A stretch of 64,000 nucleotides of DNA from Candidatus Limivivens intestinipullorum (GTDB lineage Bacteria; Bacillota; Clostridia; Lachnospirales; Lachnospiraceae): NCBI GenBank assembly GCA_018711185.1, contig DVIQ01000023.1:1-64000 (forward strand). The letters are read 5' to 3'. Positions within the stretch are counted from its first letter, which is position 1, and the number at the start of each line of letters is the position of its first letter. Position numbers and translations under genes: made by a program. The notes beneath the pieces were generated by a model. It did no database searches, was not told the origin of the DNA, and was given only the letters and a program-made list of their open reading frames with translations. Positions 1-64,000 of this stretch are shown here, one piece after another.

Positions 1-21
1 AAATTCGTTTAAACTTGGCGC

Positions 22-60
22 ATTGTGCAAAAAAACGGCACAGCCTCACGCTATGCCGCC
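22..60 (-). terminator. Rho-independent terminator after yibE/F-like gene
   Basis: Minus strand GGCATAGCGTGAGGCTGTGCC followed by GTTTTTTT. Confidence 0.6.
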
Positions 61-1226
61 TCTTCGATTCTTTTTTTCTTCCAGTTCCATTTGTAAAGCA
101 GCGCCGCCGCCAGTACCGTGAAAGGCACCGCCAGCACGATTCCAAAGCTGCCGGCCAGACCCTGCATGATAGCGATTCCGATATTGTTGGAATTGATGAT
201 CTGCTGGTACGGCAGGGCATAGGCGTAATCCAGAATCAGCATACTGACGCTGTTTCCGGCGAAGGCCAGAATCAGGGTGTTGCTGTCGGTTCCCATCATA
301 TCTCTTCCCACCTGGATGCCCGCTTTCCAGAGTTCCCGCCTGGTCAGGCTGGGATTCTGTTTTAAAATCTCCTGCATGGAGCTGCTGATGGACATGGCCA
401 CATCCATCACAGCTCCAAGGGTGGAAATCAGCAGGCCTGAGAAAAGAAGGCCGCCCACCTGAATCCCATTGGTATTCCACAAGGTCATCAAAGTTTCAAT
501 ATCCGATACATTATATCCGGTAATACCAGATGCCAGGCTGAAAAGCTGCGCGGAAATTCCCGCGATCAGAACGCCAATCATGGTTCCCGCTATGGACGCC
601 ACGGTTTTCTTTGTGGCTCCGCCGATCAGGTACATGGTCACAATCGTCGTAATCATACACACAAAAACCGCTGTCCAGAACGGGGAAATTCCCCGGTATA
701 CCAGAGGCACGTACACAAAAATCACGCAGAAGAAGGTAAAAATCAGGCCCAGACTGCCCTTGACGCCCTGCTTTCCTCCAACGATGCACAGGGCCGCGAT
801 ATACAGGGCCGCGAAAATATAGATAACCCATTCTCTGTCCTGGGAATACACGCTGGCTACCACCGTCTCCCCCGCTACGCTCTGCATAACGATCACATGC
901 ATGCCCACGGTACAGCCGGCTCCAAACAGATAGCCGGCACTGCTGGTAACCGTCAGTTCCTCTCCTTTATGCTCTCCGGTATCCATGCGCACCACGACTC
1001 TCTGCTCTCCCACACGGGTGCCGTCCGCCTGAATGTTATCCTGGAGGATTTCCACCACTGTGGCCTTCTCAAAGGTCTGGCCGTCTCTGTTTACCAGCTC
1101 CACAATCTCCACCTGGTTTATTTTCACAGTAAATACAGCAAACAGGGCAATCACTACGATTAGAATAAGCCAGCGGACAGCTTTGCCCTTCAGCTGCCCG
1201 CTCTGCTTCAGATCATTCAGTTTCAA
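51..1226 (-). CDS. YibE/F family multi-TM membrane protein
   Basis: 391 aa ORF, N-terminal TM, extracytoplasmic OB-like segment, then multiple TM helices with YibE/F-like sequence (ATKKTVASIAGTMIGVLIAG...GTDSNTLILAFAGNS). Confidence 0.85.
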   Translation of the reverse strand: MKLNDLKQSGQLKGKAVRWLILIVVIALFAVFTVKINQVEIVELVNRDGQTFEKATVVEILQDNIQADGTRVGEQRVVVRMDTGEHKGEELTVTSSAGYLFGAGCTVGMHVIVMQSVAGETVVASVYSQDREWVIYIFAALYIAALCIVGGKQGVKGSLGLIFTFFCVIFVYVPLVYRGISPFWTAVFVCMITTIVTMYLIGGATKKTVASIAGTMIGVLIAGISAQLFSLASGITGYNVSDIETLMTLWNTNGIQVGGLLFSGLLISTLGAVMDVAMSISSSMQEILKQNPSLTRRELWKAGIQVGRDMMGTDSNTLILAFAGNSVSMLILDYAYALPYQQIINSNNIGIAIMQGLAGSFGIVLAVPFTVLAAALLYKWNWKKKRIEEAA

Positions 1227-1241
1227 AGCGCTTCCACCTTA

Positions 1242-2801
1242 TTATTCTGCCGTTTTCTCGATGGTAAAGGTCTCATCGATCTGCTCAACGGATCCGTCGT
1301 CCGTGATCTGGTAGGTGTCGATCTGGAAAGAATCCGCGTCCATGGTGATTACGGAGTAGGAGGGAAGCCAGTTCTGGCTGCGCGCCGCGATGTAGTCCTG
1401 CTGGGTCGCGGTAAGCTCATAGTACTTGGAACCGCTGGCCGAGTTCGCGGTCATGTAAAGGATACCCTGGGGATCCGTTACGGTGTTGCCCTCTACGTCC
1501 TCGATGGTGTAGCAGTTATTGTCCTCGGTGAACGCGTCCTTTGCCGCTGTGCCTTCCTCATCGCCCTCTTCCGGATACAGAGGAATCTGCTCATCGGTGT
1601 CTACGTTGTAAGCGTTGTCCCAGTCATAATCCGTGCCTTCCTCGTTCAGACGGAACTCATAGCTGCTGTGGGTCTGTCCGTCGCCGTAGAGCAGCTTGGA
1701 ACGGCTGTAGGTATGGTCATGTCCCTGAAGAACCACATCAATGTCTGCCTCGTCAAAAATCGGGGTAAGCTGGGTTCTGAGGATCATACCGTCGGTGTCA
1801 GAGTGATCCAGACCGGATCCATAAATATCCTGATGGATGGTAACAACTCTCCATGCAGCGTCCGGGTAAGCAGCGATCGCTTCGTCGATGGCCTGCTTAT
1901 GCTCCGCTACGTTGTAATTGTTGGTGTTCAGCACGATGAACAGGCCGTCTCCGTAGCTGTAGTAATAGTCTCCGCCCGCCTCTGTGGTGCCGTACTCGGT
2001 GGCGTTCGGGTTATTAAAGTGATAGGTGTAATCCGGATTCAGAGAATCATGGTTTCCGATGGTCGTGGCAACCGGCAGAGACTTCAGAGCCTCCGCGCTC
2101 AGATATGCGGCGTACTCCTCTTCCTTGGGCTGTCCGGTCTTGTTTACCTGGTCGCCTGCGGAGATTACAAAGCTCAGATCCGGGTTTTCGGTGGTGGCGA
2201 TGTTCAGGGTACGGTTCCAGCCAAATCCGTCGTTCATGGCAGCCGTATTGCCTTCGCCCTCGGTATTCTCAAGCTCGCTGCCGTCCTGGGGCTGTCCCAC
2301 GGAAGCGCCTACCTGCGGGTCGCCCACATACAGGATCTTTACGCTGTCTGCGCTCTCTGTGGCGTATTCAACAACCTCTGTCTCCACACCGTTTTTCTCT
2401 ACTGTATAATAATAGGTCGTATTCGGCTCAAGTCCGGTAACCGTTACATGATTATATTCGTACGCGGTACCGCCTGTAAGGGAAGTGTCCACATCCGCAG
2501 CCGTTCCCTCGAATACTTCAAGGTTCTCCTGGTCTGTTCCAAAGTGAACAACCGGGGTTGCCTCTCCATCTGTTTTCTCGCTGTACCATGCGAAGTTCAG
2601 CTGTGTGTCATCCGCTCCGGGAGTCAGGGATACCTGCGTAAAATCCGCAGCCAGGGTGGACCAGTTATCCTTATATGCCTGCCATTCGTCAGCGTTACCT
2701 GTCTGGCTGGCGTCGTTATAATGCTCAGTGGCCGCATAAACCGGACAAACATTTGCAATCATCATAAGGGTCAGTACAGTTGCAACGATTTTCTTCTTCA
2801 T
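1242..2801 (-). CDS. Secreted purple-acid-phosphatase-like metallophosphoesterase
   Basis: Signal peptide; fibronectin-like N-domain; metallophosphatase motifs GDPQVG, SAGDQV, GNHD, GHDHTYSR. Confidence 0.9.
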   Translation of the reverse strand: MKKKIVATVLTLMMIANVCPVYAATEHYNDASQTGNADEWQAYKDNWSTLAADFTQVSLTPGADDTQLNFAWYSEKTDGEATPVVHFGTDQENLEVFEGTAADVDTSLTGGTAYEYNHVTVTGLEPNTTYYYTVEKNGVETEVVEYATESADSVKILYVGDPQVGASVGQPQDGSELENTEGEGNTAAMNDGFGWNRTLNIATTENPDLSFVISAGDQVNKTGQPKEEEYAAYLSAEALKSLPVATTIGNHDSLNPDYTYHFNNPNATEYGTTEAGGDYYYSYGDGLFIVLNTNNYNVAEHKQAIDEAIAAYPDAAWRVVTIHQDIYGSGLDHSDTDGMILRTQLTPIFDEADIDVVLQGHDHTYSRSKLLYGDGQTHSSYEFRLNEEGTDYDWDNAYNVDTDEQIPLYPEEGDEEGTAAKDAFTEDNNCYTIEDVEGNTVTDPQGILYMTANSASGSKYYELTATQQDYIAARSQNWLPSYSVITMDADSFQIDTYQITDDGSVEQIDETFTIEKTAE

Positions 2802-3208
2802 CTTATCTTTACCTCTGTTCTAAATATGTCACATGTTTTCCTTTTCGCCTTGCATACGTCAAAGGCTCCGTATCCGGCGCATTATAGTCGGAATGCGGGT
2901 CATTTGGCACTCTTGGGAATACGCTCATGGGCCCCTGGGTACTCCTCCCTGTAAGACGATTGCAGTATAGCACCGGCAAAAATTGATTTCAATAGACTTT
3001 ACAAACATTTGTCATACTTTTAAAAGCGGCTTTAAATAAGGAGGAAATTTCGCCCCGATTTTACTTTTCCGATACATTTTTTTCTGATATAGTAAGCTTG
3101 TATCTGACGCCCCCCGGGCGCCGTAAATTTCATATCCCGCTGCCTGCCGCAATCTTTGTCCGCGAAAAAACATCGCCGCAGTCCCGCGGGTATTTTCAGG
3201 AGGAAACA

Positions 3209-4243
3209 ATGCTTTCATTTGAAAACGACTATTCTGAGGGCGCTCATGAGAAAATCCTTCAGCGCCTCATTGAAACCAATCTCGAACAGCTTCCGGGCTA
3301 CGGCACAGACATCTACTGCGCCCGGGCCGCAGAAAAAATAAAGGCCGCCTGCCAGTGTCCCGAGGCGGATGTTTACTTTCTGGCAGGCGGCACACAGACA
3401 AACGCCATTGTCATCGACAGCATGCTTGCTCCCTATGAGGGTGTAATCGCCGCTGTTTCCGGCCACATCAATGCTCATGAAGCCGGAGCTGTGGAATACA
3501 CGGGCCATAAGGTTCTTCCCCTGTCCCAGCGCCAGGGAAAGCTTGATCCAAAGGAGCTCGCAAAGTTTCTGGAAAACTTTTGGGCGGACCCGAACCATGA
3601 GCACATGGTTTTTCCCGGTATGGTTTATCTCTCCTGGCCCACCGAATACGGTACTCTCTACAGCCGGAAAGAGCTTACGGAAATTTCCGAAATCTGCCGG
3701 CGCTTTGGCATCCCCCTTTACCTGGACGGCGCCAGGCTTGGCTACGGCCTCGCGAGTCCAAAAGCGGATCTGACCCTTCCCGAGCTGGCCGCCCTTTGCG
3801 ATGCATTTTATATCGGCGGCACAAAGGTAGGCGCCCTCTGCGGCGAAGCTGTGGTATTTACCGGTCAGAGCACGCCGCCCCATTTCCTTACAAGAATCAA
3901 GCAGCACGGCGCTCTTCCGGCCAAAGGACGGCTTCTGGGCATTCAGTTTGATACCCTGTTTACGGACGGCCTGTATTTCCAGATCAGCCGCCATGCCATC
4001 GAGATGGCCGGCCTGCTAAAGGCCGGGCTGCAGAAGCTGGGCTATTCCTTTTATCTGGACTCCCCCACCAACCAGCAGTTCGTCATACTGGACAATCAAA
4101 CGCTGGAAGCCCTGAAGGGACGCGTGGCCGTGAGCTTCTGGGAGCCCCTGGACGAAACGCGCACCGTGGTGCGCTTTGCCACAAGCTGGGCCACCAGAAA
4201 GGAGGATATCGAAACCCTTATGGAGATTCTGGGGCCGGCCTGA
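3209..4243 (+). CDS. Threonine aldolase / beta-eliminating lyase family (PLP)
   Basis: ATG at 3209 preceded by AGGAGG; LSFENDYSEGAHEKIL...LDGARLGYGLAS...GGTKVGALCGEAVV (PLP lysine motif). Confidence 0.9.
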   Translation: MLSFENDYSEGAHEKILQRLIETNLEQLPGYGTDIYCARAAEKIKAACQCPEADVYFLAGGTQTNAIVIDSMLAPYEGVIAAVSGHINAHEAGAVEYTGHKVLPLSQRQGKLDPKELAKFLENFWADPNHEHMVFPGMVYLSWPTEYGTLYSRKELTEISEICRRFGIPLYLDGARLGYGLASPKADLTLPELAALCDAFYIGGTKVGALCGEAVVFTGQSTPPHFLTRIKQHGALPAKGRLLGIQFDTLFTDGLYFQISRHAIEMAGLLKAGLQKLGYSFYLDSPTNQQFVILDNQTLEALKGRVAVSFWEPLDETRTVVRFATSWATRKEDIETLMEILGPA

Positions 4244-4289
4244 CAAAATGCTTTTAAAATCGCCGGCGGCGCTGTATACTGATTTCAGG

Positions 4290-4318
4290 TTGCGGTTTTT
4301 CCCGGCATGCGCTATACT
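4290..4318 (+). promoter_or_regulatory. Sigma70-type promoter for the orphan pduB-like gene
   Basis: TTGCGG - 17 nt - TATACT. Confidence 0.55.
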
Positions 4319-4330
4319 GAAAACAGGTTG

Positions 4331-4387
4331 CAGATCACGTTCTTACGGTCTGCGCAGCATAGGCGCAGATCCGGGCTGAACGGTTGC
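4331..4387. repeat. Dispersed palindromic repeat family 1, copy
   Basis: CAGATCACGTTCTTACGGTCTGCGCAGCATAGGCGCAGATCCGGGCTGAACGGTTGC. Confidence 0.85.
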
Positions 4388-4437
4388 GAAAACAGACAAA
4401 ACGGTTCTTATTTTTGTTTACAGGCAGGAGATGTTTC

Positions 4438-5151
4438 ATGGATATTCACGCGATCAGTCAAACTTGTACGCGGCCCGAATTTGTAGGCACGGCCGTTCTG
4501 GATACCATCGGTCTGGTGATTGCCGCCGCGGATCCCGCCCTCTTGGAAAAAATGAAGCTGCCTGCCCCCTTCCATTCTCTGGGGCTTTTCGGCTCCCGCA
4601 CCGGCGCCGCCGGGCAGCTCACCGCCCTGGACGACGCGGTGAAGGCCACCAGCACCCAGGTGCTGTCCATTGAGTTTCCCAGAGATACCAAGGGCTGGGG
4701 CGGCCATGGAAACTATGTGGTTCTTGGCGGCAGCAGCGTGGAGGATGTACGGGAAGCCATCCGCATGGCCCTGGAGCTCACCAACAAATACGCCGGCGAA
4801 CTCTATATCAGCCAGGCAGGCCACCTGGAATTTGCCTATTCCGCCAGCGCCGGGCCGGTGCTGGAAAAAGCCTTCGGCGCCGTGTACGGCCAGGCCTTCG
4901 GATTCATGGCCGGCTCCCCGGCTCCTATCGGTCTGGTGATGGCGGATACGGCCCTGAAAGCCGCTCCCGTGCGGCTTACCCGGTATATGACCCCCGATGA
5001 GGGCACCAGTCATTCCAATGAAGTGATCGCCGCCTTCTCCGGCGAGGCCCAGGGCACAAAGGAAGCCGTGCTCCAGGGACGCCAGATCGGCCTTGAGCTG
5101 CTGATCTCCATGGGAAGCTACCCCAAGATCCCCGGCACGCCGTATCTTTAA
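4438..5151 (+). CDS. pduB: Bacterial microcompartment shell protein, PduB/EtuB type (tandem BMC)
   Basis: EFVGTAVLDTIGLVIAAADPALLEKMKL...GSRTGAAGQLTALDDAVKATSTQVLSIEFPRDTKGWGGHG...MADTALKAAPV matches the PduB family. Confidence 0.9.
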   Translation: MDIHAISQTCTRPEFVGTAVLDTIGLVIAAADPALLEKMKLPAPFHSLGLFGSRTGAAGQLTALDDAVKATSTQVLSIEFPRDTKGWGGHGNYVVLGGSSVEDVREAIRMALELTNKYAGELYISQAGHLEFAYSASAGPVLEKAFGAVYGQAFGFMAGSPAPIGLVMADTALKAAPVRLTRYMTPDEGTSHSNEVIAAFSGEAQGTKEAVLQGRQIGLELLISMGSYPKIPGTPYL

Positions 5152-5162
5152 GCTTCGGCCGC

Positions 5163-5312
5163 GAATGCATGCCGCCTATCCGGCGGCGGATTTTCAGAGT
5201 AAACCTGCATACGCCCGCGGGGCAGGCGTACCACCGTCCCGGAAAATCTAGCGGGCGTATTTGGCATCCCTGAATACATGCCGCCTATCCGGCGGCGGAT
5301 TTTCAGAGTAAA
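5163..5312. repeat. Two 41-bp direct repeats (5163-5203, 5272-5312) with internal hairpin
   Basis: GAAT(G/A)CATGCCGCCTATCCGGCGGCGGATTTTCAGAGTAAA, 40/41 identical. Confidence 0.95.
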
Positions 5313-5363
5313 AACAGGCAGACATAAAGAGAAAATAAGTTCTCCTTATGTCTGCCTGTTTTT
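5311..5363. terminator. Bidirectional Rho-independent terminator between pduB (+) and murA (-)
   Basis: AAAAACAGGCAGACATAAaGAGAAaataaGTTCTCcTTATGTCTGCCTGTTTTT. Confidence 0.9.
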
Positions 5364-5380
5364 AAGTCCTCCCGTCGGCT

Positions 5381-6673
5381 TTATCCGACTCTGAGCTTAA
5401 ACTTCTGTATCTCCTTTTCACAGGAAACGCGCTCGATCTCCGCTCCAAGTCCCCGGAGCTTTTCCTCGAAACGCTCATAGCCTCTCTGAATATAAACGAT
5501 ATCGTCTACAATCGTAACACCCTCCGCGGCAAGTCCCGCGATCACCAGCGCCGCGCCTGCCCGCAGATCCGGCGCGCTGACTCTGGCGCCCATCAGGCTC
5601 TTTACCCCTGAAATAATGGCCGTGTTGCCCTCAACCTTGATATTCGCTCCCATACGGGCGAGCTCGTCCACATATTTGAAGCGGTTCTCGAAAATACTCT
5701 CCGTCACAATGCTTGTCCCCTGAGCCAGCGCCAGTGTAACACTGATCTGCGGCTGCATGTCCGTGGGATAGCCCGGATAAGGAAGGGTCTTTACGTTCGT
5801 GGTGCGCAGCCGCTTCGAGGCCACCACCCGGACGGCATCATCAAACTCCTCCACCTCGCAGCCGATCTCCTCAAGCTTTGCCGTAGTCGCCTCCAGATGC
5901 TTGGGGATCACGTTTTTCACCATCACATCCCCCTTGGTTGCCGCGGCCGCGAACATAAACGTGCCGGCCTCGATCTGATCGGGGATAATGGAGTAGTCTG
6001 TCTTGTGAAGCTTCTCCACACCGCGGATACGGATAACGTCCGTACCGGCACCCTTGATATTGGCGCCCATGCTGTTCAAAAAGTTCGCCACATCCACCAC
6101 ATGGGGCTCTCTGGCGGCGTTTTCAATAATCGTATATCCCTCTGCCATGGAGGCTGCCATCATGATGTTGATGGTAGCTCCCACGGAAACGGTATCCAGG
6201 AAAATATGGCTTCCGTGAAGTCTCTCCGCCACCGCGATGATGGAACCGTGGCGAATGCTCACCGAAGCGCCCAGGGCCCGGAAACCTTTCAGATGCAGGT
6301 CGATTGGCCTGCTGCCGATGTTGCACCCGCCGGGAAGAGGAACTTCCGCCTTTTTGTACTTCCCAAGAAGCGCCCCCAGAAGATAATAGGAGGCACGGAT
6401 TTTTTTAATATACTCATAGTCCACACTGACCTCACCGATCATGGAACCGTTAATCGCTACTTTATGACTGTTTATGCGGTCTACCACTGCGCCGATGCCG
6501 CTCATGGCCTCCAGCAGTACATTTATGTCCTGAACATCCGGCAGGTTGTCGATTACAACCGTCTCATCCGTCATAATCGCCGCAGCAAGAATTCCAAGGG
6601 CAGCGTTCTTCGCTCCGCCGATTTCCACTTCGCCTACCAGCGGAATCCCGCCTTTTATAACATACTGATCCAT
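5381..6673 (-). CDS. murA: UDP-N-acetylglucosamine 1-carboxyvinyltransferase
   Basis: MDQYVIKGGIPLVGEVEIGGAKNAALGILAA...PLPGGCNIGSRPIDLHLKG. Confidence 0.95.
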   Translation of the reverse strand: MDQYVIKGGIPLVGEVEIGGAKNAALGILAAAIMTDETVVIDNLPDVQDINVLLEAMSGIGAVVDRINSHKVAINGSMIGEVSVDYEYIKKIRASYYLLGALLGKYKKAEVPLPGGCNIGSRPIDLHLKGFRALGASVSIRHGSIIAVAERLHGSHIFLDTVSVGATINIMMAASMAEGYTIIENAAREPHVVDVANFLNSMGANIKGAGTDVIRIRGVEKLHKTDYSIIPDQIEAGTFMFAAAATKGDVMVKNVIPKHLEATTAKLEEIGCEVEEFDDAVRVVASKRLRTTNVKTLPYPGYPTDMQPQISVTLALAQGTSIVTESIFENRFKYVDELARMGANIKVEGNTAIISGVKSLMGARVSAPDLRAGAALVIAGLAAEGVTIVDDIVYIQRGYERFEEKLRGLGAEIERVSCEKEIQKFKLRVG

Positions 6674-6970
6674 AGAAAGAACACCTCAAATAATTTACTC
6701 TATACTCCGTCTGCTGCAATCCGGCCGCCCTTTTTCCTGGCGTCAAGTCTCTCTCACGATGCGCTGTATGGCCTTTTTGCCCTTCTGCCTATGGTATCCG
6801 CTCGCTTTTCACAGATACGCTCTATTTTCTATTATATCACAATCTCGCTTTTTGTAAACAAATTTTAATATTTCAGTCATTCTTGCCCTGTTCCACGGAC
6901 TTGCCCCCGCATTTTTTTCATTTTTTATACAGGATTGACAAATTTCCCCTGTTCTTTTTTGCAATTTTGC

Positions 6971-7032
6971 ACTCCTGAATCACGTTCTTACGGTCTGCAC
7001 AGCATGCGCGCAGACCTTGGCTGAACTGTTAC
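6971..7032. repeat. Dispersed palindromic repeat family 1, copy
   Basis: ACTCCTGAATCACGTTCTTACGGTCTGCACAGCATGCGCGCAGACCTTGGCTGAACTGTTAC. Confidence 0.9.
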
Positions 7033-7559
7033 ACCACTTTATGATTTTCCGTTCGATCCTCCAGGACCGGCAGACGCCGGACGATCTCCTCCATGGTCTC
7101 TTCCACTCCCAGATTCTTTTCATCAATCTCAATATGCGCGTATTTCTCGTAAAAGGGAATCCGCTCCCGGTACAGATCTTTCAGCGTCTGTCCCTCGCGC
7201 AGCACAACGCCCCGGCACCGCAGATTCCCCAGCCGTTTTTTCAAGTCCTCATAATCCAGCTTCAGATATACCACCCAGCCGTTTTTACGCAAATGCTCCA
7301 TGGCCTCTCGGCCATATATAACACTTCCGCCGGTGGCGATCACGCTGCGGCTGACGTCCAGCCTGCTGTTCACCTCATTTTCCAGCGCAAGGAATCCGTC
7401 GTTTCCTCTCTCCGCGATAATCTCCTGCAGAAGCTTGCCCTCCTGCTCCTGAATTACAAGATCCGTATCCACAAACCGATACCCCAGCACCTTTGCCAGC
7501 ACCACGCCAATCGTGCTTTTCCCGGACCCCGGCATGCCAATCAACACAATATTTTTCAT
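7029..7559 (-). CDS. aroK: Shikimate kinase
   Basis: MKNIVLIGMPGSGKSTIGVVLAKVLGYRFVDTDLVIQ; Walker A; stop codon lies inside a dispersed repeat. Confidence 0.93.
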   Translation of the reverse strand: MKNIVLIGMPGSGKSTIGVVLAKVLGYRFVDTDLVIQEQEGKLLQEIIAERGNDGFLALENEVNSRLDVSRSVIATGGSVIYGREAMEHLRKNGWVVYLKLDYEDLKKRLGNLRCRGVVLREGQTLKDLYRERIPFYEKYAHIEIDEKNLGVEETMEEIVRRLPVLEDRTENHKVV

Positions 7560-7607
7560 TTCGCAGTCCTTCCGTTTTCCTATTCCGCCGCCTTGTCCGC
7601 TTTCGCG

Positions 7608-7658
7608 GTAACAGTTCAGTCTGCGCAGCATATGCGCAGACCTGGGCTAAACTGTAAC
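7608..7658. repeat. Dispersed palindromic repeat family 1, copy
   Basis: GTAACAGTTCAGTCTGCGCAGCATATGCGCAGACCTGGGCTAAACTGTAAC. Confidence 0.85.
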
Positions 7659-7708
7659 TTTTCGCGTTTCAGTATATCAGAATTTTTTCAAAAAGCAAGT
7701 ACACGCAG

Positions 7709-7765
7709 AAAAAACCGGGCACAGCTCTTATGGCTGTACCCGGCATTCGGGGTGTTTTTTCCGGA
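7709..7765. terminator. Hairpin terminator(s) in aroK / YibE/F intergenic region
   Basis: AAAAAACCGGGCACAGCTCTTATGGCTGTACCCGGCATTCGGGGTGTTTTTT. Confidence 0.55.
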
Positions 7766-7890
7766 GGCCTGACACCTCCGGAATTTGGTGCTGCATATTC
7801 GTTAAGGATTGAGTACGCTTTTATTGTAGCGAAGCTTTGTAAAAAGCGCTCCCTGTTTTTGTAAAATTTCTGTAAGCTTCGTCCCCTGCA

Positions 7891-9036
7891 TTACTGCTTC
7901 TTTTGCTCCGCCGCGATGCTGGCACAGGCCCCGCCCACCGCCGCGATGGGTATGGTCAAAAGGAGCATCGGCGTCAGAAGCAGGGCGTTTACCGCTTCCT
8001 CCGCGAGATATTTCCCCTGGGGCATCTGATCCAGAAAATCCCCGCTCATGCTGTATATCATCCACATAACCAGAACCAGGGCCGCCGCGGAAATCACGAA
8101 CATCAGGCAAACGGCGCCCATATGATTTCTGCCGGACAGAATCCCCATTGAAGCGCGCTCCTTCATTCCAAGCCCCGGCTGCCAGCGCACCGAGCGGCGT
8201 ATGGCGTCAAAGGTACTCAAAATCATTTCCGCCATAGCCCCGGAGGCACACACCAGCACCGCTCCCAGAAAAAGACTTTCCAGGTTCTCGCTCCCCGGCT
8301 GCAGAATCCTTCCCAGAATAACGCTGGCCGCCGCCACCGCCGCCAAAGACACGGCGTATACGCCCAAAGCGGTCAGGAACTGCCCCGTCCTCCGGCTGCG
8401 CATAAGCAGGAACGCCGCTCCCAGAAGTAATGACAGTCCAAGCGCCGCTGTCAGCGATGGCCCCAGGGCCTCCTGCTGTCCGGCTTTTCCAGCGCTGTCC
8501 ATCCACACGGGAAATAAAATTCTCCAGGCGCACAAAAGTCCAGGCACAGCGGTATACAGCACTCTCCTGCTCTTTCCTCCGCACAGCCACAGAAGCAGGG
8601 CCGCCCCCAGAATCGCCGGCACCAGCGAACGCTCTGCCCAGAAGTAATCCAGCACCTGGGCGTCCTCAATCAATCCGCTCTCTGACGTATGCATCCGCAG
8701 CAGTACTTTCTCGCCCTCCTGAAGCCGTGTCTCATTCCAAAACGGATCCTCCGCCAGATCCACAAGCTGTCCCGCCAGGCTTCCATCCAGAATCCTGGCC
8801 TGCAGCGAATCCGTAGTAATCACCTGCGCCGCCCGACACACCGTACGGGTTCCCTCCGCCACGGGAAGACCCGGCCACAGAAACAGCAGCACGGATACCA
8901 ACAGAAAAAATGCCCAGCTCATATCCTTGGGCATACGCATTTTGCGGTTCTCGACATTTTCATAAATCCCCGATACATCCTGAACCTTCAAGTAAAATCC
9001 CCCTTCTCTCCTGTAAAAGCGCGGCGCGCTTCTCAC
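7891..9036 (-). CDS. Second YibE/F-like multi-TM membrane protein (start uncertain)
   Basis: 381 aa, same N-TM / extracytoplasmic / multi-TM layout as 51..1226 (GAMAEMILSTFDAIRRS...GRNHMGAVCLMFVISA). Confidence 0.7.
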   Translation of the reverse strand: MRSAPRFYRREGGFYLKVQDVSGIYENVENRKMRMPKDMSWAFFLLVSVLLFLWPGLPVAEGTRTVCRAAQVITTDSLQARILDGSLAGQLVDLAEDPFWNETRLQEGEKVLLRMHTSESGLIEDAQVLDYFWAERSLVPAILGAALLLWLCGGKSRRVLYTAVPGLLCAWRILFPVWMDSAGKAGQQEALGPSLTAALGLSLLLGAAFLLMRSRRTGQFLTALGVYAVSLAAVAAASVILGRILQPGSENLESLFLGAVLVCASGAMAEMILSTFDAIRRSVRWQPGLGMKERASMGILSGRNHMGAVCLMFVISAAALVLVMWMIYSMSGDFLDQMPQGKYLAEEAVNALLLTPMLLLTIPIAAVGGACASIAAEQKKQ

Positions 9037-9184
9037 GTTCGTGTATAGCTATGCTCATTCTATCCGGTTCATGTAAATATATCGGGCGCGGCATGTAAAA
9101 TTTACGTAAAGTCCGCGCGGCAGTTGGGGGGTAAAATCCAGCAGCCGGTCTGCACACATGCCGCGCGGACTGCAAAAAGCCGAT

Positions 9185-9751
9185 TCAGAAGGCCTTCAGC
9201 TCCTGATAAACCCTGGCCGCCGGAAGTCCCACTACGGTATTGTAGTCTCCGCGGATTCCCCGCACGAAGATGGCCGCCTTTCCCTGGATGCCATAGGCTC
9301 CCGCCTTGTCCATGGGTTCTCCCGTGGCGATATACGCGGCAATCTCCTCCTCTGAAATCGCGTACATTTCCACATCCGTCTTTTCAAAAAACACCTTCTC
9401 GGTCTGCTGTTGTCCCTTTTTCCGCACAAGGGCCACGCCTGTATACACCTGATGGCTTTTCCCGGAAAGGGTTCTCAGCATCCGCGCCGCGTCTTCTTCG
9501 CCGGTGGGTTTTCCCAGTATGCTCCCATCCAGCGCCACCACGGTATCCGCTCCGAGAATCACCGCGTCTTTTGCCAGCTGCCGCGCCGCTGCCCTGGCCT
9601 TTCTGAGAGCCAGCTCCATCACCGTCTTTGCCGGATCTGTTTCCGTTGTCTTCTCATCTGCATCCGATACCAGAACCTCAAAGGGGATGCCTGCCTGTAT
9701 GAGGAGCTCTTTTCTCCTGGGGGAGCCCGATGCCAGTATGATTTTTTCCAT
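9185..9751 (-). CDS. maf: Maf family nucleotide pyrophosphatase
   Basis: MEKIILASGSPRRKELLIQAGIPFEVLVSDADE. Confidence 0.95.
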   Translation of the reverse strand: MEKIILASGSPRRKELLIQAGIPFEVLVSDADEKTTETDPAKTVMELALRKARAAARQLAKDAVILGADTVVALDGSILGKPTGEEDAARMLRTLSGKSHQVYTGVALVRKKGQQQTEKVFFEKTDVEMYAISEEEIAAYIATGEPMDKAGAYGIQGKAAIFVRGIRGDYNTVVGLPAARVYQELKAF

Positions 9752-9824
9752 GAAATAACCTTCCCTTCCCCGAAAGCCTGTCCGGCTTTGGTCTTTTTTA
9801 CAACGGTTCATCCATGTGAAACCG

Positions 9825-11378
9825 TTACGTTTTTCCCACCGCTATTTTAGCACCGGAAGGGATCCTCTGGCAAGACGCGTACCAGTCCAAAGCGCGGCAA
9901 ACCAAAGCCGCATCGGCGGGATATTCCCAGTCCGCCGCGCCGAAGCGCTGGCGCCCGGCGTTGCCCTTTCCCAGCACGAGAACCACCGTCCGCTCCTCCG
10001 CCTCCGCCACTGCCCGGTTCACCGCCTCCGCCCGGTCGCGGATACACGCGCAGGGGCAGCCCACCATCTCCGCGTAATGGCATATCTCCCCGGAAATCCG
10101 TTCCACCGGCTCCATACCAGGGTTGTCAGCGGTTATGTAAAGCTTCTGGGCGAACAGACCGGCAACAAGTCCAAGCTCTCTCCTCAGATTTTTCCCCCTG
10201 TCTCCCGGACAGCCGAAAACTGCCGCGATCCTCCACCCCGGGAAGCGCAGACACACGTCGTCAAAGAGCCGTTCAAGGCTCAGGCGGTTTTGGGCGCAAT
10301 CCACAATCACATGGAGTTTCCTGTCGCTGCTTTCATACTCCTCCATCCTGCCGCTGACCGTGGCCAGGGCCAGCCCCTCTCTGATGCAGGATACGGGAAT
10401 TTCATACGCATACGCAGCGGCAATGGCCGCCAGAGCATTCTCCACGTTAAAGAAACCCGGCATTGCCAGCGTAAATTTTTCGTGAAACCGATCGCATCTC
10501 GCCCGAAAAGTCACTTTTCCATTCTCCATATGTATGGCGTGACCCCAGATATCCGGCGCTCCGGTAGTTCCAAAGGTAACGATCCTCTCCGCGCTGCCGG
10601 CCGCCGCCAGCACCTGCCGGCGATGCTCCGTATCCAAGTTGACGCAGGCCGTCTTTGCATTCCTGAAAACAGCGGATACCGTCCGCAGCGACTCCTCAAA
10701 GCTTTCATGCCCTTCAAAATGGGCGGAATCTTCCGCAATATTCAGCAAGATTCCCACATCACAGGGAATCCCGCAGGCCCGATAGGATTTCAGCATACGT
10801 TCGGACAGCTCCACAGTCATATACTCCTGCCCCGTATCCACGGAACGGTTCAGTCGGCGATACAGCTTTGCCGGCTCCGAGACAGTCTGGAAAGAACCGC
10901 TTTCCCGGCCGTCAAAAGTTTCCATGGAGGACAGGATTCCCGTGGGCCGCCCTCCTTTCTGCCGCTCCCAGGCGTCCAGAATGCTCCGCAGATAATGGGC
11001 CGCCGTGGTTTTCCCGTTTGTTCCGGTTATTCCCGTAATCTTCACCGGAAGCTTTGCCGCGTCATAAAAGGCTGACGCCAGAAGAGCCTCTGCCTGAGCA
11101 ATATCCCGCACCCTCAGAAAAGCCATCCCCTGCCCTGCCTGGTACGGCGTCTCACTGACATAGCAGAAGCATCCTCTCTCTGCCGCCCCGGCCAGAGCTT
11201 CCTCCCGAAACGCGCTTCCATTGCAGAGAAACATCCCGTCCCGGACCGCCTCCCAAAGGCTGCTGGCAAGCCCCCTCACCGGCCGCTCCTCCCATCCCGC
11301 GATCCGCTCTCCCCGGAGGAGTCCCGCGTTCTTTAAAAGTTCTCTATATTCTCTCAATGCTTTTTCTTTCATAAACAT
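9825..11378 (-). CDS. MurE-like Mur ligase family protein
   Basis: ITGTNGKTTAAHYL P-loop, DxGILLNIAEDSAHFEGHESF, GRMEEYE, GKGNAGRQR. Confidence 0.85.
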   Translation of the reverse strand: MFMKEKALREYRELLKNAGLLRGERIAGWEERPVRGLASSLWEAVRDGMFLCNGSAFREEALAGAAERGCFCYVSETPYQAGQGMAFLRVRDIAQAEALLASAFYDAAKLPVKITGITGTNGKTTAAHYLRSILDAWERQKGGRPTGILSSMETFDGRESGSFQTVSEPAKLYRRLNRSVDTGQEYMTVELSERMLKSYRACGIPCDVGILLNIAEDSAHFEGHESFEESLRTVSAVFRNAKTACVNLDTEHRRQVLAAAGSAERIVTFGTTGAPDIWGHAIHMENGKVTFRARCDRFHEKFTLAMPGFFNVENALAAIAAAYAYEIPVSCIREGLALATVSGRMEEYESSDRKLHVIVDCAQNRLSLERLFDDVCLRFPGWRIAAVFGCPGDRGKNLRRELGLVAGLFAQKLYITADNPGMEPVERISGEICHYAEMVGCPCACIRDRAEAVNRAVAEAEERTVVLVLGKGNAGRQRFGAADWEYPADAALVCRALDWYASCQRIPSGAKIAVGKT

Positions 11379-11477
11379 CCGCCCCTTTGTGTATTAGATT
11401 CCCGGACGGCCAAAAAGGTTTCAATTTTCCCCATTCTGTGCTATGATGCTATTATAAGGATTCAGGAGGTCGAATGA

Positions 11478-12251
11478 ATGAAAGAGCAATTATACACCAT
11501 TCCCTTAAACGACGCGTTCCATACAGAGGATGAATGTCCCTTCTGCTATATCGAACGCTCTCTGGAACAGCATTCCATCGAATTTGTCCTGGGCGCTTCC
11601 CAGGCTTCCTATATGGAGGATAATATCCGCGCGGAGACAGACCGCCAGGGCTTCTGCGCCGATCATTTCCACAAGCTCTTTGTGTACGGGAACCGTCTTG
11701 GCAGCGCCCTGATTATGGAGACGCACCTGAAAAATCTCCGGGCCGGCCTGGAAAAGGAAATCTCCCAGTACGCTCCTGGCAAAAAAGCCTCCCTCTTCAG
11801 CCGTTTTTCCAAAAATGACGGCGAAGAAAAGGAGGGAAACAATATCAGCCGCTGGATCGACGAGCGGGAATCTACCTGCTATATCTGCGATTCTATGAAA
11901 AAAACCTACGATCGGTATATTGATACCTTCTTTGAAATGTATCGGAAGGACGCCGCCTTCCGGGAGACGGTCAAAAACGGAAAAGGCTTCTGTCTGAAGC
12001 ACTTTAGCGATATTTTAAAGGGCGCGGAAGCACGGATGAATGAAAAAGAGAAAAAGGAACTGTACGATGTGCTGTTTCCTCAGATGCTGAATGGTCTTTC
12101 CAGAATCACCGAGGACGTGGAATGGTTTCAGAAAAAATTCGACTATCGTTTTAAAGACGCGGACTGGAAAAACGCCAAAGATTCCGTACAGCGGGCAATG
12201 CAGAAAGTCGCCGGGGGCTATCCGGCGGACCCGCCTTTTGAAGCCAAATAA
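11478..12251 (+). CDS. DUF6062-like protein with two CxxC...GFCxxHF half-sites
   Basis: CPFCYIERSLEQ...GFCADHFHKLF and CYICDSMKKTYDRY...GFCLKHFSDIL. Confidence 0.75.
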   Translation: MKEQLYTIPLNDAFHTEDECPFCYIERSLEQHSIEFVLGASQASYMEDNIRAETDRQGFCADHFHKLFVYGNRLGSALIMETHLKNLRAGLEKEISQYAPGKKASLFSRFSKNDGEEKEGNNISRWIDERESTCYICDSMKKTYDRYIDTFFEMYRKDAAFRETVKNGKGFCLKHFSDILKGAEARMNEKEKKELYDVLFPQMLNGLSRITEDVEWFQKKFDYRFKDADWKNAKDSVQRAMQKVAGGYPADPPFEAK

Positions 12252-12272
12252 AACCCATCCCAGGGGACAGGC

Positions 12273-13391
12273 TCAGGGGATCATCCTGGCCGGGTCCCCT
12301 GATGGGATTCCCCATTTCCGGGCCAGACGCAGCAGCTCTCTGTTTCTCTGATTCATGGTGCCAAAGCGCTCCAGACAGCAGCAGACCCGGCCGCATTCCT
12401 TCATAAGCCTTCGGGCGTGTTCAAAGGCCTCCTCGCTTATGGGCTCAAAGGCCTCCTCCGCCACAACCCGGCTTGCCAGAGCCCTGGCCACTTCGTAATC
12501 CACATCATTTTTATGGAGAACCCCCGCCGCGAAGGGCATTCCTTTTCTCTGCAGCCTGCGGAAAACCGAGACCCCCGTCCCTCCGCCGGCAATGACAAAA
12601 AGGCGGGGCTTTCCAGGAACCGCCTCCATTTCCAAACAGCCGAAATCCGCGTTGTAGCTTCCGCTCGTCACCTCATACAGCTCATGAATATAGTCCGAAG
12701 CAAAGATCTCCTCCGGCGTCCCGTATTTCGCGATGTATTCTCCTTTTACGCACACCACCAAGTCCGATACCTTCTGGGCCAGATCCAGTTCATGGAGTGA
12801 CATGATCACAGCCACATTTCCGTCCGCCACCATACGCTTCAGAATCGTCAGAAGCTCCAGCTTGTGCTTAATGTCCAGAAACGAGGTGGGCTCATCCAGG
12901 ACAATGATTTCCGGCTCCTGGCAGATAGCCCTGGCGAGAAGGATTCTCTGGCGCTGCCCATCGCTGACAGCCTGGAAATCCCGGTCCCAGAGATCCATGG
13001 CGTGAACCAGCTCCATTGCCTTTCGCACCTTCTCCCAGTCTTCTCCGGACAAAATCCCCAAAGCTCCCGTGTAGGGATACCGGCCGGTGGCCACCATCTC
13101 CGCGCAGGTCATAAGCTCCGGCCGTATGCGCTCCGTAAGCACCACCGCCATCCGGGACGCCACCTCCTTATTGCCCATGTCCGGCATATTCCGGCCGTCC
13201 AGATAGACAGTCCCCCCGATGAGCCGAAGCTGCCGGGTAATGCTTTTCAGGATTGTGGATTTTCCGGCTCCGTTGGGTCCGATCAGCGTCAGGATTTCCC
13301 CCTTCCGGACCTGAATCTCAATCTCCTTAATCAAAGGCTTTCCGCCGTACCCCACGGTCATTTTTTCCGTGCAGAAAAAAGAGTTTTTCAT
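12273..13391 (-). CDS. FecCD/BtuCD-type ABC transporter ATP-binding protein with about 110-aa C-terminal extension
   Basis: GPNGAGKST, VSDGQRQRILLARA, LDEPTSFLD; extension FVIAGGGTGVSVFRRLQRKGMPFAAGVLHKND. Confidence 0.92.
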   Translation of the reverse strand: MKNSFFCTEKMTVGYGGKPLIKEIEIQVRKGEILTLIGPNGAGKSTILKSITRQLRLIGGTVYLDGRNMPDMGNKEVASRMAVVLTERIRPELMTCAEMVATGRYPYTGALGILSGEDWEKVRKAMELVHAMDLWDRDFQAVSDGQRQRILLARAICQEPEIIVLDEPTSFLDIKHKLELLTILKRMVADGNVAVIMSLHELDLAQKVSDLVVCVKGEYIAKYGTPEEIFASDYIHELYEVTSGSYNADFGCLEMEAVPGKPRLFVIAGGGTGVSVFRRLQRKGMPFAAGVLHKNDVDYEVARALASRVVAEEAFEPISEEAFEHARRLMKECGRVCCCLERFGTMNQRNRELLRLARKWGIPSGDPARMIP

Positions 13392-14408
13392 TTAAACCGT
13401 CCTCCGTCTGCGTATCATAATATAGATCACCACCGGCGCCCCAAAGATGGCGGTCACAGAGCTGATGCTCAGCTCCGTCGGCGAGAATACCGTGCGCGCG
13501 ATCAGGTCGCAGAACAGGCAGAAAACCGCTCCGCCCAGGAAGCATCCCGGTATCACAAGGAGCGGCTTCGCCGTTTTCAGCGCGCTTTTTACCAGATGCG
13601 GAACCGCGATTCCCACAAAGGAAATGGGACCCGCGAAAGCCGTGACACAGGCCGACAAAAGGCTGGATAAAAGGATCAGCAGCACCCGGAACAGCCGGAC
13701 ATTCACGCCCATATTCTGCGCGTAGGCCTCCCCCAGCTGGTAGGCGCCGATGGGCTTTGACATCAGAAAGGCCATGACCATAGCAGCGCCCACCACTACA
13801 GACATCACCGCCACATTATCCCAGGAAGTGCCGGAAAAGCTTCCCATAGACCAGTTATGAAGGTTGACAATATCAGAGTCATCGGCAAAGGTTACCACAA
13901 AATCCGTTATGGCGGAACAGATATAGCTGATCATGATTCCGCTGATTACCAGAAGGGACATCTGATGTACCTTCCGGGAAACCGCCAGCACAAACCCCAT
14001 GCTGATCAGAGAGCCCGCGAAGGCCGCCGCGATCATAAGCCCGGAGCTCACCGTCAGGGAGTGTTCCAGGCAGGCGATCATCACAAGGGCCACCACCAGC
14101 TTCGCCCCGGAGGAAATCCCCAGCACAAAGGGCCCCGCTATGGGATTCGCGAAGAATGTCTGGAGAAGGAAGCCGGAGACCGACAGCGCTCCGCCCAGAA
14201 CAATTACTGCCAGAATTCTCGGAAGCCGGATTGACCATATGATTTGATAGGCCGTCTCCTCTCCCTTTCCGGCAAACAGGATTTCAAAAATCTCCCCCAC
14301 GGTCACGGAGACGCTTCCGGAATTGATGTTCCACACAATCAGCGCAAAAAGCAGCACGGTCAGAAGCAGAAAGGCCGCCCGGTATCTGCGGCCGGCTTTT
14401 TTATTCAT
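13392..14408 (-). CDS. FecCD/BtuC-type ABC transporter permease
   Basis: RLPRILAVIVLGGALSVSGFLLQTFFANPIAGPFVLGISSGA; FAGPISFVGIAVPHLVK. Confidence 0.95.
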   Translation of the reverse strand: MNKKAGRRYRAAFLLLTVLLFALIVWNINSGSVSVTVGEIFEILFAGKGEETAYQIIWSIRLPRILAVIVLGGALSVSGFLLQTFFANPIAGPFVLGISSGAKLVVALVMIACLEHSLTVSSGLMIAAAFAGSLISMGFVLAVSRKVHQMSLLVISGIMISYICSAITDFVVTFADDSDIVNLHNWSMGSFSGTSWDNVAVMSVVVGAAMVMAFLMSKPIGAYQLGEAYAQNMGVNVRLFRVLLILLSSLLSACVTAFAGPISFVGIAVPHLVKSALKTAKPLLVIPGCFLGGAVFCLFCDLIARTVFSPTELSISSVTAIFGAPVVIYIMIRRRRTV

Positions 14409-14420
14409 AAGGCAGCCCTC

Positions 14421-15605
14421 CTACTGCAGTTTATACATGTACGTCAGCTCGGTAAGATTTGGGGCCTCTTCGGTGAGCATCCGGTGTATATCCACAATCA
14501 TGGTTCCGATCCCCGTGGTTTCCTGGAACATATTCTTCTGGGTACACCAGACGTTTCCTTCCTTTACCGCCTTAAAGTCCGCCAGAAGGGCGCTCTTGTC
14601 CAGAAGCTGATCGATGGTCTGCAGTTCTCCGTCGATGGTGCTGTTATAAATAATATAGTCCGCGTCCCTGGCTTTTGCGTAAAACTGCTCCATCTCCATA
14701 TTCATGGTGGACATGGCGTTTTCCTCTCCGCCCAAATCCTGGAATATATAGTTTCCCCCCGCCAGCTCGATCATCTTTGACACGTAATCCCCGGATTTCC
14801 GGACATTGGCGTAGCCAACGCTGGTGATATAGAAAAACGCCACGGTTTTCCCGGTGTTCTCCTGGGATTCCACACTTTCCAGCATGGCCTGCTGCTCTTG
14901 GAATTTCTCTTCCGCCAGTTCCTCTTTCCCCAGAAGGACGCCGTACAGCTTCATCCACTCCACCCGGCCCAGGGGATGGGACTCGTAGCTGGAACGTTCC
15001 ACCAGAACCGGGATTCCAAAGCTCTCCAGGGTTTCCTGCACCTCCGGGGTATGGTTGATCATGGTGGACTCCACCGCCAGCCCGCAGTTTTCCGAGAGAA
15101 TCAATTCATAGTCCGGCGCGCTGTATTTTCCCGCGTAGACGATGCTTCCTTCCTCCATGGCCTCCCTTGCCGCGTCCACATACCAGTTTTCCGCGGAGGT
15201 GCCTGAAAGCCGGATGCTGTCCAGCCCGTCGATGGCGGCAAACAAATCCATGGCCGAGGTGGCCACCAGATAGATATTTTCTATGGGCTGCCGCAGTACG
15301 GCGATATCCCCGTCCAGATCCTCCGGGGCTTCCGCCCCTTCGGGAACCACCAGGAACCGGTCCGTGCCGCCAATGGTAATCAGCGCGAAGCCGCCCTCAT
15401 AATAGTCCACGGAAAACTGCTCCGCGTAGCTTAACTCCATGCTTCCCTCATAAGTAAGCCCCGGCAGGGCGGCAGCCTCCGTCCCGACATTCTCGGCAGC
15501 CGCGGTCCTGCTTTCCACCGCACTGGCGTTCCGGCTTATCCCGCCCAGAATAAAGAAGCACAGAGCGCAAAGCAGCAGCCGCTTTTTCCATTTTTGTCCG
15601 ATCAA
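14421..15605 (-). CDS. ABC transporter substrate-binding protein (BtuF/FepB-like)
   Basis: Signal peptide; NCGLAVESTMINHTPEVQETLESFGIPVLVERSSYESHPLGRVEWMKLYGVLLG. Confidence 0.88.
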   Translation of the reverse strand: MIGQKWKKRLLLCALCFFILGGISRNASAVESRTAAAENVGTEAAALPGLTYEGSMELSYAEQFSVDYYEGGFALITIGGTDRFLVVPEGAEAPEDLDGDIAVLRQPIENIYLVATSAMDLFAAIDGLDSIRLSGTSAENWYVDAAREAMEEGSIVYAGKYSAPDYELILSENCGLAVESTMINHTPEVQETLESFGIPVLVERSSYESHPLGRVEWMKLYGVLLGKEELAEEKFQEQQAMLESVESQENTGKTVAFFYITSVGYANVRKSGDYVSKMIELAGGNYIFQDLGGEENAMSTMNMEMEQFYAKARDADYIIYNSTIDGELQTIDQLLDKSALLADFKAVKEGNVWCTQKNMFQETTGIGTMIVDIHRMLTEEAPNLTELTYMYKLQ

Positions 15606-16582
15606 TTTTCAGCCTCCTGTATGGATTCCGAGTCAAAAAGCAAAGTGTAGGAAATCTCGTAAGGCTGGCTCATGGCCACCGTATCCGCGATCACCTGCTG
15701 TTCCCTGTCCAAAACCGTCAGAGGAATCGAAAAAGCGGAATTTCCCTCGGCGTTTGTCCGCTCGTATTTCACATCGTCCACAATCATATAGTCATAATAC
15801 GGGCTATCGAAAACAATATCCACCGTATACTCTCCGTCCTTTACCGTCAGCGCCGCCGGCGATTCCACCGTTGTTCGCCCGGAGCCGCCGGCCAGCGTGA
15901 CTTCAATCGTATAATCGCCGTTCGCGAGGCCCAGCTCCCCGGCCGTCTTATAGCTTCCCTCTTTCATCGCATCCAAAGGAAGACTGGACGCTTCAAAGAC
16001 CAAGGTCCGGTCATACCATTTTTCTTTTCGTCTGCTCCACGCCGCACAGTCGATCCCCATATCCAAGGCCTCCACCGGCACCTGGTAGGTCTGCTGTCCC
16101 TCCTCGTTTTCCACAAAAGAGATATATTCATCCTCGGATGCCTGAACGGCTTCCTCTCCGGTACCCATAAACAGCCGCGTATATCCGTCCCCCCCAAGGG
16201 TTATTACGGCCGTCATTTCGCCGTCCTCCACAGTGAGCTCGCAGGCCGTAATGTTAAACATCGAAGAGCTGGAACGCACCTGGATCTCATAGGTCCCGTC
16301 GATCAGCTGATCGCCGTAGACCGGCGTCATGTCCTCGTCCACCACGTCCTGGGCCGGCGCCATCTCATCCGCCGACGCCACCTGCGCGCTTCCGTCTTCT
16401 TCGCCTGCCCCTTGCTCCGTGTCCGTTTCCGGTTTCTCTGTATCCGCTTCCGTTTCCCGTAAAGTCTCGTCCGCGCCGGTTTCCGCGGCGCTTGCCGCCT
16501 CTGCCGCGGTTCCCGGCTTCGCTCCTCCAAATGCAATTCCCACACTGAATAATGCTGCTGCAATTAAAAATCTTCTCTTCAT
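15602..16582 (-). CDS. Secreted protein with acidic linker and two related domains, uptake-operon associated
   Basis: Signal peptide MKRRFLIAAALFSVGIAFGGAKPGTAAEAA; domain 1 DGTYEIQVRSSSSMFNI..., domain 2 NGDYTIEVTLAGGSGRTTV...; overlaps the SBP gene by 4 nt. Confidence 0.8.
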   Translation of the reverse strand: MKRRFLIAAALFSVGIAFGGAKPGTAAEAASAAETGADETLRETEADTEKPETDTEQGAGEEDGSAQVASADEMAPAQDVVDEDMTPVYGDQLIDGTYEIQVRSSSSMFNITACELTVEDGEMTAVITLGGDGYTRLFMGTGEEAVQASEDEYISFVENEEGQQTYQVPVEALDMGIDCAAWSRRKEKWYDRTLVFEASSLPLDAMKEGSYKTAGELGLANGDYTIEVTLAGGSGRTTVESPAALTVKDGEYTVDIVFDSPYYDYMIVDDVKYERTNAEGNSAFSIPLTVLDREQQVIADTVAMSQPYEISYTLLFDSESIQEAEN

Positions 16583-16686
16583 TTTTACGCACCTGCGGGA
16601 ATGCCACTCGCGCTTCCTCCCCTCCCGCACGGAGGGCAGGCTGCCAGACATTCCCGCATTCCTTTCTCTGGCTGTGTCTTTGGTTT

Positions 16687-17664
16687 TTATTCGCTCAGAC
16701 TGTCAATGGCCGCCTGGGTATGCTCCACAAAGATCTGCTGGATTCCATCCAGCTCGCCAAGTCCCTGAACCAGACACGTAACCTCATATCCGGCGTTGGT
16801 AAACTCGGTTTTCCAGGAGCCCTCCTCGTCTCCGGCCATATCGTTATTCGCGTGATCCCCCGCGACAATCATCAGCGGAGCCAGGACTGCTTTGGTGTAT
16901 TCGCCTTCTCCCACCGCTGCCAGTACATCCTCAAGAGTGGGCTCTGCTTCTACCGTACCCACGAAGTAGTTCTCATAGCCGGCTTCCGTAAGTTTCTCCT
17001 GCATCGCGGCGTAAACGCTGTTGGATTCCGCCTCGGTGCCGTGTCCCATAAAGCAGATGGCCGTTTCCCCGTCATCGTAGTCTGCAGTAGCTTCTGTAAT
17101 TGCCTGGATAACCGCTTCATAATCCGCGTCGCTGGTAAGCAGGGGCTCTCCCATCGCCACCGCGTCAAACTGATCCGCGTACTGGGCAACCTCTTCCACC
17201 ACGTCTGTATATTCCAGACCGTTCATCAAATGCGTCGGCTGAACAATCAGCGTCTTCACGCCGTCTTCCACCGCCCGGTCCAGGGCCTTCTGCACATTGT
17301 CAATGTCCAGGCCGTCGCGCTCCGCCAGCTTGTCAATAATGATCTGGCTTGTGAACGCTCTTCTCACATCATAGTCCGGATAGGCCTCGGCAATCGCCTC
17401 CTCGATGGCGCCAATGGTAAGGTCTCTGCTGTCATTATAGCTTGTGCCAAAGCTCACCACCAGAATCGCCTGATCCTTCGGAGCTTCCTTTTCCCCGGCA
17501 TCCGCTTCTGTCTCTGCTGCACCCGTTTCTGTCACAGCTTCCGCCTCCGCTGCATCCGTTTCTGTCACAGCCTCTGTCTCCTCCGCGAAGCATCCCATGC
17601 TTCCCAGCACCATAGCTGCCGCAGCCGTTCCGGCGATCAGGGTTCTCAATACGTTTCTCTTCAT
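16687..17664 (-). CDS. cbiK: Exported sirohydrochlorin cobaltochelatase (CbiK) family protein
   Basis: Signal peptide then ILVVSFGTSYNDSRDLTIGAIEEAI, QPTHLMNGLEY, ICFMGHGTEAESN (conserved chelatase histidines). Confidence 0.9.
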   Translation of the reverse strand: MKRNVLRTLIAGTAAAAMVLGSMGCFAEETEAVTETDAAEAEAVTETGAAETEADAGEKEAPKDQAILVVSFGTSYNDSRDLTIGAIEEAIAEAYPDYDVRRAFTSQIIIDKLAERDGLDIDNVQKALDRAVEDGVKTLIVQPTHLMNGLEYTDVVEEVAQYADQFDAVAMGEPLLTSDADYEAVIQAITEATADYDDGETAICFMGHGTEAESNSVYAAMQEKLTEAGYENYFVGTVEAEPTLEDVLAAVGEGEYTKAVLAPLMIVAGDHANNDMAGDEEGSWKTEFTNAGYEVTCLVQGLGELDGIQQIFVEHTQAAIDSLSE

Positions 17665-17853
17665 GTCTTTTCCTCCTATCCAGGGAAAGCCGCTCACTGC
17701 CAGGCTTTCGCGCCTGGTCAGCCGGCCCTGCCCTCTGATGCCTCTATTTTTGTTTTTACATCAGCAAAGCCATTGTACAGAAGAAGGAGACGCCCCGCGG
17801 CGACAGCCAAGGGATGTGCGGACACAGCCCGCCGGGTACAGTGCCCGCGGGCA

Positions 17854-17886
17854 TAAAAAAACCTTTTACCGGATGGTAAAAGGTTG
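17854..17886 (-). terminator. Attenuator terminator between cobalamin riboswitch and cbiK
   Basis: Minus strand AACCTTTTACCatccGGTAAAAGGTTTTTTT. Confidence 0.85.
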
Positions 17887-17944
17887 TAATCGCAAACAGA
17901 CAGACAGAATGAAAATGTCTGCTGAAACCGGTACAGCCAATTAC

Positions 17945-18140
17945 TCGTGGCCTGGAATCCTACTTCCGTACCAGCACCAGGCAGGTCTCCTGACTTGCAG
18001 ATCAGCGCGCGGAACCGCCTTCCCGGTTTCCCAGTGACATTCTGGTTCCCGCTCCCTGCTTACAGTGACGAGATCGTACAGGACTTGCACCTGTTTCCCT
18101 TTTCAACAGAACGCGTATGCATTCTGTCACCTGATGCTCT
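17945..18140 (-). ncRNA. Cobalamin riboswitch
   Basis: Minus strand AAAAGGGAAACAGGTGCAAGTCCTGTACG...GTCACTGTAAGC...CCAGAATGTCACTGGG...GCAAGTCAGGAGACCTGCCTGG. Confidence 0.92.
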
Positions 18141-18158
18141 ATTCAATTATTTATCGTA

Positions 18159-18187
18159 ACTATACCACACTTTACAGCACAAAGCAA
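18159..18187 (-). promoter_or_regulatory. Promoter driving the riboswitch operon
   Basis: TTGCTT - 17 nt - TATAGT on the minus strand. Confidence 0.65.
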
Positions 18188-18193
18188 GCGCTT

Positions 18194-19186
18194 CTAACCC
18201 GCAAAAGCGTTTTTATAAGAAACATACCCCGGCATTTCCGGGCGCACCGGTCTCGCCGCCTGGAAACATTGATACAGGGAATCCTTCAAAATCTCCTGAA
18301 GCGGGAGCTCAAATACATTCAGTGTGCCGTCACAACGGTTCGGCCCGGTATGTACGACTCCGGTGGGATCGATCCGGAAACAGCCTTCTCTAAGGAGAAT
18401 CGACCGGTTTGCCTCCGTCTCGGTCTTTGGCAGCATCGTCATAAGCAGCTCCGGGAAATCGTTCTGCATACGCTCCAGGGTCTCCTCCACATAGTCCCTC
18501 ACCACCGGGCTGAGACCCAGCCCTTCCTTTTCCGGGGACTCAGGTACGTACTCCTCGTACAGCACCACGCTGCAGCCTCTGCGATACAGCTCATTTAAAT
18601 ACGCCTTGGTAAGAATTCTCCGGTAGTTATAATGGGTAACGCATATGCTGACGCCGAATACAATCCTGCGCATACGGAGGAGCTCCATGCACTGCATCAG
18701 TCTGCCGTACAGGAAGGAATGCTGGGCCGTCTGGGCCACATCCATGTCCGGGCCGATTTTCAGCATAGGAACCAGATTTCGGTTCTTCACCAGGAAATCC
18801 ATATAAGAGGCATCCAAAAGACTTCCGTTCGTAACAACCGGGAAAAAGATCCTGTGATGATTCGCAGCCTTTTCGAGAATACAGCGGCGCATAAGCGGCT
18901 CCCCGCCGGATAGGAATACAATCCGGATTCCAAGGCGCTCCGCGTCAAAAAACACATCGTCCCAGTCCGCGGCTTGGAGATAGCGCTTTTCCTCCGGAAA
19001 AGCCGGCTCACTCTGATAGGACTTATGGCCATATCTTCCCGCGCTCTGCAGATTGCCATGGTTTGTTATACATGCATCCAGAAACATGGGGACATGTATG
19101 CCCTGTCCTTGCTTTTCCCTGCGAATAAGTTGGGATTCTCCCAGTAAACTGCTGACATAGTCCGCTATTCTGAATTCATCTTCCAT
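18194..19186 (-). CDS. Degenerate radical SAM family protein (cluster cysteines absent)
   Basis: ACITNHGNLQSAGRYGHKS in place of xTNxCNLxCxxCY; retains FLSGGEPLMRR and VVTNGSLLD; C-terminal SPASM-like region also cysteine-poor. Confidence 0.8.
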   Translation of the reverse strand: MEDEFRIADYVSSLLGESQLIRREKQGQGIHVPMFLDACITNHGNLQSAGRYGHKSYQSEPAFPEEKRYLQAADWDDVFFDAERLGIRIVFLSGGEPLMRRCILEKAANHHRIFFPVVTNGSLLDASYMDFLVKNRNLVPMLKIGPDMDVAQTAQHSFLYGRLMQCMELLRMRRIVFGVSICVTHYNYRRILTKAYLNELYRRGCSVVLYEEYVPESPEKEGLGLSPVVRDYVEETLERMQNDFPELLMTMLPKTETEANRSILLREGCFRIDPTGVVHTGPNRCDGTLNVFELPLQEILKDSLYQCFQAARPVRPEMPGYVSYKNAFAG

Positions 19187-19386
19187 AGCCCGCCTCCTTC
19201 TCCCGAAAGCTTGTAGCGCATCATTATCTTTCTGATTTTACGCGGCTTCTGCTAAGCCACATTGTTACCTTTTTCACTAGTATAGCATTTCAATCCTTTG
19301 ATTTCAATACGATACTCATCAAATTTTCCGCATATTCCTTAAATATTTCTAAATATTCTGCCCTGATAAAATAGTGATAATTATTT

Positions 19387-19947
19387 TCACAATATCCCCA
19401 AATGCTCCAGGAGGATCCGTGTCCCAATCAGAATCAGAATAATGCCTCCCACCAGCTCAGCCCGGGATTTATATCGTATTCCGAAAACATTTCCCACTTT
19501 TACGCCGCAGGCGGAACAGACAAAGGTAATCACGCCAATAAACAGCACTGCCGGCAGGATCTGTACCTGAAGGAAGGCCAGCGTAATCCCTACGGCCAGG
19601 GCATCAATGCTGGTGGCTATCGCCAGCACCAGCATGGTCTTGACGTCCAAAGACGGATCCGCGGCTTCCTCCTCCTTTGAAAACGCCTCCCGGATCATGT
19701 TCGCGCCGATCAGCCCCAGAAGGATAAACGCGACCCAATGATCCACAGAGGTAATCCGGCTGCTGAACCGGTCTCCGAGAAAATAGCCGATCAGAGGCAT
19801 CAGAGCCTGAAAGACGCCAAACCAGAGTCCTACCAGCCCGCAGTTTTTCGCCGTGATTTTCGGCATTGCAAGTCCCTTGCAAACGGCCACCGCAAAGGCG
19901 TCCATGGACAGGCCGACTGCCAGTGTGAATAATCCAAAAAGTGTCAT
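19387..19947 (-). CDS. mntP: Manganese efflux pump MntP
   Basis: [25 protein letters not shown]...[19 protein letters not shown]. Confidence 0.95.
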
Positions 19948-20094
19948 TTGAATCTCCTTTCCAGTGGGGAGAAAAACGAAGCGTTCCTCAAGCGGAACTC
20001 TCGCGTTGAACGCGGTCGTTTTAACGACAAATATCCGCTTCGCGCGCGTGCGTATACCGCGCAGCGTCGTTTAATAGGGAACAAAGTTTCCTGA

Positions 20095-20141
20095 TCAAAC
20101 AAAAAACTCATGGAGCTGGGGACGATCCCCGGTTCCATGAG
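20095..20141 (-). terminator. Expression-platform terminator of the Mn riboswitch
   Basis: ACTCATGGAACCGGGGATCGTCCCCAGCTCCATGAGTTTTTT. Confidence 0.9.
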
Positions 20142-20222
20142 TCTCATTATTTCAGACATAGCCAGATTTTCACCATTATGTTGACCATGCCGCAGTGTTT
20201 GCTGCCAACTACTCCCTCACGT
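20108..20222 (-). ncRNA. yybP-ykoY (Mn2+) riboswitch upstream of mntP
   Basis: Minus strand GGGAGTAG...GGTCAACA...GGTGAAAATCTGGCTATGTCTGAAATAATGAGACTC, followed by terminator and mntP. Confidence 0.8.
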
Positions 20223-20296
20223 CAGTTTTATTTTTTTTATCCTACCACAGTTGAGAATTTCTGTCAATTAAGAACTTTTGCCAACAGCCGCGCGCC

Positions 20297-20339
20297 GGTA
20301 ACAGTTCAGCCCAGGTCTGCGCACATACTGAACTGTAAC
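20297..20339. repeat. Dispersed palindromic repeat family 1, copy (overlaps alaX 3' end)
   Basis: GGTAACAGTTCAGCCCAGGTCTGCGCACATACTGAACTGTAAC. Confidence 0.85.
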
Positions 20340-21502
20340 ACGCGCTGCGCCACATATGCGCGGATCTCATCCGGGTTCTGATCCGGAATGCTTGTCAGCG
20401 TTCCCTGAACCATCGCCTGGGAACCGCCTCCTTTTCCGCCAAAGCGCTCGTTCAGCTCGCGTCCGATTTCCCGTACATCCGTCTTTTTGGAAGCCAGGAT
20501 GTAACGGCAGGCCCCCGACGGAGCAGCTGTCAGCGCAAGGACACATCCGGCCTTCCCGCACGCCTGATTTACCAGTTCCCGCAGTTCATTCTCTCCAAAG
20601 TCTTCTCCCCGCAGGCATACAAACTCCGTACCCTCCGCAATCGCGTCCAGCCGTTCCTTTGCCAGCTTTTTCTGCGTTTCCATGAGCTGTCCCTTCAGCT
20701 CGTGGATTTCCTCCAGGAGCTTCCGGATGCGGCCGCATACGTTTTCCGGCTTCGCGGAAAGCAGATGCATGGCCTCAGTCATCCAGGCGTGCTTTCTCTG
20801 ATAGTCCTCGATGGCGTCCTGCCCGCACAGCATGGCAATCCGCACGCCGCCCTTATAATTCTGAACGCTCAGAAGCTTGATCAGCCGCACTTCCCCTGTG
20901 GCCGACACATGGGTCCCGCAGCACGCGCACACATCCACTCCCGGAATCGTCACAATACGGATCTGCCCGCTGATCTCCTTCTTGCTCCGGTAATCCAGTG
21001 TTTCCAGCTCTTCCCGGTCCGGGTAAGACACCTGCACCGGAAGATTCTGCTCCACCGCGTCATTTGCCGCCTCTTCAATCTCCGCAAGCTGTTCCTCGGT
21101 TATGGGGCCGTTAAAGTCCACTGTCACGGCGTCCTCCCCCATGTGAAAGCCCACATTATCATACCCGAACGCCCGGTGTACAATTCCCGACACAATGTGC
21201 TCTCCCGTATGATTCTGCATATTTCTCCGGCGCCACCGGAAATCCAGGGTGCCCACAACCGTCTCGCCCGGCGTCAGCTCAGCAGACACAGTATGCCAGA
21301 TCACTCCGTCCTTTTCCTGCACGTCCAAAACCAGGGCATCTCCCAAAGTTCCCGTATCCGCCGGCTGCCCGCCGCCCTCCGGGAAAAACGCCGTCTGGTC
21401 CAGCGCCGCCAGGATCCGGTCATCCTCCCTGCGGCAGGCGACTACCTTTGCCTGAAATTCCGCGATATAAACATCTTTTTCATAAAGCTTAACTGTTTCC
21501 AT
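20306..21502 (-). CDS. Alanyl-tRNA editing protein (AlaX-L type, with DHHA1-like C-domain)
   Basis: FPEGGGQPADTGTLG, NHTGEHIVSGI, VCACCGTHVSATGEV; C-terminal DHHA1-like (GGKGGGSQAMVQGT). Confidence 0.9.
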   Translation of the reverse strand: METVKLYEKDVYIAEFQAKVVACRREDDRILAALDQTAFFPEGGGQPADTGTLGDALVLDVQEKDGVIWHTVSAELTPGETVVGTLDFRWRRRNMQNHTGEHIVSGIVHRAFGYDNVGFHMGEDAVTVDFNGPITEEQLAEIEEAANDAVEQNLPVQVSYPDREELETLDYRSKKEISGQIRIVTIPGVDVCACCGTHVSATGEVRLIKLLSVQNYKGGVRIAMLCGQDAIEDYQRKHAWMTEAMHLLSAKPENVCGRIRKLLEEIHELKGQLMETQKKLAKERLDAIAEGTEFVCLRGEDFGENELRELVNQACGKAGCVLALTAAPSGACRYILASKKTDVREIGRELNERFGGKGGGSQAMVQGTLTSIPDQNPDEIRAYVAQRVLQFSMCADLG

Positions 21503-21506
21503 CTCA

Positions 21507-24500
21507 TCACCCTTTCTGTCCCTGCATCAGCTCCAGCAGCTCTTCCCGGCTGATCCGGTGATCGGCCACCGCCTGGCCCTCCATCACCTGATCGGCCATG
21601 CGGGCCTTGCGCTCCTGAAGCTCCACGATGCGCTCCTCTATGGTGTCCCTGGCCACCAGCTTTACCACCGTGACCACGTTTTTCTGGCCGATCCGGTGGG
21701 TGCGGTCCGTAGCCTGGTTCTGGGCAGCCATATTCCACCAGGGATCGTAGTGAATCACCACATCCGCCCTGGTCAGATTCAGCCCCGTGCCTCCGGCCTT
21801 CAGCGAAATCAAAAATACCGGAGCCTCCCCGTTCTGGAAGGCTTCCACCATCTGCCGCCTCTGCTCCTTGGTATTGCGCCCGGAGAGATACAGATAGGAA
21901 ATCCCCCGGCGCTCCATGGCGCCGGCCAGCATATCCAGCATTCCGGTAAACTGGGAAAACAAAAGAATGCTGTGCTCCGACTGAATCATATCCTCCACAA
22001 GCTCTAAGCAGGCGTCCGTCTTGGCGGAACCTCCCTTATAATTTTCATAGCACAGAGCGGGCGCGCAGCAGATCTGCCGCAGGCCGGTGAGCTCCGCCAG
22101 GTATTTGATGCTGTCGGCCCGGTACTGTTCCTCCGTCTGTCCGGCCAGCTCCATCCGGATCCGCTGCACTCTGGCGTCATACAGCTTTCTCTGCTCCTCC
22201 GCCAACTGGATATAAATGGTTTTTTCCAGCTTATCCGGCAGATCCTTCAGCACATCTTGCTTTTTGCGGCGCAGGATAAAGGGCGCCGTCATCCTCTGGA
22301 GACGTTTCAGAGCCACCGCGTCCTCTCCCTGAACCACAGGCACTTCGATCTCTTCCCGGAATTTCCCATAGTCATACAGGTAGCCCGGCATGATAAAGTC
22401 AAAAATACTCCAAAGATCGCTGAGCTTATTCTCAATGGGCGTCCCGGTCAGGGCGAACCGGCACCCGGCCGAAAGCTCTTTTACCGCCTTTGCCGCCTGG
22501 GTTCCGGCATTTTTTATATACTGGGCCTCGTCCGCCACCAGAAACGCGAAGCTCCGATCCCGGTATTCCTGTGTGTCCCGCTTCAGAAGGTCATAAGAGG
22601 TAATCAAAACGCCGCCGCTGCCCTCCCGGATCCGCGCCTGCCGCTGCTCTCCGTTTCCCGTAACCGCCGTCACCCGCAGATCCGGCGCGAACCGGTGCAG
22701 CTCGCTCTCCCAATTATACACCAAAGAAGCCGGACAGACAATCAGAGCGCTTTCTTTCTTCATTTCCAGAAGTGCGATCATCTGAAGGGTCTTTCCAAGG
22801 CCCATGTCGTCGGCCAGAATCCCTCCGAATCCCCACTGGGCCAGCGTGGCCAGCCAGCGAAATCCGTCCTTCTGATAGCTCCTAAGAGAAGCCTGAAGCT
22901 CCTGTGGCACTTCAAAATCGCTGTCCTGATAGCCGTTCATCTCCCGGACAAGCCGTTTAAATTCCCTGCTGCGCTTTACCTGGATGGTCTCCGGCGCGTC
23001 CTTCACCGCCTCCGCCAGATAAGCCGCCCGGTATTTCGGCACCGTCAGGCTTCCGCTTCGCAGTCCCTTTTTATCCAGGTTCAGGCCCTGGGACAGCTCG
23101 GATACCAGGGCCAGACTGCTGTCCTCCAGACTGATGAAGTCTCCGCTCTTTAACCGGAAATATTTTTTCCTGCGCTTATAGGCCCCCAGTATCTTTTCCA
23201 TTTCCGCATAATCCAGGCCCTCGGTTGCAATCTCCAGATCCAGCAGGTCTCCCTTAAAGCCCAGGCCGATGTTGACCTTCGGCGATGGAAGAAGCCGGAT
23301 TTTCCGGATTTTCTCGTCCAGAAAAACCTCCGCCATCTTACGGATCTCGCCCATGCCTTCCTGGATCAGCATAAAAAGCGCCTCCTCGTCCCGGCAAAAG
23401 CCGGTGCTCTGTCCCTTCTCAAAGGAAAAATACCGCAAAAGGCAAGCCTTGAGCGCTTCCTCCGTCTTCACGTCCCGGTACTGCTTTTCCAGATGGTATT
23501 CCTCAAAAAGCCCGTAAGACGTGCTTCCGTAGACCGCCTGGGCCCTGGCGCGAACCCGGCCTTGCTGTTCTTCTTCCCCCATGTCAAGATAGACCTGAAG
23601 CTGAACCTCCTGGGGCATATATTCCTCAAAATCCAGATCCTTCGTTTCCACCGCGGCGTATCTTTCCAGAACCGGAAGCAGATTTCCGCAAAAAGCCGTG
23701 TAATCCTCTTTGCTGAGGAACAGCGGCGTATTTGGCTGCCGGTAACGGACAGACCGCCCGATTCCTCCCAGGGCAGAGAGTACCGGAAGCATCTCCTGCT
23801 CAAAGCCGCCGCTGCACTGGTATATCTCCTGTTTCTGCACAAAATAGGAGTGCGAAATACCCGGAAGGAGTTCCGGCAGCCCTTCCATGGCGATTCTGGC
23901 GCCCTCCTCCCCCTCTGGCGCAATCCGGATTTTCACTGGCGGATCCTGGTCCTTTACCTGGTACACAATCTCATTGATCTCGATTTCCTTTCCCACATAC
24001 CTGGAAAGAACCCGCTCCGTCCCATAATTTCCCAGCCCGATCTTCCGGAAATTGCTGCTGTAGATCTGGGAAGCGAAATCAATTCTTCCAAACTGCGTGT
24101 TCATGATGTCCGTTAGGATATCCAGCCATTCCAGCCCTTCCTCCGTAAAGGCGGCCCGGTCATGGAAAAATCCCAGGTTTTTCCCGTATTCCGCGAATTT
24201 TCCTTTCTGCACATCGTCCAGAAGCTTACAGATATTTTTCAGAATATACAGTTTTTTCACGCCGACGCGAAATTCCGCATACAGCCTGCCATACTCCATG
24301 GTAAACACCGGTTCTATGCGTACACTGTGATAGTATTCCCCCAAAAGCTGCCCGTTTTCCCGGATACCGTACTGGGAAAGAATCTGTTTCAGCGCGTCAG
24401 AGGTCTGCCTTTTCTGCGGCCCGGGCTTTTTCCCCGGGGTCCGGGCGCCGATCTGGGTGTCGCGGTAATGCAGCGCCAGGGCCACGCAGTGCTTGCACAT

Positions 24501-24746
24501 TCCGTAAAAGCTGTTGTACGCCGGACAGCTGCAGGTATAATCCTCAATGTCGTCATCCTGCCCCAATTCCACCATCGTCCGGTACCATTTCTTTCCGCTT
24601 CCCTTTACGTCAGCCGTCAGCCGGACTCCGTTTTTCCTGGCTTTCTGAAGCTCCACACCCTGCACGCCGCCTTTGGCGAAGATCTCCCTGCCTTTGGCGT
24701 AGGTGGCTGTGTAAGTATAGCATTTGATCATTGTCAGTGTAAGCAT
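21507..24746 (-). CDS. SNF2 family DEAD/DEAH helicase with N-terminal SWIM zinc finger
   Basis: CSCPAYNSFYGMCKHCVAL (SWIM); ILADDMGLGKTLQMIAL; DEAQYIKNAGTQAAKAV; THRIGQKNVV. Confidence 0.95.
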   Translation of the reverse strand: MLTLTMIKCYTYTATYAKGREIFAKGGVQGVELQKARKNGVRLTADVKGSGKKWYRTMVELGQDDDIEDYTCSCPAYNSFYGMCKHCVALALHYRDTQIGARTPGKKPGPQKRQTSDALKQILSQYGIRENGQLLGEYYHSVRIEPVFTMEYGRLYAEFRVGVKKLYILKNICKLLDDVQKGKFAEYGKNLGFFHDRAAFTEEGLEWLDILTDIMNTQFGRIDFASQIYSSNFRKIGLGNYGTERVLSRYVGKEIEINEIVYQVKDQDPPVKIRIAPEGEEGARIAMEGLPELLPGISHSYFVQKQEIYQCSGGFEQEMLPVLSALGGIGRSVRYRQPNTPLFLSKEDYTAFCGNLLPVLERYAAVETKDLDFEEYMPQEVQLQVYLDMGEEEQQGRVRARAQAVYGSTSYGLFEEYHLEKQYRDVKTEEALKACLLRYFSFEKGQSTGFCRDEEALFMLIQEGMGEIRKMAEVFLDEKIRKIRLLPSPKVNIGLGFKGDLLDLEIATEGLDYAEMEKILGAYKRRKKYFRLKSGDFISLEDSSLALVSELSQGLNLDKKGLRSGSLTVPKYRAAYLAEAVKDAPETIQVKRSREFKRLVREMNGYQDSDFEVPQELQASLRSYQKDGFRWLATLAQWGFGGILADDMGLGKTLQMIALLEMKKESALIVCPASLVYNWESELHRFAPDLRVTAVTGNGEQRQARIREGSGGVLITSYDLLKRDTQEYRDRSFAFLVADEAQYIKNAGTQAAKAVKELSAGCRFALTGTPIENKLSDLWSIFDFIMPGYLYDYGKFREEIEVPVVQGEDAVALKRLQRMTAPFILRRKKQDVLKDLPDKLEKTIYIQLAEEQRKLYDARVQRIRMELAGQTEEQYRADSIKYLAELTGLRQICCAPALCYENYKGGSAKTDACLELVEDMIQSEHSILLFSQFTGMLDMLAGAMERRGISYLYLSGRNTKEQRRQMVEAFQNGEAPVFLISLKAGGTGLNLTRADVVIHYDPWWNMAAQNQATDRTHRIGQKNVVTVVKLVARDTIEERIVELQERKARMADQVMEGQAVADHRISREELLELMQGQKG

Positions 24747-24878
24747 GGGTTTCCTCTTTTCGTAAATCGTTTGGATGGATTTTGGCAACAGCTGCGGATT
24801 TATAGCATAAAGAGAGGGCGCCGCATGCGCGGTACCCTCTGCAAACGGGATTCCGAAACCTCTCTTTTCCCGCTCAAA

Positions 24879-24956
24879 CGTAACCGTTCAGCACTCCTGA
24901 ACCATGTTCTTACGGTCCGCGCCGCATGCGCGCAGATCTGGACTGAACTCTTACGC
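24879..24956. repeat. Dispersed palindromic repeat family 1, copy
   Basis: CGTAACCGTTCAGCACTCCTGAACCATGTTCTTACGGTCCGCGCCGCATGCGCGCAGATCTGGACTGAACTCTTACG. Confidence 0.88.
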
Positions 24957-24963
24957 TCAATCA

Positions 24964-26142
24964 TCAATGATGGAACAGCCGGATCCCCGTAAACACCATA
25001 GCCATGCCATATTTATTGCAGGTGTCGATCACCGCGTCATCTCTGACGGATCCGCCCGGCTCAGCGATGTATTTTACGCCGCTCTTGTGGGCGCGCTCAA
25101 TGTTGTCGCTGAAGGGGAAGAACGCGTCGGAGCCAAGGGTCACGCCGTCCATCTGATCCAGCCAGGCTCTCTTTTCTTCTCTGGTAAATACCTCCGGCTT
25201 TTCCGTGAACACCTTCTCCCAGGCGCCGTCGGCCAGAACGTCCATATACTCTTCGCCGATATAAACGTCGATGGCATTGTCCCGGTCCGCCCGCTTGATG
25301 TCCGTGCGGAAGGGAAGGTTCATCACCTTGGGGCACTGACGCAGAAACCAGTTGTCCGCTTTCTGCCCCGCCAGACGGGTACAGTGAACTCTGGACTGCT
25401 GGCCGGCGCCGATGCCGATGGCCTGTCCGCCCTTTACATAGCACACGGAATTGGACTGGGTGTATTTCAGGGTGATCAGGGAGATCTTCAGATCCATCAT
25501 GGCCTCTGCCGGGATGTCCTTGTTCTCCGTCACGATGTTCCCCAGGAAGGCGTCGTCGATCTTCAGCTCCTGGCGGCCCTGCTCGAAAGTAATGCCGTAC
25601 ACCTGCTTATGCTCCAGGGGCTCCGGACGGTAATTCTCGTCGATCTCAATGACATTGTAGTTTCCGTTCTTTTTCTGCTTTAAGATTTCCAGGGCTTCCT
25701 CCGTGTAGCCCGGCGCGATGACGCCGTCGGAAACCTCACGCTTAATCAGCATCGCCGTGTCCTTGTCGCAGACATCGGAGAGGGCGATAAAATCGCCGAA
25801 GGAGGACATTCTGTCCGCGCCTCTCGCTCTGGCGTAGGCGCAGGCCAGAGGAGACAGCTCTCCCAGATCATCCACCCAGTAGATCTTCGCCAGGGTCTCG
25901 GTCAGTGGAAGGCCCACCGCCGCCCCTGCCGGGGAAACATGCTTAAAGGAAGTGGCCGCCGGGAGGCCTGTGGCTTCCTTTAACTCCTTCACAAGCTGCC
26001 AGCCGTTAAAGGCGTCCAGGAAATTGATATAACCCGGACGGCCGCAGAGAACACGGATGGGAAGATCCTGGCCGTTCTCCATGTAGATTCTTGACGGTTT
26101 CTGATTCGGGTTGCAGCCATATTTTAACGCGAGTTCTTTCAT
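24964..26142 (-). CDS. purH: Stand-alone AICAR transformylase (PurH N/C-domain protein lacking IMP cyclohydrolase)
   Basis: LALKYGCNPNQKPSRIYM...FKHVSPAGAAVGLPL...SDAFFPFSDNIERAHKSGVKYIAEPGGSVRDDAVI. Confidence 0.92.
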   Translation of the reverse strand: MKELALKYGCNPNQKPSRIYMENGQDLPIRVLCGRPGYINFLDAFNGWQLVKELKEATGLPAATSFKHVSPAGAAVGLPLTETLAKIYWVDDLGELSPLACAYARARGADRMSSFGDFIALSDVCDKDTAMLIKREVSDGVIAPGYTEEALEILKQKKNGNYNVIEIDENYRPEPLEHKQVYGITFEQGRQELKIDDAFLGNIVTENKDIPAEAMMDLKISLITLKYTQSNSVCYVKGGQAIGIGAGQQSRVHCTRLAGQKADNWFLRQCPKVMNLPFRTDIKRADRDNAIDVYIGEEYMDVLADGAWEKVFTEKPEVFTREEKRAWLDQMDGVTLGSDAFFPFSDNIERAHKSGVKYIAEPGGSVRDDAVIDTCNKYGMAMVFTGIRLFHH

Positions 26143-26153
26143 GATGGTCCTCC

Positions 26154-26867
26154 TTACTGATTTTTATTGATGATCTTGGTTTCCCAGGTACCGGAAGCAA
26201 TGTCAATGAAGCGGACAAACAGAGACACCTTATTGTCCTCGTTCAGGCTGTTCCAGAGCATCTGCGCGAAGCTTTCCATATCGTCCGGAATGGCCACAGG
26301 CTTCGGCTCTCCTTCAAAGCTGGGCAGCGGATTGCCGTCGTGCTTATAGGTGTGGATGAAGCGTCCCTGGCCCGGCAGGCAGTTCTCGTAGCAGAAGGTG
26401 TAGCGCAGGCAGTTGTCCGGGTTTCCGTTGTCGCTTTTTAAAATCGAAAGGGCATAGTCGAAATGTCCGTTCTCCACGTTCAGCACGCCGGAAATCCGGG
26501 GCGTATAGGCAGGGCCGTCCGGCTCAAACTCCCGGCTGCGCAGAGACTGCTCAAAGGTCAGTCCCTTCTCCATGCCCTCGTAAATGGTATCGGTCTGGTC
26601 GCCGTTGGTAACAATGGTTTTGTTTCCCAGCACACGCACCGGCGCGTAAATAATCAGGCTGGGATCCACCAGCTTGGAAGGATCAAAGGCCTCTGTGCGG
26701 ATGCCCTGTCCCTCCTCCGCGAAAATGCGGTTCCGGCTGTTTTCACTTCTTCCCATAATGAAGTACGCCGTCACTGCCTTTGTCCCGTCCGCGGATCGCC
26801 CGATCACGATGCCCCTGCCGGGATACGCGTTTTCCTTCAGTTCCTTTTCCAAAGATAACAGTTCCAT
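26154..26867 (-). CDS. purO: Archaeal-type IMP cyclohydrolase (PurO-like)
   Basis: PGRGIVIGRSADGTKAVTAYFIMGRSENSRNR; adjacent to stand-alone AICAR transformylase; start corrected from the longer ORF. Confidence 0.88.
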   Translation of the reverse strand: MELLSLEKELKENAYPGRGIVIGRSADGTKAVTAYFIMGRSENSRNRIFAEEGQGIRTEAFDPSKLVDPSLIIYAPVRVLGNKTIVTNGDQTDTIYEGMEKGLTFEQSLRSREFEPDGPAYTPRISGVLNVENGHFDYALSILKSDNGNPDNCLRYTFCYENCLPGQGRFIHTYKHDGNPLPSFEGEPKPVAIPDDMESFAQMLWNSLNEDNKVSLFVRFIDIASGTWETKIINKNQ

Positions 26868-26914
26868 AAATACGCTCCTTTTCTTGTGGATGCTGCCTGT
26901 TTGGGCCTTTACAG

Positions 26915-27006
26915 CAAAAAAAGGCCCCTTCCAAGCAGAAATGCCCAGACGGTCGGCCTCTTCCATTATACTTCCTGTGGTCAATTCCACTTCCGTCAGT
27001 CGTATA
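26915..27006 (-). ncRNA. ZTP (pfl) riboswitch upstream of purO-purH
   Basis: Minus strand TATACGACTGACGGAAGTGGAATTGACCACAGGAAGTATAA...GGCCGACCGTCTGGGCA followed by GGGGCCTTTTTTT. Confidence 0.8.
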
Positions 27007-27071
27007 ACTAAACTAACCATAGCATTAAATTTCCGGGAAGTCAAGCACGTTTTTCTAACGTTAGAATCCGT

Positions 27072-27210
27072 CATAACCGTTCAGCCCAGGTCTGCGCACC
27101 TGCTGCGCGGACCGTAAGAACGTGATTCAGGAGTGCGAAAATCCCATCGCCGCAGGCGATTTTAAATGGATTTTCGCACGTACGGTTCAGCCTTGCTGAA
27201 CCGTACACCT
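27072..27210. repeat. Dispersed palindromic repeat family 1, long composite copy
   Basis: AACCGTTCAGCCCAGGTCTGCGCACCTGCTGCGCGGACCGTAAGAACGTGATTCAGGAGTGCGAAAATCCCATCGCCGCAGGCGATTTT...GGATTTTCGCACGTACGGTTCAGCCTTGCTGAACCGTA. Confidence 0.9.
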
Positions 27211-28149
27211 GGCGCCGATGCGCAGGGCGCGGGAATCCGGCCCATGGCCCACCCACGGCGTATACGCCACAGGAATCCCGGCATGATCCAGCTCACGCAT
27301 CACAAGCCGGTCCAGCTCCGGGCCCTCCTTCTTCAGCTCAAGCTCCGTGAAGGTGCCCAGAAGGAGGCCGCTGATTTTCCGGAAAACTCCTATCTGGCGA
27401 AGCTGGGCCAGATGGGCCGCCACTCTGGCCGGTCCCCCGGAGCGTCCCTCCAAAAACAAAAGCTTTCCCTGAAAATCCGGCAGATACGGCGTCCCCGCCA
27501 GTTTTAAAAGACAGCGGATATTTCCGCCCGCCAGGACGCCCTCCATAAAGTTTCCCTGCCGGAAACACACCGGCACTTCAAAAAGCACGTCTCCTCCGGA
27601 AACAATCGTATCCGCGAACGCCGCCTGCTGCTCCTTCGCGCACCGCCCCACGAGGTTCCGGGCCTGGTAAAGGATTGTCTCCTGCCCCGTCACGGCAGAT
27701 ACGGCATTCAGAACCGCCGTCACATCGCTGTAGCCAAACAGGGGCTTGGGATTTGCCCGGATCAGGTCAAAATCCAGGAAATCCAGAATCTCATTGGCCA
27801 GGTCGCCGCCTGAGAGGTCAAAAATGGCCCCCACCGACGGGTCTTTGTAAAAATCCATAAGCGCCCTGGCTTTTTCCCCGGCCGTCCGTGAGAAAATGCC
27901 CGTGTCCCCGGAAAGCTTGGCGGCGCGCTGCTTCTCGCCGCGTCCCTGCGCTTTGTCCGGCGGAAGTTCTCCGCCATAAAGGCAGGGACTCTCCACCGGC
28001 TCCAGTTCCAGGCCGCGAAGGTACCCCTTCAGTTCCTCGATTTTCCCCCTCTGTCCCAGGGAGAGAAGGTCTGAGCAGGCCGCAAGCCCCACTGCCGTCC
28101 CTTTTTTCAAAGGCAGCCCCGAAGGGCTGCTCTCATAAATCACGCTCAT
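27187..28149 (-). CDS. S66 family LD-carboxypeptidase-like peptidase
   Basis: GAIFDLSGGDLANEILDFLDFDLIRANPKPLFGYSDVTAVLNA. Confidence 0.9.
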   Translation of the reverse strand: MSVIYESSPSGLPLKKGTAVGLAACSDLLSLGQRGKIEELKGYLRGLELEPVESPCLYGGELPPDKAQGRGEKQRAAKLSGDTGIFSRTAGEKARALMDFYKDPSVGAIFDLSGGDLANEILDFLDFDLIRANPKPLFGYSDVTAVLNAVSAVTGQETILYQARNLVGRCAKEQQAAFADTIVSGGDVLFEVPVCFRQGNFMEGVLAGGNIRCLLKLAGTPYLPDFQGKLLFLEGRSGGPARVAAHLAQLRQIGVFRKISGLLLGTFTELELKKEGPELDRLVMRELDHAGIPVAYTPWVGHGPDSRALRIGARCTVQQG

Positions 28150-28247
28150 ATACCATCCTCATATTGCGGTTCAGCCTTGCGAAACCGCAGCTGTAAAACT
28201 CCACCGGGCTGAACCATTGCGTCTTCATCTTTGCGCAGCCGCGGCCC

Positions 28248-29105
28248 TCATCCCACGGTTATACTGTAGCAGACATGAAATACTCCGTCCCTTTCCAGCT
28301 TCTGCACGCCGGTCTTTTGGGAAAGATCTCCGGCAAAGTCCTTGTTGTCCGATCTGCCGTACCAGGGTTCCAGGCACACAAAGGGCGCCCCGGGCTTGGA
28401 CCATACGCCCACATACGGGAATCCCTTGCAGGAAAGCATCACCAGAGGGCTGCCGTCCGCTGCTGCGAGCCCCACCTGATCGAGCTGGCCGTCCTCAAAA
28501 ATATATACGCCCTCCTGGAACATATCCTCCGGCATCTGGAGACGCCCCCCTGGAAGCTTCAGCTCATATACCGGCTCTGGAAGGACCTCGCCGGCCTCAT
28601 TGATCCGGATGTAATTCAGAGACTCCTTTCCCGGCGTCAGAAGCCAGCTTCCTTTCTCCACCAGGAAAGCCGGATGCGCGCCGATGGTAAAATACATCTC
28701 CCCGTCTGTCCGGTTCTCCACCTTCCAGTCCACGCCCACGGTATTCCCTTCCAGGGTATGGGTAATGGTCAGGCAGAAGTCAAAGGGGTAATTTTCCCGC
28801 GTCTTTTCACTGCTCACAAGGCGGTGAACCACCTTCTTTTCCCCGGCTTCCACCAGCTCAAACTCCGTATCCCTGGCAAATCCGTGCTGCTTCATGGGAT
28901 ACTCCTTTCCCTGCCAGTGATATACGCCCCCATTGGAGGCCCCCACAAAGGGGAAGAGCACCGGCGCATGGCGGTTCCAGAAAGCGGGATCCGCGTTCCA
29001 GAGCGCCTCCTTCTGTACGTCCTTCCGGTAAATACGGGACAGCTCCGCCCCGTGGTCGCTGATCTCAATGAGCAGCCTGTCATTTTCCAGCTTATTCACA
29101 GCCAT
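28248..29105 (-). CDS. Aldose 1-epimerase family protein (YeaD/LacX type)
   Basis: GAELSRIYRKDVQKEALWNADPAFWNRHAPVLFPFVG; WSKPGAPFVCLEPWYGRSD. Confidence 0.9.
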   Translation of the reverse strand: MAVNKLENDRLLIEISDHGAELSRIYRKDVQKEALWNADPAFWNRHAPVLFPFVGASNGGVYHWQGKEYPMKQHGFARDTEFELVEAGEKKVVHRLVSSEKTRENYPFDFCLTITHTLEGNTVGVDWKVENRTDGEMYFTIGAHPAFLVEKGSWLLTPGKESLNYIRINEAGEVLPEPVYELKLPGGRLQMPEDMFQEGVYIFEDGQLDQVGLAAADGSPLVMLSCKGFPYVGVWSKPGAPFVCLEPWYGRSDNKDFAGDLSQKTGVQKLERDGVFHVCYSITVG

Positions 29106-29188
29106 TTCCTTTTCCTCCCTGTCCGCGCGGCCGCGCGTGTTTGTATTTTTCTCTATTATAGCGCTTTTCGCCGGGTTTTGGAAGCCTT

Positions 29189-29268
29189 TCAGGAGTGCAA
29201 AATCCCATCGCCGCAGGCGATTTTGTATGGATTTTGCATGTAACGGTTCAGCAGGGCTGAACTGTTAC
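29189..29268. repeat. Dispersed palindromic repeat family 1, copy with CGCCGCAGGCG module
   Basis: TCAGGAGTGCAAAATCCCATCGCCGCAGGCGATTTTGTATGGATTTTGCATGTAACGGTTCAGCAGGGCTGAACTGTTAC. Confidence 0.9.
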
Positions 29269-29443
29269 GGCTTCACATCCCCCAGATTCTCTCTTGAAAC
29301 CCTCTGCCTTTTTCGCTATAATTACAGTAGCTCGTTCGCAGACAAACGTTTTCTTATTGCGGACACTTTATCCTGCCGCTCACCTTTCCCGGAAAGTCAG
29401 CCGGCTGCGGCAGCTATTTTATTGGAACAAAGGAGTCTTTATC

Positions 29444-30085
29444 ATGAGTCAGAAAATTCCCATCGAAACCTCTGCCAGACACATCCATCTTTCCAGAGGC
29501 GATTTTGAAATATTATTCGGAAAAGATCAGGAACTGCACTATCGAAAAGAGCTCAGCCAGCCGGGCCAGTACCTGTGCGGCGAGCGGGTTACGGTTTCCG
29601 GTCCCAAGGGCAGCTTTGAGAATTTTGCCGTGCTGGGGCCGTACCGGAAGGAAACGCAGATCGAGCTGTCCATGACAGACTGCAGGAAGCTGGGGATCCC
29701 CGGCGTGATACGACAATCCGGCGACATCGCCGGCACACCCGGCTGTACTCTTACGGGTCCTGCCGGCAGCCTGACGCTCCCCAGGGGCGTGATTGTGGCC
29801 AAACGGCACATTCACATGACCCCCAGCGAAGCCTACCGTATGAATGTCCGGGACAATGAAGATGTGTTTGTGATTACCGAAAGTTTTGAACGGGCTCTGA
29901 TTTTCGCGGATGTGGTGGTCCGGGTTCATCCAAACTACCGGCTGGCCATGCATGTGGACACGGACGAGGCCAACGCTTTCGGCTCAGACGCCTCTCCCTA
30001 TGGCGTAATTTTAAAGCTTTTTGACGGGAAAAGTTATAATCTCCAGATGTGGGCGGAGGAACTGGAGGCCGGCATCCGGCGCTGA
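29444..30085 (+). CDS. pduL: Phosphate propanoyltransferase PduL
   Basis: IETSARHIHLSRGDFEILFG...VIVAKRHIHMTPSEAYRMNVRDNE...ADVVVRVHPNYRLAMHVDTDEANAF. Confidence 0.95.
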   Translation: MSQKIPIETSARHIHLSRGDFEILFGKDQELHYRKELSQPGQYLCGERVTVSGPKGSFENFAVLGPYRKETQIELSMTDCRKLGIPGVIRQSGDIAGTPGCTLTGPAGSLTLPRGVIVAKRHIHMTPSEAYRMNVRDNEDVFVITESFERALIFADVVVRVHPNYRLAMHVDTDEANAFGSDASPYGVILKLFDGKSYNLQMWAEELEAGIRR

Positions 30086-30172
30086 GCTGCTCATAAACCC
30101 GAAGCCCCGCATTCCCTTGCCGCAGACCGTTTCAGCATAAAGCCGTCTGGATTTCCCGCGCCGCAGGCCGCT

Positions 30173-31228
30173 TCAGTATAAAGCCGTCTGGATCTCCCGC
30201 GCCGCCTCTGTCCAGTCCGTGGTAAAGATTTCTCCGCTGTCCGTCTGCTCTGTTACCAGCAAATCCGCGGACGGCAGCGTCTCCTGCAGCTCCTCATAGC
30301 CGGAAAGCCTTCCGACCTTCACCAGCAGCCCCAGGATCTCCAGCTCCGGCACATTGTGGGTTACGCCGGAGAGCACTGTCCGAACGGCGCCGTAAAGCCC
30401 CGTAATGCTTTGATCGCCCAGACTTCCAATCACCGCGCTGATAATCTCGTACTGGCGCACCGCCTGGGCGTCTCCCTCTCCCTGGTCGATTCTGGAATAG
30501 GCCACTGCCTGGATTCCGCCGCAAGTCTGCGTGCCGGTCTCCGTAAGCAGATAGGGGTCCGGGCTTTCGCTTCTCTGCGCGCAGATGGCGCGGATATTTT
30601 CATTCAGCGGATCCAGCTCTTCCTGGGAAATGGATACCGGGATTCCGCCCAGCTCATCCACAATGTCCACAAGCTGGGAAAATTGAATCACCATATACCG
30701 CTCCGTCAGGACACGGAAATTTTCAGTGACAGTCTCTGCCGTCAGGGTTCCTCCCCCTGCGCCGTATACCTGATCCAGGGGCATCTCGCCCTGCCCTGGG
30801 ACCTCCACTGTCAGATCCCGGTTCAGGGTAATCATGCTTCGCTGTCTGCTGCTGTCATTTACAGACAGCAGCATAACCGTTCCGGAGTCTGTGTCTCCGG
30901 TAGACGGGCGTTCGTCCACGCCTATGAGCAGGATATTGTAAACATCGCTGTCACTGGCAACAGGAATCTTCTCCTCGGTCTCTTCCGTCTCCGCTTTGGC
31001 CTCATTTGCGGTTTCGGTTATATAAAAGACGCCTTCCTCCGAGGTCTGAATGTCCAGAATTTCCGTCTCGGTTTCTGTTTCAGTCTGCGCCTGGGTCGGA
31101 GGCTCTGTCTCATAATTCGTGCTTCCAAACAGGCTGTGCATGGCCGCCGCAAACAAAACGCCGGTCACAATCACCAGAAACAGCAGGATTCCTATAACAA
31201 TCAGGACAACTTTTTTTAAATTGCTCAT
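30173..31228 (-). CDS. LytR-CpsA-Psr (LCP) family protein
   Basis: N-terminal TM, YNILLIGVDERP, MITLNRDLTVEVPG, VAYSRIDQGEGDAQAVRQYEII. Confidence 0.9.
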   Translation of the reverse strand: MSNLKKVVLIVIGILLFLVIVTGVLFAAAMHSLFGSTNYETEPPTQAQTETETETEILDIQTSEEGVFYITETANEAKAETEETEEKIPVASDSDVYNILLIGVDERPSTGDTDSGTVMLLSVNDSSRQRSMITLNRDLTVEVPGQGEMPLDQVYGAGGGTLTAETVTENFRVLTERYMVIQFSQLVDIVDELGGIPVSISQEELDPLNENIRAICAQRSESPDPYLLTETGTQTCGGIQAVAYSRIDQGEGDAQAVRQYEIISAVIGSLGDQSITGLYGAVRTVLSGVTHNVPELEILGLLVKVGRLSGYEELQETLPSADLLVTEQTDSGEIFTTDWTEAAREIQTALY

Positions 31229-31241
31229 CGCATCCCCTTTC

Positions 31242-32420
31242 TTATCTGGCAAGGCGGTAAATCTTTGCCATGTCCTCTTCCTTCAGCACTTTAAAAGCCC
31301 CGACGGTTCGTTTTCCCATGAAGCCGCATTTGTGCGCCATCTCCCGGATCTGTTCCTCAGTGGGATTGACTCCGAGCTCTTTCAGTGAAACCGGCATGCC
31401 GATGGAATGATAAAAGCGCTCCATGGCCCGGATTCCCTCCAGAGCCGTAGCCTCCGGATCGGAAAAATCATTTGGCGCCCCGCAGACATTCACCGCGAAC
31501 TGAGCGAAGCGCTCCGGCTTCTCCCGGTACACATATCTGGCCCAGCTTCCCCATATGGCCGCCAGTCCGGCTCCGTGAGCCACATCAAACATGCCGCCAA
31601 GCTCATGCTCAAGCTGATGGCAGGCCCAGTCTCCCTCGGTGCCGCAGCCGGTAAGCCCGTTGTGGGAAAGACTTCCGGCCCACATCACCTCTGCCCTGGC
31701 GTTATAATTTTCCGGCTCCTCCATGAGAATCCCCGCGTTGTGCATCACCGTGCGCAGAAGAGCTTCGCCGATGCCGTCCGTCATCTGGGTATGGGTCTCC
31801 TTTGTAAAATACCGCTCCATGGTGTGCATCATAATATCCACACACCCGCAGGCCGTCTGATACGCCGGCAGCGTATAGGTCAGCTCCGGGTTCATAATGG
31901 CGAAGCGGCACCGGCAGACGTCATTGTTGTACCCGCGCTTCAGCCATCCATCCTCATTTGTGATCACAGAGGAATTGCTCATCTCGCTGCCCGCGGCGGC
32001 TATGGTCAGGACAGCTCCCACGGGCAGGCAGGAGACGGCCGTCCGCTTTCTGCTGTAAAAATCCCAGACATCGCCGCCCTCCGCCACGCCGTAGCCGATG
32101 GCTTTGGCTGAGTCGATGACGCTTCCTCCGCCCACGGCCAGTATAAAGTCCACGCCTTCTTTGCGGCAGAGCTCGATTCCCTCATACACCTTCGAAAGAC
32201 GGGGATTCGGAACCACGCCGCCAAGGGTCACCCAGGAAAGGCCGGCGCCCTCCAGGGACTCCAGAATCTCATCCAGCAGCCCCGATTTTTTCGCGCTTTT
32301 GCTGCCGTAATGCACCAGAACCTTCTTTCCCCCGCAGCTTTTCACCAATTCTCCCGTCTGCTTCTGCGTTCCCTTTCCAAAAACCACTTTCGTGGGCGCG
32401 TAATATTCAAAATTCTGCAT
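31242..32420 (-). CDS. Iron-containing alcohol dehydrogenase (BdhA/YqhD type)
   Basis: FEYYAPTKVVFGKGT...GGGSVIDSAKAIGYG...HQLEHELGGMFDVAHGAGLAAIWGSWARYV. Confidence 0.95.
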   Translation of the reverse strand: MQNFEYYAPTKVVFGKGTQKQTGELVKSCGGKKVLVHYGSKSAKKSGLLDEILESLEGAGLSWVTLGGVVPNPRLSKVYEGIELCRKEGVDFILAVGGGSVIDSAKAIGYGVAEGGDVWDFYSRKRTAVSCLPVGAVLTIAAAGSEMSNSSVITNEDGWLKRGYNNDVCRCRFAIMNPELTYTLPAYQTACGCVDIMMHTMERYFTKETHTQMTDGIGEALLRTVMHNAGILMEEPENYNARAEVMWAGSLSHNGLTGCGTEGDWACHQLEHELGGMFDVAHGAGLAAIWGSWARYVYREKPERFAQFAVNVCGAPNDFSDPEATALEGIRAMERFYHSIGMPVSLKELGVNPTEEQIREMAHKCGFMGKRTVGAFKVLKEEDMAKIYRLAR

Positions 32421-32555
32421 ATTGTCTCCTCCCGTCCTGTCTGCTTGACGTCGGCAGCGGTTCCGTTGTCCGCCTGCGTCATCTTCTCACAGTCCGCGCA
32501 GTACATGCTCGGAACTGGCAGCGCTGCGGCGCACCGTTGTCTTTTTGTTGTTCTT

Positions 32556-33131
32556 TCACTCAGCCGCAGCCTTATCCCCATGACTGTCAAGATAGGCCCT
32601 GCGGCCTTCCTTGTATAAATTTCTTCCTTCGCTGTCAATAATCACCACCAGAGGCATATCTTCCACGTACAGCTTTCTGAGCGCCTCCGCTCCCAGATCT
32701 TCATAAGCAATCAGCTCACACTTTTTAATGCACTTTGCCAAAAGCGCGCCGGCGCCGCCGATGGCCCCGAAGTATACGCCGCCGTATTTCTTCATGGCCT
32801 CCACCACTTCCGGAAGCCGCTCTCCCTTGCCGATCATGCCCCTGGCGCCAACGGACATCATCGTTGGAGCGTAAGCGTCCATCCTGCCGCTGGTGGTGGG
32901 GCCCGCGGAGCCGATCACCTGCCCCGGCTTTGCCGGCGTGGGACCCACGTAATAAATGGTGGCGTCCGTAGGATCAAAGGGCAGCTCCTCTCCTCTGGCC
33001 AGGGCCTCGCACATGCGCTTATGGCCGGCGTCCCTGGATGTGTAAATGGTTCCCGTAAGGTAAACGGAATCGCCCGCGTGAAGGCTGCGAGCCTTTTCCT
33101 CCGTAAGGGGCAGCGTTATGTGTTTTTCCAT
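32556..33131 (-). CDS. fumB: Class I fumarate hydratase, beta subunit
   Basis: LTGTIYTSRDAGHKRM; YVGPTPAKPGQVIGSAGPTTSGRMDAY. Confidence 0.92.
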   Translation of the reverse strand: MEKHITLPLTEEKARSLHAGDSVYLTGTIYTSRDAGHKRMCEALARGEELPFDPTDATIYYVGPTPAKPGQVIGSAGPTTSGRMDAYAPTMMSVGARGMIGKGERLPEVVEAMKKYGGVYFGAIGGAGALLAKCIKKCELIAYEDLGAEALRKLYVEDMPLVVIIDSEGRNLYKEGRRAYLDSHGDKAAAE

Positions 33132-33132
33132 T

Positions 33133-33990
33133 TCAGATCACCTCCGTTTTGTGACGTGTCACGTGACAGTTGATATTTATGGCGCAGGGCATCCCCGCGA
33201 TGTGGGTGGGCATCGTCTCGATATTCAGTCCGATGGCCGTGGTCCGTCCTCCAAAGCCCTGGGGGCCGATTCCCAGTTGATTGACCTTTTCCAGCATTTC
33301 CTTTTCCAGATCCGCGTAGAAAGGATCCGGATTTTGGCTTCCCAGGGGACGCATCAGGGCTTTTTTCGCCAGCAGCGCCGCTTTGTCAAAGGTTCCGCCG
33401 ATTCCCACGCCCACAACCATAGGCGGGCAGGGATTGGGTCCCGCGTTCTCCACGGTTTCCAGTATGAAGTCCTTGATCCCCTCAAGGCCGGCAGAGGGCT
33501 TGAACATCCGGATCGCGCTCATATTTTCGCTTCCAAAACCCTTGGGTCCCACCGTAATCTTCATCTGCTCTCCCGGCACGATCTCCGTATACAGCACCGC
33601 CGGGGTATTGTCTCCGGTATTTCCACGGCGCACCGGGTCCCGTACCACGGATTTGCGCAGATACCCCTTCTGGTATCCTCTGCGGACGCCTTCGTCTACC
33701 GCTTCCCGCAGGTCGCCCCCCACGATATGCACGTCCTGGCCGATTTCCAGGAATACGCAGGCCATTCCCGTGTCCTGGCAGATGGGCACGCACTGCTCGT
33801 CGGCAATCTCAAAGTTTTCAATGATATTGTCCAGCACGCCCTTTGCGATGTCCCAATCCTCGCAGGCCCGGCAGCCTTTGATGGCCTCCTTTACATCCTC
33901 CGGCAGATGCTCATTTGCCTCGATACAGAGCCGTTCCACAGCGTCTGTTATCTGGCTTGCCTGAATCTCTCTCATAATCCTGTCCTCCAT
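33133..33990 (-). CDS. fumA: Class I fumarate hydratase, alpha subunit
   Basis: PICQDTGMACVFLEIGQDVHI; NPCPPMVVGVGIGGTFDKAALLAKKAL. Confidence 0.93.
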   Translation of the reverse strand: MEDRIMREIQASQITDAVERLCIEANEHLPEDVKEAIKGCRACEDWDIAKGVLDNIIENFEIADEQCVPICQDTGMACVFLEIGQDVHIVGGDLREAVDEGVRRGYQKGYLRKSVVRDPVRRGNTGDNTPAVLYTEIVPGEQMKITVGPKGFGSENMSAIRMFKPSAGLEGIKDFILETVENAGPNPCPPMVVGVGIGGTFDKAALLAKKALMRPLGSQNPDPFYADLEKEMLEKVNQLGIGPQGFGGRTTAIGLNIETMPTHIAGMPCAININCHVTRHKTEVI

Positions 33991-34048
33991 TTATCTATTC
34001 CGGCAAGGCTTTGCGTTTCGCGCGAAGCCTTCCGCCGTTTGCTCATTT

Positions 34049-34094
34049 GTTATGGTCTGCGCGGCATCTGCGCAGACCTGAACTAAGCTGTAAC
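34049..34094. repeat. Dispersed palindromic repeat family 1, copy (overlaps ccdA-tlpA stop)
   Basis: GTTATGGTCTGCGCGGCATCTGCGCAGACCTGAACTAAGCTGTAAC. Confidence 0.85.
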
Positions 34095-35579
34095 TTCGCT
34101 TCCCTCTATCGTCTGCTGAATAATGCTTTCCATCATTTCCAGCGACAGGGAGCCGGTAATATAGCCGTATACCTTTCCCTCCGCGTTAATCATAAAGGTG
34201 GTGGGGAAGGAATAAATCCCGTAAGTGTTGAACTGTCCGTAATCCGTATCCATCAGCACCGGATAGGTGTAGCCGTTTTCTTCCAGAAACGCGGCGATTT
34301 CCTCCTCCGATCCCTCATCGCCCATCAGCGGGCCGGCCACTCCCAGAATCACCACCTCCGGATCTTCCTGGCTGCTGTAGCGCTCATACAGTTCCTGGAT
34401 GTAGGGCATCTCCATCCTGCACGGCTGGCACCAGGTAGCCCAGAAATTCAGGAAAACGGTCTTGCCCTTGTAATCCGACAGCGTATGCTCCTGCCCGAAT
34501 TGATCATACAGGGTAAAGTCCGGGGCGTCCGGCAGGACACGTTCGGTTTCCGTCTGCTCCCCGCTGCTCTCCTGGCTGTCCTTGGCAGCGTCACTTTCCG
34601 GCTCCTCTTCGCCGTCTTCCGCAGCGCCGTTTTCCGGCTCCTCTTCGCCGTCTTCCGCAGCGCCGCTTTGCGATTCATCCGTTTCCTTCTCCGCTTCCTG
34701 CGTTTCCTGGGCTTTTTCCGTCTCGCTTTCCTCCGCTGCCTCGGAGGCGCCTTCTGTCTGCGTTTCCTGACTTTCCTCGCCGCCGGGCGCGCCCTCTGTC
34801 TGCGGCGGCTCCGATTCGCCCGTGCCGCCGGACGCCCCGCTCTCAGAAGTGTTTCCCGCAAGTCCCGCGGACATGCGATCCATCTGGCCGCTGAACATCA
34901 GCACACCGATGATCAGCAGCAAAATACCGCCGATCTTCACCGTATATTTTACCACATTTCCATGGGTCCGGAAAAACGAAAGCAGCGAAGACGCGAAAAA
35001 TCCCACTGCCAGAAACGGCAGCACAAAACCCGCCGTATAAACGCCGATCAGGACAAAACCGAGCACCCTCGTTTCCGCCGCTGCCGCCATAATCAGCACA
35101 CTGGTCAGCGCAGGACCTACACAGGGCGTCCAGGCAAAGCTGAAGGTAAAGCCCATGAGAAAGGCCGTGAGGGGCGACATCGCCATGGTATCCAGATGCA
35201 AAGGGAGTCTTCGCTCTTTTCCCAAAAATCCGGGGCTTCCAAATACACCGAGCTGATAAAGCCCAAAGGCAAAAATCAGTACGCCTCCGACCCTGACAAG
35301 CACGGTCCGGAAGCTGTCGAGCAGGCTGCCCAGGGCCGATATTCCAAGGCCCATCACAAAAAACGCGCCGCTGATGCCAATAACAAAGAATACGGTATGA
35401 AGCAAAACCCGCTTCCGGTCATAAGAAATTCGTCCATCCTCGCCTCTTCTCGCCGTTCCCCCTGACAAATAACCGATATAGAGGGGCAGCAAAGGCAGGA
35501 CGCAGGGTGAGAAAAAGCTGAGAATCCCCTGCAGAAATACGGCTGCTGCCGATATATTCACTTCCAGTGAAAAGCCCAT
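34083..35579 (-). CDS. CcdA-type membrane protein fused via acidic repeat linker to TlpA/thioredoxin domain
   Basis: FLQGILSFFSPCVLPLLPLYIGYLSG; linker AAEDGEEEPENGAAEDGEEEPESDAA; FLNFWATWCQPCRMEMPYIQELY. Confidence 0.93.
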   Translation of the reverse strand: MGFSLEVNISAAAVFLQGILSFFSPCVLPLLPLYIGYLSGGTARRGEDGRISYDRKRVLLHTVFFVIGISGAFFVMGLGISALGSLLDSFRTVLVRVGGVLIFAFGLYQLGVFGSPGFLGKERRLPLHLDTMAMSPLTAFLMGFTFSFAWTPCVGPALTSVLIMAAAAETRVLGFVLIGVYTAGFVLPFLAVGFFASSLLSFFRTHGNVVKYTVKIGGILLLIIGVLMFSGQMDRMSAGLAGNTSESGASGGTGESEPPQTEGAPGGEESQETQTEGASEAAEESETEKAQETQEAEKETDESQSGAAEDGEEEPENGAAEDGEEEPESDAAKDSQESSGEQTETERVLPDAPDFTLYDQFGQEHTLSDYKGKTVFLNFWATWCQPCRMEMPYIQELYERYSSQEDPEVVILGVAGPLMGDEGSEEEIAAFLEENGYTYPVLMDTDYGQFNTYGIYSFPTTFMINAEGKVYGYITGSLSLEMMESIIQQTIEGSEVTA

Positions 35580-35756
35580 AACGCCTCCTGCTGTTTTTCA
35601 TGTCCGCCGGTCTGGCGGCTTATTTACAAACTATGCCCACTGTCCGTTCTCCGGGCAGTAAAAGATACACGCGTCCTCCTGACTGGGGCGCGGAAATAGA
35701 ATGCGGCAGCGGCGCATACCTGCCCGCCGCTGCCGCGTTCTTTCGTAAAATCCACT

Positions 35757-36158
35757 TTATCCTCTGATAAACTCCGCGATCTGCTTGTCCCATACCTGGA
35801 TATGGTTCAGAAGCCAGTCAACTACATTTTTCTTTACCGCTTCCACAAAAGCCTCGGAGGGGCCTTCCTCCTCTTCCAGCATCTCGCGCAGCTCGTCCAC
35901 CGCTTTCACGAACTTCGCGTGCTGGGCCTTATGGGCGTCCAGAAGCGGATACCCGCATTCCTCCTGGAGCTTTTCTTCCGCTTTAAAGTGGAAATCCGTA
36001 TAATCCATCAGAAAATCCAGCGTCTGAATCGCCACATTTTTCTCCTTGCCCACGGAACATTCCACGGTAAGCTTATTCACGCGGTCAATCAGCTCCTTAT
36101 GCTGTGTATCGATTAATTCATTTCCTGTTGCCAAAGACTGGTCAAACACAATGCTCAT
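35757..36158 (-). CDS. Bacteriohemerythrin
   Basis: IDTQHKELIDRVNKL, YTDFHFKAEEKLQEECGYPLLDAHKAQHAKFV, WLLNHIQVWDKQIAEF. Confidence 0.95.
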   Translation of the reverse strand: MSIVFDQSLATGNELIDTQHKELIDRVNKLTVECSVGKEKNVAIQTLDFLMDYTDFHFKAEEKLQEECGYPLLDAHKAQHAKFVKAVDELREMLEEEEGPSEAFVEAVKKNVVDWLLNHIQVWDKQIAEFIRG

Positions 36159-36276
36159 ACTGTTACCTCCTGACTGTTTTCCGGGCCCGGTCCGGTCCCA
36201 TAGTTTCTCTCTGGTTAATCATAGCAGACTCTTTCTCAAAATACAACTGTTACCCGCAAAATCCGTCTAAAATCGT

Positions 36277-36314
36277 GTTACTATTCACGGCCCTCCGGTC
36301 CGTGAACAGCAACA
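36277..36314. repeat. Palindromic repeat family 2, copy 1
   Basis: GTTACTATTCACGGCCCTCCGGTCCGTGAACAGCAAC; related to 46337-46373. Confidence 0.7.
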
Positions 36315-36366
36315 TCGCGGATTCATTGAAAATTCGCTTCGCGAATGGAATCCGCTCACGCCTGAA

Positions 36367-36714
36367 TCATGTCCCTGCGCCGCGGGCTGCCGGTTCGCCC
36401 GCGGATGCGCGTGCCCGGCCGATCTGCCGCAGCTTTTCCGCCACAGAGGGATACCGCCTCATATCCATATGCGGAATGGCTGACGCCGCAGTCATAATCT
36501 CCAGAAAATCCTCCACGGCCCCGAACTGCACGTATTCCATCACGTCCAGAATCTCATCGATTTCCTTCAGAATACCCCGGTTCAGCAGCAGAAGCCGCGC
36601 GCCCTCCAGGGACGCGTTCCCAAGGGAGACGATCCGTTCCCGGTCCATATCGGGATACAGGCCGATCGTCACCGCCGATTCCTTATCAATGTGAGTTCCA
36701 AAGGCCCCCGCCAC
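36367..36714 (-). pseudogene. C-terminal fragment of RACo-like (DUF4445/ASKHA corrinoid activator) protein, truncated at an IS right end
   Basis: VAGAFGTHIDKESAVTIGLYPDMDRERIVSLGNASLEGARLLLLNRG...; upstream codons (KQESPCFSCGECQ) come from the IS end. Confidence 0.8.
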
Positions 36715-37030
36715 TTGACACTCCCCACAGCTAAAGCAGGGGGATTCTTGCTTCAACCACTACTGCACTGGCTGATACCTTACGGTATCGCAATGTCTTA
36801 CACAGTGTCCACAAGCTAGATTATACTGTTCCCGTATGCCCTACGGTGCAGTTTATGTATCTTTATGCTGACTGCATTTGCAGTCCTTTATTCAAAATAT
36901 TTCTGCTTGCATTGGTATCACGATTATGCACTGCATGGCAAACCGGACACTCCCATACGCGGATTGCAAGATTTTTTACCAATGGATTTTTATGCCCACA
37001 GCGTGAACAAGTCTGACTGCTTGGATACAT
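36715..37030 (-). mobile_element. IS200/IS605-type remnant: TnpB 3' end plus right end (putative omega/reRNA region)
   Basis: TnpB C-terminus followed by about 150 nt non-coding and the end GAATCCCCCTGCTTTAGCTGTGGGGAGTGTCAA. Confidence 0.85.
36863..37030 (-). pseudogene. tnpB: TnpB (OrfB) C-terminal fragment
   Basis: MYPSSQTCSRCGHKNPLVKNLAIRVWECPVCHAVHNRDTNASRNILNKGLQMQSA*: zinc finger plus final RuvC motif. Confidence 0.9.
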
Positions 37031-37530
37031 CCGGCTGCCTCCTCCCGGCTTTCAAAACGCAGGTCTCTTCCTGTAAGATAGTACACCGCGTCATTCCATT
37101 CCCAGAGGCTGTACTGCCTGGGATCCAGCTTTCCCACAGCCCGCCTGATTCGGGAACGCATGCCCGGCCGGTGCAGATCCGACAGAAAACAGCAGCCTGT
37201 CAGCCGCCCAATCGCTTCCAGCAGGCCCTCCTCCGACGCTTTCCTTCCTGTACCCGTTCGCGCGTTCTCCTCTTTTAACCGCCTCTTTAAACCGTTTCCC
37301 TCCCGGAAAACCACACGGTATCCCGGTGTTTTTGGCGTCCGGGGCGACCCCTCCTGCACGTTTCCCGCGCGCGGTTTTACCCGGAATACACCCAGCGTCT
37401 CCCCAAGGTCTACGGTATTTCCGGCAGCCAGTTCCTCTGCGATCCCCTCCAAAAAACTTTTTACAACGGAATCAATTACCGGTTCCTCATAACCGGTTTC
37501 CCTGCAGCAATACTGCAGCAGCCTGTCCAT
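36976..37530 (-). CDS. HU/IHF-like DNA-binding domain protein, 3' end fused out of frame to TnpB DNA
   Basis: MDRLLQYCCRETGYEEPVIDSVVKSFLEGIAEELAAGNTVDLGETLGVFRVKPRAGN; last ~18 residues read TnpB DNA in another frame. Confidence 0.7.
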   Translation of the reverse strand: MDRLLQYCCRETGYEEPVIDSVVKSFLEGIAEELAAGNTVDLGETLGVFRVKPRAGNVQEGSPRTPKTPGYRVVFREGNGLKRRLKEENARTGTGRKASEEGLLEAIGRLTGCCFLSDLHRPGMRSRIRRAVGKLDPRQYSLWEWNDAVYYLTGRDLRFESREEAAGCIQAVRLVHAVGIKIHW

Positions 37531-37774
37531 GTAATCCCCACCTTCTCCTGGCTGCGCCCGATAAAGCAGACATTTTCGTTCCGGTGTGCTAAAATAAACT
37601 GGTACAGATCTACCTATGTAGGATCTTTCGCGTTTCAGAATTGCTGCGCGTTTACAACAAAAGAAACGGCTGTGACTGTATAAAGCTTCATGAAAATTTT
37701 GGAGAAAAGAACGACTGATATTTCCTACCTTTTCCTGTTTGGCAGGCAGCCGACAGAATTTATATCGAAGTGTT

Positions 37775-38371
37775 TTATTTCCCATGAACCCAGCGAAGAA
37801 AGGTATCCTGGGCAATTCCCAGCCGCAGAGCCGCGTCCCGTGATGTGATCTCCCGGCACTCCCACCGCTCTTTCAGCAGCCAGAACTCCTCCGGCACATC
37901 CAGCCTGGGCCTTCCAAAGCGTACCCCGCGCTGCCGGGCAGCGGCAATGCCCTCCCTCTGGCGCTGACGGATATTTTCCCGTTCCGTCTGCGCCACATAA
38001 GAGAGAATCTGCAGAACCAGATCCGCCACAAACGTCCCGGTCAGATTTTTCCCGGTCTGTCTGGTATACAGAAGCGGCATATCCAGCACAACAATGTCCG
38101 CGCGCTTTTCCTTCGTGATAATCCTCCACTGATCCAAAATCTCCTCGTAGTCCCGCCCCATCCGGTCGATGGACTTTACCACCAGAACGTCTCCCGCTCT
38201 CAATTTCTTCATCAGTTCCTGATACCTGGGTCTGTTAAAATCCTTCCCGCTGAGCTTATCCGTAAAAATATTGCGCTCCGGAACGGGAAATCCGCGAAGA
38301 GCAATCAACTGCCGTTCCTCGCACTGTTCTTTGGTGGAAACGCGGGCATAGCCGTAAATTTTTGCTTTCAT
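37775..38371 (-). CDS. Small serine recombinase (resolvase/invertase family)
   Basis: IYGYARVSTKEQCEERQLIAL...DKLSGKDFNRPRYQELMKKLRAGDVLVVKSIDRMGRDYEEI...C-terminal HTH. Confidence 0.93.
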   Translation of the reverse strand: MKAKIYGYARVSTKEQCEERQLIALRGFPVPERNIFTDKLSGKDFNRPRYQELMKKLRAGDVLVVKSIDRMGRDYEEILDQWRIITKEKRADIVVLDMPLLYTRQTGKNLTGTFVADLVLQILSYVAQTERENIRQRQREGIAAARQRGVRFGRPRLDVPEEFWLLKERWECREITSRDAALRLGIAQDTFLRWVHGK

Positions 38372-38436
38372 TGGTTGGTCCTCCTTTCGGCTTTGTAAAT
38401 GCCTCCAGGATTATTTTACCCAAAACGGATAAAAGT

Positions 38437-39291
38437 TCAGACCAAATCATCCAGCGGCCCTTCCTCCTTCTCATACAAAAACCGCTCCGGCAGGCTGATA
38501 TGGAACCTGGGTTCCAGGGCACGGAAATTATCCGGGGTGATGGTCTGCCGCTTCATATGACTCATGGAGAGCACCTTCACTAAAATTTCCGCGGACTTCT
38601 CCACCGTATGCATCAGTCCGAAAGTCAGGTCAAAATCCTCCCCTGAGCAGAACATCCCGTGATGGGCCCAGATCACCACGTCGTATTTCTCCATGAGTTT
38701 GCTGGTCTCTATGGCAATCTGCTCTCCGCCGGGAACCATCCAGCCGATGACGCCGACGCCGTCCGGGAATACCACCGGGCATTCCGTGGCCATCTCCCAG
38801 AGCTCCCTGGTAAAGACCTCGTCCTTCAGCGGAAGCACAAAGGTAAGGGCGATGGTATTCGTGGTGTGCGCGTGATAGATCACCCGGTGGCGCCCGTCCG
38901 TCACCCGCTTCTTCACCTCATGGTTCATCAAGTGGGCCGGCAGTTCGCTGGTGGGAACGCCGCCTTCCACCAATCCCCAGCGGATGCGGTAATTTTCCCC
39001 CTTCTCATCCAGTTCGATAATCGCCAGACAGGCCTCCGGGTCCACAATGATATTCCGGAAATATTTTCCACTTCCCGTCACCAGGAAAAATTCTCCCCCA
39101 AGCCCCGGCACATGGGCGCCGATGGGCTGCCAGTCCTCATTGTTCATAAGGCGGGGACGGATGCTCTCCACTTCCTCCGGTTTCAGGCGGTAGGATAAGT
39201 TTCCGCCGTTCCGCTCATGCCAGCCCTGATGATAGCCGTCGTCCGCCATTTTGATAAAACCCTTGACAAATTTTGAATCCAAAATTTTCAT
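38437..39291 (-). CDS. rhaD: Rhamnulose-1-phosphate aldolase
   Basis: MADDGYHQGWHERNGGNLSYRL...VIYHAHTTNTIALTFVLPL...VVIWAHHGMFCSGEDFDLTFGLMHTVEKSAEI. Confidence 0.93.
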   Translation of the reverse strand: MKILDSKFVKGFIKMADDGYHQGWHERNGGNLSYRLKPEEVESIRPRLMNNEDWQPIGAHVPGLGGEFFLVTGSGKYFRNIIVDPEACLAIIELDEKGENYRIRWGLVEGGVPTSELPAHLMNHEVKKRVTDGRHRVIYHAHTTNTIALTFVLPLKDEVFTRELWEMATECPVVFPDGVGVIGWMVPGGEQIAIETSKLMEKYDVVIWAHHGMFCSGEDFDLTFGLMHTVEKSAEILVKVLSMSHMKRQTITPDNFRALEPRFHISLPERFLYEKEEGPLDDLV

Positions 39292-39544
39292 AAATAAAAT
39301 CCCCCTCTTTCTTTCCTGCAGCCAGTTTCGCGCCTGTGCGTTCGCCTTTTCTCAGGCAAGCCGCGCCTGCCGTTTCCGTCAGGCCAAACACATGCCGCAA
39401 AGTATTGGCTTCATTGATTATTGTTGTTTCTATTTGTTTTTCTTTGTTTCTTCTTTATTATAACAGATTATAAGAAAAAATCAATCATAAAACAACAAAA
39501 ATTACGTCCCAAGTTGAGACGGATTTCGTAAATACAGGTATACA

Positions 39545-39582
39545 AAAGGCGGGACGAATCAAACCGTCCCGCCTCGTCCCAC
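39545..39582 (-). terminator. Rho-independent terminator downstream of AI-2E family gene
   Basis: Minus strand GGCGGGACGGTTTGATTCGTCCCGCCTTTTGT. Confidence 0.65.
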
Positions 39583-39683
39583 AGATATATCTGCATGAGG
39601 CTTTGCAAAAACTGATGTTCCCGTTCATGCCGGGCAGTAGATTGAGGGCAAACCACAGTCCGTACTGCTCTGGCCCCTTCGTT

Positions 39684-40832
39684 TCATTGTTTTTGCTTCT
39701 TTGCCAGCTTCCTTTCCCGATTTTGCGTTGCTTCCTTAACCAGGGTGTACGCAATGGACGAGATCGGAACACTGAGCAGCATTCCAATGGGACCACTGAT
39801 GCTTCCGCCCACCGTCACGGCAGCAAAAATCCACATACCCGGAAGATTTACTCTGTGTCCCATGACTTTGGGGTAAATGAGATTGCCCTCAATTTGCTGC
39901 AGGATTAAAAGGAAGATGACAAAGATGACTGCCTTAAAAGGAGCAACTGTCAATATCATAAAGGCTCCGATGACGGTCCCGATAAACGCTCCGACAACAG
40001 GAATCAGCGCAGTCGCGCCAACCAACGCGCCTACCATGGGCGCATATGGAATACGCAAAATCAGCATACCAACCGTACATAGAGAGCCGAGGATAACCGC
40101 TTCCAACGATTGTCCAGAAATAAAATTTCGAAATGTCACATTCGAGACCGAGGCCGCGTGGAGTACCCATTCGCCGAAGCCTTTCGGAAGCCACGCCCGA
40201 ACCAAGCGGCAGGACTGATTTTTAAGTTTTTCCTTATTGAACAAGATGTAGACCGCAAAAACAAAGCAGACGAAGAAATTCACAACCGCGTTGATAAGAG
40301 AAGTTACTGTACCGAAAGCAAAATTGAAAATTGCTCCGCCTTCATTTTTGAGCCAGTTTTGAATCGAAACGGTAAATTGATTCCAATCGATACTCAGAAG
40401 TATACTTCCGAACGGGAGCGCTTCAAGTTCCGCTTCGCTCATTGCGTTCAGCTGGTTAAACAAATCTATAATCCCCTGCGCAACAATCACAAGCGCATTA
40501 ACCAGCTCCGGGATTACGAGCCCTATCACGCCGGCAACGGCCGCGATTATAATGACAAGGGCCAAAAGAAAGGATATTGGTCTCCGCAGCTTCCGTAAAA
40601 TCGGCTTCTGCGTTGTTGTCCAAATATACGCCTCAAAAAAGCGCATGGGAACATTCAATATGACGGCTATCGCTGCGCCGGTCAGAAGCGGCATGATCAA
40701 GCCGATCCCCTGGGATATGACGTCAGCGACAGCCCCGATATTCTGTACACCCAGAAATAAGAGGATACAGGAAGCCGCAATTCCAATGATCCATTTTGCG
40801 ATTGCTCTTCTTTTTTCAGGCGTCGGGTCCAT
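39684..40832 (-). CDS. AI-2E family (PerM) transporter
   Basis: Multi-TM; LVGATALIPVVGAFIGTVIGAFMILTVAPFKAVIFVIFLLILQQIEGNLIYPKVMG. Confidence 0.93.
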   Translation of the reverse strand: MDPTPEKRRAIAKWIIGIAASCILLFLGVQNIGAVADVISQGIGLIMPLLTGAAIAVILNVPMRFFEAYIWTTTQKPILRKLRRPISFLLALVIIIAAVAGVIGLVIPELVNALVIVAQGIIDLFNQLNAMSEAELEALPFGSILLSIDWNQFTVSIQNWLKNEGGAIFNFAFGTVTSLINAVVNFFVCFVFAVYILFNKEKLKNQSCRLVRAWLPKGFGEWVLHAASVSNVTFRNFISGQSLEAVILGSLCTVGMLILRIPYAPMVGALVGATALIPVVGAFIGTVIGAFMILTVAPFKAVIFVIFLLILQQIEGNLIYPKVMGHRVNLPGMWIFAAVTVGGSISGPIGMLLSVPISSIAYTLVKEATQNRERKLAKKQKQ

Positions 40833-40868
40833 TTTACGATCTCCTTATTTTGATAGTACCTTTTGCGC

Positions 40869-42890
40869 TTACTGCTCCCGCTTCAGCACCGCCACATCCC
40901 GGCTTTCCAATACCAGTTTCCCGGTACAGCGTTTTCCGGTCAAAAGATCCTGATATGTCTTTTCGCCAAGGTCCACGTACCCCGGCTTTTTCCCGTGATT
41001 CAGCGCGAACCAAATTTCTCCGCTTCGGCCGTTTCTCTTCGTAAGCTCGATCTCTCCCTCTGACGGAAACAGCGGCTCAACGCCCTGTTCTCTGCAGATT
41101 TTTTCCGCAAATTCCCTGACAAACGCCTCCTCCGGCTGAGATGCCAGATAATAAGCCTTGCCGCTCCCCAGACGATTTACCGTCAGACATGGTTCTCCCG
41201 CATAAAAATCCTTTCCATAGTACGCCAGAGGCTCTGCCGTCTCCAGGCGAAGCCGGTCACAGAGGAAGGTGCATCCGTAAGAGGATTTTTCATAGGCCTG
41301 AGTCATCCAGCTGTTCAAAATCATCTCATTTTCTTCATCTGGGAAAAGAGCGTCCGTTTCTTCCACCCAGAGGCCCATGGTTTTGCGCAGCGGGCCCGGA
41401 TACGCACCGAAAACGCAGCGGTCGTTCTCATCCGTCACTCCCGTCATGTACGTGGCAATCAGCGTTCCTCCCCTTTCCACAAAACGTTCCAGCCGCTGGG
41501 CCACTCCCTCCTTCATCATATAAAGGAGCGGCGCCACAAGAACCTTGTACTTCTCAAAATCCGCCGTTACCCGGAGAATGTCAATGGGCACATTGTACTC
41601 ATAAAAAGCGCGGTAGTAATGATGCATCTGCCACAGATAGTCCATATCCTTTGTAGGTCCGCTCGCAAGCTCCAATGCCCACCAGTTATCCCAGTCAAAC
41701 AGGAAACCGACCTTTGCGTCACAGGTTCCTTCCAGGAACGTATCTCCCAAACCCTTAAGTTCTTTTCCCATCTGCGCAAGCTCCCGGAAAATCCGGGTAT
41801 CATCGGTGCCCGCGTGGGAAATCAAAGCGCCGTGGAACTTTTCCTGCCCGCCCAGGGACTGACGCATCTGAAAATACAGCGCGCTGTCCGAGCCGTGGGC
41901 CATGCCCTGATAGGCCAGCAGGCGCACTTCGCCGGGCCGTTTCAGCTTATTGTACGGCTGCCAGTTCTGCTGGTTCGGAGACTGCTCCGCCACCAGGAAG
42001 GATTTTCCATCCTTCAGCCCCCTCATCAGATCCAGTTTCATAGCCGGCAGGCTTCTGGGGTCTGTGGGATGCGGATAATTGTCAAAGCCCGCGTAATCCA
42101 TCTTCGAAACCATTTTGAATTGATCCAGCTTTTTGATATGGCCGGAAATATTGCTGAACACCGGAACATCCGGCGTGTATCTCCGCAAAACCCGCGCCTC
42201 GTTTTCAAAGCATTCCAGGGTAGAGTCTGTCACAAAGCGCTGATAATCCAGTTCCCGCACCGGATTGAAGCGGTAATCATCGTTCAGCTCCGTGGGAAGA
42301 TAGACCTCGTCAAAACTGTATACCGTCCTTCCCCAGAACGAATTGTACCATTTGTCATTCAGGTTCTCCACGGTGCCGTACCGCTTTTTCAGCCACAGGC
42401 GAAACTTCTGCTGGCAGTTTTCACAGTAGCAGTATGTTCCATATTCGTTTGCCACGTGCCAAGCCGCCAGGCCCGGATGGTTCCCATACCGTTTTGCCAT
42501 TTCCTCAGCAATCGCGGCGGCTCTCTCCCGGTATTTCAGGCTGTTGTAGCAGAAAAATACCCGCATACCGTGAGTCCGCTTCCTTCCCGAAATATCCACC
42601 GGCAGAACCTCCGGATACTGCTTGGAAAGCCAGGCCGGCTGCGCCACGGTGGGCGTGGCCAGGCAGAAATGAATCCCGTTTTCCCAGATCTTATCCAGAA
42701 TCTGGTCCAGCCACTCGAAAGAGTAAACGCCTTCGCTGGGCTCCAGCTTCGCCCAGGAAAACACCGGCAGGATTACCAGATTAATTCCTGCCTCTTTAAA
42801 ATAGCGCATGTCCTGCTCAATGACAGTGTCATCCCACTGATCGGGGTTGTAATCTCCTCCAAATAAAATTTCAGAAGGTTTGTAATACAT
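40869..42890 (-). CDS. Beta-galactosidase, GH42
   Basis: FGGDYNPDQWDDTVIEQDMRYFKEAGINLVILPVFSWAKLEPSEGVYSFEWLD; AAWHVANEYG; FLVAEQSPN. Confidence 0.95.
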   Translation of the reverse strand: MYYKPSEILFGGDYNPDQWDDTVIEQDMRYFKEAGINLVILPVFSWAKLEPSEGVYSFEWLDQILDKIWENGIHFCLATPTVAQPAWLSKQYPEVLPVDISGRKRTHGMRVFFCYNSLKYRERAAAIAEEMAKRYGNHPGLAAWHVANEYGTYCYCENCQQKFRLWLKKRYGTVENLNDKWYNSFWGRTVYSFDEVYLPTELNDDYRFNPVRELDYQRFVTDSTLECFENEARVLRRYTPDVPVFSNISGHIKKLDQFKMVSKMDYAGFDNYPHPTDPRSLPAMKLDLMRGLKDGKSFLVAEQSPNQQNWQPYNKLKRPGEVRLLAYQGMAHGSDSALYFQMRQSLGGQEKFHGALISHAGTDDTRIFRELAQMGKELKGLGDTFLEGTCDAKVGFLFDWDNWWALELASGPTKDMDYLWQMHHYYRAFYEYNVPIDILRVTADFEKYKVLVAPLLYMMKEGVAQRLERFVERGGTLIATYMTGVTDENDRCVFGAYPGPLRKTMGLWVEETDALFPDEENEMILNSWMTQAYEKSSYGCTFLCDRLRLETAEPLAYYGKDFYAGEPCLTVNRLGSGKAYYLASQPEEAFVREFAEKICREQGVEPLFPSEGEIELTKRNGRSGEIWFALNHGKKPGYVDLGEKTYQDLLTGKRCTGKLVLESRDVAVLKREQ

Positions 42891-42902
42891 AGGCTTCTCT
42901 CC

Positions 42903-43958
42903 TTAATTTTTTATATTCGCTCCTCTCACATACACGCTCTGGCGTACAATCAGCTTTGTCTTTACCTCGGTTTTCATAAAGCCATCGGTTTGTTCGTTTA
43001 ATTTATCCACAAGCGCGTTGACAGCCAGCACACCAATCTTGTATTTTGGAATTTGTACCGTCGTGAGGGGCGGTTCCGTAATCTCGGAAAGCATCATATT
43101 GTCAAATCCGATCAGGGAAATGTCTTCTGGTATCCGATACCCAAGCTCCCGAAGCACACGAATCGCGTAAAACGCGATAATATCATTGTCCGCGAACAGC
43201 GCCTCCGGTATATGCTTTCTCTTTTCAAACTGCTTTTTCAGTTCCAGATAGACCGCCTCTCCGCCCTGCTCCGTGACAACCTCGATAATATTGTCCGGGA
43301 CAACCCGCAGCCCGAACCGCTGCGCGGCCCGCAGATAGCCGAAATAACGCTCCGTGAAATTATTCGCGTTATTCTGTACATGCAGATAGCCGATTTCCTG
43401 GTGTCCGGTTTTCAGAAAGTAGGAAACCGCCTCAAACACACCCTGTTCGTTGTTAATCGTAACGCAGTCAAAATCCTTGCTGTCCATATAGTTGTCAATC
43501 ACAACCATCGGAATCCCCAGATCCAGAAAAAGTTCAATCTGCTCCCCGCTCATCTCCGTGGCCAGAAGAAGAATCCCTGCCGCGCTGCGGTTCCGTATTT
43601 GAGCCGCCTCACGCTGGAGATTATCCTGATCCATATACGAAACCATGAGATTGTAGCCCTTTTTGCTGACCTGGCTCTCCACTCCCTCGATAATATCCGC
43701 GTACAGCTGAGAAAAATACGGAGTACCGGCGGCGTTTGCCCCGCGCATTCGGTATACAATAAACAAAAGATTTCTATCATCCCTTTTTTCGCTTTTCGGT
43801 TCATTGCTGAGCATATCCTGATATCCCAGCGCGATAATCTGGTTCCGAACCCGGTTCCGGGTCGCGTCGCTCAGGCCCGGCTTATTGTTCAGAACCAGGG
43901 AAACCGTCGCCGAAGACACGTTCAGCAGCGCCGCCAGATCTTTGACTTTCATTGACAT
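42903..43958 (-). CDS. LacI family transcriptional regulator
   Basis: MKVKDLAALLNVSSATVSLVLNNKPGLSDATRNRV HTH; periplasmic-binding-like C-domain. Confidence 0.95.
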   Translation of the reverse strand: MSMKVKDLAALLNVSSATVSLVLNNKPGLSDATRNRVRNQIIALGYQDMLSNEPKSEKRDDRNLLFIVYRMRGANAAGTPYFSQLYADIIEGVESQVSKKGYNLMVSYMDQDNLQREAAQIRNRSAAGILLLATEMSGEQIELFLDLGIPMVVIDNYMDSKDFDCVTINNEQGVFEAVSYFLKTGHQEIGYLHVQNNANNFTERYFGYLRAAQRFGLRVVPDNIIEVVTEQGGEAVYLELKKQFEKRKHIPEALFADNDIIAFYAIRVLRELGYRIPEDISLIGFDNMMLSEITEPPLTTVQIPKYKIGVLAVNALVDKLNEQTDGFMKTEVKTKLIVRQSVYVRGANIKN

Positions 43959-44249
43959 AGGATACGATCCTCTCCTCGCATTTTCATCAATTTCTTATTA
44001 GTAATTTCCATAAATTGCAACTCAATTTTCAATTTATTTATATAGCCTATAAATTTTTTATAAATTTATAATTCTAATGTAGTATATTTCAAAAATAAAG
44101 TCAATCCTATTTTCCGCAGTCACAGCATTTTGTAAAGAACGTCAAATTATCACTCGGAATTTTATGCATTTTTACCTTCTCCTTTGTTTTCCTCACAACC
44201 TGCATTTATAAAAATACCTTTTTGGCAGTCAAATACTTCACGGTAGTCG

Positions 44250-44296
44250 CCAAACGGACATACAAGCATATTCGCTTGGCTCTTTGCCCAGCGGGA
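44250..44296. repeat. Repeat family 3, copy 1
   Basis: CCAAACGGACATACAAGCATATTCGCTTGGCTCTTTGCCCAGCGGGA; related to 62223-62268. Confidence 0.65.
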
Positions 44297-44304
44297 AACA
44301 AAAA

Positions 44305-44342
44305 ACACGTCTCCCGCCTCATCGCAGAACACGTGTCTTTTC
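44305..44342 (-). terminator. Terminator downstream of P-type ATPase
   Basis: Minus strand AGACACGTGTTCTGCGATGAGGCGGGAGACGTGTTTTTTG. Confidence 0.6.
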
Positions 44343-44353
44343 TATTTTAGGTT

Positions 44354-46234
44354 TTATCTTTTCTTCCAGGTAAGCAGCAGCGCCGAATTTACAATCACCA
44401 GCACCGACCCCGCGTTATGTACCAGAGCCCCCACCACGGGATTTAAAATTCCGGTGATCGCCAAGGCGATGGCCAGGAAATTCAAGCCCATGGAGAAGGA
44501 AAGGTTGCACTTTATGGTCGTCATCATCCGCTTAGAAAGGGCCAGCAGATGCGGCAGTTCCTTGACCTCGTCGTCCACCAGGGCGATGTCCGCCGCGTCC
44601 ACTGCAATATCGCTTCCCACCTTTCCCATGGCGATTCCCACATCCGCTTTTTTCAGCGCCGGAGCGTCATTGACTCCGTCTCCGATCATGCACACGCGGC
44701 TTCCCCGTTTCTGCTGCCCTTCAATCCACAAAAGCTTGTCCTCCGGTAGGCAGTTGGCATGCACTTCCGCCACGGAAAGCTGTTCCGCGATGGTTCTGGC
44801 TGCATTTTCATGGTCTCCGGTTAAAAGCACCGGCCGGACTTCCTGGGCGCTGAGCCGTTTAATCATATCTTTACTCTCCGGCCGAATGGTATCCGCAAGG
44901 GCCAGATAACCGGCCGCCCGGCCATCCAGCGCCGCGAAGATCACGGTACTTCCTTTTTTCAGATGCCTCCCCGCCCCGGCCAGCATAGAGGAAGGAATGG
45001 AAATCCTGTTTTCTTCCAAAAGCTCCCTGTTCCCGGCAAGAATCCGCTTTCCCTCTACCAAAGCTTCCACTCCCCGGCCGGGAATCATCCGAAAGTCTTC
45101 TGCCTTGGGACAATCCTTTTTCTCTGTCTGGCGATAACAGGAGACGACCGCTTTCCCCAGAGGGTGTTCCGACAGCTGCTCTGCCGCGGCCGCGAAAGCG
45201 TAGAGTTCATCTTTGCCGCATACGGTTCCATCGCTCTCCACCGCCGTCACCTTCGGCGTTCCCAGAGTGAGGGTTCCCGTCTTGTCAAACGCAACCTTCT
45301 CCACTGCAGCCAGCCGTTCCAGGGCGTCCCCTTCCCGCACCAGAAATCCGTGCTTTGTGGCGTTTCCTATGGCAGCCATGATCGCCGTGGGTGTGGCAAG
45401 CACCAGAGCGCAGGGGCAAAAAACAACCAGGATTGTCACCGCCCGGATGATTTCTCCCGTGAAAAACCAGGTCAGCGCCGCGGCGGTCAGGGCAATCACC
45501 ACAATCCAGGTGGCCCACCGGTCCGCAAGCCCCACAATCTTCGCTTTTCCGGCGTCCGCCGACTGCACGAGCCGGATCATCCGCTGGATGGAACTATCCT
45601 CGCCCACCTTCACGGCCCGCATTTCAAAGGCTCCGAACTGGTTCACCGTCCCGCTGGCAACCTGGTCTCCCACGGTTTTGTCCACCGGCAGAGATTCCCC
45701 CGTCATAACCGCCTGGTTTACTGAAGTCTGCCCGGCGGTAATCACGCCGTCCACCGGCACGCTCTCCCCGGGCAGAACCCGCAGAAGTTCTCCCACCTTC
45801 ACTTCCTCGGCCGGAATGATCCGTTCCCGGCCTTTGGCGAGTACCCGGGCTGTCTGCGGGGTCAAATGCACCAGTTTTTCAATCCCCGCCCGGGCTCGGG
45901 CCACTGTCAGATCCTCCAAAAGACCTCCCAGCTGCATAATAAAGGCTACCTCGCCGGCGGCAAAGGTTTCTCCGATGCACACCGAGGCAATCAGCGCCAG
46001 GGAAACCAGTACATCCGCCTTAATGTCAAAAGCCGTAACCAGGCCGATCGCTGCTTCCAGAATAATAGGAATCCCGCAGAGCACAATGGCCGCCCAGGCC
46101 GGATCAAAGGGCAGGAAATCCGCTCCCGCCATGCTGAGAAGCAAGGCGATTCCGCTGATGACCAGCAAAACAATCTCCTTCTTTGTACCGCCAAGCTCCA
46201 GAAATCCTTCCATTTTTTCCGCTGCTTTTTTCAT
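44354..46234 (-). CDS. Heavy-metal translocating P-type ATPase (P1B)
   Basis: FCPCALVLATPTAIMAAIGNATKHGFLVREGDALERL; DKTGTLTLG; GDGVNDAPALKKADVGIAMG. Confidence 0.95.
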   Translation of the reverse strand: MKKAAEKMEGFLELGGTKKEIVLLVISGIALLLSMAGADFLPFDPAWAAIVLCGIPIILEAAIGLVTAFDIKADVLVSLALIASVCIGETFAAGEVAFIMQLGGLLEDLTVARARAGIEKLVHLTPQTARVLAKGRERIIPAEEVKVGELLRVLPGESVPVDGVITAGQTSVNQAVMTGESLPVDKTVGDQVASGTVNQFGAFEMRAVKVGEDSSIQRMIRLVQSADAGKAKIVGLADRWATWIVVIALTAAALTWFFTGEIIRAVTILVVFCPCALVLATPTAIMAAIGNATKHGFLVREGDALERLAAVEKVAFDKTGTLTLGTPKVTAVESDGTVCGKDELYAFAAAAEQLSEHPLGKAVVSCYRQTEKKDCPKAEDFRMIPGRGVEALVEGKRILAGNRELLEENRISIPSSMLAGAGRHLKKGSTVIFAALDGRAAGYLALADTIRPESKDMIKRLSAQEVRPVLLTGDHENAARTIAEQLSVAEVHANCLPEDKLLWIEGQQKRGSRVCMIGDGVNDAPALKKADVGIAMGKVGSDIAVDAADIALVDDEVKELPHLLALSKRMMTTIKCNLSFSMGLNFLAIALAITGILNPVVGALVHNAGSVLVIVNSALLLTWKKR

Positions 46235-46336
46235 GACGCCCTCCCTTTTATACCCATAGGAGTATATGTTTACAGCTATTATACCCCTATGGGTATCAGG
46301 GCGTCAACCGGAAAATTCATTCTTTTCCGCAAGTAT

Positions 46337-46373
46337 GTTGCTGTTCGCAGCTCTCCGGACCGTGAACAGCAAC
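46337..46373. repeat. Palindromic repeat family 2, copy 2
   Basis: GTTGCTGTTCGCAGCTCTCCGGACCGTGAACAGCAAC. Confidence 0.7.
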
Positions 46374-46436
46374 GGAAATATGCTTTTTTATATCCGCTTT
46401 TTGAAGAGCCTTCGGCCGAAGGTTTCAGGGAAGCAT

Positions 46437-47153
46437 TCAGCAGTAAGCTTCAATCGCTTCCCTGACAAACGCAGCCGTCCCCTCGCCGCCGACACGGTCG
46501 ATGTTGTTCTTAAAACGCTCGTCCTCAACATACATCTGCCCAAGCCCCCGTAAAGTTTCCGCGGTACAAGCATAATAATTACTTGTGATAAAATTCTGCA
46601 GAGCTTTTATTTTTCCCTGTACCGCCTTATCGGCAGGCGGCAGTGTTCTGAGCGCCCCAAGTTCCGCGAAAAGCTTCATCAGCTGCCCTGCTTTTTCACC
46701 GAAGTCCTCCGTCTCTCCCTGCTTCTGTTCATATTCTTTGTATTCTTTGGTATTCCCCCATTTTTCCTTTGCCTCCGCCTTATATTCTTCGATCTCGCTT
46801 TTATCAAAAACATGAAAATCCATTTTTCTTACTCCTTTTTCCTGAATCTCACGGGCAAAAGAGATCAATTCTCCGAGATGCTTATACTGCAGCTCCAGCA
46901 GCCGGATTTGCTGCGCCAGCGCTTCGGACGGGTCAAAATCCGGACTGTCAAGGATAGCCTTAATCTCCTTTAGCGGAAACCGCAGCTCCCGAAACAGTAA
47001 AATATTCTGCAAACGGCCAAGAGCCGTATCGTCATACAGCCGATAGCCCGCTTTGGTTACCTCTGTCGGCTTTAAAAGACCAATCGCGTCATAATGATGC
47101 AGTGTGCGCACACTGACTCCTGTGAGTTTACTGACTTCCTTTACTGTCCGCAT
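46437..47153 (-). CDS. MerR family regulator with TipAS-like C-domain
   Basis: MRTVKEVSKLTGVSVRTLHHYDAIGLLKPTEVTKAGYRLYDD; C-terminal TipAS-like. Confidence 0.93.
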   Translation of the reverse strand: MRTVKEVSKLTGVSVRTLHHYDAIGLLKPTEVTKAGYRLYDDTALGRLQNILLFRELRFPLKEIKAILDSPDFDPSEALAQQIRLLELQYKHLGELISFAREIQEKGVRKMDFHVFDKSEIEEYKAEAKEKWGNTKEYKEYEQKQGETEDFGEKAGQLMKLFAELGALRTLPPADKAVQGKIKALQNFITSNYYACTAETLRGLGQMYVEDERFKNNIDRVGGEGTAAFVREAIEAYC

Positions 47154-47236
47154 AGCGATTCCTCCCGTGTAAGGCAATTATAAACTATGACACAGCGTCA
47201 GAGTCAACTGCTTTTATACCTTTTTCCCGAATCGAA

Positions 47237-47276
47237 AAAGGAATGCCTCGGCCATTTGGCCGGGCATTCCTTTTCT
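47237..47276 (-). terminator. Hairpin GGAATGCCTCGGCCATTTGGCCGGGCATTCC with flanking A/T runs
   Basis: Inverted repeat in the intergenic region after 46437-47153 regulator start / before the BNR_4-like gene end. Confidence 0.55.
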
Positions 47277-47297
47277 GCGCCATAAGACCGCTTTTGG

Positions 47298-48623
47298 TTA
47301 TTTCTCCTTCACGATCTTCCGCACAATTTTGGTATTGTACTTTTTAAATTCTTTGGGATTATACATACCGGCGGAGAAATTTATCTCCCCCTTGGCATAT
47401 TTCGTCAAAAACGGCCGCAGAAGCGCCTTGCTTCTGGACTTCTGAAGAATCTTTACCCTCTTCCATTTCTTTCCGGAGCGCTTCCACTGCTCGATCTGCC
47501 AGTATTTTCCGGTATTTCTGCTGATATAGAGGACATTCGGGTTCTTTTCGCTGATGGCGACGCCGCCGAAATAATAGGAATAGGTATAAAAAGCCTTTCC
47601 GCTCTCCGCCACATCCGTGGTACGCTTCTTCTTTCCCTTTACCTCGGTGATCTTATAGGTACTGTTGGAAGAATTCTGGGCGGATGCATAGGCGATTACG
47701 GTTTTCTTTTTCTCCGTATAACCAACGTCCAGCAGACGGTTCGTGCCGCCCTTTTCTTTCTCCACCGCCACATCCGCTTTCTTAAAGGACAGCCCCCATC
47801 CGCCGGAGGTAACACGGTAGAGAACCTTTCCGCTAACGTCCGTTATCCTCTGCTTTCCAGGACTGTAAAAGGCCACGCGGATATCGGAATTACTTTCCTT
47901 GGGGTTGGAGCACATGACAAGCCGGATGTCGGAGCTGTCCGTGCAGGCCATGGCCTTTATGTAATACTGGTTTGTACCGCCGTTGATGATATTCCGAAAG
48001 GCAGACCAGTTCAGACCATCTCTGCTGAAGGACACCGCCCAGGTATACCTCTTGGAAGCGTTTTTGATCTGCGCGGAAGAATAACGCAGTCTGGTAAACA
48101 GGTAATAACCATTTTTTGTCTTAATCAGCTGGATATAGGTACACTTCGCGGGCGTATGCAGAAGAAAAGGTTCCTCCCATTCCCGGATCATCTCCCGGTT
48201 TTTGGAGACAAATACCTTCAGATAATTCCTGGTATTATGGCCGGAGGTGATATACAGGATTCTCCCATCCGGCAAAACCTCCACCGCTCCGGCATTGTGG
48301 TCGTCCGCCTTCTCCTTTACGATATTCACCCGCTCACGCTTTCCGGAACGGTTGTTGTAGGAAATCAGTCCGCAGTAGCCGTCCGATCCCACATAGGACG
48401 TATAAGTCTTGTCATATTTGCCCTTATAGCGCACGGAAAGCGGATACACCCACCAAGAATTAATCCCCTTCGTATCCGTAAAAGCGGCGTTTGAAGACTC
48501 CGCACGAAGCGTATCCTCTGTCTCTTCTATGTTCTCCGCAAAGGCAGCCGCTCCAAAAAGTCCTGCCAGCAGCAAACAGGCAAAAAAGAGGCAGATCAGC
48601 TTGCTTCCGATTCTTTTTTTCAT
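47298..48623 (-). CDS. Secreted BNR_4-like beta-propeller protein, putative glycan-active
   Basis: Signal peptide; WWVYPLSVRYKGKYDKTYTSYVGSDGYCGLISYN...DDHNAGAVEVLPDGRILYITSGHN; lysine-rich. Confidence 0.65.
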   Translation of the reverse strand: MKKRIGSKLICLFFACLLLAGLFGAAAFAENIEETEDTLRAESSNAAFTDTKGINSWWVYPLSVRYKGKYDKTYTSYVGSDGYCGLISYNNRSGKRERVNIVKEKADDHNAGAVEVLPDGRILYITSGHNTRNYLKVFVSKNREMIREWEEPFLLHTPAKCTYIQLIKTKNGYYLFTRLRYSSAQIKNASKRYTWAVSFSRDGLNWSAFRNIINGGTNQYYIKAMACTDSSDIRLVMCSNPKESNSDIRVAFYSPGKQRITDVSGKVLYRVTSGGWGLSFKKADVAVEKEKGGTNRLLDVGYTEKKKTVIAYASAQNSSNSTYKITEVKGKKKRTTDVAESGKAFYTYSYYFGGVAISEKNPNVLYISRNTGKYWQIEQWKRSGKKWKRVKILQKSRSKALLRPFLTKYAKGEINFSAGMYNPKEFKKYNTKIVRKIVKEK

Positions 48624-48770
48624 ACAAAACTCCATTCTGCCGTCCTTTTCGGACGGCGTCCTTGCTCTCGCCGCGGTTCAGCCGGCGGAAAGCCGTCTGA
48701 ACCGCAGTACATTTCGCAGCCTGCTGTCCTGCCGCAGACTGCCGCATCTTATGTTCTTCTGTATCCGGCC

Positions 48771-49490
48771 TCATTTTAACACAAAGGCCCAGACCACTGC
48801 AACCAAAATCGCCGGCAGCATATTCGCCACCTTCAGTTTTTTCTCCCAGATCAGATTTACCCCGACGCAAAAGATCAGCAGCGACCCGATCAGAGAGAGA
48901 TTTCCAAGGGCCTGTTCCGTCATCAGCGGCTCCACCAGCCTGGCGGCAAGAGTAATGACTCCCTGAAACAGCGCCACCGGAATCGCGGAAAAAATACATC
49001 CTTTTCCAAGAAAGGATGTCATAACCAGAACGATAATCAAATCCAGCACCGCCTTTACGGCCAGCACGGAATAATCGCCGGAAAGCCCGTCCTGGATAGC
49101 CCCCACCACGGCCATGGCGCCGATGCAGACCGTCAAAGACGCCGTCACAAAGGCGTCCACAAAAGCCGGATCCTGGCTGTTTCCTGTCCTGGCCTTCAGC
49201 CATTCCCCAAACTGTTCAATGCGAAACTCTATATTCAGAATCTCTCCGATCAGCGAGCCGATCACCATGCTCCCGATCATCATCATCGTACTGCCGCTTA
49301 CCAGACTCTGTCCGCTCACGGTCATCATTTCCTCGATGGCTCCGCCGATCCCGATAAACATGACGCAGACTCCGGTAGCCTTCATCAGCGTATCCTGCAT
49401 GCTTTTCTTCAGAAAATGACCGCCGGCCAACCCCAGAAGGCCGCCGGCAATAATCGCTCCCGCGTTTATAATTGTTCCCAGTCCACGCAT
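48771..49490 (-). CDS. DUF554 family membrane protein
   Basis: MRGLGTIINAGAIIAGGLLGLAGGHFLKKSMQDTLMKATGVCVMFIGIGGA. Confidence 0.92.
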   Translation of the reverse strand: MRGLGTIINAGAIIAGGLLGLAGGHFLKKSMQDTLMKATGVCVMFIGIGGAIEEMMTVSGQSLVSGSTMMMIGSMVIGSLIGEILNIEFRIEQFGEWLKARTGNSQDPAFVDAFVTASLTVCIGAMAVVGAIQDGLSGDYSVLAVKAVLDLIIVLVMTSFLGKGCIFSAIPVALFQGVITLAARLVEPLMTEQALGNLSLIGSLLIFCVGVNLIWEKKLKVANMLPAILVAVVWAFVLK

Positions 49491-49595
49491 AGTTTTCTGT
49501 CCTTTCCTTCATTGATAATGCCGCCTGAGAAAAGCCAGGCGGCATTGTTAATTATATCACGCTAAAAATAGAATGTATACCGATTAAAATATAGA

Positions 49596-50321
49596 TTACA
49601 GGCCCAAAGCGTCACGGATCGTTTTGATGTATGTCCTGCTTATCGGAATTTCTTCCGAACATCCTTTTGTTCTCATATTATAGGTGCTGTTAAACATCGG
49701 ATATATTTCCTGAATCTGAAAAAGATTTACTACATAGCTTTTATGGCATCTCAGCCATCCGTCTTTTTTTAGACGGTTTTCCCAGTATCCAATGGTATGA
49801 CTTAACTGATAAGTGCCTTTTGCCGTAACCAAAAACAGATCCCTGGCAACTACTTTTATAAAGCATCCCTCTCTTGGCGGAATAATAAAATATTTCTCAC
49901 CTTTCCTGCCGATAATGCAATTTACTTCTTCTCCCACCTTAGAAGCTGCTGTATTTCCTCCCAGCCTCCCCAGTTTTTCCAAAGTTCTCCGGATTTTCTG
50001 AGTTGTGACCGGTTTTGTAATATAATCAATGGTATTTACTCTGTACGCATCTATCGCATAATCGGTATAAGCGGTAATAAATACAATTCTGATATCGCTG
50101 TTTCGTTCCCATACACGTTCCGCAAATTCCAACCCGTTAAGCTCTGGCATAGATATATCGGAAAATATCACATCCGGCGCGGTTTCTTCCAAATGCGCAA
50201 GCGTATCTAACGAACTGGTAGATTCCCAAATAATTTCAATTTCTGCAAACTGGTTTAAAATGAACTTAAGCTGTTCAAGGATTAATGGTTCATCGTCAAG
50301 AATTGCTGCTCGCATTTTCAT
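49596..50321 (-). CDS. LytTR-type response regulator
   Basis: REC domain (AAILDDEPLILEQL, FSDISMPELNGLE, TKPV) plus LytTR (WLRCHKSYVVNLFQIQEIYP). Confidence 0.93.
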   Translation of the reverse strand: MKMRAAILDDEPLILEQLKFILNQFAEIEIIWESTSSLDTLAHLEETAPDVIFSDISMPELNGLEFAERVWERNSDIRIVFITAYTDYAIDAYRVNTIDYITKPVTTQKIRRTLEKLGRLGGNTAASKVGEEVNCIIGRKGEKYFIIPPREGCFIKVVARDLFLVTAKGTYQLSHTIGYWENRLKKDGWLRCHKSYVVNLFQIQEIYPMFNSTYNMRTKGCSEEIPISRTYIKTIRDALGL

Positions 50322-52893
50322 TCACCTTCTTGCCCTTTTCGTATGGAATATGAAAAGAAATCTCCGTTCCCCTTCCAAATTCACTGGAAATTTCCAGTTC
50401 TTCCTGATAATAAAGCCTCAGCCTTTTGATGACATTTGTGAGTCCGAAAGCATTTCCATCTTTCATTTGATAAATTTCATCAATCTTTTCCTTGCAGATT
50501 CCTGCGCCATCATCCCTTACCAAAACAGATGCTCCCCGGTCGTCCTGAGCAATTTCTATTCCGATATGCAGAACCCTGCCTGTCAATCGGCCGTGTACTA
50601 CGCAATTTTCCACAAGCGGCTCGATTAAAAGAGGCATAACCGGCATACTCCGTTCACAGTGAATCTGCATGTCTGTTTCGATCATTCCCTGAAACCGGAC
50701 TTTCTCAATTTCCAAAAACGCCTCGATCAGATCCAGCTCTCTCTGCAGTGTTACTCTTGTATGAAGATTTCCCGCAAAAAGATTTCCCCGCAAATATTCT
50801 GCAAAGTATTCTAAAAGCACATATGCTTCCATAGGCGCGCTGAGGCACAACGGCATAATAGTGCTTATCGTATTAAAAATAAAATGCGGATTCATCTGGT
50901 TCTGCAGAAAATCAATGCGATATTTTGACAGTTCTTCCTCGGACTGATGAAGCCGCAAAGCTCCATATACTTTTAGCAATAGCTGATGTCTGCTGAAAGG
51001 CGTCTCTAAAACATCATTAAAATTCTCCAGTCTTTTGTCGCTGATATAAAAATTACGCCTGCTGCTGATCAGTATAACCGAAAGCTGAGCCAGGGAAAAA
51101 CTCCTGCGGATCTCATTGCAGATTTCAAAAAATGCCATTCGAAAAAATACTTCTCCTATCAAGGCCAGAATTACTCCCGGTGTGCGTTTTAAATACTCCA
51201 CTGCCTCCCGTCCATCACTGAAAGTCTGAAGCCAGAATGGTTCTGTAGCCAGATAAGCGGAAATCAATGCGATTTGTTCTGCTTGATTACTTACCAGAAC
51301 AATAATCCCCTTTTCTTCTTCCTTCTTTCTATCCAGATCATCCCTGTCTTTTTCCGCCTCATTCTCCATTTCCTGATACTTTTTAAAGCGGCACGCCAAG
51401 GTCATCTTTTCTTTATTCTTCCGGACAAAAAAAGAACCTCCTTGCAAAAGAACAATATTTCTTGCGCAGATCAGAGAAATGTTCTCTTCACGGTATGTGT
51501 CATGCTGAAACTCTTTTTTTCGAAAAAGCCGACAGAATCGAACCGCTCTTTTTTCAAGATTCTTCTGAATTACTGTTTTTATTTCCAAATAAATGTAACC
51601 ATCCTTGTCCAGTGCGGCTTTAATTTCTAAAGGAATATCAGATACGCCCAGATCTGTCAGTTCCTGAAGGATATTCGCGAAGGCATCCGTCAAATAATAG
51701 GGATCACTTAAGATATAAGTTTCTTCTGAAAGGTGATTAGCAAATACAAATCGGCCGGACTTTTGCCGTCTCCTTTCCAGAATATCAATGGCCTCATTCA
51801 GGATAAGGCTGATATCCACTCTGACTTTTTCAATAGTATATGCATTTTCCATGAAAAGACTGTTTTTCCGCAGATAAACTAATGTTTTTTTTATTCTGGT
51901 AATTTCATAATTCATCGACTGCAGAATATGTTCTGCATTTTTCGGATTCTTCCATTCTTCCCCCGCAAGGATCTCAGTCAATCCCTGAATAAGATTCACC
52001 GGATTTTCTACAGTTTCAAGGAGTTTATTGGTAATTTCATATTTATATCGGTTTGCAAATTTTATTTTCCGATTGACGTCTTTGCTTAAACACATTCTCA
52101 GATGAAATTTTCGATAATAGTAAAAATAAGTCAATACCGCCGCAAGGGCTGCTGCACAGCCCAACAGCAGTATTTTATGATAATCCCGGAACAAATTATC
52201 GCTTGTACGCATCTGAAAATAAAGAATACTAATCCCCATCCAGGCTGCCGTTAAAAGCAGAGAAACCGTCCTTTCCCTGGCCCCTGCTGCTCTGGCACTA
52301 TACAGAAGCCCAATCCCCGCAGAAACAATCCCAAATAAAAACATTGCCGTAATATTGGCTCTTGGCGGCACCAGAAGGGTATGAAGCATTGCAGACAGCA
52401 AAAGCAGCAAACAAATTTTCAGGGTGCTCTGACATCCGGGCTTTCGGGTCTCTGTATATTCCAACTCCAAAAATGTATAACCGGCAAGTATAAAGAAAAT
52501 ATCCCCAAACTTAATCCACAAAATCCGGGCAGGAGGACTGATATAAAACATCGTTTCGTATTCCCACAGGCAGCTAAACAGCCCCGCACTGCAGAACAAT
52601 AAGCGCACAACCGTCATAAGAGAATTTTCCCGCAGCACGGCCAGATAAAACACATAGCAGAAAACCCCCAGTACAATCAGGGCCGTTCCGATAATCAGCT
52701 TCGGAATCAAATTTTGTGTTATGACCGTATCTACATTTAAATAATTCCTTCTTCGGTACAGGACAAAATGAAAAGTCGCAATCTCCCAACGGATAACACA
52801 GACAAGGGCTGTTGCTGTGCAAAGAATACACAGCAGTGTATATACCTGCTGAACCCAAAATTTAAATTTCTTTGTTTCTTCCGGCATGGCCAT
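50296..52893 (-). CDS. 7TM sensor kinase: degenerate HK module + degenerate REC + LytS/YesM-type histidine kinase
   Basis: 7 TM N-terminus; QMNPHFIFNTIS, LIEPLVENCVVHG, VRDDGAGI, GLTNV in C-module; middle modules lack catalytic residues. Confidence 0.88.
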   Translation of the reverse strand: MAMPEETKKFKFWVQQVYTLLCILCTATALVCVIRWEIATFHFVLYRRRNYLNVDTVITQNLIPKLIIGTALIVLGVFCYVFYLAVLRENSLMTVVRLLFCSAGLFSCLWEYETMFYISPPARILWIKFGDIFFILAGYTFLELEYTETRKPGCQSTLKICLLLLLSAMLHTLLVPPRANITAMFLFGIVSAGIGLLYSARAAGARERTVSLLLTAAWMGISILYFQMRTSDNLFRDYHKILLLGCAAALAAVLTYFYYYRKFHLRMCLSKDVNRKIKFANRYKYEITNKLLETVENPVNLIQGLTEILAGEEWKNPKNAEHILQSMNYEITRIKKTLVYLRKNSLFMENAYTIEKVRVDISLILNEAIDILERRRQKSGRFVFANHLSEETYILSDPYYLTDAFANILQELTDLGVSDIPLEIKAALDKDGYIYLEIKTVIQKNLEKRAVRFCRLFRKKEFQHDTYREENISLICARNIVLLQGGSFFVRKNKEKMTLACRFKKYQEMENEAEKDRDDLDRKKEEEKGIIVLVSNQAEQIALISAYLATEPFWLQTFSDGREAVEYLKRTPGVILALIGEVFFRMAFFEICNEIRRSFSLAQLSVILISSRRNFYISDKRLENFNDVLETPFSRHQLLLKVYGALRLHQSEEELSKYRIDFLQNQMNPHFIFNTISTIMPLCLSAPMEAYVLLEYFAEYLRGNLFAGNLHTRVTLQRELDLIEAFLEIEKVRFQGMIETDMQIHCERSMPVMPLLIEPLVENCVVHGRLTGRVLHIGIEIAQDDRGASVLVRDDGAGICKEKIDEIYQMKDGNAFGLTNVIKRLRLYYQEELEISSEFGRGTEISFHIPYEKGKKVNENASSNS

Positions 52894-52985
52894 TCCCTCC
52901 TGCTTTCCGAATACGTGCCATAATTGCCTTTTTCATTATACCCCCACAGAATTTTAAACACAATCCCGAAATGTACTGGAAAAAA

Positions 52986-54128
52986 TTACCTTTTCTTATA
53001 CAGTTTCACAGTATTTTTGTACATAACATTTTCTGCTGTCTCCATCGCAAAAGAGCCAGAAATAAAATCCTTATCCACCAGTTCCTGTAGTGCATCTGTG
53101 AAAAAACTCCGAAACAAAAAGGCTGCATACCAAAACTGTTCTGGAATACCTCCCGCGTCTGTACCAAACAAAAGTTTTGTCATAGGAGCCATTTCCATCA
53201 ATGCTTTTAGCTTAGACGCTCCGGCAATGCTTGCATAAGGGACCAGAGCCGAAGCATCGCCATAAACGTTACCGTACTGCTGTAGCATCATCCCAAGTTC
53301 TTCGCAATAGGGGTATCCTGCATGAAGCAGTACAAAAACAGTATTGGGGTACGCATTTATCACCTCATAAAGAAAAATCGGATTACATTTTTGCAGATCG
53401 AGCATCGGCGAGTCTCCAATAGCTGTATGAACCTGAATAGGAATCCCCAGCTCTTCACATACTTCACATGCTTTACAGAAGCAGTAGTCACGGAAAATTT
53501 TTTCATACTTCCGGCTCCCGCGATCCGACAGATACAGATAATAGCCTTGACGAAACTTTTCCTCCGAAAGTACATGAATCTGCAGACCCGTCTTATAAGC
53601 GATAATGGATTTCAATCCTACAAGCTGCTCTCTGCGTATCTTTTCTTTCAGCCCCTCCACATATAATCGGGTAAAATCCTCAAAGCTGTAATCCCCCTCT
53701 TCCACCACATCCTCTGCAACCCACTCAATCCGATTAACCTTACGAAGAAAAAAACCCGTCATTTCGCAGTCAAATTCATCTAATTCTTCCTTTGTCAAAA
53801 GCTCCTTGGAAACCGGACAGCCAATATCTGCGACCATGCCGGTATAGTTTACATCTTTCCACAAAAAATCAATGTACCCTTTCCGGTCACTTTTCAGCAT
53901 TTCTTCCCTGGTCTTAAGCAGTTCCTCAAGGCTGCAGTTCTCCGAAAGTCCAAGGGTTCTGCGAAGTCTGCGATTACACATCTGAAAAAAAAGCGTACTA
54001 TGTACGTGACAAGTTTCCTGAGGTATCGTACTCAACGCGAAATTTCTTTCATAGCTTGACTGCCTTCCCGCCGGAAACGGATGTCCATGATTATCAATCA
54101 ATGGAATTCCTGAAATATCAATTTTCAT
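52986..54128 (-). CDS. Amidohydrolase-2-like TIM-barrel metal hydrolase
   Basis: LIDNHGHPF, IPIQVHTAIGD, VFVLLHAGYPYCEEL, LLFGTDAGG. Confidence 0.85.
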   Translation of the reverse strand: MKIDISGIPLIDNHGHPFPAGRQSSYERNFALSTIPQETCHVHSTLFFQMCNRRLRRTLGLSENCSLEELLKTREEMLKSDRKGYIDFLWKDVNYTGMVADIGCPVSKELLTKEELDEFDCEMTGFFLRKVNRIEWVAEDVVEEGDYSFEDFTRLYVEGLKEKIRREQLVGLKSIIAYKTGLQIHVLSEEKFRQGYYLYLSDRGSRKYEKIFRDYCFCKACEVCEELGIPIQVHTAIGDSPMLDLQKCNPIFLYEVINAYPNTVFVLLHAGYPYCEELGMMLQQYGNVYGDASALVPYASIAGASKLKALMEMAPMTKLLFGTDAGGIPEQFWYAAFLFRSFFTDALQELVDKDFISGSFAMETAENVMYKNTVKLYKKR

Positions 54129-55164
54129 ATTTATATCCATTCCTTTCTGATTCATTTTCACAAATGCAATCAATCTCTTTCAGTTCCTCATCCGTAAACG
54201 TAAGGTTTTCAACCACTTTCACATTTTCTAAAATTTGTTCCGGTTTTGAGGCACCAATTAATACAGAACACACACCGTCGTCCCGTAATACCCAGGATAA
54301 AGCCATTTCTGCAAGACTCTGTCCCCTCTTTCCCGCCAACTGGTTCAACTTTTGTATCTGCTCCAGCCTTTGCGACGTTAATGCCTCTTTTTTCAAAAAC
54401 CGATGGTCCCTGGCAATCCTGCTGTCCTCCGGAATACCATATAGATATCGGTCAGAAAGCAGTCCTTGAGCCAGCGGACTGAAAGCAATAATTCCCATTC
54501 CTGCTTTCGCACAGGCTTCTTTTACCCCGTCTTCTTCAATGGTACGGTCAAAAATAGAATACCGCCGCTGGTTAACAATACATGGGCAGTGAAGCTCCTG
54601 CATAATTGCAAGGGCTTTCTCGGTATGCTCCTTATCGTAATTTGAAATTCCCGCATAAAGGGCTTTTCCTGAACGAACAATCTGGGCCAGTGCTCCCATC
54701 GTCTCCTCCAAAGGCGTTTCTGTATCCATTCTATGGTGGTAAAAAATATCCACATATTCCAGGCCCAACCGTTTCAAAGATTGATCGACGCTGGCAATCA
54801 AATATTTTCTGCTGCCCCAGTTTCCGTAAGGACCTGGCCACATATCGTAACCAGCCTTTGTAGCGATCAGCAGCTCATCCCGGTACGGCTGAAAATCCTC
54901 TCTGAGAATGCGTCCCACATTTTCCTCCGCGCTTCCATAAGCCGGTCCATAGTTATTGGCCAGATCAAACTGTGTAATTCCATTGTCAAAAGCAGTGCGG
55001 CACAATTCTTTCATGTTTTCATAATTTCCTCCGCTCCCGAAATTATGCCAAAATCCCAGAGAAACCGCCGGAAATTTTAGTCCGCTGTTCCCGACGCGAT
55101 TATATCTCATCGTTTCGTATCTTTTTTCGCTTGCTGTATAAATACCCATATTCTGTACTCCCAT
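54118..55164 (-). CDS. Aldo/keto reductase (YghZ/Kv-beta-like)
   Basis: MRYNRVGNSGLKFPAVSLGFWHNFG...FDLANNYGPAYGSAEENVGRIL...GISNYDKEHTEKAL. Confidence 0.93.
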   Translation of the reverse strand: MGVQNMGIYTASEKRYETMRYNRVGNSGLKFPAVSLGFWHNFGSGGNYENMKELCRTAFDNGITQFDLANNYGPAYGSAEENVGRILREDFQPYRDELLIATKAGYDMWPGPYGNWGSRKYLIASVDQSLKRLGLEYVDIFYHHRMDTETPLEETMGALAQIVRSGKALYAGISNYDKEHTEKALAIMQELHCPCIVNQRRYSIFDRTIEEDGVKEACAKAGMGIIAFSPLAQGLLSDRYLYGIPEDSRIARDHRFLKKEALTSQRLEQIQKLNQLAGKRGQSLAEMALSWVLRDDGVCSVLIGASKPEQILENVKVVENLTFTDEELKEIDCICENESERNGYKYEN

Positions 55165-55219
55165 TGATTTAGATCGGCGGACTCTGCCTGATTGACAGGG
55201 TCCGCCTTTGCAAATTCTC

Positions 55220-56482
55220 TCATTTTACCGCTGTAGTAAAAGCATCATCCAGCGCCGCTGCCAGCCCATCAATATCAAAGTCATCCATCATAGCGTATTC
55301 CTGCACAATCTCATTCTGCAGTGTATTATATTGATCTGAAAATCTTTCATAGCCTGCCATACTGAACTGCCGCTCTGCCGGATAATTCACAATATCCTGC
55401 AGTCCTTCAGAGAATGAAAAATCAACGGTCGGACATACCGACAACTTCTTTGCCATAGTCGCGTAAGCATTACAGGATTCCTCTGTAATCAGGAAAGAAA
55501 CAAATTTTTTGGCCGCGTCCAGTTGATCGGCATCCTGAGAATTGTATACGCAGAAGGGACTTCCAGGCGCAAGATCTACAATGGCACCGGACGGATCTTC
55601 TGATGTAGGCAGGGCAAAGAATCGAATATTGCTGTCCGGATTTTTCTGCTCAACAGAATCAATAGTCCACGTCCCGTTTATCATCATAGCTGCTTCCCCA
55701 TTTGCAAGACTGTTATATCCATCCTCACTATTACTTCCAAACGGGTCATCTTCCCAGTATTCCTTATAACGGATAAAGTTTTCCATCACCTGACGAAACT
55801 TCTCATCTCCCGAAAAACTTTCTTCCAAATTTTCGTGAGCAGTAAACCACTCCGGTCCACAGAGAATGTCCTCATAAATCTTCAAAGTCAGTCCTACCAC
55901 CCACTGCTCTCCATAGCCTGTTGCAAAAGGCTGAATTCCATTATCCTCTAAAATACCGCATACCTCCTCAAGTTCCGTCATTGTTTCCGGAATTTCGATA
56001 CCGTATTTATCAAACATGTCTTTATTATAGAAGACTCCATACGCATTTTGATCAATCGTTATCCCGTACTGCTTTCCATCCACCTGCCCATCCGGAAGAA
56101 TCTTTTCATTCAGATTTTCCAATCCGGTGAGTCCGGTGAGATCTGCCACATGGCCTGCTTCCACATATTTAATCAGAGAACTCCGTCCGGTATTCGCAAT
56201 AAAAATCATAGGCGCATCATCTGATGCGATTTTTGTCTGAAGTGTCTGAGAATAGGAATCTGCCGGTATAACCTCCTGTTCCACTGTAATATATGGATAT
56301 TCTTCCTGAAACGCCGCAATTCTGTCATCAATCCATGCCTGTATTCCGGCCTCACTGAAGTGATGCGAAAAAGTAATTTCCACCGGTTCCTGTTCCGTTT
56401 CCTGGGCAGATACCGTCCCGCCCATCAACAACACAGCCATACACCCGAATGCCATTCCTCTTGCCCATACATTTTTTTTCAT
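55220..56482 (-). CDS. Sugar ABC transporter substrate-binding protein
   Basis: Signal peptide; FSHHFSEAGIQAWIDDRIAAFQEEYPYITVEQEVIPADSYSQTLQTKIASDDAPMIF. Confidence 0.93.
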   Translation of the reverse strand: MKKNVWARGMAFGCMAVLLMGGTVSAQETEQEPVEITFSHHFSEAGIQAWIDDRIAAFQEEYPYITVEQEVIPADSYSQTLQTKIASDDAPMIFIANTGRSSLIKYVEAGHVADLTGLTGLENLNEKILPDGQVDGKQYGITIDQNAYGVFYNKDMFDKYGIEIPETMTELEEVCGILEDNGIQPFATGYGEQWVVGLTLKIYEDILCGPEWFTAHENLEESFSGDEKFRQVMENFIRYKEYWEDDPFGSNSEDGYNSLANGEAAMMINGTWTIDSVEQKNPDSNIRFFALPTSEDPSGAIVDLAPGSPFCVYNSQDADQLDAAKKFVSFLITEESCNAYATMAKKLSVCPTVDFSFSEGLQDIVNYPAERQFSMAGYERFSDQYNTLQNEIVQEYAMMDDFDIDGLAAALDDAFTTAVK

Positions 56483-56509
56483 TTGTAACCCTCCTTATAA
56501 ATAGTTTTA

Positions 56510-57361
56510 TCAGCTTTTTACTGCTCCGGCAGATACACCCTCCACCAGATACCGCTGCGCCGACAGAAAGAAAATCAGCACGGGTATCATACTCAGTATT
56601 GCGGATGCAAATGCCATCCCATACTCCGCTGTATACTGTCCGAAGAAGTAATATTGCTTTACAGTTAAGGTGCGCACCTCATCCTTCTGAAGAATAATAA
56701 GCGCAATATTAAAATCATTCCAAAGCCACATCACATGCAGCGCTGCCACAGTTACCGTTACCGGTTTTAAAAGCGGAAACACTACCCGGAAAAAGGTCTG
56801 GTACGGACCGCATCCGTCCAATTTAGCAGCTTCTTCCAGCTCTCTGGGGATTGATTTTACGAATCCCACATAGAGAAATGTAGCATAAGCGACACTGGTC
56901 CCGGTTAAAATCAAGATCATGCCAAACAGCGAATTTTGAAGATGCAGATTCTTATAAATCTTGTAAACGGGAATCATCATAATCTGAAAGGGAATCATCA
57001 AGGAGGCCAGATAAAGTCTGTCCATCAGCCGAAACCCCCTGTGCCTCTCTGAATTTCTTGCAATCGCGTATCCTCCCATAGCTCCGCAAAATACAATTAG
57101 AACAACGGACGGAAAGGTAACGATACAAGTATTCAAAAGAGAGCGTATAAAGTCACTTTTCTCTGCTGCGATCCGGTAATTTTCTATATACAATGTCTGT
57201 GGAAGAGCCATCACAGACTGAGAAATTTCCCGGTTTTCTTTAAAAGATGTAATGACCGCCACAAAAATCGGATAAAAGAAAGCTACCATAACCATTATCG
57301 TCAAAAACACCAGCAAAATTTCTTTTCTTTTTTTCTTTCGTTTCAAATTCTGCATCGTCAA
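56510..57361 (-). CDS. Carbohydrate ABC transporter permease (MalG type)
   Basis: SLMIPFQIMMIPVYKIYKNL; EEAAKLDGCGPYQTFFRVVFPLLKPV (EAA motif). Confidence 0.95.
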   Translation of the reverse strand: MTMQNLKRKKKRKEILLVFLTIMVMVAFFYPIFVAVITSFKENREISQSVMALPQTLYIENYRIAAEKSDFIRSLLNTCIVTFPSVVLIVFCGAMGGYAIARNSERHRGFRLMDRLYLASLMIPFQIMMIPVYKIYKNLHLQNSLFGMILILTGTSVAYATFLYVGFVKSIPRELEEAAKLDGCGPYQTFFRVVFPLLKPVTVTVAALHVMWLWNDFNIALIILQKDEVRTLTVKQYYFFGQYTAEYGMAFASAILSMIPVLIFFLSAQRYLVEGVSAGAVKS

Positions 57362-58227
57362 ATCTCCACTTCCCTTTTTCTAAAAAACGACTGTATTGCC
57401 GTGGAAAGAAGAACCAGAAAAATCACAAACATCATAGAAATGGCTTCGCCATAACCTGCTTTATTATATCTGTACAGATTTTCATAGATGTAAATAGATA
57501 TGGTTCTGGACGCTCCCGCCGGACCTCCTCCAGTGCTGGACAACGGAAGCGCAAATTCCTTCATAAAGCTTGTCAGCGCCAGGGTAATGCAAACTGTAAA
57601 TGCAGGCATTAAAAGGGGCAGTGTAATTTTTCCAAATTTCTGAAAAGCAGTTGCTCCGTCTACCGTAGCCGCCTCATATAAATCAGAAGGAATATTTTTC
57701 AAACCGGAAAGATAAATCATCATGTTAATTCCGCTGGTATTCCAAAGCTGCATAATAACAATGCAAATAATAACCCATTTTGGCATTCCCAAAGGATTCT
57801 TTATTGCAAAAATCTCTGTTACAATTTCTTTATATAAGAAATTCCAGAGAAAAGCAGTTAAAATAGCGCTGAAACAACAGGGAATATAAAACACTGTTCG
57901 GGCAGCTACAGAAAGCTTTCCTGTTCTGGCATTTACCAGCAGCGCAAGGCCCAATGAAACCACGGTGTTGCCGATAACTCCCCAAAACGCAAATTCCAAC
58001 GTATTCATGATGGGTACCCAAAGCCTTTTGTCCTGAAAAGCGACAAGGAAATTGTGAAACCCTACATATTCATAGTCTTTCGCGATACCGTCCCAGTCCG
58101 TAAAAGCAATGTTGATTCCCATAAAAAAAGGTACGACAATGGCAAAAGTAAAAAAACATAAGCCAGGAAAAAGGAACACGTACTTCGACACGGCTTCGCT
58201 GCTCAGTCTTTTTCTTCTGAAACGCAT
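57358..58227 (-). CDS. Carbohydrate ABC transporter permease (MalF type)
   Basis: LYEAATVDGATAFQKFGKITLPLLMPAF (EAA motif); 6 TM. Confidence 0.95.
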   Translation of the reverse strand: MRFRRKRLSSEAVSKYVFLFPGLCFFTFAIVVPFFMGINIAFTDWDGIAKDYEYVGFHNFLVAFQDKRLWVPIMNTLEFAFWGVIGNTVVSLGLALLVNARTGKLSVAARTVFYIPCCFSAILTAFLWNFLYKEIVTEIFAIKNPLGMPKWVIICIVIMQLWNTSGINMMIYLSGLKNIPSDLYEAATVDGATAFQKFGKITLPLLMPAFTVCITLALTSFMKEFALPLSSTGGGPAGASRTISIYIYENLYRYNKAGYGEAISMMFVIFLVLLSTAIQSFFRKREVEI

Positions 58228-58239
58228 CTTTCTTCCCCC

Positions 58240-59859
58240 TTACATATCAATTCGGATGTGTACAACGCCTACGTCCCTGTCCATCCAAATTCCGGTATCA
58301 CACTCGTCCCCTGTCCGGATTTTTGTTACAACATAATCCCCTTTTTCATTAAAATACCCTTCCTCCACAGTCAAGTATCTCTGATGCCGCCCATTTTGGA
58401 ATTGTGACGCAATCACACCGCCGGTCATTTCTTTGATTGATTTTCTTCGAAGAAGATTCAGGCTGAATCCTTCTCCGGCCATATAAAATTCTCCGTTTCC
58501 CAGATAAACGACAATACCCTTTGCCAGTTTGTTAAAAACCGCTTCTTCCCGGTGATTTGTGTCTGTACCGCGATGAGGTTCCCAGCGATAATCCCCGTTC
58601 GGCAGATAATGAACAGCCCGTCCGTAAAAATCGCCAAAATCCAGATACTGAGACGCACTTCCTTCATATTGCGTAATCACAAAAAAGTGTTCCGTTCCCT
58701 GATAGGTTTCAATCATTGGCTGCATAGCGGTTAATAAGGCGATAAGCCCCCGAAATTCCTGGTAATTCTCCTTCAATTCTCCATGCTGGTCTACCGCATC
58801 GTCCACTCCGAAAAAATGAATCCCCTGAAGGCCATATTCTTTCATCGCAACCAGTGTATTCATCGCATTCAGATGATTTCCCTGCGATTCCGGAATGTAT
58901 AAAGGATTATCCCTGCGGCTATAAGTTTTCACAATTTGGATGTAAGTACGGTAATCAGAAAAATATATATCCGGGCAGACACTGTCGATAGCGGGCGCTG
59001 CAAATTTCCACAAATCCAGCACTCTGCCTGTTGCTCCGCCGGACGGGTAATCAAGTCCTGGTACACGATTATACATTTCTCCCAGCCAGACGTTTACATA
59101 CATCGGAATTTTCCAGACTTCTTTTCCCGCCTCGGCAATTTCATTAATAAAACTCGCTACCTTATATGCGGAAAAAATCTCTTCTGCGAAAAATCCAAAG
59201 GTTTTTTCCCAGTTTTTTCCTGTTTGGCATCCGTTTTCCAGCCAAATTTTCTTAACTGGCGAAATCTCTTCTGTCCTGGCCAGCCATGCCGTCAACTTTT
59301 CCGGTACAAAAGAGGAAAAAGCCTTTTCTCCTGTATCCGAATAGTCTCTGGGTGTCCCCAAAAGTCCTGGTTCGTTCTCTACCTGAATTCCCAACAGAAT
59401 ATCCTCGGCTCCCTTTATTTTCAGGTGCTCCAAAAGACTGCAAAAAGCCTTCTTATCCGCTTCCAGTGTTTCACGGCAGCAAGGGGACAGCGTTCTCGTC
59501 AGATTTCCCTGTATCGACTCTGCCCAAACAAATCTTTTTTTCTGCAGCTTTACCCATTCAGGCACATATTGGGAAGCTCCGTTTTTCCAAGTCCCAAACC
59601 ATAATAAAATCAGTTTTATTCCCCGACTCCTGGCTTCGTCCAAAAGCATATCTGTCTGAGTATAATCGAAACGTCCCTCTTCGGGTTCCAAAAAGCTCCA
59701 GTATACCGGTACCGCCAGAGTGTTCAATCCCATTTTTTCGACTCCTGCCCATACTTTTCTCATTGCCTCTGATGACTGAGAACTGGAATTCCGAGACTGT
59801 CCGCCAACTGTAAAGAAGGAGGTACCCTTCGACCGAAATAAACGATTCATGTTCTTCAC
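58240..59859 (-). CDS. GH35-like beta-galactosidase (DUF5597-type C-domain)
   Basis: AGVEKMGLNTLAVPVYWSFLEPEEGRFDYTQTDMLLDEARSRGIKLILLWFGTWKNG; GIQVENEPGLLG; YIPESQGN. Confidence 0.88.
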   Translation of the reverse strand: MKNMNRLFRSKGTSFFTVGGQSRNSSSQSSEAMRKVWAGVEKMGLNTLAVPVYWSFLEPEEGRFDYTQTDMLLDEARSRGIKLILLWFGTWKNGASQYVPEWVKLQKKRFVWAESIQGNLTRTLSPCCRETLEADKKAFCSLLEHLKIKGAEDILLGIQVENEPGLLGTPRDYSDTGEKAFSSFVPEKLTAWLARTEEISPVKKIWLENGCQTGKNWEKTFGFFAEEIFSAYKVASFINEIAEAGKEVWKIPMYVNVWLGEMYNRVPGLDYPSGGATGRVLDLWKFAAPAIDSVCPDIYFSDYRTYIQIVKTYSRRDNPLYIPESQGNHLNAMNTLVAMKEYGLQGIHFFGVDDAVDQHGELKENYQEFRGLIALLTAMQPMIETYQGTEHFFVITQYEGSASQYLDFGDFYGRAVHYLPNGDYRWEPHRGTDTNHREEAVFNKLAKGIVVYLGNGEFYMAGEGFSLNLLRRKSIKEMTGGVIASQFQNGRHQRYLTVEEGYFNEKGDYVVTKIRTGDECDTGIWMDRDVGVVHIRIDM

Positions 59860-60035
59860 CTCACCTCAAAATTTTCTGTTTAATTTTGTAATTTCAGTCC
59901 ATATTCTTTTGCCGCTCTCTCTTTTTCAGTATTTTATCTTTAAATCATTTTTTAAGCAATAAATTTTGTGTATCACGCCAAAATTCTTGTTTTTCTTGCA
60001 GTTTTTTCCGTATTTGTTGCACATAAATTTAGGCA

Positions 60036-60094
60036 AAAAAATACCCTAACCGCAGCACACATTCTTTTTCTGTGTTTGCGGTTAGGGTATCCTT
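60036..60094 (-). terminator. Rho-independent terminator downstream of DUF47/PiT operon
   Basis: Minus strand GGATACCCTAACCGCAAACACAG...TGTGTGCTGCGGTTAGGGTATTTTTTT. Confidence 0.85.
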
Positions 60095-60104
60095 CAAAAC
60101 GCTC

Positions 60105-60728
60105 TCAGGTATTCTTCATAACAATGCTCTCAATCGCGTCCGCGATATGCTCGCAGGCGTCCGCGCATTTCTCCATGTAGGTATAAATCTCACGCCAGGA
60201 AATCACTTCCATCGGGTCCGTGCAGGTGGTATGAAGCTCGCGCAGGTTATTGATAAACAGCTTGTCCGCGTCCTCCTCCATGGTATTGACGTTAATGATA
60301 TGCTCCTGGAGCTTCTTGGAACGCTTAAAGTCCGCGAACTCCGTCACCAGGCTTTTTACTTCCTCGCAGCAGCGGATCAGCACGTTCGCCAGGTCCAGGG
60401 CGTCGGGGCGAATGCTCTTTACATTATTGCAGTAGATACGCAGAAGCACATCCTCAATCTCGTCGGTGAGCTCATCGATGCTCTGGCTCAAAAGCACCAT
60501 GTCCTCCCGCTCAATGGGGGTGATAAACGCTTTGGCCAGCACATTGTGCAGCTCGTGCTTCTTCTCGTCCGCCGCATGCTCAAGCTCATGCATCTGATCC
60601 AGCTTCTGCTTCAGGGTTGACGGTTCAAAATGCTGAATCACTTCTTCCAGAAGATGCGCCTCCTGACAGGCAAAGCCCGCGCAGGTAATGAAATTTTCAA
60701 AATAAAAAGCATCCTGTTTCTTTGACAT
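60105..60728 (-). CDS. DUF47 (PhoU-like) family protein
   Basis: FENFITCAGFACQEAHLLEEVIQHF...LHELEHAADEKKHEL; downstream of PiT. Confidence 0.93.
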   Translation of the reverse strand: MSKKQDAFYFENFITCAGFACQEAHLLEEVIQHFEPSTLKQKLDQMHELEHAADEKKHELHNVLAKAFITPIEREDMVLLSQSIDELTDEIEDVLLRIYCNNVKSIRPDALDLANVLIRCCEEVKSLVTEFADFKRSKKLQEHIINVNTMEEDADKLFINNLRELHTTCTDPMEVISWREIYTYMEKCADACEHIADAIESIVMKNT

Positions 60729-60844
60729 AATGTTCCTCCTAAAAGAACGAAGTTAGGTAACTATTCAGATTTTTGCCTTGTAACTGTGAAGATAGTGAAC
60801 CGTTACGAAGTAATTATGAAAACGCCGGTTAAAACAGCGCTTCC

Positions 60845-61897
60845 TTAGAAAATTGCCATAAACAGCTTCGCCATGGCAAAGCTGATAAGGCCGCAGCCCG
60901 GGAAAGTAAAGATCCAGGTAAGCACCATATCCTTTACAACACCGAAATTAATGGCGGAAAGCCTGCGCACGGCTCCTACGCCCATAATAGCGCTGGTTTT
61001 CGTGTGTGTCGTGGATACCGGGATTCCAAAGATGCTGGACAGCAGCAGGCAGAACGCTGCGGAAAGATCCGCGGCAAATCCCTGGTATTTTTCCAGATGC
61101 ACCATATCCATACCCACGGACTTGATGATCTTCTCGCCGCCCACGCTGGTGCCGACTCCCATTACCGTGCTGCACAAAACCATCAGCCAGATGGGGATGA
61201 CAACGCCGCTTACACTGCTCTGTCCGTTGCTGAAGGCCATTCCCAAAAACAGTACGCCGATAAATTTCTGTCCGTCCTGGGCGCCGTGCATAAAGCTCAT
61301 GGCAATCGCGCCGAAAATCTGGGCTCCACGGAAAAATTTATTGGTTCTTCTCCGGTCCAGGCCGACACAGATCAAAATCAGCAGCTTGCAGATCACCCAT
61401 CCGGAGACGAAGCCCAGAAACAGACTCAAAACCAATCCATAGAGGACCTTTACCCATTCGTTCATATTGATGCCGCCGACCCCATTCTGAATCGCGATAG
61501 CAGCTCCGGTGAGACCGGCGATCAGGCTGTGGCTTTCACTGGTTGGAATACCGAAATAAGACGCTCCTACGCTGTAAACGACAATAGAAAAGAGAGCGGC
61601 GCACAGAGCAATCAGCGCTTCGTCCGTATTTCCGCCGAAATCCACCATGTTGCTGATGGTAGAGGCCACGGAGCTGTTGATGCTTGTCATCACGAGTACG
61701 CCAAGGAAGTTGAAAATCGCACTGAGAATAATAGCTGTCCTGGCTGAAAGACAGCGCGTGGTGATACAGGTCGCAATGGCATTGGGAGCATCCGTCCAGC
61801 CGTTTACAAAGATAACTCCCAGAGTCAGAAGAACGGTAATAAGAAGCGCCGGGTTGCTGGCCATTCCGTTCAGAAAATAGGAAAGTGATACATCCAT
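60845..61897 (-). CDS. pit: PiT family inorganic phosphate transporter
   Basis: VIFVNGWTDAPNAIATCITTRCLS; FGIPTSESHSLIAGLTGA; GIPVSTTHTKTSAIMGVG. Confidence 0.95.
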   Translation of the reverse strand: MDVSLSYFLNGMASNPALLITVLLTLGVIFVNGWTDAPNAIATCITTRCLSARTAIILSAIFNFLGVLVMTSINSSVASTISNMVDFGGNTDEALIALCAALFSIVVYSVGASYFGIPTSESHSLIAGLTGAAIAIQNGVGGINMNEWVKVLYGLVLSLFLGFVSGWVICKLLILICVGLDRRRTNKFFRGAQIFGAIAMSFMHGAQDGQKFIGVLFLGMAFSNGQSSVSGVVIPIWLMVLCSTVMGVGTSVGGEKIIKSVGMDMVHLEKYQGFAADLSAAFCLLLSSIFGIPVSTTHTKTSAIMGVGAVRRLSAINFGVVKDMVLTWIFTFPGCGLISFAMAKLFMAIF

Positions 61898-62222
61898 GTT
61901 CCATACCTACTTTTCAAAATATTTGTTTTCTCTTTGCATAAAATGAGCAGGATCTTCTGGATAGAAGTCCCGCCCTGACAGCTGTCGTTATAGGATAAAC
62001 AGGGCCGCTCTGTGCCCTATGACAGACTCCACCACTTATCCTGTTCTTTACCTTATGCTAACATTGTTTTTACAATCCGTCAACCTTTTTCTTCGATCCC
62101 ACATTTTTCACAGTATTTTTGTTGATTTTTGTAAAGATTTTGTAAAAATAAGCCAAATTCCTTTGTAAAGTCCATGCCCTTGACTTTACAATTCAAATTC
62201 GATATTGTATAAATACCCGAAG

Positions 62223-62268
62223 TCAAATGGACATGCAGGCATGTCCGCTTGGCTCGCTGCTCGCGGGA
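62223..62268. repeat. Repeat family 3, copy 2
   Basis: TCAAATGGACATGCAGGCATGTCCGCTTGGCTCGCTGCTCGCGGGA. Confidence 0.65.
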
Positions 62269-62318
62269 ATAAAATCTGCCGGGGAACGCGCAGATTCACC
62301 AGAAAGAGGAAATGAGCT

Positions 62319-63320
62319 ATGAAAAAACTGCTTTTAATCGCCACCGGCGGCACCATTGCTTCCAAATACACGGAAAAAGGGCTGAGTCCCCAGATCTCAG
62401 CCAAAGAGCTTCTCTCCTATGTGCCGGCCGCCGGAGATTTCTGTGAAATTGACGCCATCCAGCCTTTCAGCCTGGACAGTACCAATATCGGCGCGCCCCA
62501 GTGGCTTGCGCTGGCCGCTCTGATTGAAAAGTCCTACATCTCCTATGATGGCTTCGTAATCTGCCACGGAACGGACACCATGGCTTACACGGCCGCGGCG
62601 CTCTCTTATCTGATCCAGAACAGCCCAAAGCCCATCGTAGTCACCGGAGCACAGAAGCCCATCGATCTGGCCATCACCGACGCCCGTGCTAATCTTCTGG
62701 ACAGCCTCCGCTTCGCCTCCCACGACCGGGCCCACGGGGTGAATATTGTGTTCGGCGGCAGTGTCATCGCCGGTACCCGGGCAAAAAAAGAGCGCTCCAA
62801 GAGCTACAATGCTTTTTCCAGCATTAATTACCCTCAGATCGCTGTGATACAGGATGACCGGATCGTTTTCTATATTGATGACAAGGGACAGCGCAAGGCT
62901 CCGCTTAGCTTCTGCCAAAAGCTGAACGACCGGGTCTTTCTCCTGAAGCTGATTCCAGGCACCGGCGGAAGCGTCCTGGAAGCCCTGGCCTCCTCCTACG
63001 ACGCTTTTATCATTGAGTCCTTCGGCGTCGGCGGCTTTCCCGATTACGGGGACGGCAGCTTCCGCCGGGCCATCGCCCGCTGCCTTGCCGCCGGCAAACC
63101 CATCATCATGGCCACCCAGGTTACCCATGAGGGAAGCGATATGACCATTTATCAGGTGGGAAAGGTACTGAAAGATGAATTTCATCTGCTGGAATCCTAC
63201 GACATGACCCTGGAAGCCACGGTGGCGAAAACCATGTGGTGTCTGGGGCAGACTTCTGATTACGCAGAGTTTCGGCGGCTGTTTTATACCACGGTGAATC
63301 ACGATATTCTGTTCGCGTAG
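62319..63320 (+). CDS. ansA: L-asparaginase (type I-like)
   Basis: KLLLIATGGTIASKYTEKGLSPQ; GFVICHGTDTMAYTAAALSYL; VVTGAQKPIDLAITDA. Confidence 0.95.
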   Translation: MKKLLLIATGGTIASKYTEKGLSPQISAKELLSYVPAAGDFCEIDAIQPFSLDSTNIGAPQWLALAALIEKSYISYDGFVICHGTDTMAYTAAALSYLIQNSPKPIVVTGAQKPIDLAITDARANLLDSLRFASHDRAHGVNIVFGGSVIAGTRAKKERSKSYNAFSSINYPQIAVIQDDRIVFYIDDKGQRKAPLSFCQKLNDRVFLLKLIPGTGGSVLEALASSYDAFIIESFGVGGFPDYGDGSFRRAIARCLAAGKPIIMATQVTHEGSDMTIYQVGKVLKDEFHLLESYDMTLEATVAKTMWCLGQTSDYAEFRRLFYTTVNHDILFA

Positions 63321-63353
63321 GCTTAGCGAGACAGCGGGGATACTAATAATCAT

Positions 63354-63986
63354 TTATAAGACCGTCCAGAGATACCCCATATACAGAGCCGCCAGGGCAG
63401 CCCCCTGCAGCCGCCCCATCCTTTTCCCGGCAATGGCGGGTACGCAGAGAATCCCCGTCATCGCCAGAAGCAGCGGCAGTTCCAGGCGCAGCGCCCCGCT
63501 TTCCCAGGATATCGGCCGGATCAGCGCCGACAGGCCGCCTGCCAGCGTCAGGTTCAGCAGACTGGCTCCGATGATATTTCCCAGGGAGAGGGAGGCATGC
63601 CCTTTTCTCCAGGCCAACAGGGTAGCCACCAGCTCCGGCAGCGAGGTTCCCACCGCCACCAGGGTAAGAGAGATCAGACTGTCCGGTACGCCAAGGCATT
63701 CAGCAAGCTTCGGTCCGTATTCCGTCAGAAAACCCGCGTCGATATAAATTACCACCACTTCCAGAAGCATCCGTCCGATCTCCCAGAGGCTTTCCGACCC
63801 TGCCAGGCGTTTCCCGGATTTTTCCCTTTTGAGGAACGCGTTTCGATATGTCCAGGTGGACCGGAAGGCATTTCCCAGAAAGAGTGCCGCCAGGGCCAGA
63901 AGCACCGCCGCCGTTTCTTTCAAAAGGCCGCCAAAGGCCGCAGCGCTCCCGGCATACACCGCCAGAGCCGCAGCCATGAAGCACAA
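63354..63986 (-). CDS. CaCA family Na+/Ca2+ exchanger-like protein (5' end probably outside the window)
   Basis: LTLVAVGTSLPELVATLLAWRKGHASLSLGNIIGASLLNLTLAGG. Confidence 0.88.
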   Translation of the reverse strand: MCFMAAALAVYAGSAAAFGGLLKETAAVLLALAALFLGNAFRSTWTYRNAFLKREKSGKRLAGSESLWEIGRMLLEVVVIYIDAGFLTEYGPKLAECLGVPDSLISLTLVAVGTSLPELVATLLAWRKGHASLSLGNIIGASLLNLTLAGGLSALIRPISWESGALRLELPLLLAMTGILCVPAIAGKRMGRLQGAALAALYMGYLWTVL

Positions 63987-64000
63987 ACCTGCCCGGATAT

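Follow-up and report, generated by a model that had tools for sequence, protein, structure and literature searches.

The window considered in this study, the whole stretch of 64,000 nt analysed from contig DVIQ01000023.1 of Candidatus Limivivens intestinipullorum, carries a gene whose product is homologous to radical SAM/twitch enzymes and has lost every cysteine ligand of their clusters, together with most of the SAM pocket. I consider it likely that the gene encodes a radical-SAM pseudoenzyme restricted to its genus and retained for a binding or scaffolding role. This reading draws on the cysteine loss shared with a second genome, purifying selection on the gene, a promoter that has been kept and a predicted folded barrel. 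An earlier note, made from the DNA sequence, had proposed either a pseudoenzyme that binds or regulates something or a recently dead gene, and the same four lines of evidence support the first of these. The working definition of a pseudoenzyme used here, shared loss of catalytic residues combined with purifying selection, describes what was found in two genomes (omega 0.19). The features discussed below are collected in Table 1.

Table 1. Positions within the window of the putative pseudoenzyme gene, of notable regions of its product and of adjacent features.
Feature	Position	Strand	Remarks
CDS, probable radical-SAM-fold pseudoenzyme, 330 aa	18194..19186 (including stop codon)	-	Intact ORF; sub-threshold Pfam Radical_SAM match; orthologs in two congeners
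Former [4Fe-4S] loop, residues 44-51	19034..19057	-	G44, S48, R51 versus C in 94/94 relatives
Retained GGEP, residues 94-97	18896..18907	-	No variation across the family or among the three genus members
Lost SAM ribose/carboxylate region (presumed), residues 143-158	18713..18760	-	Family S-x-E-G ... TD-x-RRG-x-G; nine conserved columns changed
Former auxiliary-cluster (twitch/SPASM-like) region, residues 252-288	18323..18433	-	Ligands C262, C281 lost
mntP, manganese efflux pump	19387..19947	-	Pfam Mntp 4.5e-54; conserved upstream neighbour
Promoter-like site TTGAAA-17-TATACT with extended TG	19279..19307	-	Upstream of gene; same hexamers aligned in G001
Cobalamin riboswitch of separate B12 operon	17963..18149	-	Rfam RF00174, 118 bits; adjacent, judged outside the system

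The open reading frame runs uninterrupted over 330 residues, with neither internal stops nor frameshifts, as had been claimed, and is preceded by a good ribosome-binding site. Alignment to relatives identifies the protein as a radical SAM/twitch homologue. The Pfam Radical_SAM profile (PF04055) matches it at 24.0 bits (E 5e-5), under the gathering score of 29.5 bits, and the match spans only profile positions 21-107, that is, it begins past the cluster motif. Many radical SAM/SPASM models of NCBIfam match as well, all of them weakly. Homology to the superfamily and its partial TIM-barrel fold are evident from the ortholog alignment, the AlphaFold model and the Foldseek matches taken together.

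The residues of the protein were compared with a reference alignment of 94 canonical homologues, from which redundancy and the outgroup had been removed, and about 126 other relatives, a set with some redundancy to which a more distant outgroup also belongs, were inspected at the DNA level. All of the latter possess CxxxCxxC, and each of the six ligands is kept in at least 99% of the 94 non-redundant close relatives. The stretch C39-ITNHGNLQSAGRYG reads as the earlier note had quoted it, and the three [4Fe-4S] cysteines are indeed gone. The cysteines that the protein does have (39, 102, 166, 182, 205, 269, 285 and 307) form no alternative CxxxCxxC or cysteine triplet anywhere in its 330 residues, and no intact paralogue of the family was found in the source genome. 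The tail, described before as SPASM-like but devoid of the usual cysteines, is just so: S262, G281 and V322 stand in place of the three auxiliary ligands (the third, C322, falls outside the region in Table 1), which were lost together with their surroundings and are missing from both congeners as well. The observation of cysteine loss is confirmed and is stronger than the earlier note had it.

A loss that the earlier note did not mention concerns the SAM pocket beyond GGEP. Nine columns that are 96-100% conserved among the 94 relatives are all changed in the window protein (S143, E145, G146, T151, D152, R154, R155, G156 and G158). They make up the S-x-E-G / TD-x-RRG-x-G stretch, which covers the last part of strand 4 and residues past it and, judging from radical SAM structures in general, would contact SAM. 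GGEP itself, the motif for the SAM amine, is present, as is TNG at residues 119-121, both as previously claimed. Conservation among the 94 homologues reaches 95% or more in 88 columns, of which the window protein keeps 43, as compared to 40 and 50 in the orthologs of the congeners G001 and G002, respectively. Those kept by the window protein include P33, N45, Y52, G86, GGEP, TNG, RN 136-137, P140 and N187.

The canonical homologues (L055 and its relatives) belong to a radical SAM/twitch family that is uncharacterised and occurs in Lachnospiraceae-like genomes, with the motif FPGDEKSSGGC-IAAGRGFFHINSHGGAEPC. Roughly one in five of the genomes sampled from the family has such a homologue, in one copy. 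They are homologous to the window protein over nearly its full length, at 28-34% identity, and the barrel, GGEP and TNG are alike. The L055-type members, however, retain the SxEG/TDxRRG SAM region and the cysteines of both kinds, three for the cluster and three auxiliary ones, none of which the window protein has.

Homologues were sought in whole genomes, and orthologs are present in both other members of the genus that were examined. The ortholog of G001, 45% identical to the window protein, is encoded by an intact reading frame and has lost the same cysteines as well as the SAM pocket. That of G002 (L052:9618-10580), 34% identical, has lost the three auxiliary cysteines but retains CxxxCxxC (in CNLNCPGC), E145, R154 and G156, and is possibly a one-cluster intermediate. 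The question posed in the earlier note, whether orthologs share the G/S/R substitutions, has a mixed answer: the same cysteines are absent from G001, but the replacements there are S, G and S, and G002 keeps the motif. The same losses in an independent genome rule out the notion that a sequencing or assembly error removed the cysteines. That explanation, for which no supporting evidence was found, would also have to account for six cysteines, three of the cluster and three auxiliary, and nine residues of the SAM pocket all changed with no frameshift, and its probability is negligible.

In a phylogenetic tree the three genus members form one clade (support 98/93), with the window and G001 proteins as sisters (100/99) on long branches. 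A profile built from the three gives genus members 568-573 bits and everything else at most 259 bits, among 395 relatives and 392 genomes of the order; in neither of those sets did it find further cluster-less relatives. There were none in viral contigs, and a search of genome_contigs returned only one distant match, of 49 residues. The known cluster-less members are two, so the breadth of the phenomenon is thin.

Given the state of G002 and the three-member clade, the simplest history is one in which the auxiliary cluster was lost first, and the sequences suggest a stepwise loss of that kind, the order resting on three long-branched sequences. The ancestor would have been a two-cluster radical SAM/twitch enzyme present in single copy. 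Its auxiliary cluster would have disappeared in the ancestor of the genus, a state retained by G002, and the SAM-cleaving cluster along with most of the SAM pocket would have followed in the lineage leading to the source species and G001.

Selection on the gene was assessed by pairwise codon maximum likelihood. The omega between the window and G001 genes is 0.188, and omega = 1 is rejected (2dlnL 73, p 1e-17); the value is an average since the two split and may include selection predating the cysteine loss. Counting methods (NG86/YN00) were saturated, and maximum likelihood estimates for more distant pairs, which lay at the boundary, were left out. The divergence of the pair (t 2.88) is the same as that of the neighbouring mntP, and amounts to 0.41/0.32/0.58 at codon positions 1/2/3. 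The omega of mntP is 0.052, hence the window/G001 gene evolves faster (0.19 vs 0.05). In neutral simulations of a single branch, 3 out of 2000 ended free of stops. Because omega is low with neutrality rejected, stop-free simulations are rare and the promoter is conserved, the gene must be regarded as constrained, more loosely than mntP.

On the likelihood estimate and the intact orthologs a recent pseudogene was rejected, and the second proposal of the earlier note is not supported. A gene in decay, belonging to an enzyme that became useless in the lineage and with its reading frame still to be broken, would account for the disappearance of all catalytic features, the eroded tail and a rate higher than in neighbouring genes and canonical homologues. 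I judge this to be unlikely, since two lineages at 45% identity both have an intact reading frame, start, promoter and synteny, neutrality is rejected, a neutral branch seldom stays open, and residues specific to the clade are conserved. Thirty-six positions are common to the window and G001 proteins yet rare in canonical members.

The structure of the window protein was predicted by AlphaFold with 17 homologues, and the canonical L055 protein was run on the same sequences as a control. The barrel is predicted with confidence, with blocks at pLDDT 86-97, while values drop below 50 in the C-terminal tail and precisely where the cluster and auxiliary ligands used to be (residues 46-62, 254-268 and 282-286). 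In the control, mean pLDDT is 87.8, the cluster loop stands at about 70, and most of the auxiliary region is at 90 or above. Identity between the window and G001 proteins reaches 67-73% at residues 31-45, 76-105 and 196-210, as compared to 13% at the former cluster loop (46-60), the least conserved segment of the core. Constraint has left the active site for the framework, as a binding or scaffold role predicts. A poorly conserved active-site loop is the opposite of what a new active site would present, and no new catalytic motif was recognised in the protein. That the barrel acquired, at its former active site, a different chemistry that needs no cluster is for these reasons improbable, even though the fold is kept and the 36 shared positions would fit such a change.

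Judging from the alignments and the model, the window protein is probably a non-catalytic binding protein. What is still under selection would be the (beta/alpha) barrel, the N-terminal helix, the GGEP and TNG turns and the outer helix face (residues 16-45, 76-105 and 196-210). The most likely role would be that of a scaffold or a sensor, binding a partner protein or the substrate of the ancestral enzyme.

The best fold matches found by Foldseek are SPASM/twitch enzymes, among them PqqE (6c8v, E 6.6e-12), SkfB (6efn, 7.1e-12) and SuiB (5v1q, 9e-12). All of them have auxiliary clusters in addition to the radical SAM cluster, and identity is just 14-16%. Viperins are also among the fold matches, and the PADLOC model for prokaryotic viperins (pVip) matches weakly (E 3e-4), but the protein attains 19.6 of the 180 bits of the NCBIfam viperin model, well under its cut-off, and lacks the cluster. 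For the canonical family, too, the viperin score does not exceed that of other radical SAM models. The radical SAM pseudoenzyme is a kind already known: NCBIfam TIGR04347, the haloarchaeal 'pseudo-SAM/SPASM protein', is a named family of such radical SAM homologues, different from the window protein in phylum and in tail. The window protein is not among its matches at E 0.01, and no protein of the genus passes its 525-bit cut-off. Nothing relevant was found in the literature on radical SAM pseudoenzymes.

The earlier note placed the gene immediately upstream of, and co-directional with, a cobalamin riboswitch, which is correct for the source genome: the riboswitch begins 45 bp past the end of the gene and is followed by cbiK, a gene for a NEAT-like protein and btuFCD. 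This proximity would suit a partner of the B12 uptake/cobalt chelation operon that shares in the control of the same region. A riboswitch cannot, however, control a gene that lies upstream of it, and the gap contains a candidate promoter for the operon (TTGCTT-17-TATAGT with extended TG, 18187-18159), read from the sequence; the operon seems to be served by a promoter of its own. In G001, the corresponding operon, at 47-78% identity, follows an unrelated gene in the interior of contig C97, unaccompanied by the pseudoenzyme gene. In G002, contig C15 holds the best CbiK homologue, and the ortholog of the pseudoenzyme gene is on C188, where it is followed by murE-like and maf genes that in the window stand beyond the B12 block. 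The block therefore intervenes in the source genome only. Nor does the operon adjoin any canonical homologue examined. With the operon elsewhere in both congeners, the implied link does not hold; a partnership is very improbable and can be set aside, and the B12 neighbour is incidental.

The B12 block has features of its own. The CbiK cobalt chelatase (15602-17697, minus strand) starts with a signal/lipoprotein-like sequence, and the secreted NEAT-like protein and btuFCD come after it, an arrangement conserved in G001; the signal-like N-terminus and the NEAT-like neighbour suggest a chelatase module that works outside the cytoplasm and is controlled by B12. A BtuD-like ATPase (12273-13391, minus strand) extends about 120 residues past the ABC domain at its C-terminus, as it does in G001 (364 aa). 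Elsewhere in the window, a ZMP/ZTP riboswitch (26936-27013, minus strand, 55 bits) lies inside the longest open reading frame called at 26154-27074, so the true start of that frame would be further downstream. Its product, beginning MELLSLEKELKENAYPGRG, reads like an IMP cyclohydrolase, and a purH-like gene comes next.

The upstream side of the pseudoenzyme gene is more constant. In all three genus members the gene is adjoined upstream by mntP in the same orientation, an adjacency absent from the earlier note and from all 17 neighbourhoods of canonical homologues. A TetR-type regulator/gene cluster occurs in 6 of the 20 family neighbourhoods examined. The spacer of G001 has kept the promoter hexamers while the remainder has diverged, and no known RNA element was found in the spacer between mntP and the gene. 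On the far side of mntP, a weak match to an sRNA family at 20098-20220 (27.7 of 56 bits) was taken as chance; the sequence at 20106-20142, between mntP and an alanyl-tRNA-editing-like gene, has a very strong stem of 17 pairs and then a T-rich sequence. As a long shot, the bare barrel may have been recruited, after its stepwise dismantling within the genus, to act together with MntP, the manganese exporter, as a regulator or chaperone linked to metal or redox state.

The cysteine motif is what identifies radical SAM proteins, and members that retain only the fold are easily missed or called dead. The intact family, the partly stripped congener and the two stripped orthologs still under selection constitute a natural series among relatives, which lets one ask what a cluster-less radical SAM barrel does and in what order an Fe-S enzyme is dismantled. 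For function, the adjacency of mntP offers a starting point. The partly stripped ortholog of G002 is the most useful feature, and the value of the case lies in a stepwise series within one genus.
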